A stretch of DNA of 35,785 bases from Candidatus Kaiserbacteria bacterium (GTDB taxonomy: Bacteria > Patescibacteriota > Minisyncoccia > Phycocordibacterales > UBA2100): contig JACRFH010000053.1 of NCBI GenBank assembly GCA_016217975.1, positions 1 to 35,785 on the forward strand. The letters run 5' to 3'. Shown in pieces: positions 1-35,785 of the stretch. The position numbers and the translations under genes are program-made. The notes under the pieces were generated by a model. It made no database searches. It was not told the origin of the DNA and saw nothing but the letters and a program-made list of their open reading frames with translations. The first letter of the stretch is position 1; each line of letters begins with the position of its first letter.

Positions 1-105
1 ATGAATCCGGCGACGATGAAAAGCCAGATTGACCGACTCACCAAACAAGTCCATGATATCCAGAGGCGATACGGGAACCCCAAGAAATTATCAAAATCCG
101 CCTGA
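1..105 (+). CDS. Short or truncated ORF at window edge
   Basis: The first base begins an open frame of 34 codons ending in TGA at 103-105. The product is basic and helical (many K, R and Q), with no recognisable domain. The window starts here, so this could be the C-terminal end of a longer gene rather than a complete one; the ATG at base 1 may be coincidental. It converges on the pilin-like gene, with 15 bases between the stops. No function can be given. Confidence 0.3.
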   Translation: MNPATMKSQIDRLTKQVHDIQRRYGNPKKLSKSA

Positions 106-120
106 GATTCTTGGTGCCCT

Positions 121-579
121 TTAATTACTAGCTACTCCGTGCCCTGCTCCCGGCGTGAGACCGGTGATCGTTAGGCTCAATATGCGTGGATCGATTTGAT
201 GCAAGATGAGCCACACTGCGATCAAAATCAGAAGTCCAATTATTGCATTTCTGAACACCTCTTTTGCATCCGACTTTTTGCTCCACATATCCTCGCTTCC
301 CATGTAGAGATAGCCTGCGTAGGCAATGCGAAACATTGCCAATACCGCGCCGAGGCGAATCGCGGCTTGGAATGCAAAGTTGAGCATCTCCGGAAGAGAG
401 CCGCTGCAGAAGAGATTTGAGAGCGGATCGCCACCACAGTTTGCGCCCGATGTGGTTTGCGCGGGCGCGATGCTGGTGCTTGCCTGCGCATGTGCAGAGT
501 TTTGCGGAATCAAGAAGAACGAAAACAACATCAGCACTAGCATCATGTTCAGACAAGTTGAGGCAAGATGTTTTGTCAT
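121..579 (-). CDS. VirB2/TrbC-like pilin-type membrane protein
   Basis: A 152-residue protein. It has an N-terminal signal peptide (hydrophobic residues about 10-28, cleavage plausible after AHA) and two further membrane segments (about 68-92, and 110-128 containing IIGLLILIAVWLILH), joined by a short polar loop with charged residues (EDMWSKKSDAKEVFRN). This is the usual architecture of the VirB2/TrbC pilin-like proteins at the end of type IV secretion-like clusters in Patescibacteria. It is the last gene of the minus-strand cluster and starts 4 bases after the stop of the beta-propeller-like gene. A TAGAAT hexamer lies 6 nt before the ATG, so it may also have its own leaderless promoter. Signal-peptide and membrane topology are seen; the family assignment is inferred from topology and context. 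Confidence 0.7.
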   Translation of the reverse strand: MTKHLASTCLNMMLVLMLFSFFLIPQNSAHAQASTSIAPAQTTSGANCGGDPLSNLFCSGSLPEMLNFAFQAAIRLGAVLAMFRIAYAGYLYMGSEDMWSKKSDAKEVFRNAIIGLLILIAVWLILHQIDPRILSLTITGLTPGAGHGVASN

Positions 580-583
580 ACCA

Positions 584-1960
584 TCATTCTACTATCCGCA
601 GCATCCACAGCGATTTGTCTCTGTTGTCGAGGTAGACGATATAGCGGCCCGATGGGTCAATTGCCGGAGAGATCGCATCGGCTTGTTGCGCGCTATCGTT
701 CGCCGCAAAAAGCTTCTTTGCACTGCCCGCGCCCGCATCAATGCTCCACCACACGTCGCGCGTATGTACACTCCCGCGGTACCACGCGCCAAGATACCCC
801 GGCCCCGGGTCGCTTATCGGGACTGCGCAGTAGGCTATTCCTTTTGCTGAACCCCAGGCGCACTTGTCGGCTGTCGTTTTGATCGAAAGCTCCACGGGTG
901 ACGCTCCAGCGCTCGCGATCGCAAAAAGTCCGAGACTGTTTTCCGAAGTGCCATACAGAAGCGCAGTTGAAGATGATTGTGGCAGTATGGTAAGGCCGGG
1001 CACGTCGCGCACGAGGGGCATTAACGTGCCGCCTTTCTTTATTTCATATGCATATCCCGAAATGAAATCCTCCGCACTCTCCGCGATAAACATCCGACCA
1101 TCGGGAAGAAGATACGGTCGCCAGGACCCGACATTGGATGAGAACACTTGTTTGGCCTTTGTGCCGTCCCATTGTGACACTTCGCCAAGGGTGCTCGTTC
1201 CCACCTCGGTCGCGAAGATACGACCCGTGGCCGGCTCAACTGAAAGCGCCCGTATGTTCTTTTCGCTCTGCACGAGGGAAAGCGAGTAGGTAGTGGACGT
1301 CGCAGCGCTTGACGTAGAGATTTTCCCCGAAAACGTCGTTGCATATCCTCCTTCAATCGCGCGGAAGATGGGCGCGCCCGTGCGGGAGAAATACGCCTCG
1401 TAAATCTTCGGGATGAGCTTGTTGGTCAGCCGGGAGACAGCTCCGGTCTCCGGGTCGGCAGCAAAGATGTACCCCGTAGCGCGTTCTGCGAAATATATGG
1501 AGAGTTTTCCAGAAGCGGTCACAAAACCGAATCCGGCGGTCGGCGTTTTCGCTATCTGCCACAATCGCGGGAGCTTCTTCACCGGCATCGTGCTTGTGGG
1601 CAGAGGCGCATTCACACCAAATGACGGCGCGGGACCAGAGGCATTTGATGATGTATCCGTAATGCCAGCATTTTTGCCGGTCATCCACGAGATAATGCCG
1701 GCAATGAACCCCCGTGACTTCGCGGGCGCCGATTTCTGCGTAGCAGGCGAGCTGCTCCCTGTCATCGAGTTTATGTTGGCGTAGGTGCTGCCGTTTATCG
1801 TCCCCTCCGGGGCGCTCGTGTTGTACCCGCGGGCGCTATCAGCCGCGGAAGTATTCTGCGTTTCTTTGCGCAGATACAAATACCAGCCCGCAAGAAGCCC
1901 AAGAATGAGGACAAGAATGACAAACGATGCGTAGATGCCGAGGGTGCGGAGTGTGCGCAT
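584..1960 (-). CDS. Membrane-anchored beta-propeller-like protein
   Basis: A 458-residue protein with one N-terminal membrane anchor (about 11-30), then a low-complexity Ser/Thr/Ala/Gly linker (to about 125). The rest is a repeated beta-rich region with TolB/WD40-like strand patterns, for example GAVSRLT, GRIFATEV and, near the end, SGRYIVYLDN. The anchored domain should face outside the cytoplasm. Its stop is 4 bases upstream of the pilin-like start, and it follows the Ig-like secreted protein by 4 bases, so the three are probably co-transcribed. Proteins of this shape are common in Patescibacteria secretion-like clusters, but the precise role is unknown. It might be an assembly factor or a surface-exposed part of the machine. 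Confidence 0.6.
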   Translation of the reverse strand: MRTLRTLGIYASFVILVLILGLLAGWYLYLRKETQNTSAADSARGYNTSAPEGTINGSTYANINSMTGSSSPATQKSAPAKSRGFIAGIISWMTGKNAGITDTSSNASGPAPSFGVNAPLPTSTMPVKKLPRLWQIAKTPTAGFGFVTASGKLSIYFAERATGYIFAADPETGAVSRLTNKLIPKIYEAYFSRTGAPIFRAIEGGYATTFSGKISTSSAATSTTYSLSLVQSEKNIRALSVEPATGRIFATEVGTSTLGEVSQWDGTKAKQVFSSNVGSWRPYLLPDGRMFIAESAEDFISGYAYEIKKGGTLMPLVRDVPGLTILPQSSSTALLYGTSENSLGLFAIASAGASPVELSIKTTADKCAWGSAKGIAYCAVPISDPGPGYLGAWYRGSVHTRDVWWSIDAGAGSAKKLFAANDSAQQADAISPAIDPSGRYIVYLDNRDKSLWMLRIVE

Positions 1961-1964
1961 ATTG

Positions 1965-3017
1965 TTAGGGCGTACCGAAGACGTCTGCGGCGGCTTTTGA
2001 TGATGAGAATTCTACGCTCCATTGTCCGAGGGCACCCAGAAAGAGGTTGTTCGCGTGCGAAAGGGAAAGCCCGATTTCCGCCACGCCGCCCCGGTCGGCG
2101 TTTACGGTGAGCTCGCTGGGCTGCGTTTTTGAAGATCCAATTGATTGACCGTTGACGCTCCAGGCATACCGCAAGAGCGGGTCATCGGCGTTTTTCGCCG
2201 TTGCGAAATACGGTATTGCGGCGAGCGTCATCCGCGTTTCCGCGACCCCACTGGTGCGGGGTATGGCTTTGTGGAAAAGAATGCCGAAGAGCGGATTATC
2301 CTCGTAGAGTACGACGATCGGCTCTCTCGACGGAATACTCACGCTTTTAGTTCCGGAGAAGGTGCCATCATCCGAGCGTGCGTCAAGAGAAAGGGTATCG
2401 GTCCCGAAAAGGGCCGGAGCAGGCACCGTTATCATCGAGCGTCCAGGACCCGAGACGGAGCCCATCGGCGCGCCATTTCTCTTCCATGAGTAAAAGATGG
2501 CGCTATCCGGGGTGAGCGAGCCATCCCCGCGCATGAACCGCACGAGCGCTTGCAGGTGGAGCATCGCTTCTGCCGATGGAATCACGCGACCGCGGTAGAA
2601 CGGCGGCACGAATGTGTCCGCGTCGAAGAGAATATCAATTTGCGGAGGGCTCACGACCGCGCTCTTTTGGGCTATTCCCCAATTCTGATCAACGGCACTC
2701 ACCGTGATCGCTATGGGAGTTCCCTTGGTGTCGATCGTAACGCTCGCTTCCGTCATCCCCTTGCCCTCGGCGATCGTCTTTTCCTCGATACTCCAGGTGA
2801 TCATGCTCTCTGCAAGCTCGAAGATCGGGCTTTCCGCGGTGAGATGAACCGTGTCTCCCGCGGCAGGTGAAAGCGGGCTCATCGTGATCGAGATTGCATT
2901 TTCGATATTGCGAAGCGTGAGCGAATCGTCAAGCGTCTGCGCATGCGACAGAGCTGGCACCAATGACACGCACAGCACAAACAAGATCACGCCGTATGAG
3001 CGCATAACGTGACTCAT
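1965..3017 (-). CDS. Secreted Ig-like domain protein of the T4SS-like cluster
   Basis: A 350-residue protein with a signal peptide (VILFVLCVSLVPALSHAQ, cleavage after SHA). Beta-rich Ig-like segments follow, with the signature SPLSPAAGDTVHLTAESP near residue 50 and later AWSVNGQSI-type strands. A second possible start is Met5 (3005), which gives a more conventional signal peptide; the first ATG has a GAGG motif 4 nt upstream, so the longer form is kept. It lies 21 bases after the VirB4-like ATPase and before the beta-propeller-like gene. Cell-surface or periplasm-like location is inferred from the signal peptide. There are no catalytic motifs. The last few residues contain Ala- and Ser-rich sequence without an anchor. 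Confidence 0.6.
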   Translation of the reverse strand: MSHVMRSYGVILFVLCVSLVPALSHAQTLDDSLTLRNIENAISITMSPLSPAAGDTVHLTAESPIFELAESMITWSIEEKTIAEGKGMTEASVTIDTKGTPIAITVSAVDQNWGIAQKSAVVSPPQIDILFDADTFVPPFYRGRVIPSAEAMLHLQALVRFMRGDGSLTPDSAIFYSWKRNGAPMGSVSGPGRSMITVPAPALFGTDTLSLDARSDDGTFSGTKSVSIPSREPIVVLYEDNPLFGILFHKAIPRTSGVAETRMTLAAIPYFATAKNADDPLLRYAWSVNGQSIGSSKTQPSELTVNADRGGVAEIGLSLSHANNLFLGALGQWSVEFSSSKAAADVFGTP

Positions 3018-3038
3018 TATACCTCGTGAATGAGACGA

Positions 3039-5018
3039 TCACGCGAGGGCTTGAGGTACGGCCGGTGGTGGTGCGGCGATCGGCGCAGGTTTGGGTGTGG
3101 GAGCAGGGACGGCGGGAGCATCGAGCTGTGCGCTTTTGAGGATAGACGCGGCTTCAGCCGTTTTTGCCGCAAGAGGAACGGTCGCGGCTTCGCGCGCGGC
3201 GTCTGCGGAATTCTCGAGCTCCTGTTTTGCTTTCTTGATCGCCAATATCTGCGAAGGGTCAGACGTGATGATCTGGTCTTCGGTATATGACGCGATGACT
3301 TTGATCGCGACGTGTTTCAAGCCCGCGAAGAATATCCCCTCTCCTACGTCCGATTCGAGAAGAAGATATTTCTCTTCGTCGGAGAGCTTGAAGGTCGATT
3401 GCACCAGGTCGACTGACGTCGGCGATTGGCGCAAGAGAAGTTGGATCGAAGAGTTGGTGATCATCGGGATGCCGTAGGGAGAGTTCAGGAAGTCGGAGAC
3501 GTCCTGCGTGATCGTCGAGATGCCGAGATAGTATTTGCGGCCACGTTTTGCTATAGAAAAAAGGAACGATGCAGTGTCTTCCGAGCGCATCATCCACCAC
3601 GCTTCGTCGATCACGAGCAGGCGTTTCTTGAGCTCTTTGCGCACGGTATTCCAGATGTGGTGCGTAATGATGTACATTGCCACCGGCTTCAAGTCGTCTT
3701 CCATGTCGCGCACGGAAAAGACCACGAGCTTTTTGTTCATGTCCACATTTGTCGGCCTGTTCATGAATCCACTCCACGTGCCCTTGGTGTATTTGGAGAG
3801 GCGCTGGACGAGGCTCTCGCTCCCCTCCATGCCAGAGAGCACCAGCTCGAAATCGGAGAGAAGCGGCGGCTCCACTTGGGCGAAATTCGCGTCGGAGGTG
3901 ATGTCTTTGAGAGCGTACGTTTCGGTTATTGCCTTGTCGATAACGGCGTCTTCTTCTGGCGTGAGGCCGCCGAGCATGATGCGGAAGAGGCCCACCAGCG
4001 TGATGATGTTGTTGCGCAATATATCGCCCGGATTTTCATCTTCGCGCGGGATTGCGAGGTCAAACGGATTGATGTGGTGCTCCGACGAGAGCGAGATGTT
4101 GAAGTAGCGTCCGCCTACCGTTTCCGCAAGATATTCATATTCGCGCTCAGGGTCGATGACGATCACTTCGGTGTCGAACATGAGGGAGCGTAAAATTTCG
4201 AGTTTGGTGGTGTAACTTTTTCCCGATCCGCTTTTCGCGAATGTGACCGAATTATAATTCTCCAAAGAAAATCGATCAAAAAGAATGAGCGACGAATTGT
4301 GCCGATTGATACCGTAGAGAATACCTTTGTCGGAGGTTAGGTCGAATGAGATGAATGGGAATATCGAGGAGAGCGGAGCGGAATTAAGCTTGGTATGCAC
4401 ATCAAGCTCGTCTGTGGCAAGAGGAAGCACACTTCTAAAACCTTGCTCTTGCTGAAAGAGCGCAGGTCGGATATAGACGAGTCGGCTCTCCAATATGGAG
4501 CGCACCTCCGTCTCCGTTTTGTCTATTTCCTCACGCGTTCCACCATATATGGTGAGGTAGAGACCGATATCGAAAATACGCTCCTGCGCTTGCTGCAGTG
4601 AATCGCGCAATTGTTCGAGATCCTGATACGCGGTGTCGAGCATCGGATCGCGGACCATGCCCTTGTTCTCGCGCGTCGTGATCTGGCTTTGAATCTCCGC
4701 GACTTTTTTCTGGAATTTGCGGAGCATTTCATTGGTGTCCAAGGGGTGTACGAAGATCGAGATATCGATCACCTTGTCCATGTTGATGATCGGCGCAAAC
4801 CACCCCGTGGTGAGAAATCGTGGATACGAGATGACGAAGAACGTGCGTGCAATGCGCTCGCCGAGATCGAGTTCGCGTGAGCTCACCTTGAGCGCATGTG
4901 GCGCAATGACGTCCTGCAGATCCAGAACGCCGGATTTGTATATCTCTTCGGGTAAGACCGGCAAGACCTTCGGGTCTTCGATCGTGTTTTTTGGTTTGAG
5001 GAAATCGAGAAGTGCCAT
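3039..5018 (-). CDS. VirB4/TraC-like ATPase of a type IV secretion-like system
   Basis: A 659-residue cytoplasmic ATPase that would power substrate or pilin movement. Walker A is SGSGKS at residues about 263-268. A conserved EVIVIDPEREY stretch lies near 284-294, and Walker B is LLVIDEAWW at about 467-475. The FGxS-type region before Walker A and the N-terminal CagE/TrbE/VirB-like domain (residues 30-240) are also present. The C-terminal 60 residues are Ala/Pro-rich and probably disordered. The start ATG has no Shine-Dalgarno site; an array of CTAGAAG heptamers begins 13 bases upstream of it. The preceding gene encodes a small TraC-like subunit, and PrgI follows that, the usual Patescibacteria order. 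No VirD4 coupling protein or relaxase is visible in the window. Confidence 0.9.
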   Translation of the reverse strand: MALLDFLKPKNTIEDPKVLPVLPEEIYKSGVLDLQDVIAPHALKVSSRELDLGERIARTFFVISYPRFLTTGWFAPIINMDKVIDISIFVHPLDTNEMLRKFQKKVAEIQSQITTRENKGMVRDPMLDTAYQDLEQLRDSLQQAQERIFDIGLYLTIYGGTREEIDKTETEVRSILESRLVYIRPALFQQEQGFRSVLPLATDELDVHTKLNSAPLSSIFPFISFDLTSDKGILYGINRHNSSLILFDRFSLENYNSVTFAKSGSGKSYTTKLEILRSLMFDTEVIVIDPEREYEYLAETVGGRYFNISLSSEHHINPFDLAIPREDENPGDILRNNIITLVGLFRIMLGGLTPEEDAVIDKAITETYALKDITSDANFAQVEPPLLSDFELVLSGMEGSESLVQRLSKYTKGTWSGFMNRPTNVDMNKKLVVFSVRDMEDDLKPVAMYIITHHIWNTVRKELKKRLLVIDEAWWMMRSEDTASFLFSIAKRGRKYYLGISTITQDVSDFLNSPYGIPMITNSSIQLLLRQSPTSVDLVQSTFKLSDEEKYLLLESDVGEGIFFAGLKHVAIKVIASYTEDQIITSDPSQILAIKKAKQELENSADAAREAATVPLAAKTAEAASILKSAQLDAPAVPAPTPKPAPIAAPPPAVPQALA

Positions 5019-5030
5019 AGAGAACAGTTT

Positions 5031-5053
5031 CTAGCTTCTAGCTTCTAGCTTCT
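5031..5053 (-). repeat. Heptamer array H1 (pair 1, left)
   Basis: Three exact CTAGCTT units on the plus strand, equal to CTAGAAG-type units on the minus strand. It lies 13 bases upstream of the VirB4-like ATG and is the inverted partner of H2, 30 bases away. Confidence 0.9.
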
Positions 5054-5083
5054 GAATAAGGGGCATGGTGTATTTGTATTTTA

Positions 5084-5113
5084 CTAGCACCTAGAAGCTA
5101 GCCGCTAGAAGCT
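5084..5113 (+). repeat. Heptamer array H2 (pair 1, right)
   Basis: Four units in phase: CTAGCAC, CTAGAAG, CTAGCCG, CTAGAAG. It supplies the TAG stop and the last residues of the TraC-like gene on the minus strand. Confidence 0.9.
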
Positions 5114-5772
5114 GCGTCTTGTAACGGCATCGGCTTACTATCCTCTCCCGGGTTAAACATCTTGTAGAGGAGCTCGACCGCTTCTTCGGTTCCCAGCTGC
5201 ACGGTGCGGACCCCTGTACGCACGAGCCCCTGTTGTACAATGCCGATCCTCTGCTCAAGCTGAGAGACTTGTTCCTCGAAGCTTTTATTGGCCGCCTCCG
5301 GATCCGTCTTTTTTCTTCCGAATGATGAGAGGATTGATGATGCGCTGGATCCCTTGGAGAGGACGACGGGCGAATATGGCACGACGACGAAGAAGTTTTT
5401 CGTCATGATGTTGGCCGCCTCGGTGAAGCTCTTGATGAATTCTACGTACTCGCGGATCTGCACGCGCATCAGCTCGTCCAGCTGCCCCTTATAGGCGGTT
5501 TCGAGCGTTGCCACATATGGTCGAATATCGAGCATGCGCGATTGTACGAAGATCTGCACCGAGAAATCAAGCGAGTTGAGAAAGTTTTGAAATTGGACGA
5601 TGAACGCAGTTTGTTCGTCTTCGGATTTGAGCGCGAAGTTGATGCTCGATGCCAGAAGAATCGCACGCAATGTCCCATCCTTGAGTCGTATCACGCCGTC
5701 GCGCACCTCGGAGACCGGGACGAAATCCTGGGTCGAGCGAGTCGTTGATCGTGGATTTAAGGCAGAAGGCAT
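5098..5772 (-). CDS. TraC-like small subunit of the secretion cluster
   Basis: A 224-residue soluble protein. It contains the motif GVIRLKDGTLRAILLASS near residues 27-44, then FQNFLNSLDFSVQIFVQSR and a long helical segment. This resembles the N-terminal non-ATPase part of TraC/VirB4 proteins, and no Walker motif is present. It sits between the PrgI-family gene and the VirB4-like ATPase, so a partner role at the base of the machine is likely. The last codons and the TAG stop are supplied by a heptamer array (5084-5113): the final residues ASSG are read from the repeat itself. The upstream side is bordered by another inverted pair of arrays (5781-5878). Confidence 0.65.
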   Translation of the reverse strand: MPSALNPRSTTRSTQDFVPVSEVRDGVIRLKDGTLRAILLASSINFALKSEDEQTAFIVQFQNFLNSLDFSVQIFVQSRMLDIRPYVATLETAYKGQLDELMRVQIREYVEFIKSFTEAANIMTKNFFVVVPYSPVVLSKGSSASSILSSFGRKKTDPEAANKSFEEQVSQLEQRIGIVQQGLVRTGVRTVQLGTEEAVELLYKMFNPGEDSKPMPLQDAASSG

Positions 5773-5780
5773 GTGAATAG

Positions 5781-5808
5781 AAATTAGCCACTAGGGTTTA
5801 GGGTATAG
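5781..5808 (-). repeat. Divergent heptamer array H3 (pair 2, left)
   Basis: Read on the minus strand: CTATACC, CTAAACC, CTAGTGG, CTAATTT. The words differ from the common CTAGAAG type but keep the CTA start and the 7-base period. Its inverted partner H4 uses the same words. Confidence 0.7.
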
Positions 5809-5836
5809 GAAGATACGGAATGCACACCGCATTATA

Positions 5837-5878
5837 CCAGTGGCTAGTGGCTATACCCTATTGGCTGCGCACTAGATG
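5837..5878 (+). repeat. Divergent heptamer array H4 (pair 2, right)
   Basis: Units: CCAGTGG, CTAGTGG, CTATACC, CTATTGG, CTGCGCA, CTAGATG. It shares CTAGTGG and CTATACC with H3 in inverse orientation. The last unit holds the TAG stop of the PrgI-family gene. Confidence 0.7.
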
Positions 5879-6357
5879 CGGGCTTCCCGCGCAGTCACGA
5901 GCCCGGAGAGCCTGTCGCGCGGCGCGCGCTCGGTATCCTCTATTGTCCCGGCAGCGATACGCTCCTGTATGTCGAGAGACCATGCGAGGTCGTGCAGCTT
6001 GCTATCTGAAAGCTTTGGCACGTAGACCTGCGCGGAATGCGGGGAGACTGTCCTCACGGCTTCAGCTTTCGCATGTTTCCGGGCATTATTCCAAAGATAC
6101 AATTTCCCGCGCAGAAAATAGTAGAATGCACTTTCGAGCCCAATGATAAATGGTCGGCCGTTGTATTGGAAGAACGCGAGCGCGACGGCGAGCCCGATGA
6201 AGGTAAGGATGAGTGGAAGCGCGAGATATAGCGGGAGCACGCGCCACAAAATGTACGCAGTCCCGAGCCCACCACCCATGTAGATGAATTGCTTGAAGGT
6301 AAGTGGACCGAAGATTTTGTCCTCCACTTCGATGAATTGAGGTACCTGAAATTGCAT
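5872..6357 (-). CDS. PrgI family membrane protein
   Basis: A 161-residue protein opening with the PrgI-family signature (MQFQVPQFIEVEDKIFGPLT) and two adjacent membrane segments (about 25-43 and 46-63). FQYNGRPFI and a basic C-terminal cytoplasmic tail follow. PrgI-family proteins accompany VirB4-like ATPases in Gram-positive and Patescibacteria type IV secretion-like loci, probably as VirB3-like inner-membrane partners. The TAG stop (5872-5874) falls in a CTAGATG unit of a degenerate heptamer array. The ATG lies about 4 bases from another array (6366-6396), so no Shine-Dalgarno site is present. Assignment is firm on sequence; the exact role is inferred. Confidence 0.85.
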   Translation of the reverse strand: MQFQVPQFIEVEDKIFGPLTFKQFIYMGGGLGTAYILWRVLPLYLALPLILTFIGLAVALAFFQYNGRPFIIGLESAFYYFLRGKLYLWNNARKHAKAEAVRTVSPHSAQVYVPKLSDSKLHDLAWSLDIQERIAAGTIEDTERAPRDRLSGLVTAREARI

Positions 6358-6365
6358 GCGAGCAG

Positions 6366-6396
6366 CTTCTAGCTGCGAGTTTCTAGCTTCTAGTAG
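6366..6396 (-). repeat. Heptamer array H5, left flank of the four-helix gene
   Basis: Minus-strand units: CTAGAAG, CTAGAAA, CTCGCAG, CTAGAAG. It lies between the PrgI start and the four-helix-bundle stop, and is inverted relative to H6. Confidence 0.85.
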
Positions 6397-6414
6397 ATTA
6401 AAAAGCCGAGGCTG

Positions 6415-6771
6415 TCAGCCGAGCTTGCTAATCATAGCACGTAACATTTTGCTCACCTCAACAAGAAGTGTATTGGCTTCATGAATCTGGGAACCATCTA
6501 CAAAACCAAGCTGATTACTTATTTCTATTTGGGTCTCTAGTTCAGCCGAAGATCCATATGCCATTCTTAGAAAGTGCGCAAAATCTTTTGCCGTGCCGCG
6601 ATTTCGTCCCTCGGAGATATTTGATGGTATTGATACCGCTGCCCGTCTCATTTGAGATGCTAAGCCGTATATCTCGCGTGACGGGAATTTTTCCGTAAGC
6701 ATATAAACTGCTTTTACCAAGCTCATTGCCCGTTGCCAAACAATCAGATCTTTGTGTGATTTTGCCTGCAT
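6415..6771 (-). CDS. Four-helix-bundle (S23) family protein
   Basis: A 118-residue protein with the S23/four-helix-bundle pattern: DLIVWQRAMSLVKAVYMLTE, then FPSREIYGLASQMRRAAVSIPSNISEG, FAHFLRMAYGSSAELETQ and a final helix. The family was first seen encoded in intervening sequences of 23S rRNA genes and is related in fold to Avd of diversity-generating retroelements; its molecular role is not settled. Here it interrupts the secretion cluster between the PrgI-family gene and the accessory protein. It is closely bracketed by inverted arrays of CTAGAAG heptamers (6366-6396 and 6774-6803). The ATG is only 2 bases from the right array, so there is no ribosome-binding site. This placement suggests an inserted unit. 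A later start, MSLVKAVY, would delete the first helix. Confidence 0.85.
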   Translation of the reverse strand: MQAKSHKDLIVWQRAMSLVKAVYMLTEKFPSREIYGLASQMRRAAVSIPSNISEGRNRGTAKDFAHFLRMAYGSSAELETQIEISNQLGFVDGSQIHEANTLLVEVSKMLRAMISKLG

Positions 6772-6773
6772 TT

Positions 6774-6803
6774 CTAGAAGCTAGCAGCTAAAAGCTAGAA
6801 GCT
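6774..6803 (+). repeat. Heptamer array H6, right flank of the four-helix gene
   Basis: Units: CTAGAAG, CTAGCAG, CTAAAAG, CTAGAAG. It begins 2 bases after the ATG of the four-helix-bundle gene and ends 4 bases before the stop of the accessory gene. Confidence 0.9.
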
Positions 6804-6807
6804 TTTA

Positions 6808-7434
6808 TTACAGGAGCTGTTCGCGGTAGGGATCTCCCTCTACCATTTTCCTCTCGTGGCTGGCTTGCCCCGCTGTGTACGAGGCCGACATTGGCGCACG
6901 GACTGCCTTTGTATCCGGTGCAGGCGCGGGAGGCGTGGCAGGCAAGACCGCGGGGGCTATCGGCGTAGAAGGTACCGTCGGTTTCTTGGGTTCGCTAGAA
7001 GCTAGAAGCTGTAAGCTAGAAGCTGGTTCAGTCGGTTTGCTCCCGAGTATTTGCGTGCGCGAGGCCTCGATGTCGCTCACTACTTTTGCTTCGGCTGCGG
7101 GATGATCCAGTTCCCTTTCCAATTCTTTCCGTATCGGCTCGAATATCTCCGCGTTGATATCAGTCGCCAATTTTGCAGCGTCTTCTGCAGTAATGCCGAC
7201 ACCTTCTCGAATATCTTCGGAAAATGTCTCGACCGCCTGAATTCCGAGAATAGTGAGCATCACTTCGTTCTCGAGCCGTTGCCACTGGTCGACATGAAGC
7301 TTATGTGTGCTCGCGAGCGCTCGTAACCGCTCGGAGATATCAGTGGAAATGATAGAGTCTTGAACTACTTTCGGTAGCGCCAGAAACCGCTCCTTGAGCA
7401 CCTTGTCGATATCTATTTGTTGGTCATCGGCCAT
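6808..7434 (-). CDS. Soluble accessory protein of the T4SS-like cluster
   Basis: A 208-residue protein without a signal peptide or membrane segment. Residues 1-115 are helical and acidic (DIDKVLKERFLALPKVV and VETFSEDIREGVGI). Residues 120-205 are Pro/Ala-rich and probably disordered. Proteins with this opening recur in Patescibacteria secretion clusters, but no function is known. It starts 3 bases after the stop of the VirB6/TrbL-like gene. A heptamer array (6995-7024) lies inside the frame and encodes about ten residues, LQLLASS among them, within the disordered part; the array keeps this frame free of stops. The C-terminal end has the polar sequence EGDPYREQLL, which is a candidate docking tail. 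Confidence 0.6.
   Translation of the reverse strand: MADDQQIDIDKVLKERFLALPKVVQDSIISTDISERLRALASTHKLHVDQWQRLENEVMLTILGIQAVETFSEDIREGVGITAEDAAKLATDINAEIFEPIRKELERELDHPAAEAKVVSDIEASRTQILGSKPTEPASSLQLLASSEPKKPTVPSTPIAPAVLPATPPAPAPDTKAVRAPMSASYTAGQASHERKMVEGDPYREQLL
6995..7024 (+). repeat. Heptamer array H7, inside the accessory gene
   Basis: Units: CTAGAAG, CTAGAAG, CTGTAAG, CTAGAAG. A lone copy with no inverted partner. In the minus-strand frame it is translated as part of a disordered region. Confidence 0.9.
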
Positions 7435-7437
7435 AAT

Positions 7438-9747
7438 TTATGTGGTGTGTGGGGCAGCAGGCTGTGTTGGGTTTGTCGGGGGCTGCGGCGGAGGACGACC
7501 CTTTTTATCTTCGTCATCCAACCTCCTCCATTCTTTCATGGATTTCTTGAACTGCTCGTCCTCACGATAGCCCGTTATCTTTTTCCTGGCCAAGGCTTTG
7601 AGATTTGGGTCAATGATCCCTCGCGGCATGACATTTTCGATCACGCTGTCTGCGGCTCTCGCAGCACGAAGATCTTGTGCTTTTGCGATTCGCTGATGTC
7701 CTTCATCATGCGCCGCCTCTTTTTTCTCGCGATCTTCCTGAGCTTTTATCAGCGTCTTAAGACGATCATTGACACGGTCTTGCGCCGTCTTTATTGAACC
7801 GCCAGCTGCCTGCAGCGCTGTCTTGCGTTCGTCCTCCAATCGTCTGATGTCGGCCGGACTTCCGCCGCCCGGAGCGCTCTTGGCGGCCGCTATCTCCTTC
7901 TCGATGCGTGTAAGTTGTGCCAATTGCTCGTTGGCCTCTTTATGCTGATCGTCTGCGCGTTTTTCAGCGGCCCTTGCCTGGTCCCTTGTCGCTATGAGCT
8001 GCTCCTTCTGTCGCAAATCTTTGTCCGTATCTTTTGAAGCTTCCTTACGCACCTCCGCTATCTTTTCCTTGCTAGGCGCGAGTCCTCCATAGATGGTGCC
8101 GAGTTTCGCTGCTTTTTCGTCAACACGCTTGCCATACGGCGTACTCTTGAATTTGCCCACTTCAAGTCCGCCAAGACCGGGGATTTTGGCCGCAAACTTT
8201 GCCGCGGCGCTATTCATGAGGTTCCAATCTCTGTTAGCCCACTGCTCATTTCTATACTTGCCCCGAGCTGCCGCTCTTCTCTGTCTATCTGACAGATTCT
8301 CATTCTTCATATCTGCGTCGTACCCTATAGCTGCCCGCTTTGAATAGAAGCCAAAGACATTACCAACTCCCGCAGTGGCAAGCCCAAGACCAATCGCGGG
8401 AATTGCGGTAACGAATCGCAGTGCGCTCGCAGTTGAGAGTTTGTACGCGATTATCATTCCTGCGAGGAGAAGCCCGAGGATGACAAGGTAGCCAAGAATT
8501 CCCTGCACATTAGACGGATCACCCAAACTACCGCTGCTCATGAGCTGTGTGTGTACTCCTCCGGAGACGGTGATGGCGGCCCACAAGAACAGCATCAGCA
8601 CGGGGGCAAGGAGCGCATTTTTTATCAAATGATTCCACCATGCGGTCCATCCCATAGCTGCCCAATTCGGTATCAAATATGTTGCGAATGCGAGCGAGGA
8701 AAGAATAAGAAGAAGGATAAGCGTGACAAAACGACTGACGATAAGAAGCACGCCGAAAAGAAGTGCAAGAATAGCCCCGAGCATAAATAGTACCGATTCA
8801 ACTGTGTGGAGAAGTACCCATCCAAATGCCCCTGCGTTATTTTGACTATATATTTTATTTAGTGCAGTCGTTGAGTTCTGCAAACTTGCCGTATCGAGTA
8901 ATTTAGTGAATTGATCGCCGATGCCGGTTGCGTTGGCGGTCACGGCGTTCTTTGAAACCAACTGCGTGTAGATGCTTTGCGAGAAAGCATTGGATGCATT
9001 GATTACAATCTTTGTGAAGAGAAAACTGAAATTGATGAGTACCGCGACGACCAGAACGCGTGCGATGAGCTTTTTATGCCCGTATTCTTTAAGCCCAAGG
9101 ATGATACTTATCGCGATAAAGACGAAAAGGCCTATCATCATGATGTTGGCCAAGTCGCGCACGAATGTCCATACATTATTTATTCCATCGGAAAGATGCG
9201 GATATATTTCATTCCATCCCGATGATGTGGCGAATTGTTTGAGAGTGAGGCTAAAAAGTTGGTCCGTATATTCCAGGAGTCGTGCGAACATGAACATGAT
9301 CCCAGCGAGGACACTGAATGTGACTCGCAGTACCTGACACGCAATAGTCTCGCCTCCAAAATAGCCAGCCTCGGCGCATTCGGGCGGTTGGGTCGGATCA
9401 GTCGAATTCGCTTTTTGAGGCGTTGCCGCTGTATTGCTTTTCATCAGGGCCTTCGCTGCATCGGCGTCCTGTTGCAGTGTCAGACCGGGAGCGTTGCAGC
9501 CAATCGCTCTGGGACCATCGCACTGGCTACCAAGAATGCTCAAAAGATTTTGATCTCGTGAATCACAGGTGCCGCCGCCCCGGCACGCCGCTGAAACATC
9601 GTTGAAACCACAACTTCCTATGGCGATTCCCCCTGTTGGCGACACCAAACAGGCAGCTTCGGCGCGATGCGGTGAGATGAACAACATACATGCACTGACA
9701 CATATGCATGCAAGAGCGAGATTCTTTTTGTTGAAGAACGTCGTCAT
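7438..9747 (-). CDS. VirB6/TrbL-like polytopic membrane protein with coiled-coil tail
   Basis: A protein of about 769 residues. It has a signal peptide (ending HRAEAA), a Cys-rich extracellular segment, then at least seven hydrophobic segments (for example VLAGIMFMFARLL, MIGLFVFIAISIILGL, VLVVAVLINFSFLF, FMLGAILALLFGVLLIV, LGYLVILGLLLAGMIIAY). The last 280 residues form a charged coiled coil (KEEAREKRADDQHKEANEQ-like) and a Pro-rich end. This matches the large VirB6/TrbL-type channel component of Patescibacteria secretion-like loci. The chosen start (9745-9747, MTTFFNKKN) lies 2 bases after the previous stop with GGAAG about 8 nt upstream. An in-frame ATG nine codons earlier would overlap the upstream gene and spoil the signal peptide. 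Confidence 0.75.
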   Translation of the reverse strand: MTTFFNKKNLALACICVSACMLFISPHRAEAACLVSPTGGIAIGSCGFNDVSAACRGGGTCDSRDQNLLSILGSQCDGPRAIGCNAPGLTLQQDADAAKALMKSNTAATPQKANSTDPTQPPECAEAGYFGGETIACQVLRVTFSVLAGIMFMFARLLEYTDQLFSLTLKQFATSSGWNEIYPHLSDGINNVWTFVRDLANIMMIGLFVFIAISIILGLKEYGHKKLIARVLVVAVLINFSFLFTKIVINASNAFSQSIYTQLVSKNAVTANATGIGDQFTKLLDTASLQNSTTALNKIYSQNNAGAFGWVLLHTVESVLFMLGAILALLFGVLLIVSRFVTLILLLILSSLAFATYLIPNWAAMGWTAWWNHLIKNALLAPVLMLFLWAAITVSGGVHTQLMSSGSLGDPSNVQGILGYLVILGLLLAGMIIAYKLSTASALRFVTAIPAIGLGLATAGVGNVFGFYSKRAAIGYDADMKNENLSDRQRRAAARGKYRNEQWANRDWNLMNSAAAKFAAKIPGLGGLEVGKFKSTPYGKRVDEKAAKLGTIYGGLAPSKEKIAEVRKEASKDTDKDLRQKEQLIATRDQARAAEKRADDQHKEANEQLAQLTRIEKEIAAAKSAPGGGSPADIRRLEDERKTALQAAGGSIKTAQDRVNDRLKTLIKAQEDREKKEAAHDEGHQRIAKAQDLRAARAADSVIENVMPRGIIDPNLKALARKKITGYREDEQFKKSMKEWRRLDDEDKKGRPPPQPPTNPTQPAAPHTT

Positions 9748-9749
9748 AC

Positions 9750-11363
9750 TTATTGCTTCCAGCGCTGCTTCCACATATCGAGGACGGCGGCGTTATTGAC
9801 GTTGCACCAGCCGGTTGCAGGATCGGTCGAATCGGCCCAGGTCTTTACAGTGTTCGTTACGAGATCTTGCATCGTCGAGGTGATCGCGCCTTGCTGCTGC
9901 TGCACCTGCGTCACATCCCCTGCTTGGTGCAAGAGGCGCTGCGCCACGAGTTGGTCAAGCTGGACGAGCGCGAGGCGCTGCGCGTCCAAGGACGCGGTGT
10001 TGGTGATGCCCGCGATCAGCTTATCAATGAGCGAGAGTGCTTTCTGCGAAGCCTGCACATTTTGTATCGTCTGATTGGCAAGCGGCGTGATTTGCGCGGC
10101 GATGACGGCTTGCGATGCAACCGTAGTAGTCGCAACATGAAGCGTCCCGCCACCGACTGCGGGGCAGGTATTTCCGGGCGCTGTGGGTGGCGAGGAGCAT
10201 ACCTTGTTGATGATGAGATTCCAGCACTGATTCTCCGCGCTCCGCAGCTGATTTATGGTCGAGGTGAGAAGATTTGCAATTGCTGTCACGACCGAATAGT
10301 ACTGCTGCTCGACCGAGCGCGCGCCAGCCAAGACTTGGAGCGCGGCGTTTGCCGCGGCATTCCGGAGTCCCACGGCGCTCTCTGCGGTCACCTGATCAAG
10401 ATACGACGGCTGATTGCCGATCCTATTCATGATGCCGGAGAGTCCTTGATTCCCGGAGACAATTTGCGAGGCCAGGCCGGCAAAAAGCGCCCCGACCATC
10501 TGGTCAACATCATTGGCGTTCTGGACTCTTACGTATCCCGAGTTGATCGCGAGTTGCGTCGTCTGGCCTATAACCGAGCTTGGTGTCTCAATGACGCGGT
10601 TGCCGTTTTCGTCAATCGAGGTTTTGGCATAGTAGCCGCCGCTCGATTGCACTTGAAGGATGCGCTCCGCGATCGCGCTTGCGGCCTGGCTGTCTATGTA
10701 TTCTTTTCGGTAGATGTAGCCGAATACGGGATCGCATCTCGAATCTGCGAGGGCATCAAGCGCGGCCTGACTCGTGTCCCTCTGGCTCCAGACGTCATCC
10801 ATGTTGCCCTGATATGGGCAGGAGAGACGCTCCAAGGGATGCATGCTTGCAAGTACGCCGCGTGCGGTCGTTTGCAAGACCTGCGGCACGGTCTTTGTAA
10901 GCGAATCTGGCGAAGACTGCATGTTATTAAGGCCGAGAAGCGCAACACGTTGATATTCAGAACTGTCTTCCTGCTTTGGCACCTTTCTGAAAAGCGCACC
11001 GCCGTCGTCTCCGCCAGTGTTTGTGTTGGTGAGGATGATCTTGTTCATTGAGGTATTGGCGCTTTCGCTCATCCTGTCGACGATGCCGCGCAGAACGCAT
11101 TGCTGATAGACGAGGACTCCGGTGTTGAGCTCGACGGTGTAGTCGGCGACTGGTACGTAGACGCCGCCGGTCGCAGAAAATGCACCCACGGATTGCGGGA
11201 GCGCCGCTGTGCTGCGAGAGCAGCCGAAGATCCCCTCGCGTGAGAATTTGTACTGGTCGTTTGCTGCTTGCGCTGATGCGAGAAGTGGAAACAGTATCAG
11301 CACCATCATAAGCATTTTTCCTAGAAGCTGGACACTAGAAGCTAGAAGCTGTTTTTGTGTCAT
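9750..11363 (-). CDS. Secreted protein of the T4SS-like cluster
   Basis: A 537-residue protein with a signal peptide (MVLILFPLLASAQA) and a largely helical, Gln/Ala-rich body. Eight or more cysteines include SCPYQG and CSSPPTAPGNTCP, which suggests disulfides outside the cytoplasm. The fold is not recognised, but the position next to the VirB6-like gene suggests a secreted part of the machine. The first ATG overlaps the previous stop as ATGA (11360-11363), a sign of translational coupling. Between that ATG and a second ATG (11313-11315, Met17) lies a heptamer array that encodes QLLASSVQLLG. The original start may have been Met17, so the array either inserted into the leader or now forms the n-region of the signal peptide. 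Confidence 0.6.
   Translation of the reverse strand: MTQKQLLASSVQLLGKMLMMVLILFPLLASAQAANDQYKFSREGIFGCSRSTAALPQSVGAFSATGGVYVPVADYTVELNTGVLVYQQCVLRGIVDRMSESANTSMNKIILTNTNTGGDDGGALFRKVPKQEDSSEYQRVALLGLNNMQSSPDSLTKTVPQVLQTTARGVLASMHPLERLSCPYQGNMDDVWSQRDTSQAALDALADSRCDPVFGYIYRKEYIDSQAASAIAERILQVQSSGGYYAKTSIDENGNRVIETPSSVIGQTTQLAINSGYVRVQNANDVDQMVGALFAGLASQIVSGNQGLSGIMNRIGNQPSYLDQVTAESAVGLRNAAANAALQVLAGARSVEQQYYSVVTAIANLLTSTINQLRSAENQCWNLIINKVCSSPPTAPGNTCPAVGGGTLHVATTTVASQAVIAAQITPLANQTIQNVQASQKALSLIDKLIAGITNTASLDAQRLALVQLDQLVAQRLLHQAGDVTQVQQQQGAITSTMQDLVTNTVKTWADSTDPATGWCNVNNAAVLDMWKQRWKQ
11321..11350 (+). repeat. Heptamer array H8, inside a signal-peptide n-region
   Basis: Units: CTAGAAG, CTGGACA, CTAGAAG, CTAGAAG. 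A lone copy, encoding residues 5-15 of the secreted protein that starts at 11363. Confidence 0.9.
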
Positions 11364-12130
11364 AACGTTTTCCGCGCGGCATACGCGCCGATCTCGCCAA
11401 ACGACGCGAGCATATCGGCCTGCGCCTGGTTGTAGGTCTTGAGAAGCGCCGCAGAGGCGAAGGGGTCGCTTGCATTTGATGCCATCGCATCAAGCGTGGC
11501 CGCGAATTCATTCATCGCATTCAGAATTGCCGCGTGATACACGGCCGCATCTGCGGGAACCTTGAGTGCGGAGGCATTTCCTGCTGCTTTGCGGTAATTG
11601 ACCGCGGCAGCGCCTAGCGCATTGAGATATTGCACATCGCCGCTCTCTATATACCGACCAAAAATCTCGAGCTCCATATCTTTGTTCAAAAGCAACGGTT
11701 CGAGCGCGACGCGCAGATCGGCGCGATATGCCAGCACGCGCGAGGACGACACATCGGGGTCGGTTTTCACGTCGCCTGCGGTAACACTCGTGTAGTTCAC
11801 TGCCGGCATGATGTCGCTCGCGATTTTTGTGGCCGCTTTCACGCCATCCTCGCTTGAATATGAGCCGTTTCGCGCGACATTATTTGCATATGCGCTCAAG
11901 ATCTGCGCAGCGATATCGGAACTTATGGGCGACACATAGGGAAGATCGGAAAGCAGGGAGTTGGAAGCGGTACTCTTTCCGCCGGAATCTGGGCGCACCG
12001 CGACGAGCGGGACATTCGCGTGAAATACTCCCGATTGCCACACGAGCGCGAGCGCTAGGACAACGACAGAGAAGACGGCGGTGAGCCCTAGCGGCGATAA
12101 CGACAAAAATCCCGTGCGCGCGGTTTCCAC
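11360..12130 (-). CDS. Membrane-anchored helical protein, cluster gene
   Basis: A 256-residue protein beginning at GTG, with a single N-terminal anchor (about 13-32, LGLTAVFSVVVLALALVW) and an extracytoplasmic helical domain rich in Ala, Asn and Ser. It resembles the next upstream gene (12247-13134) in length, topology and order of segments, including a helix with Tyr-Ala pairs and a loop of ASNASDP type, so the two may be old paralogues. The stop overlaps the next start as ATGA. A TATACT hexamer sits 7 nt before the GTG, so the gene may head a leaderless transcript. No known family is recognised; a scaffold or lumen protein of the secretion machine is a guess from context. Confidence 0.55.
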   Translation of the reverse strand: METARTGFLSLSPLGLTAVFSVVVLALALVWQSGVFHANVPLVAVRPDSGGKSTASNSLLSDLPYVSPISSDIAAQILSAYANNVARNGSYSSEDGVKAATKIASDIMPAVNYTSVTAGDVKTDPDVSSSRVLAYRADLRVALEPLLLNKDMELEIFGRYIESGDVQYLNALGAAAVNYRKAAGNASALKVPADAAVYHAAILNAMNEFAATLDAMASNASDPFASAALLKTYNQAQADMLASFGEIGAYAARKTL

Positions 12131-12157
12131 AGCAGAAAGTATAGCATTGGAAAACAG

Positions 12158-12185
12158 CTTCTAGCGCCTAGCTTCTAGCTACTAG
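12158..12185 (-). repeat. Heptamer array H9 (pair 4, left)
   Basis: Minus-strand units: CTAGTAG, CTAGAAG, CTAGGCG, CTAGAAG. The inverted partner H10 is 40 bases away. Confidence 0.9.
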
Positions 12186-12225
12186 GGAAAATCTATATGA
12201 AATCGAGGGAATTTTGAGTTTAAAA

Positions 12226-12257
12226 CTAGAAGCTAGCAGCTAGAACCTAGAAGCTAG
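12226..12257 (+). repeat. Heptamer array H10 (pair 4, right)
   Basis: Units: CTAGAAG, CTAGCAG, CTAGAAC, CTAGAAG, then CTAG. It supplies the TAG stop of the 12247-13134 gene. Confidence 0.9.
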
Positions 12258-13134
12258 TTCCCCCTTGCTGCAGCATGAAGATACTCCCGGGATCGTCCTG
12301 CTGAAACGAAACACCGTAAGCGGGGAAAATGAGCGCAAGCGCGACATAATTACTGACGAATTTGTCGGCCGCGGCGTCGTACGTCTCCATGCGTGTGATT
12401 ATTTCGGCATCTCCATGGCCATCCGGGATGCTGGCTAGTTTGTTGCCGATATCGCGATAGCTTGCAGCGAGCGCATAGAGGGCGGAGGCGGCATATGCGG
12501 GAGCCGAATCCAGACCATCAAGCTGTGCGCCTACATCGGCAAGATCTGCCCCAAGCTGTCGCATGGCGGCTTGTTTTCCGGTGTCGTTTCCGTCTTCAGC
12601 AAAATTCTTGAGAATGGCGACTTGGTTGCCATGGGAGAATTCGAATCCCTGAATGATGTTGCCGACATCGTTGCCGAAGTCATACAGGAGGCGTTGATCT
12701 TTCGTGCGCGAGACGCTGACCTGTCCGGTGCTGAAGAAGCCTGAAGGGATGAATGCATACGCACCCTCGAGCGAGGTGTCCGGTGTTGGGCGGGAATCGT
12801 TGGCAACCGTCGAATATGAGAGCTGGGCGAGGAAAGAATTGAAGCTCGCGACATCATCATTTGCCGCGCTTGGTGGGACGGATGTTGCAAATGGCGAAAC
12901 ATATTTGTAGGTGGCGGCGCCATACCCCGGCGAGACTCCGGGATTTTGCGCGGGCGGCGCATACTGCGCGGGCGCAGATGTTTGCGTAATGCCCTGCCCC
13001 CCGTTCCATGCGGTGATTGAGTTTTCGACCGGAGGCGCGGAGAGACGCGCGGTCACCGTAAACGCGCCGATCGTGAGGAGAAATCCCGCGCCTGCAAGTG
13101 TGGCGAGATATGGATGAGATTGGATCCAGGGCAT
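12247..13134 (-). CDS. Membrane-anchored helical protein, first gene of the cluster
   Basis: A 295-residue protein with an N-terminal anchor (about 9-27, YLATLAGAGFLLTIGAFTV), a Pro/Gly/Gln-rich linker to about residue 95 and a helical domain (ALYALAASYRDIGNKLASIP and later). It is similar in plan to the following gene. The TAG stop and the last two residues (SF) are read from a heptamer array (12226-12257). The ATG is 1-2 bases from another array (13136-13170), leaving no room for a Shine-Dalgarno site. It appears to be the first gene of the minus-strand cluster and is divergent from the lamin-tail gene, 107 bases away. Function unknown. Confidence 0.55.
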   Translation of the reverse strand: MPWIQSHPYLATLAGAGFLLTIGAFTVTARLSAPPVENSITAWNGGQGITQTSAPAQYAPPAQNPGVSPGYGAATYKYVSPFATSVPPSAANDDVASFNSFLAQLSYSTVANDSRPTPDTSLEGAYAFIPSGFFSTGQVSVSRTKDQRLLYDFGNDVGNIIQGFEFSHGNQVAILKNFAEDGNDTGKQAAMRQLGADLADVGAQLDGLDSAPAYAASALYALAASYRDIGNKLASIPDGHGDAEIITRMETYDAAADKFVSNYVALALIFPAYGVSFQQDDPGSIFMLQQGGTSF

Positions 13135-13135
13135 T

Positions 13136-13170
13136 GCACTAGCTTACAGCTTCTAGCTCCTAGCTTCTAG
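13136..13170 (-). repeat. Heptamer array H11 (pair 5, left)
   Basis: Minus-strand units: CTAGAAG, CTAGGAG, CTAGAAG, CTGTAAG, CTAGTGC. It touches the start of the 12247-13134 gene. Partner H12 is 25 bases away. Confidence 0.9.
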
Positions 13171-13195
13171 CCCGCTATCCCCGCTTTCGTATTTA

Positions 13196-13218
13196 CTAAA
13201 AGCTAAAAGCTAGAAGCT
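13196..13218 (+). repeat. Heptamer array H12 (pair 5, right)
   Basis: Units: CTAAAAG, CTAAAAG, CTAGAAG. It lies 24 bases upstream of the lamin-tail gene. Confidence 0.85.
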
Positions 13219-13241
13219 TTTCGAGTGGTACACTATTTGTA

Positions 13242-14141
13242 ATGAGGAAAACACTTTCGGCAATCACGTTCTCAATTCTTCTCGCGCCGTCGCTGGTCTT
13301 AGCGTATCCGTTTGGCGGACAGATCGGTCAGATAATTTTCTGCTACAACAACGCGATCTATACCGCCGTCGGCCCTCCGCGCGGCGGCCCGTTTATCTGG
13401 ACACCCTCGACCAAGACCTACCAATTTGGCCCGCCGACTCATACTGGCCAGTGGCTACTGGGGCTCGCCGCGCCACCTTACTATTGTCTCGTTTCGCGTG
13501 AGCCCATCATCGTGTGGTCCGGCATTCTCATGACGATGGTCGGCTCGAGCGGTCCGGCAGCACCGGGGAGGCCCGGCGGAGGACCGATAACGATTCCTCC
13601 GAATCCTTTCCCGAACCCGAACCCCAATCCAAATCCAAACCCGAATCCAAATCAGAGCATAGGGCATGTCGTCGTAAGCGAGGTCTACTATCAAGCAGAC
13701 TCCGCGCACGGCTCCGATAAAGATCACGAGTGGATAGAGCTCTACAATGGTGCTGCGACGACGGCCGATCTCTCACACTGGTCGGTCAAATCCGCGCAGA
13801 CATCGCAGACGCTCCCCAATGGCACGACGCTTGCGCCAGCCTCGTACATGGTCTTAGCGGGCGCGGATATCCGCTCCATATGGACTATTCCTTCAGGTGC
13901 AAAGTTTCTCCTCTTCCCTTCCGCATTTCCTGGCTTCGCCGCGGCGGGCGACCATGTCTATCTCGAAAATAATTCCGGCGTTCGCATTGACGCAGTTTCA
14001 TACGGCTCGGATACGGGAGCATTCTCGCCGTCAGTCTCGCAAGTCACTCTTGGTCACGCAATTATCCGAAAGACCCTCTCGACCGACACCGATTCATCTT
14101 CGGACTGGACAGACACCTCAGCGCCGACCCCCGGACGCTAA
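13242..14141 (+). CDS. Secreted lamin-tail-domain protein
   Basis: A 299-residue protein with a signal peptide (MRKTLSAITFSILLAPSLVLAYP). A Gly/Pro/Tyr-rich segment of about 100 residues follows, with two cysteines. A linker of Asn-Pro dipeptides (about residues 122-138) leads to a lamin tail domain (about 142-285). Recognisable lamin-tail features are VVVSEVYYQ, DHEWIELYNG, SHWSVKS, ASYMVLAG and YLENNSGVRIDAVSYG. Such domains occur in secreted bacterial proteins, often joined to nucleases or surface modules; no nuclease motif is seen here. A TACACT box 7 nt before the ATG fits a leaderless start. It converges with rsmA, overlapping it by 4 bases. Role outside the cell is inferred. Confidence 0.75.
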   Translation: MRKTLSAITFSILLAPSLVLAYPFGGQIGQIIFCYNNAIYTAVGPPRGGPFIWTPSTKTYQFGPPTHTGQWLLGLAAPPYYCLVSREPIIVWSGILMTMVGSSGPAAPGRPGGGPITIPPNPFPNPNPNPNPNPNPNQSIGHVVVSEVYYQADSAHGSDKDHEWIELYNGAATTADLSHWSVKSAQTSQTLPNGTTLAPASYMVLAGADIRSIWTIPSGAKFLLFPSAFPGFAAAGDHVYLENNSGVRIDAVSYGSDTGAFSPSVSQVTLGHAIIRKTLSTDTDSSSDWTDTSAPTPGR

Positions 14142-14914
14142 TCGTGCAACTCGCCTGCAAGCTTAAACCACTCGTCAACGGAAACAGTTTCAGCCCGAGC
14201 TTTTTCCGACACGCCTGCACGTTTCAGTGCGTGAAGCGCCTCATCCCTTCCAAACTTCACACCGAGATTGTTGAGGAGTTGCTTTCGCTTCGACGCAAAT
14301 CCCGCGCGGACGACTTCGAAAAATCTCTGCTCGTGGATTTTCTTAAAATTCTTTTTTGAAATCTTATCAATGAGGATGATCGATGAATCCACGGAGGGTG
14401 GTGGTGAGAAATTACCTCGCGATACTTTTGCGATGATTTTCGGCGTGCCATACGCTTTTACCGATATCGAGAGGATGCTCTCCTTTTTTGAAACAATACG
14501 ATCCGCGACTTCTTTTTGGATTAGAAGCGCAATAATGCTTGGCGGCGTTCTTTCTTCGAGAAATTTTCTGATTATTTCTCCGGTAATGTAATACGGAATA
14601 TTTGCCGCAACTACATAGCCGCCCGCTTTCAATCCATGCGCTCTCGGATCGAAATCACGGATATCCATCGGCAAAATCTTAAACCTGCCTTCCACGACTT
14701 CGCGTTCAAACATCGGGATGAGATTCGCGGCAAGCCGCTCGTCTTTTTCAATGGCAATCACTCGTGCCCCGGTCGCCAAGAGCTCTTGTGTAAGCGCTCC
14801 CGTCCCCGGCCCGATTTCAACCACCGTGTCGCCAGCGCCTAGTTTCGCGGCTTCTGCAAGTATGCGCGCGTAATGCGGGTTTTTGAGAAAATGCTGTCCC
14901 AATCTTTGGCCCAT
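14138..14914 (-). CDS. rsmA: 16S rRNA dimethyladenosine transferase RsmA (KsgA)
   Basis: A 258-residue methyltransferase that dimethylates two adjacent adenines near the 3' end of 16S rRNA during small-subunit maturation, using S-adenosylmethionine. Visible motifs are GQHFL near the start, the SAM-binding VVEIGPGTGALT, VIAIEKD, the catalytic NIPYYIT (NxPY type) and FSPPPSVDSSII. The start MGQRLGQHF is chosen because the family begins there; the frame is open 21 codons further upstream but that segment is unlike the family and overlaps the divergent antitoxin gene. The start codon is only 20 bases from the antitoxin start. Length is normal. Confidence 0.93.
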   Translation of the reverse strand: MGQRLGQHFLKNPHYARILAEAAKLGAGDTVVEIGPGTGALTQELLATGARVIAIEKDERLAANLIPMFEREVVEGRFKILPMDIRDFDPRAHGLKAGGYVVAANIPYYITGEIIRKFLEERTPPSIIALLIQKEVADRIVSKKESILSISVKAYGTPKIIAKVSRGNFSPPPSVDSSIILIDKISKKNFKKIHEQRFFEVVRAGFASKRKQLLNNLGVKFGRDEALHALKRAGVSEKARAETVSVDEWFKLAGELHD

Positions 14915-14934
14915 AACACCGATATGGTACACTG

Positions 14935-15159
14935 ATGCGCATGAATACGGTAACCATTCCAAGGAAGCTTCCGACAAAAGGTGAGCTCGTGCTCGTCTCT
15001 CGCGAAGAATATGAATCTTTGCGTGCTCAAGCAGAAGGCAGAGAATTCACTCCCACTAAGGCCGATCTAAAAGCCCTCGAGCGGGCCCGGAAAAACTTCA
15101 AGGCGGGGAAAACTATTTCGTATGATGAATTTGCCCGAAGGGTGGACGCTCGTCGTTGA
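14935..15159 (+). CDS. Antitoxin of a RelE/ParE-type toxin-antitoxin pair
   Basis: A 74-residue protein. The N-terminal part (TVTIPRKLPTKGELVLVSREEYESL) resembles small antitoxins with a Phd/AbrB-like beta start. The C-terminal part is basic and helical (LERARKNFKAGKTISYDEFARRVDARR), as in RelB/YefM partners of RelE. It overlaps the toxin start by 38 bases, a common arrangement for these operons. TATGGT lies 6 nt upstream of the first ATG, fitting a leaderless autoregulated promoter; Met3 (14941) is an alternative start. Family assignment is based on context and size; the exact antitoxin class is uncertain. Confidence 0.75.
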   Translation: MRMNTVTIPRKLPTKGELVLVSREEYESLRAQAEGREFTPTKADLKALERARKNFKAGKTISYDEFARRVDARR

Positions 15160-15394
15160 GCCAAAGGTTGCCAAAGAGGCGCGGCGATTTCCCAAGCGCG
15201 ATCGCGAAGTGGTCAAGGAGGCAATTAGGGTATTGCCGGTTAATCCGCATGCAGGCGATATTCAAAAGATGAAAGGCGAGGCTGATTCTTGGCGTCGTCG
15301 CATCGGATCGTACCGAATCTATTATAGCATTCAAGCAAGAGAGCGCATCATTCTCGTCTATCACGTCGAACGCCGCACCTCGACGACGTATTGA
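15122..15394 (+). CDS. RelE/ParE family toxin
   Basis: A 90-residue protein with the RelE/ParE pattern: WTLVVEPKVAKEARRFPKRDREVVKEAI, then AGDIQKMKGEADSWRRRIGSYRIYYSI and IILVYHVERRTS. The sequence KMKG...WRRRIGSYRIYY and the closing VYHVERR are typical of RelE-type mRNA interferases. Predicted role: cleavage of ribosome-bound mRNA or a related activity, held in check by the preceding antitoxin, with which it overlaps. The start may be either of two consecutive ATG codons (15122 or 15125). The gene converges with the possible ADP-ribosyltransferase-fold gene, 22 bases away. Confidence 0.85.
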   Translation: MMNLPEGWTLVVEPKVAKEARRFPKRDREVVKEAIRVLPVNPHAGDIQKMKGEADSWRRRIGSYRIYYSIQARERIILVYHVERRTSTTY

Positions 15395-15416
15395 GCAAGG
15401 GATGAATCATGAAAAC

Positions 15417-15836
15417 TCACTCTTGTATCTCGCCAACCTTTTCAAGATCGCGCCCGTCCCACACGACACCCGAACCAACGCCCTCTTTGTCAGTCCAATA
15501 ATATCCGACATATCCGACTTTCCTCAAAGCTTTCTTTTGTCTGCTAAATTCGGGACCCAACTCTTCAAGCGCAACTATCTTCAGGGGGCCTTTTAATTTC
15601 CATTCACTTACATTCTTCCCATAAAGACGAGGCATAGTTTTGGTGAGTGATATGTGCACGCCATCTTCTAGAGTGAAGAATCTACGACCACCTGGCCGTA
15701 GTCGTTGCAATCCGATTTTGGGTGAGCCGTGGTACCAAGAGTGTTCAGTGAGAGCACGCTCTTCTGCAGAGGGTCTCGGGAGTTCCTCTTTCTTTTCCGC
15801 TCTCGCGCGGAAGATCCTCATTCTGTCGAATGGCAT
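15417..15836 (-). CDS. Possible ADP-ribosyltransferase-fold protein (ART-PolyVal-like)
   Basis: A 139-residue soluble protein. The segments WYHGSPKIGLQRLRPGG, GVHISLT followed by RLYGKNV, and LRKVGYVGYYW...GVVWDGRDLEKV follow the order seen in ADP-ribosyltransferase-fold proteins of the ART-PolyVal type: YHG(S/T)P, then G-x-Y/H-I-S/T with a downstream YG, then a GYDG-like turn and a V-V-F/W-D strand. The third catalytic residue, usually Glu or Gln, is not evident. The first 30 residues are charged and probably flexible. It lies beside a RelE-type toxin-antitoxin pair, which fits a toxin or mobile-element effector. Without a profile search the assignment is tentative; an inactive member is possible. 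Confidence 0.45.
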   Translation of the reverse strand: MPFDRMRIFRARAEKKEELPRPSAEERALTEHSWYHGSPKIGLQRLRPGGRRFFTLEDGVHISLTKTMPRLYGKNVSEWKLKGPLKIVALEELGPEFSRQKKALRKVGYVGYYWTDKEGVGSGVVWDGRDLEKVGEIQE

Positions 15837-15899
15837 ATCAAAAATATCATACTACGTATATTTGCGATTTATCTATTCTTGGAACTTGTCACTCATTAC

Positions 15900-17819
15900 T
15901 TACTCAATGATCGGCATGTCGTCGAGAAGCGAATGTTTGGCGCGAACCTGCTGGACAAGTCGCTGGTCGATATCGTCGAGGAATTCCGATGCAAGTGCGG
16001 GCTCACGTGAGCCGTATTTCATGCGGCCACTCGTATAGGAGAGGAAGAGCCGTTTCTTTGCCCGCGTTACCGCAACGTAAAAAAGTCGACGCTCTTCTTC
16101 TTCGTCTCGATCTGCGGACTCGCGCAAGGACGGAAAAAGTCCCTGTTCAAGACCTGTCACAAATACCGCCTCGAATTCCAGGCCCTTGGATGCATGCGCG
16201 GTCATAAGAGAAACGGCGCCCGACGATTCATCAAGCGAATCTTGTTCGCTTTCAAGCGCAGCCTCTTCCATGAGTCGTTCAATTCCCTCGGGCGAGGCCG
16301 CGTCATCGTATCTCACTGCAAGGTTTATGAGCTCGCCGACGTTGCCGAGGCGCTCTCGATTTTCGTCATCATCTTTTCCGCCAGAGGCGGATCCGCCTCT
16401 GGCGGAGAGCATCTTCTCGATGCCACTTTCTTCTACCGCAAAGCGTACTGCATCTGATGCGGGTAGAGTCTGCGCCGCATGCTTTATTTTCGCAAGCGAG
16501 TCGCGAAATTTCTGCACTTTGAGCGCGAGCGCGCCTGCAAGGGGCTCTCCGGAGAGCATTTTCTCGAGCGTTGTCTTTCCAATTCCTCGAGGAGGTGTCG
16601 AGATAATGCGGGCAATGTCAACTTTTGATTTCGGATTGAGCGCGGCGCGGATATACGAGAGCACGTCTTTGATTTCAGCGCGCTCGAAGAAGCGCGTGCC
16701 GAGGACTCGGTATGGGATGCCGAATCGCAAAAGCGCTTCTTCGAGCGCGCGCGATTGGAAATTCTCTCGGTACAACACGGCGATCTCTCCGGGCCTCGTT
16801 CCTGCTTCCACAAGCTTCATTATGCTCTGTCCTACGTACCACGCCTCGTCCATTTCATTCATGGCGCCATAGAGCGCAATGGGCTCACCCGTCTCATTGT
16901 CGGTGAAGAGATTTTTTTCCTTGCGGCGCACATTTTTTGCGATGATCGCATTTGCCGCAGAAAGAATGGTGCGCGTGGAACGGTAATTCTGCTCAAGAAG
17001 CACGACCGCGGCGCCGGGAAAATGCTGCTCGAACGATAATAACAATCCCGGATCGGCATTACGCCACGAAAAAATGCATTGATCGGTGTCTCCGACGACG
17101 CAAAGATTTCTTGCATCGCCCACGAGGAATCGCGTTATTTCAAATTGCACCCGATTGGTGTCTTGGTACTCATCAACGGTTATGTGGGTCCAACGGTTTT
17201 GCAGTCGAGAGAGTACATGCGGTTGTTTCTCTAGAAGTACAAGTGTTTTTGCGAGCAAATCATCAAAATCCAATGCCCCCTGGTCTGTGAGCGCCTTCTC
17301 ATATGCCTCCCACATGCGCGCGATGCCGCGCTCGCGGAAGCTTTTTGTTGTGCCCGCATATTCCGCTGTCCCTACGCCATCGCCTTTTTGCCTCGATATA
17401 ACGGAAAGCGCTCCTCTTGGATTGATGTCGCCTAGATCAAGCGATTCCCCTATCCGCTTCAAGGCTTTCACACTGTCGTCGCGGTCCCATATCACAAACC
17501 CTTTTGGCACCTCAGCTTCGACGTGGAATTCGCGCAAAAGCCGCGCGCCGAGCGCATGGAAGGTGGTGAGGAGTGGGAGCGACCCTGTGTGCGAGGCAAG
17601 GAGCTTCTGGACGCGTCCGCGCATCTCGCGGGCGGCTTTGTTGGTAAAGGTAACGGCCAGGATTTTGTGGCCCTGGACCCCCTCGGCGATGAGATGGGCA
17701 ATTCGGTGCGTGATGGTTGTGGTCTTGCCCGCGCCCGCGCCCGCAACCACGAGGAGGGGCCCTTTTGTCTTCAAAACCGCTGTTTTTTGGCGCTCATTGA
17801 GGCCTTCGAGATGCGTCAC
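15900..17819 (-). CDS. uvrD: UvrD/PcrA/Rep-type superfamily 1 DNA helicase
   Basis: About 639 residues. Motif Q/I: LNERQKTAVL and VAGAGAGKTTTITHRIAHL; Ia VTFTNKAAREM; II DEYQDTN; III VVGDTDQCIFSWRNAD; IV EQNYRSTRTI; V TAHASKGLEFEAVFVTGLEQGLFP; VI YVAVTRAKKRLFLSY. It is a 3'-5' helicase of repair and replication restart. The frame is open upstream to a TTG at 18038, but those 73 residues are hydrophobic and unlike any helicase start. A GTG at 17817-17819, six bases after TATAGT, begins exactly where the family begins. A 10-residue insert SARGGSASGG (about residues 472-481), between two conserved segments of the 2B region, is encoded by a perfect 30-bp palindrome. Confidence 0.93.
   Translation of the reverse strand: MTHLEGLNERQKTAVLKTKGPLLVVAGAGAGKTTTITHRIAHLIAEGVQGHKILAVTFTNKAAREMRGRVQKLLASHTGSLPLLTTFHALGARLLREFHVEAEVPKGFVIWDRDDSVKALKRIGESLDLGDINPRGALSVISRQKGDGVGTAEYAGTTKSFRERGIARMWEAYEKALTDQGALDFDDLLAKTLVLLEKQPHVLSRLQNRWTHITVDEYQDTNRVQFEITRFLVGDARNLCVVGDTDQCIFSWRNADPGLLLSFEQHFPGAAVVLLEQNYRSTRTILSAANAIIAKNVRRKEKNLFTDNETGEPIALYGAMNEMDEAWYVGQSIMKLVEAGTRPGEIAVLYRENFQSRALEEALLRFGIPYRVLGTRFFERAEIKDVLSYIRAALNPKSKVDIARIISTPPRGIGKTTLEKMLSGEPLAGALALKVQKFRDSLAKIKHAAQTLPASDAVRFAVEESGIEKMLSARGGSASGGKDDDENRERLGNVGELINLAVRYDDAASPEGIERLMEEAALESEQDSLDESSGAVSLMTAHASKGLEFEAVFVTGLEQGLFPSLRESADRDEEEERRLFYVAVTRAKKRLFLSYTSGRMKYGSREPALASEFLDDIDQRLVQQVRAKHSLLDDMPIIE
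16377..16406. repeat. 30-bp palindromic in-frame insert in uvrD
   Basis: A perfect palindrome with arms TCCGCCAGAGGCGGA and TCCGCCTCTGGCGGA. It encodes SARGGSASGG in the uvrD frame. A 28/30 match lies in pnp (28117-28146) in the same reading frame. Confidence 0.85.
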
Positions 17820-18156
17820 CTTCGGACTATACCACGAGAGTCTTCGAGGCTTGACAGATCCGCTATTCACCCGTCTCGTATAGTATGAATTGACTATTAA
17901 GGCGCATAAGCGTACGATGAATGAGACGAAGGTGATACCGAAATTGAGTGGCCGGTTCTCCGAGAAAGTGAGAATATAAGCCAAGATGAAGACAATCCCG
18001 AAAGAGCCGTCGTCAAAAAAGGCATATTTGTGCGACAACTGGAGAGGAAGCTATTGGCAGGCTGACTTTGCTGTTTTTACACCGATAGGCCTTAAAAAAG
18101 GCTTATAACAAAGGAAAAAAAGGATTCCCTTGCGGAAAAGCCGCATCGGAGGACAT
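17820..18156. other. Intergenic region between uvrD and the LysM-M23 gene
   Basis: About 337 bases. It holds the uvrD promoter end (TATAGT, 6 bases before the GTG), an imperfect short hairpin around 18087-18104 (AGGCCTT / AAGGCTT) and the GGAGG site at 18148-18152. On the minus strand the uvrD frame stays open to a TTG at 18038, encoding a hydrophobic stretch that is not thought to be translated. No gene is supported. Confidence 0.6.
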
Positions 18157-18212
18157 ATGGATTTAGGGTACCCCGTGCGGCGGTCTCTCTTATCTCGCTC
18201 GTATTTATTGTC

Positions 18213-19208
18213 ATGTCATTCATGCCCGCAGCTGCCCATGCGGGCGTGCTCGCGGATATCCTCGCATCGTTTACAAATACGGCGTCGGCGGCGGAGACCC
18301 CGGCAGCTTCCTCCAATGTGCAGACGATGACGCTGCTCCGCCCCGCGATGAACTTCGATCCTTCTGCTGCTCGCGGCGGAGGAGATGTAACAATCGTCGA
18401 TTCCACGGCGCTTATGCCGTCGGAGGGTCCGTCGGGAACCTTGGCCGACATCTCGAAACCAAAGAACGGTACTATCAGTACCTATGTGGTGCGCGAGGGA
18501 GATACGCTCTCCGGCATCGCGAAGCTTTTCAAGGTGTCCCCCAGCACTATTCTCTGGGCCAATGACCTCTCAAGCACCTCCAAGTTGCAGATCGGACAGA
18601 AGCTTACTATTTTGCCGGTAACCGGGGTCAAGTACACGGTGAAGCATGGCGACACGCTTGCATCCATCGCCAAGAAGTTTGGAGGCAGCACCGAGGAAAT
18701 CGCAAGATACAACGGTACCGATTCCGACTCGCTTTCTGTGGGCGACGAGATCATCATTCCAGATGGTGAACTTGCGGCCACGCCCACGAAGAAATCCGTG
18801 AGTACAAAGATAGGGGCCGAGCCTGCGCACAATGTAGGACCAACCGGCAACTCCGTGCAAATCGGTTACTACATTGCGCCGCTTGCGCATTATGTAGAGA
18901 CCCAAGGCATCCACGGCTACAACGCAGTCGATCTTGGAGCGTCTTCGGGCACACCTATCTACGCTTCTGCGGCGGGTATGGTGATCATCGCTCGTGAGGG
19001 CGGCTGGAACGGTGGCTACGGAAGCTATGTAGTCATCAGCCACGACAACGGCTCGCAAACGCTTTACTCCCATATGTCGAGTGTCGCGGCGTTTGATGGC
19101 GAGGCCGTAACCCAGGGCCAGGTGATCGGCTATGTGGGCGCCACAGGCAAGGCCACCGGCCCGCATCTCCATTTTGAAATTCGCAATGGCATAAGAAATC
19201 CGTTCTAA
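18213..19208 (+). CDS. Secreted LysM (x2) - M23 peptidase
   Basis: From the first in-frame ATG (18213) the product is 331 residues. Two LysM domains follow a Ser/Thr/Ala linker (YVVREGDTLSGIAKLFKVSP and YTVKHGDTLASIAKKFGGST). The C-terminal M23 metallopeptidase carries the zinc ligands in HGYNAVDLG and HLHFE, plus YGSYVVISH and LYSHMS. It should bind and cut peptidoglycan outside the membrane. The start is doubtful: the true signal peptide (RAAVSLISLVFIVMSFMPAAAHA) begins upstream of 18213 with no start codon in frame, while an ATG with a good GGAGG site (18157) is one base out of frame. A missing base in the CCCC run at 18171-18174 would join them; see findings. Confidence 0.88.
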   Translation: MSFMPAAAHAGVLADILASFTNTASAAETPAASSNVQTMTLLRPAMNFDPSAARGGGDVTIVDSTALMPSEGPSGTLADISKPKNGTISTYVVREGDTLSGIAKLFKVSPSTILWANDLSSTSKLQIGQKLTILPVTGVKYTVKHGDTLASIAKKFGGSTEEIARYNGTDSDSLSVGDEIIIPDGELAATPTKKSVSTKIGAEPAHNVGPTGNSVQIGYYIAPLAHYVETQGIHGYNAVDLGASSGTPIYASAAGMVIIAREGGWNGGYGSYVVISHDNGSQTLYSHMSSVAAFDGEAVTQGQVIGYVGATGKATGPHLHFEIRNGIRNPF

Positions 19209-19317
19209 CTTATGGACCTCACTTTTTTACGCACCGTGCTCCAGCTCATAACGTTGTTCTTCTAGGACAGGCTTTCCCCCGTTGCTTCGCGGGCATGCGC
19301 CGCGTACTATAGTCCCC

Positions 19318-20454
19318 ATGGGGCTTCGAGATACCTGGCGTGAGACCGAATCGCTTGCCGAAGCAGGCAAAGGTGATATTGAAATAGTTCCCATCGACAA
19401 GCTCATCGATAAGAAAGAACCCAAATCGAGGCTCTTTGCTGACCTCATGCGCATTGGGGCAGAGGCTGGTGATCGAACAGCCAAGAAAACTCTTGAGCGC
19501 ATTATTGATGGTAAGACCGATGCGAGCGATCTGCCAGTCCTTGTCCAGTATCATAGCTCGTTCACGGATCATCTGAAGAAGGTAAAGAAAGTCGAAGCAT
19601 TTCTCACGCCGCAGACAATTGCGCAACTCGGAGAGCAATCGGAAAAGTTTTCGGCACTGAACGCCCTCTTTGGGAACTATGAAACCGCGAAAAAACAGTG
19701 GGACGATCAACTTCTCTATCTTTCTATAAATCTACCGACGGTATTTGATCCCATTACAGAGTCAGTCGATCGGTTTACAGACGCACGCAAGCGCTCAAAA
19801 GCTGCCGCCGAAAAATATTGGAAACGCAAGAAGTTTAATGATACAGCGCTTACGAGTGTCATAGATGAGAAAGATGCAAAGAAACGTCGCAAGACCGTGC
19901 GCGAGGAGATTACCGCCAAGCGGATGCAAACTAGGTTTGGTAGGTGGAGGAATACACTTGATAAATATCTTACGGGAAGCTCGATCAAACGCCTGCGAGC
20001 ACGCTTGATCGCAGGCAGAGTTGGCGGAGCTGCGGGTGCAGAGAATGCTGCCATTGAGAAAGATCGCGAACTCATCGGTGACGAGCTTGAATCGAGCGTA
20101 CAAGGCACTCCCGCACTCCAGCGCGCGTTCGTGCTTGCCGCGCGCGGATACAATGCCGAACGCAGCGAATCATTTGCTGATCTCCGAGAAAAAATAGAAT
20201 TCCAGAAAAAAATGAAGAAAGCTTGGGATGATGGCGGAAAACCAACGAGTTTCGGGGGTCTCGCACGCAACGTACCTGCCGGCTCTCCGCCAGGGACGTT
20301 GAGTCCGAAAGAACAGGCGCAGAAGGACTTTGCGGATAATTGGAAGACTCAATACCAAGCAGAGTTGCAAGCAAGTAATCTCCCTCGATTTTGGAAACAG
20401 GTAACAATCGCATTTCTGATCCCCCACACGCTTGACCACACGAAACTCAACTAG
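19318..20454 (+). CDS. Large helical protein of convergent cassette 1
   Basis: A 378-residue soluble protein, almost entirely helical and highly charged, with no signal peptide or membrane segment. The start chosen is MGLRDTW, 4 bases after a TATAGT box (leaderless pattern); an ATG 12 codons earlier is open but lacks any support. The gene is followed after 3 bases by the 80-residue partner (20458). It appears to be a diverged homologue of the large gene of the opposing cassette (20944-22164): by eye, LFADLMRIGAEAGDRTAKK and LFNGYLRSLDTSARLD, a block near LPTVFDPITESVDRFTDARK and HAPNQFREVESEIRKWKE, and C-termini with an aromatic-rich helix ending LIPHTLDHTK and LANPFDNAKK. No known family is recognised. 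Confidence 0.6.
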   Translation: MGLRDTWRETESLAEAGKGDIEIVPIDKLIDKKEPKSRLFADLMRIGAEAGDRTAKKTLERIIDGKTDASDLPVLVQYHSSFTDHLKKVKKVEAFLTPQTIAQLGEQSEKFSALNALFGNYETAKKQWDDQLLYLSINLPTVFDPITESVDRFTDARKRSKAAAEKYWKRKKFNDTALTSVIDEKDAKKRRKTVREEITAKRMQTRFGRWRNTLDKYLTGSSIKRLRARLIAGRVGGAAGAENAAIEKDRELIGDELESSVQGTPALQRAFVLAARGYNAERSESFADLREKIEFQKKMKKAWDDGGKPTSFGGLARNVPAGSPPGTLSPKEQAQKDFADNWKTQYQAELQASNLPRFWKQVTIAFLIPHTLDHTKLN

Positions 20455-20457
20455 CTT

Positions 20458-20700
20458 ATGGATACCGCACTTTACGATCATTTCCTCTCAATTGTCCAAT
20501 CGGGCGACGAAGATGCTGCACGCGAATTCATCGCCAAGCACGTAAATGAATTCAGTGAATCCGCCAAAATCGCCATCATGGGGGGATCGCTCGGGGAGAT
20601 GCTCGAAGAAGCCGCAGAAGGTGCAGAGAAACTCGCGCAAGCCCAGGAAGATTCTGTCGAGGCCCTCGAGAATATCGGGACACTAAAAGCAGATTCCTAG
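20458..20700 (+). CDS. Small partner protein of cassette 1
   Basis: An 80-residue acidic helical protein starting 3 bases after the large gene's stop. It aligns without gaps over about 65 residues to the small protein of the opposite cassette: VQSGDEDAAREFIAKHVNEF here, VLSGTEEQVREYVNSHWDEF there, then a shared Leu-Glu block and a final ALENI/AIETI. No known domain is recognised. Fixed pairing with a large helical protein suggests a complex, but not necessarily a toxin-antitoxin pair, as there is no toxin motif. Stops of the two small genes are 6 bases apart. Confidence 0.6.
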   Translation: MDTALYDHFLSIVQSGDEDAAREFIAKHVNEFSESAKIAIMGGSLGEMLEEAAEGAEKLAQAQEDSVEALENIGTLKADS

Positions 20701-20706
20701 GAGTCT

Positions 20707-20940
20707 CTATTTACTCGAGACTATTGTCTCAATTGCTTTGATGAGCCGTTCTTGGAAATCAGCGAATTGCGTCTCTTTGCGCGTATCTTCGCGTAGAGCG
20801 TCGATGAAAAGCGCGGCAGACATGTGATCTTGGACCTCCTGCGGGAATTCATCCCAGTGAGAATTGACGTATTCCCGTACCTGCTCTTCTGTCCCGGAGA
20901 GCACGAGATCACGAAGTTGTTGCACTGCTTTGTTAGGCAT
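20707..20940 (-). CDS. Small partner protein of cassette 2
   Basis: A 77-residue charged helical protein, transcribed toward the small protein of cassette 1. It starts 3 bases after the stop of the large protein of its own cassette. Sequence similarity to the cassette 1 partner (LVLSGTEEQVREYVNSHWDEF) supports paralogy. Helical throughout, no Cys or His pairs, no signal peptide. Role unknown. Confidence 0.6.
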   Translation of the reverse strand: MPNKAVQQLRDLVLSGTEEQVREYVNSHWDEFPQEVQDHMSAALFIDALREDTRKETQFADFQERLIKAIETIVSSK

Positions 20941-20943
20941 ACA

Positions 20944-22164
20944 TTATTTCTTTTTCTCGTAAGCAGCGAGGTTTTTCTTGGCGTTATCGAATGGATTCGC
21001 GAGGAAGGTGTTTAATAATTCTATGAATGAGCTCCACAATGTACGTTGTTTTATTCCCGATTGGATCTCACTGGTCGTTTGCCGAAGGAGATCGCCATAT
21101 GTCCGCGGGTCTCCAGGTAATGTCTGATTCCAGAAAGCGTCCATATTCGCCGGATTCGCGAGCTTGCGCTGGAAGTCATACTGAGCTTCGGCGCCGGGCA
21201 CAGCCTGCAACTTCTTGCGCAATAAACCATCTACACTTTCAAGGCTTGTTTCATTCCGCACCTCCTCAAGTGTCATGGGACCAGTATTTGGTGCATGTTC
21301 TTGACTTTGTTTTTGTAGCAAGTCAGGTATCTCCTTCCATAATTCATCGTCTGATATATCAGGGTCCGTATTAATCGCATCCAGTGCTTGGACTACTTCT
21401 CCAAGACGGCCGCGAACGCCAGATGTGGCATCCCTATAATTCATGATCATTTTATTGAGACGATCAGTAGGCCACGCTAGATTCCGCACAAATTGTGGCG
21501 TTATGCTGCCGCTCAATCCTCGGAGTTCTCTTAGTGCGAAATTGAGAGGTTTTGCAAAGATTCCCGATGCGTCCATGTGTCCGCCCAAAGCCGTGAATAT
21601 CTCTCGTCGTCGCTCTGCAGTATTTTCCATGCCGATGAACCGATTCAGTTCGCCTTTCGAGATGCCCATTTGATCAGCCACTTGATCCAATCGCTCTCGA
21701 CGTTGTGCCGATACACGTTCATCGTGTTTGTCTCGAGCCGCTTCTTTCCATTTCCGGATCTCGCTTTCTACTTCGCGGAACTGATTAGGAGCATGCACCG
21801 CAAGACCTTTTATATACAAACTGAGACCCTCTTTTGCCATCGTTGGAGGAAGATTTCCCTTGAGGACTTTCTCTAACTGGTTTATATCTCTGTCTTGTAG
21901 ATTCGCGAGAGCGGCTTCTCCGGCGCCGAGCCTTTGGTTGAATCCGACAAAAAGTGCCTTGGCGCGATCACTCTCTGCAGCATTCAGTCTCCTTTCTTGC
22001 GTTTGTTTCCGTAAAAGATTGTCAGCGTCAAGTCTTGCGCTCGTATCCAGACTGCGTAGGTATCCGTTGAATAGCGCTCCGAGTTGAGGGTCGTTCTTTA
22101 CGTCTTCGAAACCACTTTGTTGGAGGGCAGGGTCGTCTTTCAGCGATTTCATCAGTTCGCCCAT
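20944..22164 (-). CDS. Large helical protein of convergent cassette 2
   Basis: About 406 residues, highly charged and helical, with no membrane segment. The start MGELMKSL is chosen, with TACAAT 11 bases upstream and TATAT just before the ATG; the frame is open to 22203 but the added residues look random. The body contains REVESEIRKWKEAARDKHDERV and TAERRREIFTALGG blocks, a central FVRNLAWPTDRLNKMIMNYRD segment, and a final helix with WSSFIELLNTFLANPFDNAKKN. It is a probable distant paralogue of the cassette 1 large protein. Its partner gene follows after 3 bases. The family is not recognised. Confidence 0.6.
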   Translation of the reverse strand: MGELMKSLKDDPALQQSGFEDVKNDPQLGALFNGYLRSLDTSARLDADNLLRKQTQERRLNAAESDRAKALFVGFNQRLGAGEAALANLQDRDINQLEKVLKGNLPPTMAKEGLSLYIKGLAVHAPNQFREVESEIRKWKEAARDKHDERVSAQRRERLDQVADQMGISKGELNRFIGMENTAERRREIFTALGGHMDASGIFAKPLNFALRELRGLSGSITPQFVRNLAWPTDRLNKMIMNYRDATSGVRGRLGEVVQALDAINTDPDISDDELWKEIPDLLQKQSQEHAPNTGPMTLEEVRNETSLESVDGLLRKKLQAVPGAEAQYDFQRKLANPANMDAFWNQTLPGDPRTYGDLLRQTTSEIQSGIKQRTLWSSFIELLNTFLANPFDNAKKNLAAYEKKK

Positions 22165-22303
22165 ATATAGCTCGCATTGTAGTCTGCACTTCCCAATCTG
22201 CAAGAGGGTTTCGGGGACAGGTCAAAGCTCCCGCGCGCGGTATTGCAGGGCTTTGAGCCCCGAAAAAGCGCAAGCGCTTGAACGGGGTAAACATGTGGGT
22301 GGC

Positions 22304-23875
22304 CTATAACTCTCGTGCTCGGTACTGAAGTGCCTCCAACATATGTGTTGGCTCAATCGCATCGCTTTCGGCGAGGTCGGCGATGGTTCTCGCCAGCTTG
22401 ATGGTGCGGTGGTAGCCGCGCGGAGAGAGCTTCATCGCTCGCGCCGCAGTCATGAGCGCTTCCTCGGCACTGTTGCTAAGCTGCGCGTGCGCCTCGATCT
22501 CTTTTGGTCCCATGTCGGCGTTGGTTGTGACGCCTTTTGCGCTCTTGAATCGGGCAGTTTGACGCTCCCGCGCTTTTTGCACCATGTTGCGAGCACGCTT
22601 GGTATCGCCAGATATGGTTTTCTTTTGGGTGGAGAGACTTTCTGGGGGGATGTGCCCGACGGAGACCCACATGTCGATGCGGTCGGCTATAGGGCCCGAG
22701 ATTTTGCGGCGATATTTCTCGACGACATGCGGCATGCACTGGCATTGCGGCGTGCCGAGGAAGCCACACGGACATGGATTGAGGGCGGCGATGAACATAA
22801 AATTGGCGGGAAATATTGCAGAACCTTTTGCGCGCGAGATCGAGACTTGGGCATCTTCGAGCGGCTCTCGAAGCGCATTAATGACATCGCGGTGGAAATG
22901 AGGAAATTCATCGGCAAAAAGCACACCCCGGTGCGCAAGCGTCGCCTCCCCTGGCCTGATCGACGATGAGCCACCGCCGATGAGTGATGCGTATGATGAT
23001 GTGTGATGCGGTGAGCGAAATGGTGGGCGAAACATGGGGCCGGTGAGTACCCCTGCTAGTGAATGGATGGTCGTCACCTCGACCATCTCGTCTTCAGAAA
23101 GATCAGGAAGAATGGATGCGGCCGCACGTGCGAGGAGCGTCTTTCCGGTCCCTGGAGGACCATATAGCGCGATGTTGTGGCCGCCTGCAGCGGCGATCAC
23201 AAGTCCGCGCTTCGCGCTTTCTTGTCCACGTATTTCGTCGAGCGCGGCTTCAGTCTCGTCATATTTTTCTCGCACTTGCGCGACATACATCTTTTCCTCG
23301 TCGCTTTCAAGCATGTCGATGAGATTTTCAAGCGAAGAGATCGCATGAATATTGAGTCCCGAAATGAGCGATGCTTCTTCGGCATTCTCTTCCGGTACAT
23401 AGAGATCGGTGAATTTTGCCTCGCGAGCGGCGCTTGCAACCGCGAGCGTACCTAAGATTGGGCGGAGGCTCCCATCGAGTCCGAGTTCTCCGGCGAAGAG
23501 TTTTCTTTCCGGCACGAAATCCACTTGTTCAGATGCAAGGAGAAACGAAAGCGCGAGCGGAAGATCGAACCCACTTCCCTCTTTCTTGAGATCTGCGGGC
23601 GCAAGCGAGAGTACGATCTTTTTATTACTGCGCTTGGGCGATTCAAGTTCTTCCGCACGGCCTTTTGGCGTAGTATTTTTTATTGCCGCCGAAAGACGAT
23701 CTTTCGCTTCTTCCACCGATTTGTCGGGAAGCCCCACGATCGTGAATGCATGAAGTCCTTTTACGATGTCGCATTCCACGGAGACGATCTTGCCCTTGGG
23801 AAGCATGGGCTGGGCGCCGTAGACGCGCGCAAACCCAGAAGCGATTTTTTGTTTCGTACTGTTCTTTCCAGTCAC
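22304..23875 (-). CDS. comM: ComM/YifB family AAA+ ATPase (Mg-chelatase-like)
   Basis: A 523-residue protein beginning at GTG, with the family plan: an N-terminal ChlI-like domain (MLPKGKIVSVECDIVKGLHAFTIVGLPDKSV, then FDLPLALS), AAA+ core with Walker A GPPGTGKT (about 239-246), Walker B LFADEFPHF, and a C-terminal helical domain (MKLSPRGYHRTIKLARTIADL). A zinc-ribbon-like CPCGFLGTPQCQC is present, as in most members. Members are branch-migration helicases acting in natural transformation, on single-strand invasion intermediates. A TATAAG box 8 nt upstream of the GTG is consistent with a leaderless start. Length is normal. The gene is downstream of, but not obviously in an operon with, the Fic gene. 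Confidence 0.93.
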   Translation of the reverse strand: MTGKNSTKQKIASGFARVYGAQPMLPKGKIVSVECDIVKGLHAFTIVGLPDKSVEEAKDRLSAAIKNTTPKGRAEELESPKRSNKKIVLSLAPADLKKEGSGFDLPLALSFLLASEQVDFVPERKLFAGELGLDGSLRPILGTLAVASAAREAKFTDLYVPEENAEEASLISGLNIHAISSLENLIDMLESDEEKMYVAQVREKYDETEAALDEIRGQESAKRGLVIAAAGGHNIALYGPPGTGKTLLARAAASILPDLSEDEMVEVTTIHSLAGVLTGPMFRPPFRSPHHTSSYASLIGGGSSSIRPGEATLAHRGVLFADEFPHFHRDVINALREPLEDAQVSISRAKGSAIFPANFMFIAALNPCPCGFLGTPQCQCMPHVVEKYRRKISGPIADRIDMWVSVGHIPPESLSTQKKTISGDTKRARNMVQKARERQTARFKSAKGVTTNADMGPKEIEAHAQLSNSAEEALMTAARAMKLSPRGYHRTIKLARTIADLAESDAIEPTHMLEALQYRAREL

Positions 23876-23946
23876 CGAGACAGCTTATAGCCTTGCGCGC
23901 CCAGTGCATAGGTCATGGGGTGGAAAAGCCAGATACATCTCAAACT

Positions 23947-24870
23947 CTATTCGCGTCCCACAATTCGATATCCTTCCAATACAGCGTCGCAAACAAAATC
24001 CTCAAGCAATGACAGGTCGTTCTTCATCTGCGCCTTGTTTAAATATGCGCTATACAACCGTCTTTTTTCCTGAAGGATGACCACGGGCGCACGGTCGGCG
24101 CGCAGCGCCATTGCATGCATGAGCAGTCTTCCTGTGCGGCCGTTTCCGTCTCCGAAAGGATGGATCATTTCAAACCGGCTGTGTACTCTGGCGATATGTG
24201 CAATATCATCCTCTGTTTTCCTATTGATGTCTCGCACAAGTTTCCGCATCAGCGCGGGAATCATGATGTGATTGGCGGTCGGGACGTGTGTTCCCATAAT
24301 CCGCACTCCGTGCGCACGATACACTCCTGCGTCAGGCCGGATCGCGTTCATAAGAATTCCGTGGAGTTTCAGAATAAACTTCTCGTCAATTGATTTTCTT
24401 TCGGCCAGGAATGAGAAAAGATACTCGAGCGCAGCTTTATGATTCTTTGCTTCCAAATGTTCGACCAGACTTTTATTCGGTAACGCGGCATTCTCGAAGA
24501 GTATTGCTGCAGTATCATCTTCGGAGAGTGTGCTGCCCTCAATGCGATTGGAATTGTAGGTGAGAGACAAATACAGCTGGTCGCGAATATCGGGGTTCTC
24601 GAGAATTGTCTTGAGGATATTTCTATGTTCGCGCCGCTTATTTTCAAGCACTTCCATCTTAGCTTCTAGGACGTTCGCGGGAATCTGCTTTTCGCCCGAA
24701 TATTCTCGGTATAGTGTGTCTATTCTCTCGTGCGCACGCTTACGTGGCGCTGCCTTCTCGTTCATCCAACGATTCAGGGCGGCAAAAGTCACGCCCAGGC
24801 GAGCTGCCATTTGTGCCTGGGTAAGCCCCGAAAGCTTTTGGATGAGCTCCAGTTTTTGCTTGACGGTCAT
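23947..24870 (-). CDS. Fic family protein with N-terminal HTH (XRE) domain
   Basis: A 307-residue protein. Residues about 3-45 form an XRE-type helix-turn-helix (LIQKLSGLTQAQMAARLGVTFAALNRW). The Fic domain carries the active-site motif HPFGDGNGRTGR at 237-248, with the His, acidic and Arg residues intact. An inhibitory motif SNRIEG at 107-112 (S/T-x3-E-G/N) indicates a self-inhibited AMPylase-type enzyme. It should transfer a nucleotide from NTP to a target hydroxyl when released. The promoter (24878-24906) carries an 18-bp palindrome in its spacer, very probably the operator of this same HTH. A truncated CopG-type antitoxin gene lies just upstream, suggesting a rearranged toxin-antitoxin region. 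Confidence 0.92.
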   Translation of the reverse strand: MTVKQKLELIQKLSGLTQAQMAARLGVTFAALNRWMNEKAAPRKRAHERIDTLYREYSGEKQIPANVLEAKMEVLENKRREHRNILKTILENPDIRDQLYLSLTYNSNRIEGSTLSEDDTAAILFENAALPNKSLVEHLEAKNHKAALEYLFSFLAERKSIDEKFILKLHGILMNAIRPDAGVYRAHGVRIMGTHVPTANHIMIPALMRKLVRDINRKTEDDIAHIARVHSRFEMIHPFGDGNGRTGRLLMHAMALRADRAPVVILQEKRRLYSAYLNKAQMKNDLSLLEDFVCDAVLEGYRIVGRE

Positions 24871-24877
24871 TCGGCCA

Positions 24878-24906
24878 ACTTTAGCAAACTATATATAGTT
24901 TGTCAA
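24878..24906 (-). promoter_or_regulatory. Promoter and palindromic operator of the HTH-Fic gene
   Basis: Read on the minus strand: TTGACA (24901-24906), exactly 17 bases, TAAAGT (24878-24883), then 7 bases to the ATG. The spacer is covered by a perfect 18-bp palindrome, CAAACTATATATAGTTTG (24885-24902). A second, imperfect site with TATATAGTTT lies about 25 bases upstream (24917-24930). An operator inside the core promoter fits autorepression by the XRE domain of the Fic protein itself. Confidence 0.75.
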
Positions 24907-24908
24907 AA

Positions 24909-25091
24909 TCATAATACTTTATATAGTTTCTCGAGGGGTGCCGAGGTTGGTTTGAGATTCGGGAATGACACGGGCACAAAATCACTCTTGTCGAAATAAT
25001 CTGTGAGATCAACTGAATCCCAGAATTCACGCTCCGCATCTTCGCTCTCGAAAGCTGGACCCCCGAGTTTTTTTCTTGATCTTATTTTCAT
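24909..25091 (-). CDS. Truncated CopG-type antitoxin (PF12441-like)
   Basis: A 60-residue product resembling the N-terminal half of CopG/BrnA-like antitoxins: GGPAFESEDAEREFWDSVDLTDYFDKS followed by FPNLKPT. In full-length members the FPNLKPT segment is followed by about 20-30 residues of ribbon-helix-helix (SIRLPE-type). Here eleven unrelated residues lead to a stop, so the DNA-binding end is missing. The stop falls 39 bases before the Fic start, in the promoter region. It starts 5 bases after the unknown 240-residue gene. Probably a remnant, although a short functional form cannot be ruled out. Confidence 0.55.
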   Translation of the reverse strand: MKIRSRKKLGGPAFESEDAEREFWDSVDLTDYFDKSDFVPVSFPNLKPTSAPLEKLYKVL

Positions 25092-25096
25092 ACAAT

Positions 25097-25819
25097 CTAT
25101 TTCTCGGTTGCGGGGTTTGCTACGAATCCTTCGGGGAAAGGTTCGCTTATCATTACCGATGAGATATTTCCTCCATACTTTGAATTCGGCAAGACTGCGA
25201 CTTTTCTATCACCAAGATCAATTCCCAATGGAAGTCCATCTCCGCGTTGAAGTGGCACTCTTCCATGCATCTTGCGTATCAGCTCGTATACAAGAGATGG
25301 ATTAGATAGTACTTTTTGAGCAAAAGCATCGGCATCTTCTTTTGAAAGTATTGCGACGGAAACGAAAAACCCCGGACGTGCCTGACGATTTGCTATTGTC
25401 GTTCCGTTGTATTTCATATACACCGCGACGTCTGTATTGCCGAACTCCTTTGAGAAGGAATTTGGGTACTCGCGCGGTATCTGTTTTCGCGCCTCCACGA
25501 GAGGGACCATCAATACCTGCGTCGTTTGAGGGATGTTGTTTACTGCCAAGCTCGTACTGAATGGAATCACCAGGTACAACAAACTGCCCGCTCCGAGATT
25601 TCTAGCCTGATCTGGAGCACCAACCTCAGCGTTTTTCGCCATCATTGTGTTCGTGTGACCTTTTTCTGTGTAGTCGTTAACAAGTCCGGCTTTGACGGTC
25701 AAAGATGTGTCGCCGAGATCTACCCTTTCATTTATGCACTCGACGGCAGATGTTTTCTTCTCGCCGCCCTCCTTTCCTCCTTTTCGGAAGCGCCCGAACA
25801 ATTTCTCGCCGAAGCTCAT
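25097..25819 (-). CDS. Protein of unknown function
   Basis: A 240-residue soluble protein with a basic N-terminus (GRFRKGGKEGGEKK) and a mixed alpha/beta body. Notable segments are LGAGSLLYLVIPFS, TTQVLMVPLVEARKQ, FFVSVAILSKEDADAFAQKVLSNPSL and GIDLGDRKVAVLPNSKYGG. There is no signal peptide or membrane segment, and no recognised family. It lies 17 bases downstream of the DksA-like gene and 5 bases upstream of the CopG remnant, so it is likely in an operon with them. Function cannot be stated from sequence. Confidence 0.55.
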   Translation of the reverse strand: MSFGEKLFGRFRKGGKEGGEKKTSAVECINERVDLGDTSLTVKAGLVNDYTEKGHTNTMMAKNAEVGAPDQARNLGAGSLLYLVIPFSTSLAVNNIPQTTQVLMVPLVEARKQIPREYPNSFSKEFGNTDVAVYMKYNGTTIANRQARPGFFVSVAILSKEDADAFAQKVLSNPSLVYELIRKMHGRVPLQRGDGLPLGIDLGDRKVAVLPNSKYGGNISSVMISEPFPEGFVANPATEK

Positions 25820-25836
25820 ATTATTTGGTGAAAGTT

Positions 25837-26199
25837 CTATTTTGCATGTTTAATACACGTACGTGCCGCAGGATTTGCATCGAGGCGATCGAGCGGGATT
25901 TCTTCGCCCGACACTTCGCACCTTCCATAAGTGCCCTCACTCATCTTTTTGAGCGCGAGATTGATGTCGCGCAGGCGCTCTTCCAATTCCTTCACGAGCG
26001 GCACGTTGGTGACGAGCTCTTCGATCTGATCTGCCGCATCGGCGGGATCGGCCTCCTCCCCCTCTAGCTTGCTCGAAGCGTCCCACGTTCCGCTCCCCGT
26101 GGCCTTGCCGCGCTCTGCGAGCTCTTCCTCCACGGCCGCCTTCTCGGCCTCAAGGGCAGTGCGCAAATCTTCGAGAGTCTCCTCGGGGATATGTCTCAT
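25837..26199 (-). CDS. DksA/TraR family protein with degenerate zinc site
   Basis: A 120-residue protein. The start is MRHIPEETL, 7 bases after a TATAAT box (-35-like TTGTGG 18 bp before it); a longer frame to 26226 would use residues encoded by the promoter itself. It has a long helical coiled coil with the conserved acidic stretch SKLEGEEADPADAADQIEE and a C-terminal zinc-finger-like segment, YGRCEVSGEEIPLDRLDANPAARTCIKHAK. In DksA/TraR the pattern is CxxC...CxxC; here it is C-E-V-S and C-I-K-H, so one Cys is Ser and one is His. It would bind in the secondary channel of RNA polymerase and modulate transcription, but zinc binding is doubtful. Confidence 0.75.
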   Translation of the reverse strand: MRHIPEETLEDLRTALEAEKAAVEEELAERGKATGSGTWDASSKLEGEEADPADAADQIEELVTNVPLVKELEERLRDINLALKKMSEGTYGRCEVSGEEIPLDRLDANPAARTCIKHAK

Positions 26200-26237
26200 A
26201 GGCAGGATTATACCAATGTCCCCCACCCTACCACAAG

Positions 26238-27374
26238 CTATAATCGACGCGCCGATTGCAAGCGGCTCAAGATCTCGGTGAATGTGTAGGGGCTCTGTCC
26301 GATCACGAGGAGATCAGGCGTCGGGAATGAATAGTAGAGCACGATATTACCGGCATCATCTTTGAGTGCACGCGCGTCGTAATTGCGCATTACGAGATCG
26401 GTGAAGAGGCGCGCTTGTGGTATCCCATTTGCGTCTGTCGAGAAGGGCGAGACTGCCGGGAAGATGGGCGCGAGATCTGCGTCCATTGTGCTCTCCCACG
26501 CGAGCATTCCCGCAAATGCATGATCGTAGGCGGTGATTGGCATCACGATTACGGGAGCGTTTTTGTCTACGGTGTGTATTCCAAAAAAGACATCGCCCTG
26601 GAGCGCGTGCAAAAGCCCATCGGGCGCATGTACGCCGAGGGAGAGCAGGAATTCTGCCGCCGTTCCTTGACGCGTTTGCGGATTCGTGTCCACCGGGTTC
26701 GATGTGACGACAGGTATGAGGCGCGTGATAGATCCGAGAGCACCGGTCCCGGAATTCTCCGCGAGTGCGATTTGCCGCTTAAGGTCCGAAGGAGAGACAC
26801 CGTTTACGGGCAGTGTGTAGGTCTGCTCGGCAAAAACGAGCGACGCGTATTGCGGCGTCGCACTGGGCCTATTTCCCTGCATGACGAGAAATACACCGAG
26901 AAGCGCAGCGAGTCCGAGAACGACGAGTACGCCGCTTGCAAAGAGAATCCCAAATATGCGTTTGTTGCGCTGTATTTTCCCCGCGCTTTCATCCACACGC
27001 GGTGAAAGCGCTTTTTTGTCCTGCTCCATGGAGACCGCGCGTACTACCGAGAGGTGTTGGTCTTTGACGACGTTTTGCAGGTCATCCTTAAGCGTATGGA
27101 GCGCGACGACGGGGGATGTTTCTTCATGCGCCGGTTTTGTCATCTCTGGTGATGAAAGAACTTCAGGCACAGTGAGCGGCGTTGCCTGGATTGGTTTCTT
27201 GGGCACCTCGCCTCGCCTCTCGGGAAGTTTGATTCCCTTTAGGATTTTCTCGATATCAGTCTTTATGCGTGGGCTCTCTGGTGCTTCGCTTGGTGGTGGC
27301 GGCGGGCTTGGGGGCGTGGCGTTAGATCCGGCGTCTCCGGTTGTCGTTTCTGCGCTCTGGTCTTTGTCCGCCAT
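26238..27374 (-). CDS. Membrane-anchored protein, unknown function
   Basis: A protein of about 378 residues. The start MADKDQS is an in-frame ATG inside the pnp 3' end, giving a 53-base overlap; a longer frame extends into pnp but encodes odd sequence. The N-terminal 140 residues are cytoplasmic, with a poly-Pro run (PPSPPPPPSEAPESP). One membrane segment follows (GILFASGVLVVLGLAALLGVFLV, about 140-160), then an extracytoplasmic domain of about 210 residues with TYTLPVNGVSP and ALLGSITRLIPV-like strands. The C-terminal region LLVIGQSPYTFTEILSRL is typical of related unclassified Patescibacteria proteins. Role unknown; co-transcription with pnp is likely. Confidence 0.55.
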   Translation of the reverse strand: MADKDQSAETTTGDAGSNATPPSPPPPPSEAPESPRIKTDIEKILKGIKLPERRGEVPKKPIQATPLTVPEVLSSPEMTKPAHEETSPVVALHTLKDDLQNVVKDQHLSVVRAVSMEQDKKALSPRVDESAGKIQRNKRIFGILFASGVLVVLGLAALLGVFLVMQGNRPSATPQYASLVFAEQTYTLPVNGVSPSDLKRQIALAENSGTGALGSITRLIPVVTSNPVDTNPQTRQGTAAEFLLSLGVHAPDGLLHALQGDVFFGIHTVDKNAPVIVMPITAYDHAFAGMLAWESTMDADLAPIFPAVSPFSTDANGIPQARLFTDLVMRNYDARALKDDAGNIVLYYSFPTPDLLVIGQSPYTFTEILSRLQSARRL

Positions 27375-29562
27375 TGTCGCCAAAGCCGCCAGTCGATGGT
27401 TTGAGACCCTTTCTGGCCGCAAACTCGGGATCGGCTGCTTTGATGGAGAGATTATACCTTCCTTTCTCGTCAATTTCTTTCAACATCACCGGCACGATGT
27501 CACCGAGCTGCACTGCATCCGAAATTTTGTCGATGCGGAAGGGGGCGACTTCAGATACGTGGACGAGTCCGTCTTTCCCCGGTCCGATCTGCACGAATGC
27601 GCCGAAGTCCATCATGCGCACCACCGGGCCCTCGAATCGCTCGCCCACCTCATATTCTCGGGTGAGATCGTGGATCTCTTTGTATGCCGCTTCTGCCGCG
27701 CCATTCCTTCCGGTGATGAACACCGTGCCGTCTTCTTCGATCGTGATGTCGTCGGCTTTTGTGCGCTCTCTGATACCGTTGATCGTCTTTCCGCCGGGGC
27801 CGATCACGAGGCCGATCTGGTCAACTTTTACTTTGAGTGTGAGTATTTTCGGCGCACGAGGTGAGATGTCTGCGCGCGGTGTCGCAATCGCAGTCGTGAT
27901 GACATCGAGAATCTGCATGCGCGCCACGCGAGCTTGCTCAAATGCAAGAGAGAGCACTTTGAGCGGCACCCCTTCGACTTTCACGTCCATCTGCACGCCT
28001 GTAACGCCTTCTGTCGTTCCCGCAACTTTGAAATCCATATCGCCATGATGATCTTCCGGGCCTTGGATATCGGTGAGTACTCGATACGCTACACCGTCCA
28101 CGACAAGACCAGACATTCCGCCGGAGGCGGATCCGCCTTTGGCGGACATGAGTCCCATTGCGATCCCGGCAACGGGACGCGTAATTGGTACGCCGGCGTC
28201 CATGAGTGCGAGGGTGGAAGCACACACGGTCGCCATAGAAGTTGAACCATTGGATGCAAGACATTCCGAGACAATACGAATTGTGTACGGGAATTTGTCT
28301 TTACCCGGAAGCACGACGCGTACTGATTTTTCCGCAAGAGCACCGTGTCCGATCATGCGGCGGTTCATGCCGCCGACTCGGCCCGTCTCGCCGACGCTAA
28401 ACGGCGGGAAATTGTAGTGGAGCATGAATGTTTTTTTGGTGTCCTGATTCTCGATCGTGTCCAAAAGTTGCGCATCGCCGGGACCTCCGAGTGTGAGAGC
28501 CGCGAGCACGTGCGTCTCTCCGCGGTAGAAAAGTCCAGCACCATGAATCACCGGCGAGAGTCCCCCAGCCTGCGCAAAAAGCGGACGGATTTCGTCGAAG
28601 CGCCTGCCGTCAACGCGCTTACCTTCCTTGATCGCGAGGTTATGTACATACTCATCCATGCGATGCTCATAGTACGTGTCGAGCTTCGGTGGTTCGACGT
28701 CTTCGAATTGCTGCTTGGCATGCGCCATCCAGTCGGATTTGAACTTGTTGATGTCATGCTTCGTGAGACTCTCCGCTTTTTCTTTCAGCTTTGTGCCGAT
28801 TACTTCATCGAATGCGGGTGCAAGTCGACCGTCATCTTCAAATGACGGGGTGAAAGGGGTTTTTTCTTTCCCCTGCTCCGCAATGATCTGCTTTTGCCAC
28901 GTTTGGACGCGTTCAATTTCTTGGCTCGCAGCCGCAAAACCTTTTTCGAGTGTCGCCTCCGACACTTCCTGCGCACCAACCTCGATCATATTGATGAGGC
29001 CGTCCTTGCCGCAGGCTAGTAAGTCGAGCGTGGCTTTCGGAGAGCCCATTTCATCTCGCTCTTTGTACGTTGGGTTGACGATAAACGACTCGCCATCGCT
29101 CATTTGGCCGATGCGCACAGCCGAGACTGGTCCACTCCATGGAATATTGGATGTTGCGATTGCAAGTGATGCGGCGTTTACGGCCAAGACATCCGGATCA
29201 TAATCCTCGAGCGAGAGCACGGTGATAATCACCTGCACATCGCGCTTCAAGCCTTTTGGGAAAAGCGGGCGGATGGTGCGATCCACGATGCGGCCCGAAA
29301 GCACTGCCTCATCCGACGGCCTGCCTTCGCGACGCATGAAGCGACTGCCGAGGATTGCTCCTGCGGCATAAAACTTCTCCTCATATTCCACCGAGAGTGG
29401 GAAATAATCTTTGTCTGATTCTCGGCCCATCACGACAGTCGCGAGTACCGCGCTGTTGCCGTAACGCAAGAGCACTGATCCGTTGGCCTGATCTGCCCAG
29501 TCGTTAAACTCGGCCGTCATCGTCTTCTCCCCTATTTGGAGAGAGTATTCTTTCTTTTGCAT
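27322..29562 (-). CDS. pnp: Polyribonucleotide nucleotidyltransferase (PNPase)
   Basis: A 746-residue exoribonuclease that degrades RNA 3'-5' with phosphate. Two RNase PH domains are present, the second with the catalytic DIQGPEDHHGDMDFKVAGT, followed by KH (VDQIGLVIGPGGKTINGI) and S1 (GERFEGPVVRMMDFGAFVQI...DGLVHVSEVAP) domains. It ends in a Gly/Arg-rich tail, RRNDNRRRR. An insert of about 12 residues (SAKGGSASGGMSG, about 473-485) interrupts a loop just before the active-site segment; the related E. coli protein has a short VKEGDNY loop there. The insert is encoded by a 30-bp palindrome shared with uvrD. Promoter at 29651-29678, leader about 80 nt. The ATG has no Shine-Dalgarno site. Confidence 0.95.
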   Translation of the reverse strand: MQKKEYSLQIGEKTMTAEFNDWADQANGSVLLRYGNSAVLATVVMGRESDKDYFPLSVEYEEKFYAAGAILGSRFMRREGRPSDEAVLSGRIVDRTIRPLFPKGLKRDVQVIITVLSLEDYDPDVLAVNAASLAIATSNIPWSGPVSAVRIGQMSDGESFIVNPTYKERDEMGSPKATLDLLACGKDGLINMIEVGAQEVSEATLEKGFAAASQEIERVQTWQKQIIAEQGKEKTPFTPSFEDDGRLAPAFDEVIGTKLKEKAESLTKHDINKFKSDWMAHAKQQFEDVEPPKLDTYYEHRMDEYVHNLAIKEGKRVDGRRFDEIRPLFAQAGGLSPVIHGAGLFYRGETHVLAALTLGGPGDAQLLDTIENQDTKKTFMLHYNFPPFSVGETGRVGGMNRRMIGHGALAEKSVRVVLPGKDKFPYTIRIVSECLASNGSTSMATVCASTLALMDAGVPITRPVAGIAMGLMSAKGGSASGGMSGLVVDGVAYRVLTDIQGPEDHHGDMDFKVAGTTEGVTGVQMDVKVEGVPLKVLSLAFEQARVARMQILDVITTAIATPRADISPRAPKILTLKVKVDQIGLVIGPGGKTINGIRERTKADDITIEEDGTVFITGRNGAAEAAYKEIHDLTREYEVGERFEGPVVRMMDFGAFVQIGPGKDGLVHVSEVAPFRIDKISDAVQLGDIVPVMLKEIDEKGRYNLSIKAADPEFAARKGLKPSTGGFGDNGGQRPERRNDNRRRRI
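28117..28146. repeat. 30-bp palindromic in-frame insert in pnp
   Basis: Near-palindrome, two mismatched positions between arms (TCCGCCGGAGGCGGA and TCCGCCTTTGGCGGA). It encodes SAKGGSASGG in pnp, and differs from the uvrD copy at two of 30 bases. Confidence 0.85.
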
Positions 29563-29650
29563 TTGTAATTTGGTGACGTTCGGATTTCAGAATGAACCTT
29601 TCGGTCCAATCCTGCCTATCCGCCCGCCACGGTTATTTTCTAATACATGC

Positions 29651-29678
29651 ACTATACCTCACTTCACATATTTCTCAA
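29651..29678 (-). promoter_or_regulatory. pnp promoter
   Basis: Minus strand: TTGAGA (29673-29678), 16 bases, TATAGT (29651-29656). Transcription from here gives a leader of about 80 nt before the pnp ATG, unlike the leaderless neighbours, and leaves room for autoregulation as known for PNPase elsewhere. Confidence 0.55.
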
Positions 29679-29682
29679 GGCT

Positions 29683-29721
29683 GGGCGATGGCGGCGAATG
29701 CTCGGAGGTGCCGCCATGCCC
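29683..29721. terminator. Strong hairpin upstream of the pnp promoter
   Basis: Arms GGGCGATGGCGGC and GCCGCCATGCCC pair over 12 bp with one bulge; the loop is 14 bases. It lies 8 bases after the stop of the 55-residue gene (minus strand) and before the pnp promoter. No T run follows, so termination is uncertain. Confidence 0.4.
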
Positions 29722-29729
29722 AAAGGCCT

Positions 29730-29897
29730 TCAGTCTTTCCGGATGTTCTCTAATCCCCTGGTCATAAAACAAATCACAACGATAAACGTCGCGACTACCG
29801 AGAGAACTAACCTCTCAGTCAGCCCCATGCCTATGGGCGGTTGAACAACGAGATGGAAGAGAACGATGAGAGAGCTGACGGCTATCGCGGGACCCAT
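29730..29897 (-). CDS. Small two-span membrane protein
   Basis: A 55-codon gene with a strong AGGAGGTGA Shine-Dalgarno site ending 3-4 bases before the ATG. Promoter-like boxes TTGACT and CATAGT with a 17-bp spacer (29926-29954) precede it. The product is MGPAIAVSSLIVLFHLVVQ... followed by a PPIGMG turn and a second hydrophobic stretch (LVLSVVATFIVVICFM), ending in a polar tail (TRGLENIRKD). Two membrane spans with a short loop are predicted. No family can be assigned. The strong ribosome-binding site contrasts with the leaderless pattern of most neighbours and supports a real gene. Confidence 0.65.
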   Translation of the reverse strand: MGPAIAVSSLIVLFHLVVQPPIGMGLTERLVLSVVATFIVVICFMTRGLENIRKD

Positions 29898-29925
29898 TTT
29901 CACCTCCTATGGTTGCGACGCGCAA

Positions 29926-29954
29926 ACTATGTCCTTCCAAGGAGCGAGAGTCAA
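29926..29954 (-). promoter_or_regulatory. Promoter of the 55-residue membrane protein
   Basis: Minus strand: TTGACT (29949-29954), 17 bases, CATAGT (29926-29931). The leader is about 20-25 nt and carries AGGAGGTGA. Confidence 0.5.
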
Positions 29955-29956
29955 TG

Positions 29957-30004
29957 TCCGAGGTTCGACCTCGGAAATCCTGAAGGTCTGACCTTCAGGA
30001 TTTC
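29957..30004. repeat. Two adjacent inverted repeats between small gene and NYN gene
   Basis: IR1 29957-29975: TCCGAGGT, loop TCG, ACCTCGGA. IR2 29974-30004: a 15-bp stem around TGAAGGTC / GACCTTCA with a one-base centre. They share a GGT...ACC core and abut each other. They follow the NYN stop (30010) and could end its transcript, but the near-perfect symmetry and lack of a T run also fit a small dispersed repeat. Confidence 0.6.
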
Positions 30005-30009
30005 TTCAT

Positions 30010-30597
30010 CTACTCAACCCCGAGTGTCTCGCCGATTTCGTCTACACCCGAATCCTTTGGTAGGGCGACTCGTCGTGAGCCAGACGAGCGAAAATTCAAC
30101 AGATACCGTTTCGGGTCTTCATCGAGGTCGAGAAAATCGTCAGTGGCATCTTTGAGCTTGGCCGAGGTCGAGCGGCCAAAGGAGACGACTTCTACCTGGC
30201 AACCACCATGATTTTGGAGATAGCGCACGAGCGGCACGAAATCGCCATCTCCGGTAATGAGGATGACGGTGTCGAGATTGGGGCTCGCGGTGATGGCGTC
30301 GACCGCGAGCCCCACGTCCCAATCGGCTTTTTTGGCACCGCCCGCAAAGACCTGAAGGTCTTTGAGACGCATCTCGATCCCAATTTTCTCAAGCGCCTCG
30401 AAAAAGCCCTTTTCTTCGCCACTCTCGGTCGTGACCGCATACGCGCGCGCGCGAATGAGTCGGCGACCAGCGACCGCGTCTTTCAAGATGTTGCCGAAAT
30501 TACACCGTGCGTGATACAGATTTTTTGCACTGTGGTAGAGATTTTGCGTGTCGATGAAAACGCCGACACGCTGTTCTCCATGCTTGATGATACTCAT
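30010..30597 (-). CDS. NYN domain (LabA/DUF88-like) predicted RNase
   Basis: A 195-residue protein with the NYN/PIN-like fold. It has the acidic residue in RVGVFIDTQNLYHSA (about 11-25), AKKADWDVGLAVDAI (about 98-112) and VILITGDGDFVPLVRYL (about 120-136), where the Asp residues form the predicted metal site. A final helix rich in Asp and Lys follows. LabA/DUF88-type NYN proteins are predicted RNases acting on RNA processing or turnover. The ATG is 9 bases downstream of TATAAG, which is part of a heptamer array (30607-30634). It is 137 bases downstream of rpsO, separated by an inverted array pair. Confidence 0.88.
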   Translation of the reverse strand: MSIIKHGEQRVGVFIDTQNLYHSAKNLYHARCNFGNILKDAVAGRRLIRARAYAVTTESGEEKGFFEALEKIGIEMRLKDLQVFAGGAKKADWDVGLAVDAITASPNLDTVILITGDGDFVPLVRYLQNHGGCQVEVVSFGRSTSAKLKDATDDFLDLDEDPKRYLLNFRSSGSRRVALPKDSGVDEIGETLGVE

Positions 30598-30606
30598 AAA
30601 ATTCAG

Positions 30607-30634
30607 CTTATAGCTGCTAGCTTTTAGCTTCTAG
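30607..30634 (-). repeat. Heptamer array H13 (pair 6, left)
   Basis: Minus-strand units: CTAGAAG, CTAAAAG, CTAGCAG, CTATAAG. The last unit supplies the TATAAG that could act as the -10 box of the NYN gene. Confidence 0.85.
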
Positions 30635-30691
30635 AAAAAACTAGCCGTTTATTTATAAAAAATATGACCTCTGAGCATTATACTGCTTCTA

Positions 30692-30721
30692 CTAGAAGCT
30701 AGCACCTAAAAGCTAGAAGCT
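30692..30721 (+). repeat. Heptamer array H14 (pair 6, right)
   Basis: Units: CTAGAAG, CTAGCAC, CTAAAAG, CTAGAAG. It abuts the rpsO end hairpin. Spacer to H13 is 57 bases. Confidence 0.9.
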
Positions 30722-30748
30722 GTCTGAAAAAGCCTTACTTTTTCAGAC
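30722..30748 (-). terminator. Hairpin overlapping the rpsO stop codon
   Basis: A perfect 11-bp inverted repeat (GTCTGAAAAAG / CTTTTTCAGAC, loop CCTTA). The TAA stop of rpsO lies in the loop. On the minus strand the second arm starts with CTTTTT, so it could serve as a terminator or as an mRNA-end structure. Next to it begins a heptamer array. Confidence 0.45.
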
Positions 30749-31001
30749 CAAGTTTCTTCACGAGCGCTCCGTAGCTGCGCTTGTTGGTCGTCTCAAGGTA
30801 CTTCAAATGCTGACGGCGTGCGGCAACGAGTCCCAAAAGTCCGCGGCGCGAGTGCTTGTCCTTGCGATTCTTATCAAGATGAGCCGAGAGCTCTTCGATG
30901 CGGCGTGTAAGGATGGCCACCTGGACCTCGGGAGAACCCGTGTCAGAGTCGTGGCGAGCTGTTTTCTTGACTTCGTTCGCTTTCTTACGCTTTGTCAACA
31001 T
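30735..31001 (-). CDS. rpsO: Ribosomal protein S15
   Basis: An 88-residue ribosomal protein, typical length. Recognisable S15 features are DTGSPEVQVAILTRRIEELSAHL, DKHSRRGLLGLVAARRQHLKYL and YGALVKKLGL. It binds the central domain of 16S rRNA early in small-subunit assembly. The promoter is unusually clear: TTGCAT, 17 bp, TAAAAT, then 6 bases to the ATG, so the mRNA should be leaderless. That removes the usual 5' leader in which S15 represses itself in other bacteria. A perfect 11-bp hairpin overlaps the last codons and the stop. Confidence 0.97.
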   Translation of the reverse strand: MLTKRKKANEVKKTARHDSDTGSPEVQVAILTRRIEELSAHLDKNRKDKHSRRGLLGLVAARRQHLKYLETTNKRSYGALVKKLGLKK

Positions 31002-31007
31002 CAGAGG

Positions 31008-31036
31008 ATTTTATCACATTCCTCTCAAAAATGCAA
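31008..31036 (-). promoter_or_regulatory. rpsO promoter, leaderless
   Basis: Minus strand: TTGCAT, 17 bases, TAAAAT, then 6 bases (CCTCTG) to the rpsO ATG. Transcription would start at or next to the start codon. The -35 box lies 4 bases from the stem of the hairpin at 31041-31074, which probably ends the FKBP transcript. Confidence 0.6.
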
Positions 31037-31040
31037 GCCC

Positions 31041-31074
31041 AGAGCCACTTTCCTGGTCTCAAGAAAGTGGCTCT
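31041..31074 (-). terminator. Hairpin after the FKBP gene
   Basis: A perfect 12-bp stem (AGAGCCACTTTC / GAAAGTGGCTCT, 10-base loop). On the minus strand it follows the FKBP stop by about 30 bases; a T5 run comes only about 9 bases after the stem, so termination may be partial. It precedes the rpsO promoter. Confidence 0.6.
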
Positions 31075-31104
31075 TGATAGGGCAGAAAGCCGCCGGGGAA
31101 GAAT

Positions 31105-31620
31105 TTATTTTTTGGCAGGGGTGCTGGAAGCCGCAGGAGCAGCCTCGACCTTCACGAGCTTCACGTCAAAGACTATAGTGGAATTTGCAGGGATGACGAC
31201 CGGACTTGAGGGATTGTTGGGATCCTGGTGGACGGCGTTTGCTCCATATCCAAGCGAAGGAGGTACTGCAATGAGGCGCTCACCGCCGACTTTCATGCCA
31301 TTAACTCCTATCTGGAAGCCGGGGATCAATCCTTGTGCCCCGAGTGTGAATACGAGTGGCTGATTGCCATGAGCCGCGGAAGAATCAAAGACTGTGCCGT
31401 CTTGCAGCTTACCGACATAAAGGACCGAGACCTGCATACCGGGTGTCGCTTGTGCGCCTGTTCCTACCGCAATCTCCTGGCCCTGAACCTGCTCGGTCGA
31501 GCTTGCGGTGGTCGCTGGAGTGCCTGCGGCGGGACCGCTGCCTTTCATAAAAATAAAGTACGCCCCTACCGCCACGATAATTATAATGATGACCCCGATT
31601 ACGATTGATTTAGTACTCAT
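31105..31620 (-). CDS. Membrane-anchored FKBP-type peptidyl-prolyl isomerase
   Basis: A 171-residue protein with an N-terminal anchor (SIVIGVIIIIIVAVGAYFIFM), a Thr/Ala/Gly linker and an FKBP domain: VSVLYVGKLQDGTVFDSS, PLVFTLGAQGLIPGFQIGV, GMKVGGERLIAVPPSLGYG and FDVKLVKVE. It is expected to catalyse proline isomerisation during folding of exported proteins. The promoter is TTGCAC, 16 bp, TATAAT, then 7 bases to the ATG (leaderless), divergent from rarA. Length and motifs are typical of the class; the last residues are Ala/Ser-rich. Confidence 0.92.
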   Translation of the reverse strand: MSTKSIVIGVIIIIIVAVGAYFIFMKGSGPAAGTPATTASSTEQVQGQEIAVGTGAQATPGMQVSVLYVGKLQDGTVFDSSAAHGNQPLVFTLGAQGLIPGFQIGVNGMKVGGERLIAVPPSLGYGANAVHQDPNNPSSPVVIPANSTIVFDVKLVKVEAAPAASSTPAKK

Positions 31621-31627
31621 GTTGGCA

Positions 31628-31655
31628 ATTATAGTATCCCAGCTTGGTAGTGCAA
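31628..31655 (-). promoter_or_regulatory. FKBP gene promoter
   Basis: Minus strand: TTGCAC, 16 bases, TATAAT, 7 bases to the ATG. It overlaps the upstream part of the divergent rarA promoter region. Confidence 0.6.
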
Positions 31656-31669
31656 GAGAGGCAGATGTG

Positions 31670-31682
31670 TATAGTTATATAT
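31670..31682 (+). promoter_or_regulatory. rarA -10 box and leaderless start
   Basis: TATAGT at 31670-31675 is followed by seven A/T bases and the ATG. No clear -35 box at the usual distance; TTGGTA is 20 bases upstream. Confidence 0.5.
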
Positions 31683-32852
31683 ATGGAGCCTCTTGCTTCG
31701 ACAATACGACCGAAAACTCTCGATGAGTTTGTCGGTCAGGAACATCTTGTAGGCTCGGGCAAACCTTTACGCGTTGCGATTGAAAAGAAAGAGTTGTTCT
31801 CATTTATCTTGTGGGGGCCGCCGGGCTCGGGGAAGACAACCCTCGCAAGAATATATGCAAATGCGGTCGGCGCGGATTTCTATGAATTGTCTGCGGTTGA
31901 TTCTGGCAAGGACGACATCAAACGTATTGTCGAAAAAGGCGGGACGCTTCTGAAACAAAAACCAAAGATATTGTTTGTCGACGAAATTCACAGATTCAAC
32001 AAAGCGCAGCAGGATTTCCTTTTGCCTTTCGTCGAACGCGGCGACATCACGCTCGTGGGCGCGACGACCGAGAATCCGTCGTTTGAAGTGATCGCACCTC
32101 TTTTATCCCGGACGCAAGTGTTTGTACTCAACGAACATACAGAAGAAGAAATGCAGAAAATAATTTCGCGTACGAAGATCAAAATCCCGAAAGACGCGAA
32201 AGAATGGTTGGTTCGTTTAAGTAATGGTGACGCGCGGCAAGCGATTACCGTGCTTGAAACCGCACAGAAGTTGTATGGGAGAATTTCGCTCGACACTCTC
32301 AAGGAAGCGGTGCAATCGCAGCATTTGCGCTACGATAAAAAGGGGGAGGAGCACTACAACACCATCTCGGCATTTATAAAATCCATGCGCGCGTCGCAAC
32401 CCGATGCCGCACTCTATTATCTCGCACGGATGGTCGAGGCAGGAGAAGATCCTCTCTTCATTGCGCGCCGCATGGTGGTTTTTGCATCCGAAGACATCGG
32501 TCTTGCAGTACCTACTGCGCTTGTCGTTGCCAATGCCGTCTTTCGCGCATGCGAAACCATCGGCTACCCCGAATGCGCGATTAATCTTGCGCACGGCGTT
32601 GCGTATCTCGCGACCGCAAAGAAAAGTCGCGCCTCATACGACGCGTATTTTGAAGCGGTTGCTGACGTGCAATCGCTTGGCAATCTTCCGATCCCGATGA
32701 ATATCCGAAATGCTCCGACCAAACTCATGAAAGATCTCGGCTATGGCAAGGGATACAAAATGTACCCCGAAAAGTCACAGAGCGACCTCGGGGCAGGCAA
32801 CAAAGAATCGTATCTGCCGGAGAAACTGAAGAAAAAGCGATATCTAAAGTAA
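31683..32852 (+). CDS. rarA: Replication-associated recombination protein RarA (MgsA)
   Basis: A 389-residue AAA+ ATPase. The start is MEPLASTIRPKTLDEFVGQEHLVG, typical of the family; a longer frame to 31644 has no support and overlaps the promoter. Walker A is WGPPGSGKTTLARIYA, Walker B LFVDEIHRFNKAQQD, sensor 1 LVGATTENPSFEV. The C-terminal region has HYNTISAFIKSMRASQPDAALYYLARM and MYPEKSQ-type segments. RarA acts at stalled forks. TATAGT lies 7 bases before the ATG, so the mRNA should be leaderless. Divergent from the FKBP gene with a 62-base gap. Confidence 0.95.
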   Translation: MEPLASTIRPKTLDEFVGQEHLVGSGKPLRVAIEKKELFSFILWGPPGSGKTTLARIYANAVGADFYELSAVDSGKDDIKRIVEKGGTLLKQKPKILFVDEIHRFNKAQQDFLLPFVERGDITLVGATTENPSFEVIAPLLSRTQVFVLNEHTEEEMQKIISRTKIKIPKDAKEWLVRLSNGDARQAITVLETAQKLYGRISLDTLKEAVQSQHLRYDKKGEEHYNTISAFIKSMRASQPDAALYYLARMVEAGEDPLFIARRMVVFASEDIGLAVPTALVVANAVFRACETIGYPECAINLAHGVAYLATAKKSRASYDAYFEAVADVQSLGNLPIPMNIRNAPTKLMKDLGYGKGYKMYPEKSQSDLGAGNKESYLPEKLKKKRYLK

Positions 32853-32873
32853 AAATCGCGACATTACAATTTA

Positions 32874-32902
32874 TTGACCCATCTCGATAGTCGAGGTATA
32901 AT
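32874..32902 (+). promoter_or_regulatory. Strong promoter with palindrome in the spacer
   Basis: TTGACC (32874-32879), 17 bases, TATAAT (32897-32902), driving the 124-residue unknown gene with a short leader. The spacer contains CTCGA-TAG-TCGAG (32883-32895), which could be a repressor site. Confidence 0.65.
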
Positions 32903-32935
32903 GTTCGCGGTGTCAACCATATAGGGAATAGGGCC

Positions 32936-33310
32936 ATGCGTGAAGTCCTCGCATCAGCGGTGATCATTTTGGTCGCCACGGGCGCGCTATGGAATCAGGC
33001 TGACTTGCGGACACGGGAAAGAGCGGCTGGCCCGCCCCGTACTGCGATGAACCTGCCTCGGAAATGTCCGATCCATCTCGGTTCAGACATGAAGGAGGTT
33101 CGTTTCCACAGCACACGTCCCCTCTCGAATGGTATGACGGTCGGCAAGCTCGGAGCCCTGCAGTTTCTTGTCGTTGGCGGCGTTGCCGTGTCGTGTGGTT
33201 TTCACTCAATCACACCGACAACATACGGGTACGTCGCGACGCTTGGAGCTGCACGTTTTGAACTTGATAGACGCGGCCAGATCGTAACTTCGAAAAGGTA
33301 CGATTTATAA
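32936..33310 (+). CDS. Secreted or anchored protein, unknown function
   Basis: A 124-residue protein with a short N-terminal hydrophobic segment (VLASAVIILVATGALW), then a basic stretch and a beta-rich domain (GMTVGKLGALQFLVVGGVAVSCGF). One strong promoter lies upstream (TTGACC, 17 bp, TATAAT) with a 33-base leader, one of the few leadered genes here. Its spacer contains a CTCGA-TAG-TCGAG palindrome. A classical terminator follows the gene. No known domain is recognised; there are two cysteines in the mature part. Confidence 0.5.
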   Translation: MREVLASAVIILVATGALWNQADLRTRERAAGPPRTAMNLPRKCPIHLGSDMKEVRFHSTRPLSNGMTVGKLGALQFLVVGGVAVSCGFHSITPTTYGYVATLGAARFELDRRGQIVTSKRYDL

Positions 33311-33342
33311 GACTGCGGCTTAAAGCCCCGATCCGATCTTAC

Positions 33343-33371
33343 GACGCAGGAGAAATCCTGCGTCTTTTTTT
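33343..33371 (+). terminator. Rho-independent terminator
   Basis: A perfect 9-bp stem (GACGCAGGA / TCCTGCGTC) closed by a GAAA tetraloop and followed by seven T residues. It ends the transcript of the 32936-33310 gene, 32 bases after its stop. Confidence 0.92.
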
Positions 33372-33411
33372 GGAAGAGGGGAATATTGAAATAGCTGTTA
33401 GAATCGGCGGC

Positions 33412-34050
33412 ATGAAACGAGTTGTTAACGCGGTGGTGTTTGACGCAGACGGGACGCTTCTCGATACGCGGGAGTTTATTTTGCAGGCATATGAGCACAC
33501 GCTTGCGGCGTATGGTCACACGGTGCCCGAGCGGGATTTCATACGAGGGCACATGGGGCTCCCGCTCCACGATTGTTACAACGTGTTCGCTCCCGGTGGT
33601 GACAACGACGCTCTCTGCCACATGCATGACGTGTTTCAGAAGAATAATTACGAACTAATCGATTCATACGAAGAGCTCGTACTTACACTCGATACTCTGC
33701 GAGATCGAGGATTCAAAATTGGTATTTGCAGCTCGCGCACCAATCATCTACTTGAAGCGCTTGAGCGCGTCGGCATCAAAGATCACTGTGATGTGATTAT
33801 CGCCGGCAAGGATGTGACCAAGCACAAACCGAATCCGGAAGGATTTTTGAAAGCTCTTATGGCGATGTCAGTCTCTCCCGATCGTGCTGTGATGGTCGGC
33901 GACACACCGCAAGACATTGGCGCGGGCAAAAATGGTGGAGCAGCGCTCACAATCGGCGTCACGCACGGCTTCGGCACGCGCGAAGCTCTTATAGAGATGG
34001 GAGCAGATCACGTTGTCGATCGCTTGAGCGATATTATTCCACTTCTTTGA
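33412..34050 (+). CDS. HAD-family hydrolase (phosphoglycolate-phosphatase-like)
   Basis: A 212-residue protein. The HAD motifs are I VFDADGTLLDT, II GICSSRTNHL, III K in KHKPNPEGF, IV VMVGDTPQDIGAGKNGG. The cap is a small helical insertion between motifs I and II. Likely a phosphatase of small phosphorylated metabolites, of the Gph/PpaX type; the substrate cannot be told from sequence. The start MKRVVNAVV is chosen because TAGAAT lies 7 bases upstream; the frame is open to 33370 but that part overlaps the terminator of the preceding gene. Converges with the HTH-asparaginase gene, with one base between the stops. Confidence 0.88.
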   Translation: MKRVVNAVVFDADGTLLDTREFILQAYEHTLAAYGHTVPERDFIRGHMGLPLHDCYNVFAPGGDNDALCHMHDVFQKNNYELIDSYEELVLTLDTLRDRGFKIGICSSRTNHLLEALERVGIKDHCDVIIAGKDVTKHKPNPEGFLKALMAMSVSPDRAVMVGDTPQDIGAGKNGGAALTIGVTHGFGTREALIEMGADHVVDRLSDIIPLL

Positions 34051-34051
34051 T

Positions 34052-35428
34052 CTAAAATGTCCTTTTGCTGTATGCGTCAATCAATTCTTGTGTCTCTTTT
34101 TGACTTCTCTTTTCTAGAAGTGCACGTGTAAGAATCGCTTTTGCGGTCATGTGATTCAGTTTTCCGCCTTCCAATACCTTCTTTGATGATTTAGCCAGCT
34201 CTCGTTTGTTGAGATTTGAAAGTGACACGTAGTAACGATCATCAGTCTCTCCCATGAGGCAGCGACTTACGTTCATTACGGACTTGCCCTTGAGTATTGC
34301 GGCTTTGACAGCATTTCGTATCGGATTTGGGGCATTGCCGAGTGCGTGCGATTTTACGATGACGCTCGGGAATCGGGGATCGAGTATCTTTGCGACCTCG
34401 TGCTCGATCGGATTGTTGTCACCAAGATCGATAGTGACGATCGAATTCATCGCGTCGAATATCTTTTTCGATGAATATGTTACAAGTTTACGCGAAGATC
34501 CTGGATTTCGCGTCTGCGCCTGCAGGTAACCGATTCTTGTTTGTGTTCGTTGCGGTGCGAAGAATGTAATCATACCCTCAAGCGTCGAGGGCTCTTCTTT
34601 CGGGTCAACTTTGATTAGGTCGCCTCCCCGATAGATCGTTTTGTTGAAGATATAATATGCTCCCGGCATGAGTGGAAGATGCGTGGCGAACGCGAGGTCG
34701 TGGAAATTTTGCGGCGCATCAGAATGTGTCTCGCGATGACTGCGATTCGCGCCGGATACTAAAATCGGCAGTGCGGTCTGATCAAAAAGGAAGACGTCGA
34801 GGAATGGCATAAGCATGTCTGTCGTATCCGTTCCGACTCCGGCAATCACTTGCCGCAACGGACTATCTGCGACTGTCTTGAGTAGGTGCGCAATTACTGC
34901 AGAGAAAATTGAGGGACGGAAATTCGATCCATCTGCGCTAAAGATTGGATAAAACTCTCCTCCGATAAGTTTGTCTATGTCCGTCACCCAGAAAAAGTGG
35001 CTTGCAAGATCTTTTTGTATAGATTTGGTTTGCGCAAATTCCATCTCGAGTCTTTCGCGTACACGATCTTCGGACTTGCTTGATGCTTCTATTTTCGCGA
35101 GAGCGTCATCATCGATGCTTCCGGTTCCACGGAGTCCTTCTTTCGTCGCAATCATGTCCCACGTACCGCCTATCTTAAGGAACGTTACGTCCGTCGGTGT
35201 GTTTCTGTTGCCAAGTCCATGAATATCCGAAGCAAAGAGTTCCGCTGACGATATTTCAAGTGCGTGCCCTAATTTGGCAATTGTTTCCAAAGTGATATTA
35301 CGCTCCCCTTTTTCGACGCCGGATATGAATGATCGATGCAGTCCGGATTTCTTGGCCAGATTCACTTGCGTAAGGCCGCGCTTTTGTCGTATATGGACTA
35401 AATTGGCCCCAAACTGTTTATTCGTCAT
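34052..35428 (-). CDS. XRE helix-turn-helix fused to an asparaginase-like domain
   Basis: A 458-residue protein. Residues 5-65 are an XRE-type HTH (LVHIRQKRGLTQVNLAKKSGLHRSFISGVEKGERNITLE). From about 80 the sequence follows the type I/II asparaginase (and GatD) fold. The first catalytic Thr is in KIGGTWDM (Thr89), the second pair in GVGTDTTD (Thr200, Asp201), PILVSGANRS matches the family V-G-A-M-R-P segment, and the catalytic Lys is in DLIKVD (Lys273). The C-terminal domain has SHALGNAPNP, matching the GxGNxN region. All four catalytic positions are intact, with a Val where the family His usually precedes Gly-Thr-Asp. This suggests an amidohydrolase joined to DNA binding, or a regulator that senses an amide. 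TATAAG precedes the ATG by 6 bases. Confidence 0.8.
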   Translation of the reverse strand: MTNKQFGANLVHIRQKRGLTQVNLAKKSGLHRSFISGVEKGERNITLETIAKLGHALEISSAELFASDIHGLGNRNTPTDVTFLKIGGTWDMIATKEGLRGTGSIDDDALAKIEASSKSEDRVRERLEMEFAQTKSIQKDLASHFFWVTDIDKLIGGEFYPIFSADGSNFRPSIFSAVIAHLLKTVADSPLRQVIAGVGTDTTDMLMPFLDVFLFDQTALPILVSGANRSHRETHSDAPQNFHDLAFATHLPLMPGAYYIFNKTIYRGGDLIKVDPKEEPSTLEGMITFFAPQRTQTRIGYLQAQTRNPGSSRKLVTYSSKKIFDAMNSIVTIDLGDNNPIEHEVAKILDPRFPSVIVKSHALGNAPNPIRNAVKAAILKGKSVMNVSRCLMGETDDRYYVSLSNLNKRELAKSSKKVLEGGKLNHMTAKAILTRALLEKRSQKETQELIDAYSKRTF

Positions 35429-35485
35429 ATGTCACTTATATTGCAACTGACTATCATGAGTAACATTTCTGTGGTATATACGCAA

Positions 35486-35599
35486 GCCTCGGGCCATAAG
35501 CCCGATTGATAGTGCCCTCAGGAACAGCTTCCCTACCGGGTGTTTGGTCAGTATGTATACGGACCAGACACCCCGTGAGGGAGAAAGGAGGGCACCATC
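35486..35599 (+). promoter_or_regulatory. Structured leader with possible Shine-Dalgarno sequestration
   Basis: Hairpin 1 at 35489-35505 (TCGGGC, loop, GCCCGA). Hairpin 2 at 35537-35575 has a 12-13 bp stem with one bulged C and one G-U pair. GTGCCCTC at 35512-35519 is exactly complementary to GAGGGCAC at 35588-35595, which contains the Shine-Dalgarno site of the 37-residue peptide. The overlapping CCCTCA (35515-35520) can instead pair with TGAGGG at 35576-35581, enclosing hairpin 2. The two pairings exclude each other. A TATATA box at 35475-35480 could start the transcript. No known riboswitch class is recognised. Confidence 0.45.
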
Positions 35600-35713
35600 A
35601 TGAGTCGATGGTTGCTCTTTGTAGCGGCAATGATTGTCCTATTCTCTTTGAATATCGAAATGCAAAAGTCAGCGCACGCTGAACACACCGCAAAGATCAC
35701 GGGAGGTATCTGA
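35600..35713 (+). CDS. 37-residue single-span membrane peptide
   Basis: A small ORF behind a strong GGAGGG site (8 bases before the ATG). Product: MSRWLLFVAAMIVLFSLNIE... with one hydrophobic segment (residues 4-17), then a short polar tail with two His residues (SAHAEHTAKITGGI). This resembles a small secreted or membrane peptide with a possible signal cleavage at SAHA. The upstream region is structured and may control translation (see the leader feature). The window ends 72 bases later with no further gene visible. Function unknown. Confidence 0.55.
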   Translation: MSRWLLFVAAMIVLFSLNIEMQKSAHAEHTAKITGGI

Positions 35714-35785
35714 AAACTCTCAAGACTCAAGACTCGTACACGGGAACGAACTGAAGAAACCAAAAACTGGTAACGACGATTACGC

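Follow-up and report, generated by a model that had tools for sequence, protein, structure and literature searches.

An XRE-type helix-turn-helix domain fused to a divergent class-1 asparaginase in CPR bacteria: a candidate one-component regulator

Introduction

Why would an asparaginase carry a DNA-binding domain of its own? This question is raised by a gene of Candidatus Kaiserbacteria bacterium (assembly GCA_016217975.1), one of the tiny, uncultured bacteria of the Candidate Phyla Radiation (CPR). The gene lies close to the end of contig JACRFH010000053.1. We analyzed a stretch of 35,785 nucleotides of this contig (positions 1 to 35,785, forward strand), referred to as the window in the following. 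A preliminary description of the gene, made from the sequence alone, had recognized an XRE-type helix-turn-helix (HTH) joined to an asparaginase domain, and had proposed either a regulator that senses or hydrolyzes an amide or a toxin-like enzyme with its own repressor.

Fusions of HTH domains with enzymes are a known route to regulators. BzdR, for instance, is a working regulator in which an XRE HTH is fused to a shikimate-kinase domain (PMC3602430). In Bacillus subtilis, an HTH protein, the repressor AnsR, controls the asparaginase gene (PMC10938345). Class-1 asparaginases use a catalytic set consisting of a first Thr, a Tyr, a second Thr, an Asp and a Lys; in type-1 enzymes, it is the partner subunit that contributes the catalytic Tyr, from a C-terminal loop (PMC8256714), as exemplified by Tyr308' of the guinea-pig enzyme (PMC12128190).

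Domain composition and predicted structure

The open reading frame starts with ATG, and all three Pfam matches of its product exceed their gathering cut-offs: HTH_3 with 47.8 bits (cut-off 23), Asparaginase (PF00710) with 38.6 bits (22.5) and Asparaginase_C (PF17763) with 39.5 bits (34.6; Table 1). In the host assembly, PF00710 matches this gene alone.

In the AlphaFold2 model (mean pLDDT 79.1, pTM 0.74), a five-helix HTH is followed by a low-confidence linker and a two-domain α/β protein. The HTH is modeled with confidence (mean pLDDT of 76–94 in 10-residue blocks over residues 1–60), and the linker to the asparaginase part is predicted to be disordered. Both Foldseek (E-value 3e-13) and VIA-align match residues ~77–456 to class-1 asparaginases, with VIA-align Z-scores of 25.8 for guinea-pig asparaginase 1 (rmsd 3.2 over 303 residues), up to 25.5 for E. 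coli asparaginase II and about 24.9 for E. coli asparaginase I (AnsA). The union of an XRE HTH with an asparaginase domain is thus borne out by Pfam and by the fold: past residue 80, the model holds a complete two-domain class-1 asparaginase rather than an unrelated fold.

The relationship to characterized enzymes is distant. In structural alignments, the identity to solved asparaginases is 14–20%, and the ligand need therefore not be free asparagine. With the type I model TIGR00519, whose cut-off is 260.5, the protein scores 43.6 bits (22–44 bits across the family described below), while canonical asparaginases of CPR bacteria score 302–312; with the GatD model TIGR02153, it reaches 31 bits against 324. 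Even PF17763 remains slightly below its cut-off in four relatives (L029, L036, L037 and L030). Judging from these scores, the asparaginase domain belongs to a divergent subfamily, far below the cut-offs of the type I, type II and GatD models.

Table 1. Features of the fused gene in window coordinates
Feature	Position	Strand	Evidence or remark
Whole gene, XRE HTH + class-1 asparaginase fold	34052..35428	-	458 aa
HTH_3, residues 13-64; nearest: restriction-modification controller proteins	35237..35392	-	Pfam, phmmer, PADLOC
Linker, residues 65-80	35189..35236	-	pLDDT <50 at residues 67-75
Asparaginase N-terminal (catalytic) domain, residues 81-276	34601..35188	-	Pfam, fold
Thr89 (GGT 87-89), first catalytic Thr (EcAII Thr12, guinea-pig Thr19)	35162..35164	-	invariant in 12/12 aligned sequences
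Family-specific insert, ~residues 104-155, between gating loop and D-S-S segment	34964..35119	-	alignment
D166-G167-S168; counterpart of Asp84 retained, Gly in place of Ser85	34925..34933	-	alignment
Thr200-Asp201 (GTDT 199-202), catalytic	34826..34831	-	invariant in 12/12
Lys273 (DLIK 270-273), catalytic	34610..34612	-	invariant in 12/12
Asparaginase C-terminal domain, residues 346-449	34082..34393	-	Pfam
Tyr399, equivalent to guinea-pig Tyr308' (type-1 position, from partner subunit)	34232..34234	-	invariant in 8/8 family proteins; aligned to 4r8k

The active site

The motifs named in the preliminary description (GGT, GTDT, DLIK and, at residues 226–229, GANR) are all in place. Thr89, Thr200, Asp201 and Lys273 correspond to Thr19, Thr116, Asp117 and Lys188 of the guinea-pig enzyme and are invariant in the eight proteins of the family as well as in the outgroup asparaginases. 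The set is completed by Tyr399, which the preliminary description had not mentioned and which is likewise found in all eight family members. In a profile-to-PDB alignment, this tyrosine falls on the Tyr of the segment 'TPGYATSL' of 4r8k, which is Tyr308 when counted from Thr116. The protein therefore presents the set of a type-1 asparaginase: a Thr, a Thr-Asp pair, a Lys and a Tyr in the C-terminal domain. We also considered a type-2 asparaginase with a Tyr in the gating loop, but rejected this assignment, as there is no conserved Tyr in this loop and the conserved one occupies the type-1 position.

The substrate pocket is less well preserved. Asp166, the equivalent of the amine-binding Asp84, is retained, but the substrate-carboxylate Ser (Ser85 in the guinea-pig enzyme) is replaced by Gly167, and this in the window protein only; the other seven family members have Ser. 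For this reason, the term 'intact', which had been applied to the asparaginase domain, fits the catalytic set but not the whole substrate pocket, and the activity or the ligand of the window protein itself may differ. Furthermore, an insert of about 50 residues ahead of the D-S-S segment has no counterpart in the asparaginases of E. coli or in the canonical ones of CPR bacteria.

Distribution and history of the family

Five loci (L029–L033) were retrieved when 84,980 species genomes were scanned. Reading their full frames showed that one, L029 from a Ca. Paceibacterota genome, carries the same HTH, whereas the other four do not; of these, L033 is the same protein as one in a genome of the window's own genus (G011). 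Two further fused genes came from a sample of the class: L036 and L037, whose hosts belong to different genera of the same family. In total, the family thus comprises four fused proteins (the window protein, L029, L036 and L037) and four HTH-less ones (L030–L033), so that the domain order of the window gene recurs in three other CPR genomes.

The family is rare: members were found in two of 52 genomes of the genus and in one of 397 in the order sample, three strong matches came from the 384 genomes of the class sample, and the 380 genomes of the phylum sample held no member besides the window's own. Across these four samples, strong matches are confined to the genomes G000, G011, G844 and G956; the weak ones (L035, L039–L041 and L045–L047) are presumably ordinary asparaginases. 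Apart from L032, which lies in a bin titled just 'bacterium', all members found belong to CPR bacteria. A phage or virus origin was considered and rejected, given that no relative was found in the phage and viral collections searched, to which this absence is limited. A match on a Microvirga plasmid (residues 7–188) was also discarded: it is a 236-residue open reading frame with an HTH and an unrelated C-terminal part.

In a tree whose outgroup consisted of asparaginases from E. coli and of ordinary ones from CPR bacteria, all eight proteins form one clade (support 100/100), within which the four fused proteins form a clade of their own (100/100), with the HTH-less lineages branching outside. 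This is most simply read as a single gain of the HTH by an HTH-less lineage. The sole pair that could be tested for selection is L036–L037, the others being too diverged. Its overall dN is 0.14 at a dS of ~2.8, which is saturated; taken separately, the HTH has a dN of 0.09 and the enzyme part one of 0.15. Both parts are under strong purifying selection in this pair.

The HTH domain and the upstream region

The closest solved relatives of the HTH in a phmmer search are C.AhdI (6e-11) and C.BclI (3e-10). Its best PADLOC matches are likewise control proteins (Control_protein, 1.7e-14), and all PADLOC matches on the protein cover the HTH only. Such controller proteins of restriction-modification systems are autoregulators. 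C.AhdI and C.BclI are single domains of ~80 residues coupled to restriction genes, whereas the window HTH is fused to an asparaginase. The model NF006015, which describes BzdR-type proteins, also matches the HTH only (28.6 against 204), and the HipB/Y4mF model TIGR03070 reaches 44.9 bits against a cut-off of 71.65. Similar HTHs further occur within open frames of ~500–600 residues in many related genomes (e.g. G048 C6:5007–5165 and G037 C1:395525–395686), apparently as part of another HTH–enzyme or HTH–effector family.

The conserved operator envisaged in the preliminary description did not emerge: no significant shared block or motif was found upstream of the four fused genes. A 36-bp palindrome at 35538–35573 is present in a single copy in the host genome, and nothing resembling it is visible upstream of the relatives.

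A small open reading frame diverges from the fused gene, and the region that separates the two contains a 95-nt imperfect inverted repeat (35506–35600). RNA from either strand of this repeat is predicted to fold into a long hairpin (about -52 kcal/mol; z-score of -5.4 for the surrounding 176 nt). The hairpin has no match in Rfam, and its 17-bp inner arms are absent elsewhere in the host assembly. The divergent frame of ~37 codons follows directly (from ~35601 onward, plus strand), with a good ribosome-binding site (AAGGAGG), the start MSRWLLFVAAMIVLF and a signal-peptide-like sequence.

Genomic context

In the window, the fused gene converges with a gene for a putative HAD-type hydrolase, assigned on the basis of sequence motifs, and the contig ends 357 bases upstream of the fused gene. 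The other fused genes apparently stand alone. The neighbors of the fused genes, like those of the HTH-less L031, which adjoins an ATP synthase operon, give no metabolic hint. The remaining three HTH-less genes have more telling surroundings: the gene orders are ligA–asparaginase–gatC–gatA in L033, murT–gatD–asparaginase–gatC–gatA in L032 and femAB–asparaginase–femAB in L030, with the families confirmed in the latter two. These three loci are suggestive of a tie between the HTH-less relatives and amide donors or users of aminoacyl-tRNA. The position of the L030 gene between two FemAB-family genes (6757–10068) hints at a possible cell-wall link.

In the host genome of the window, gatC and gatA are found elsewhere, with no asparaginase beside them. 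Between these two genes (L049, host contig C13) lies a small open reading frame resembling RelE/ParE toxins (8044–8367), which has no match among the PADLOC defence models.

Proposed function and alternative readings

We favor the reading of a trigger-enzyme-like one-component regulator, which controls its own gene and whose ligand, sensed and probably also hydrolyzed, is asparagine or a related amide; to our mind, this reading has about an even chance of being correct. The asparaginase part would form an intimate dimer, as class-1 enzymes need one for a complete active site, and this would bring two HTH domains together on flexible linkers. Given that the partner subunit completes each active site in class-1 asparaginases (PMC8256714), ligand binding would be coupled to the dimer, and the HTH pair could read ligand occupancy. 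Bound asparagine or a related amide would close the active site and thereby alter the spacing of the HTH pair or its affinity for an operator, which is probably that of the protein's own gene. Asn acts as an allosteric regulator of E. coli asparaginase I (PMC8256714), which sets a precedent for ligand control. The enzyme part has probably kept the capacity to deamidate its ligand, and the output would then follow the asparagine/amide pool that is also used by GatCAB and cell-wall amidation. Of the earlier proposals, a regulator that senses or hydrolyzes an amide is accordingly the one that we consider most likely, and we infer it from the features above.

The domain could instead bind an amide ligand without turnover and act in a pure transcription factor, a possibility that we see as the main rival although we rate it as unlikely overall. 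BzdR took such a path from enzyme to regulator, on which the loss of activity was described as essential (PMC3602430), and Gly167 lends this reading more weight for the window protein itself. However, some loss of catalytic residues would be expected in this case, whereas the four fused proteins retain every one of them, Tyr399 included, and the Ser is kept in three of the four. It is because of these retained residues, unlike in BzdR, that we favor a bifunctional, autoregulating protein.

It is less probable still that the substrate is something other than free Asn, for instance an amide of peptidoglycan or some other amidated metabolite, and that the HTH regulates genes of the cell wall or tRNA amidation rather than its own. 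The murT–gatD, gatC–gatA, ligA and femAB neighbors would fit such a role, as would the insert ahead of the substrate-binding segment and the scores far below the cut-offs of the asparaginase models. Yet this context is confined to the four HTH-less genes, whose surroundings vary, and the residues that hold Asn are largely retained: the equivalents of Asp84 and Asp117 throughout and that of Ser85 in seven of the eight proteins. As these residues bind the amino and carboxylate groups of Asn, they point to a free amino acid.

We regard it as highly improbable that the HTH is a mere module for dimerization or localization with no regulatory role. While the failure to find an operator upstream of the fused genes would be in line with this, the domain is confidently modeled, and its dN is lower than that of the enzyme part. 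Even less credit is due to the second earlier proposal, a toxin-like enzyme with its own repressor in the manner of toxin-antitoxin systems: the resemblance of the HTH to HipB/Y4mF antitoxins and the patchy distribution might suggest it, but the HipB/Y4mF score falls short of its cut-off, PADLOC recognizes the HTH alone, and the HTH-less relatives adjoin housekeeping genes and have no toxin partner. Lastly, although the gene lies close to a contig end, an assembly or gene-calling artefact that joined two genes can practically be dismissed, because the fusion recurs in three other, independent genomes, where the domain order is the same and the frame uninterrupted, and as a single clade.

Relation to known systems

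The two-domain fold, the Thr/Thr-Asp/Lys set and the Tyr of the C-terminal domain are common to the window protein and to class-1 type-1 asparaginases such as E. coli AnsA and guinea-pig asparaginase 1, to which it adds the N-terminal HTH and the insert and from which it differs by the Gly at the position of the substrate Ser. An asparaginase-type domain is also found in archaeal GatD of the GatDE complex, and a GatD structure (1zq1) is the best single profile match among solved structures; however, GatD has its own N-terminal domain where the window protein has the HTH, and the host is of the GatCAB type (gatC, gatA). In its layout, the protein resembles BzdR, which likewise consists of an XRE HTH, a linker and an enzyme-derived C-terminal domain, but this domain is a shikimate kinase that has lost catalysis, whereas the window protein has an asparaginase with its catalytic residues retained. 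AnsR and AnsA, finally, are two separate proteins, where the window gene encodes one polypeptide.

Our literature search found no paper on an HTH–asparaginase fusion, and none of the profile libraries searched describes an HTH–enzyme regulator built from an asparaginase. In the sources searched, such a counterpart to BzdR thus appears to be undescribed.

Implications

Small genomes that are related to each other, in one case as members of a single genus, harbor either the HTH-bearing clade or its HTH-less sisters, and all of these proteins have kept their catalytic residues, which makes the step from enzyme to regulator directly testable. More tentatively, and we hold this for possible rather than likely, an active asparaginase may serve as its own repressor and thereby set the shared asparagine/amide pool for GatCAB and peptidoglycan amidation, which would make it a new metabolic gauge of CPR bacteria. 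If true, enzyme activity and gene control would be united in one molecule. CPR bacteria are thought to rely on partners for amino acids, and a sensor of asparagine or a related amide would therefore bear on their way of life.
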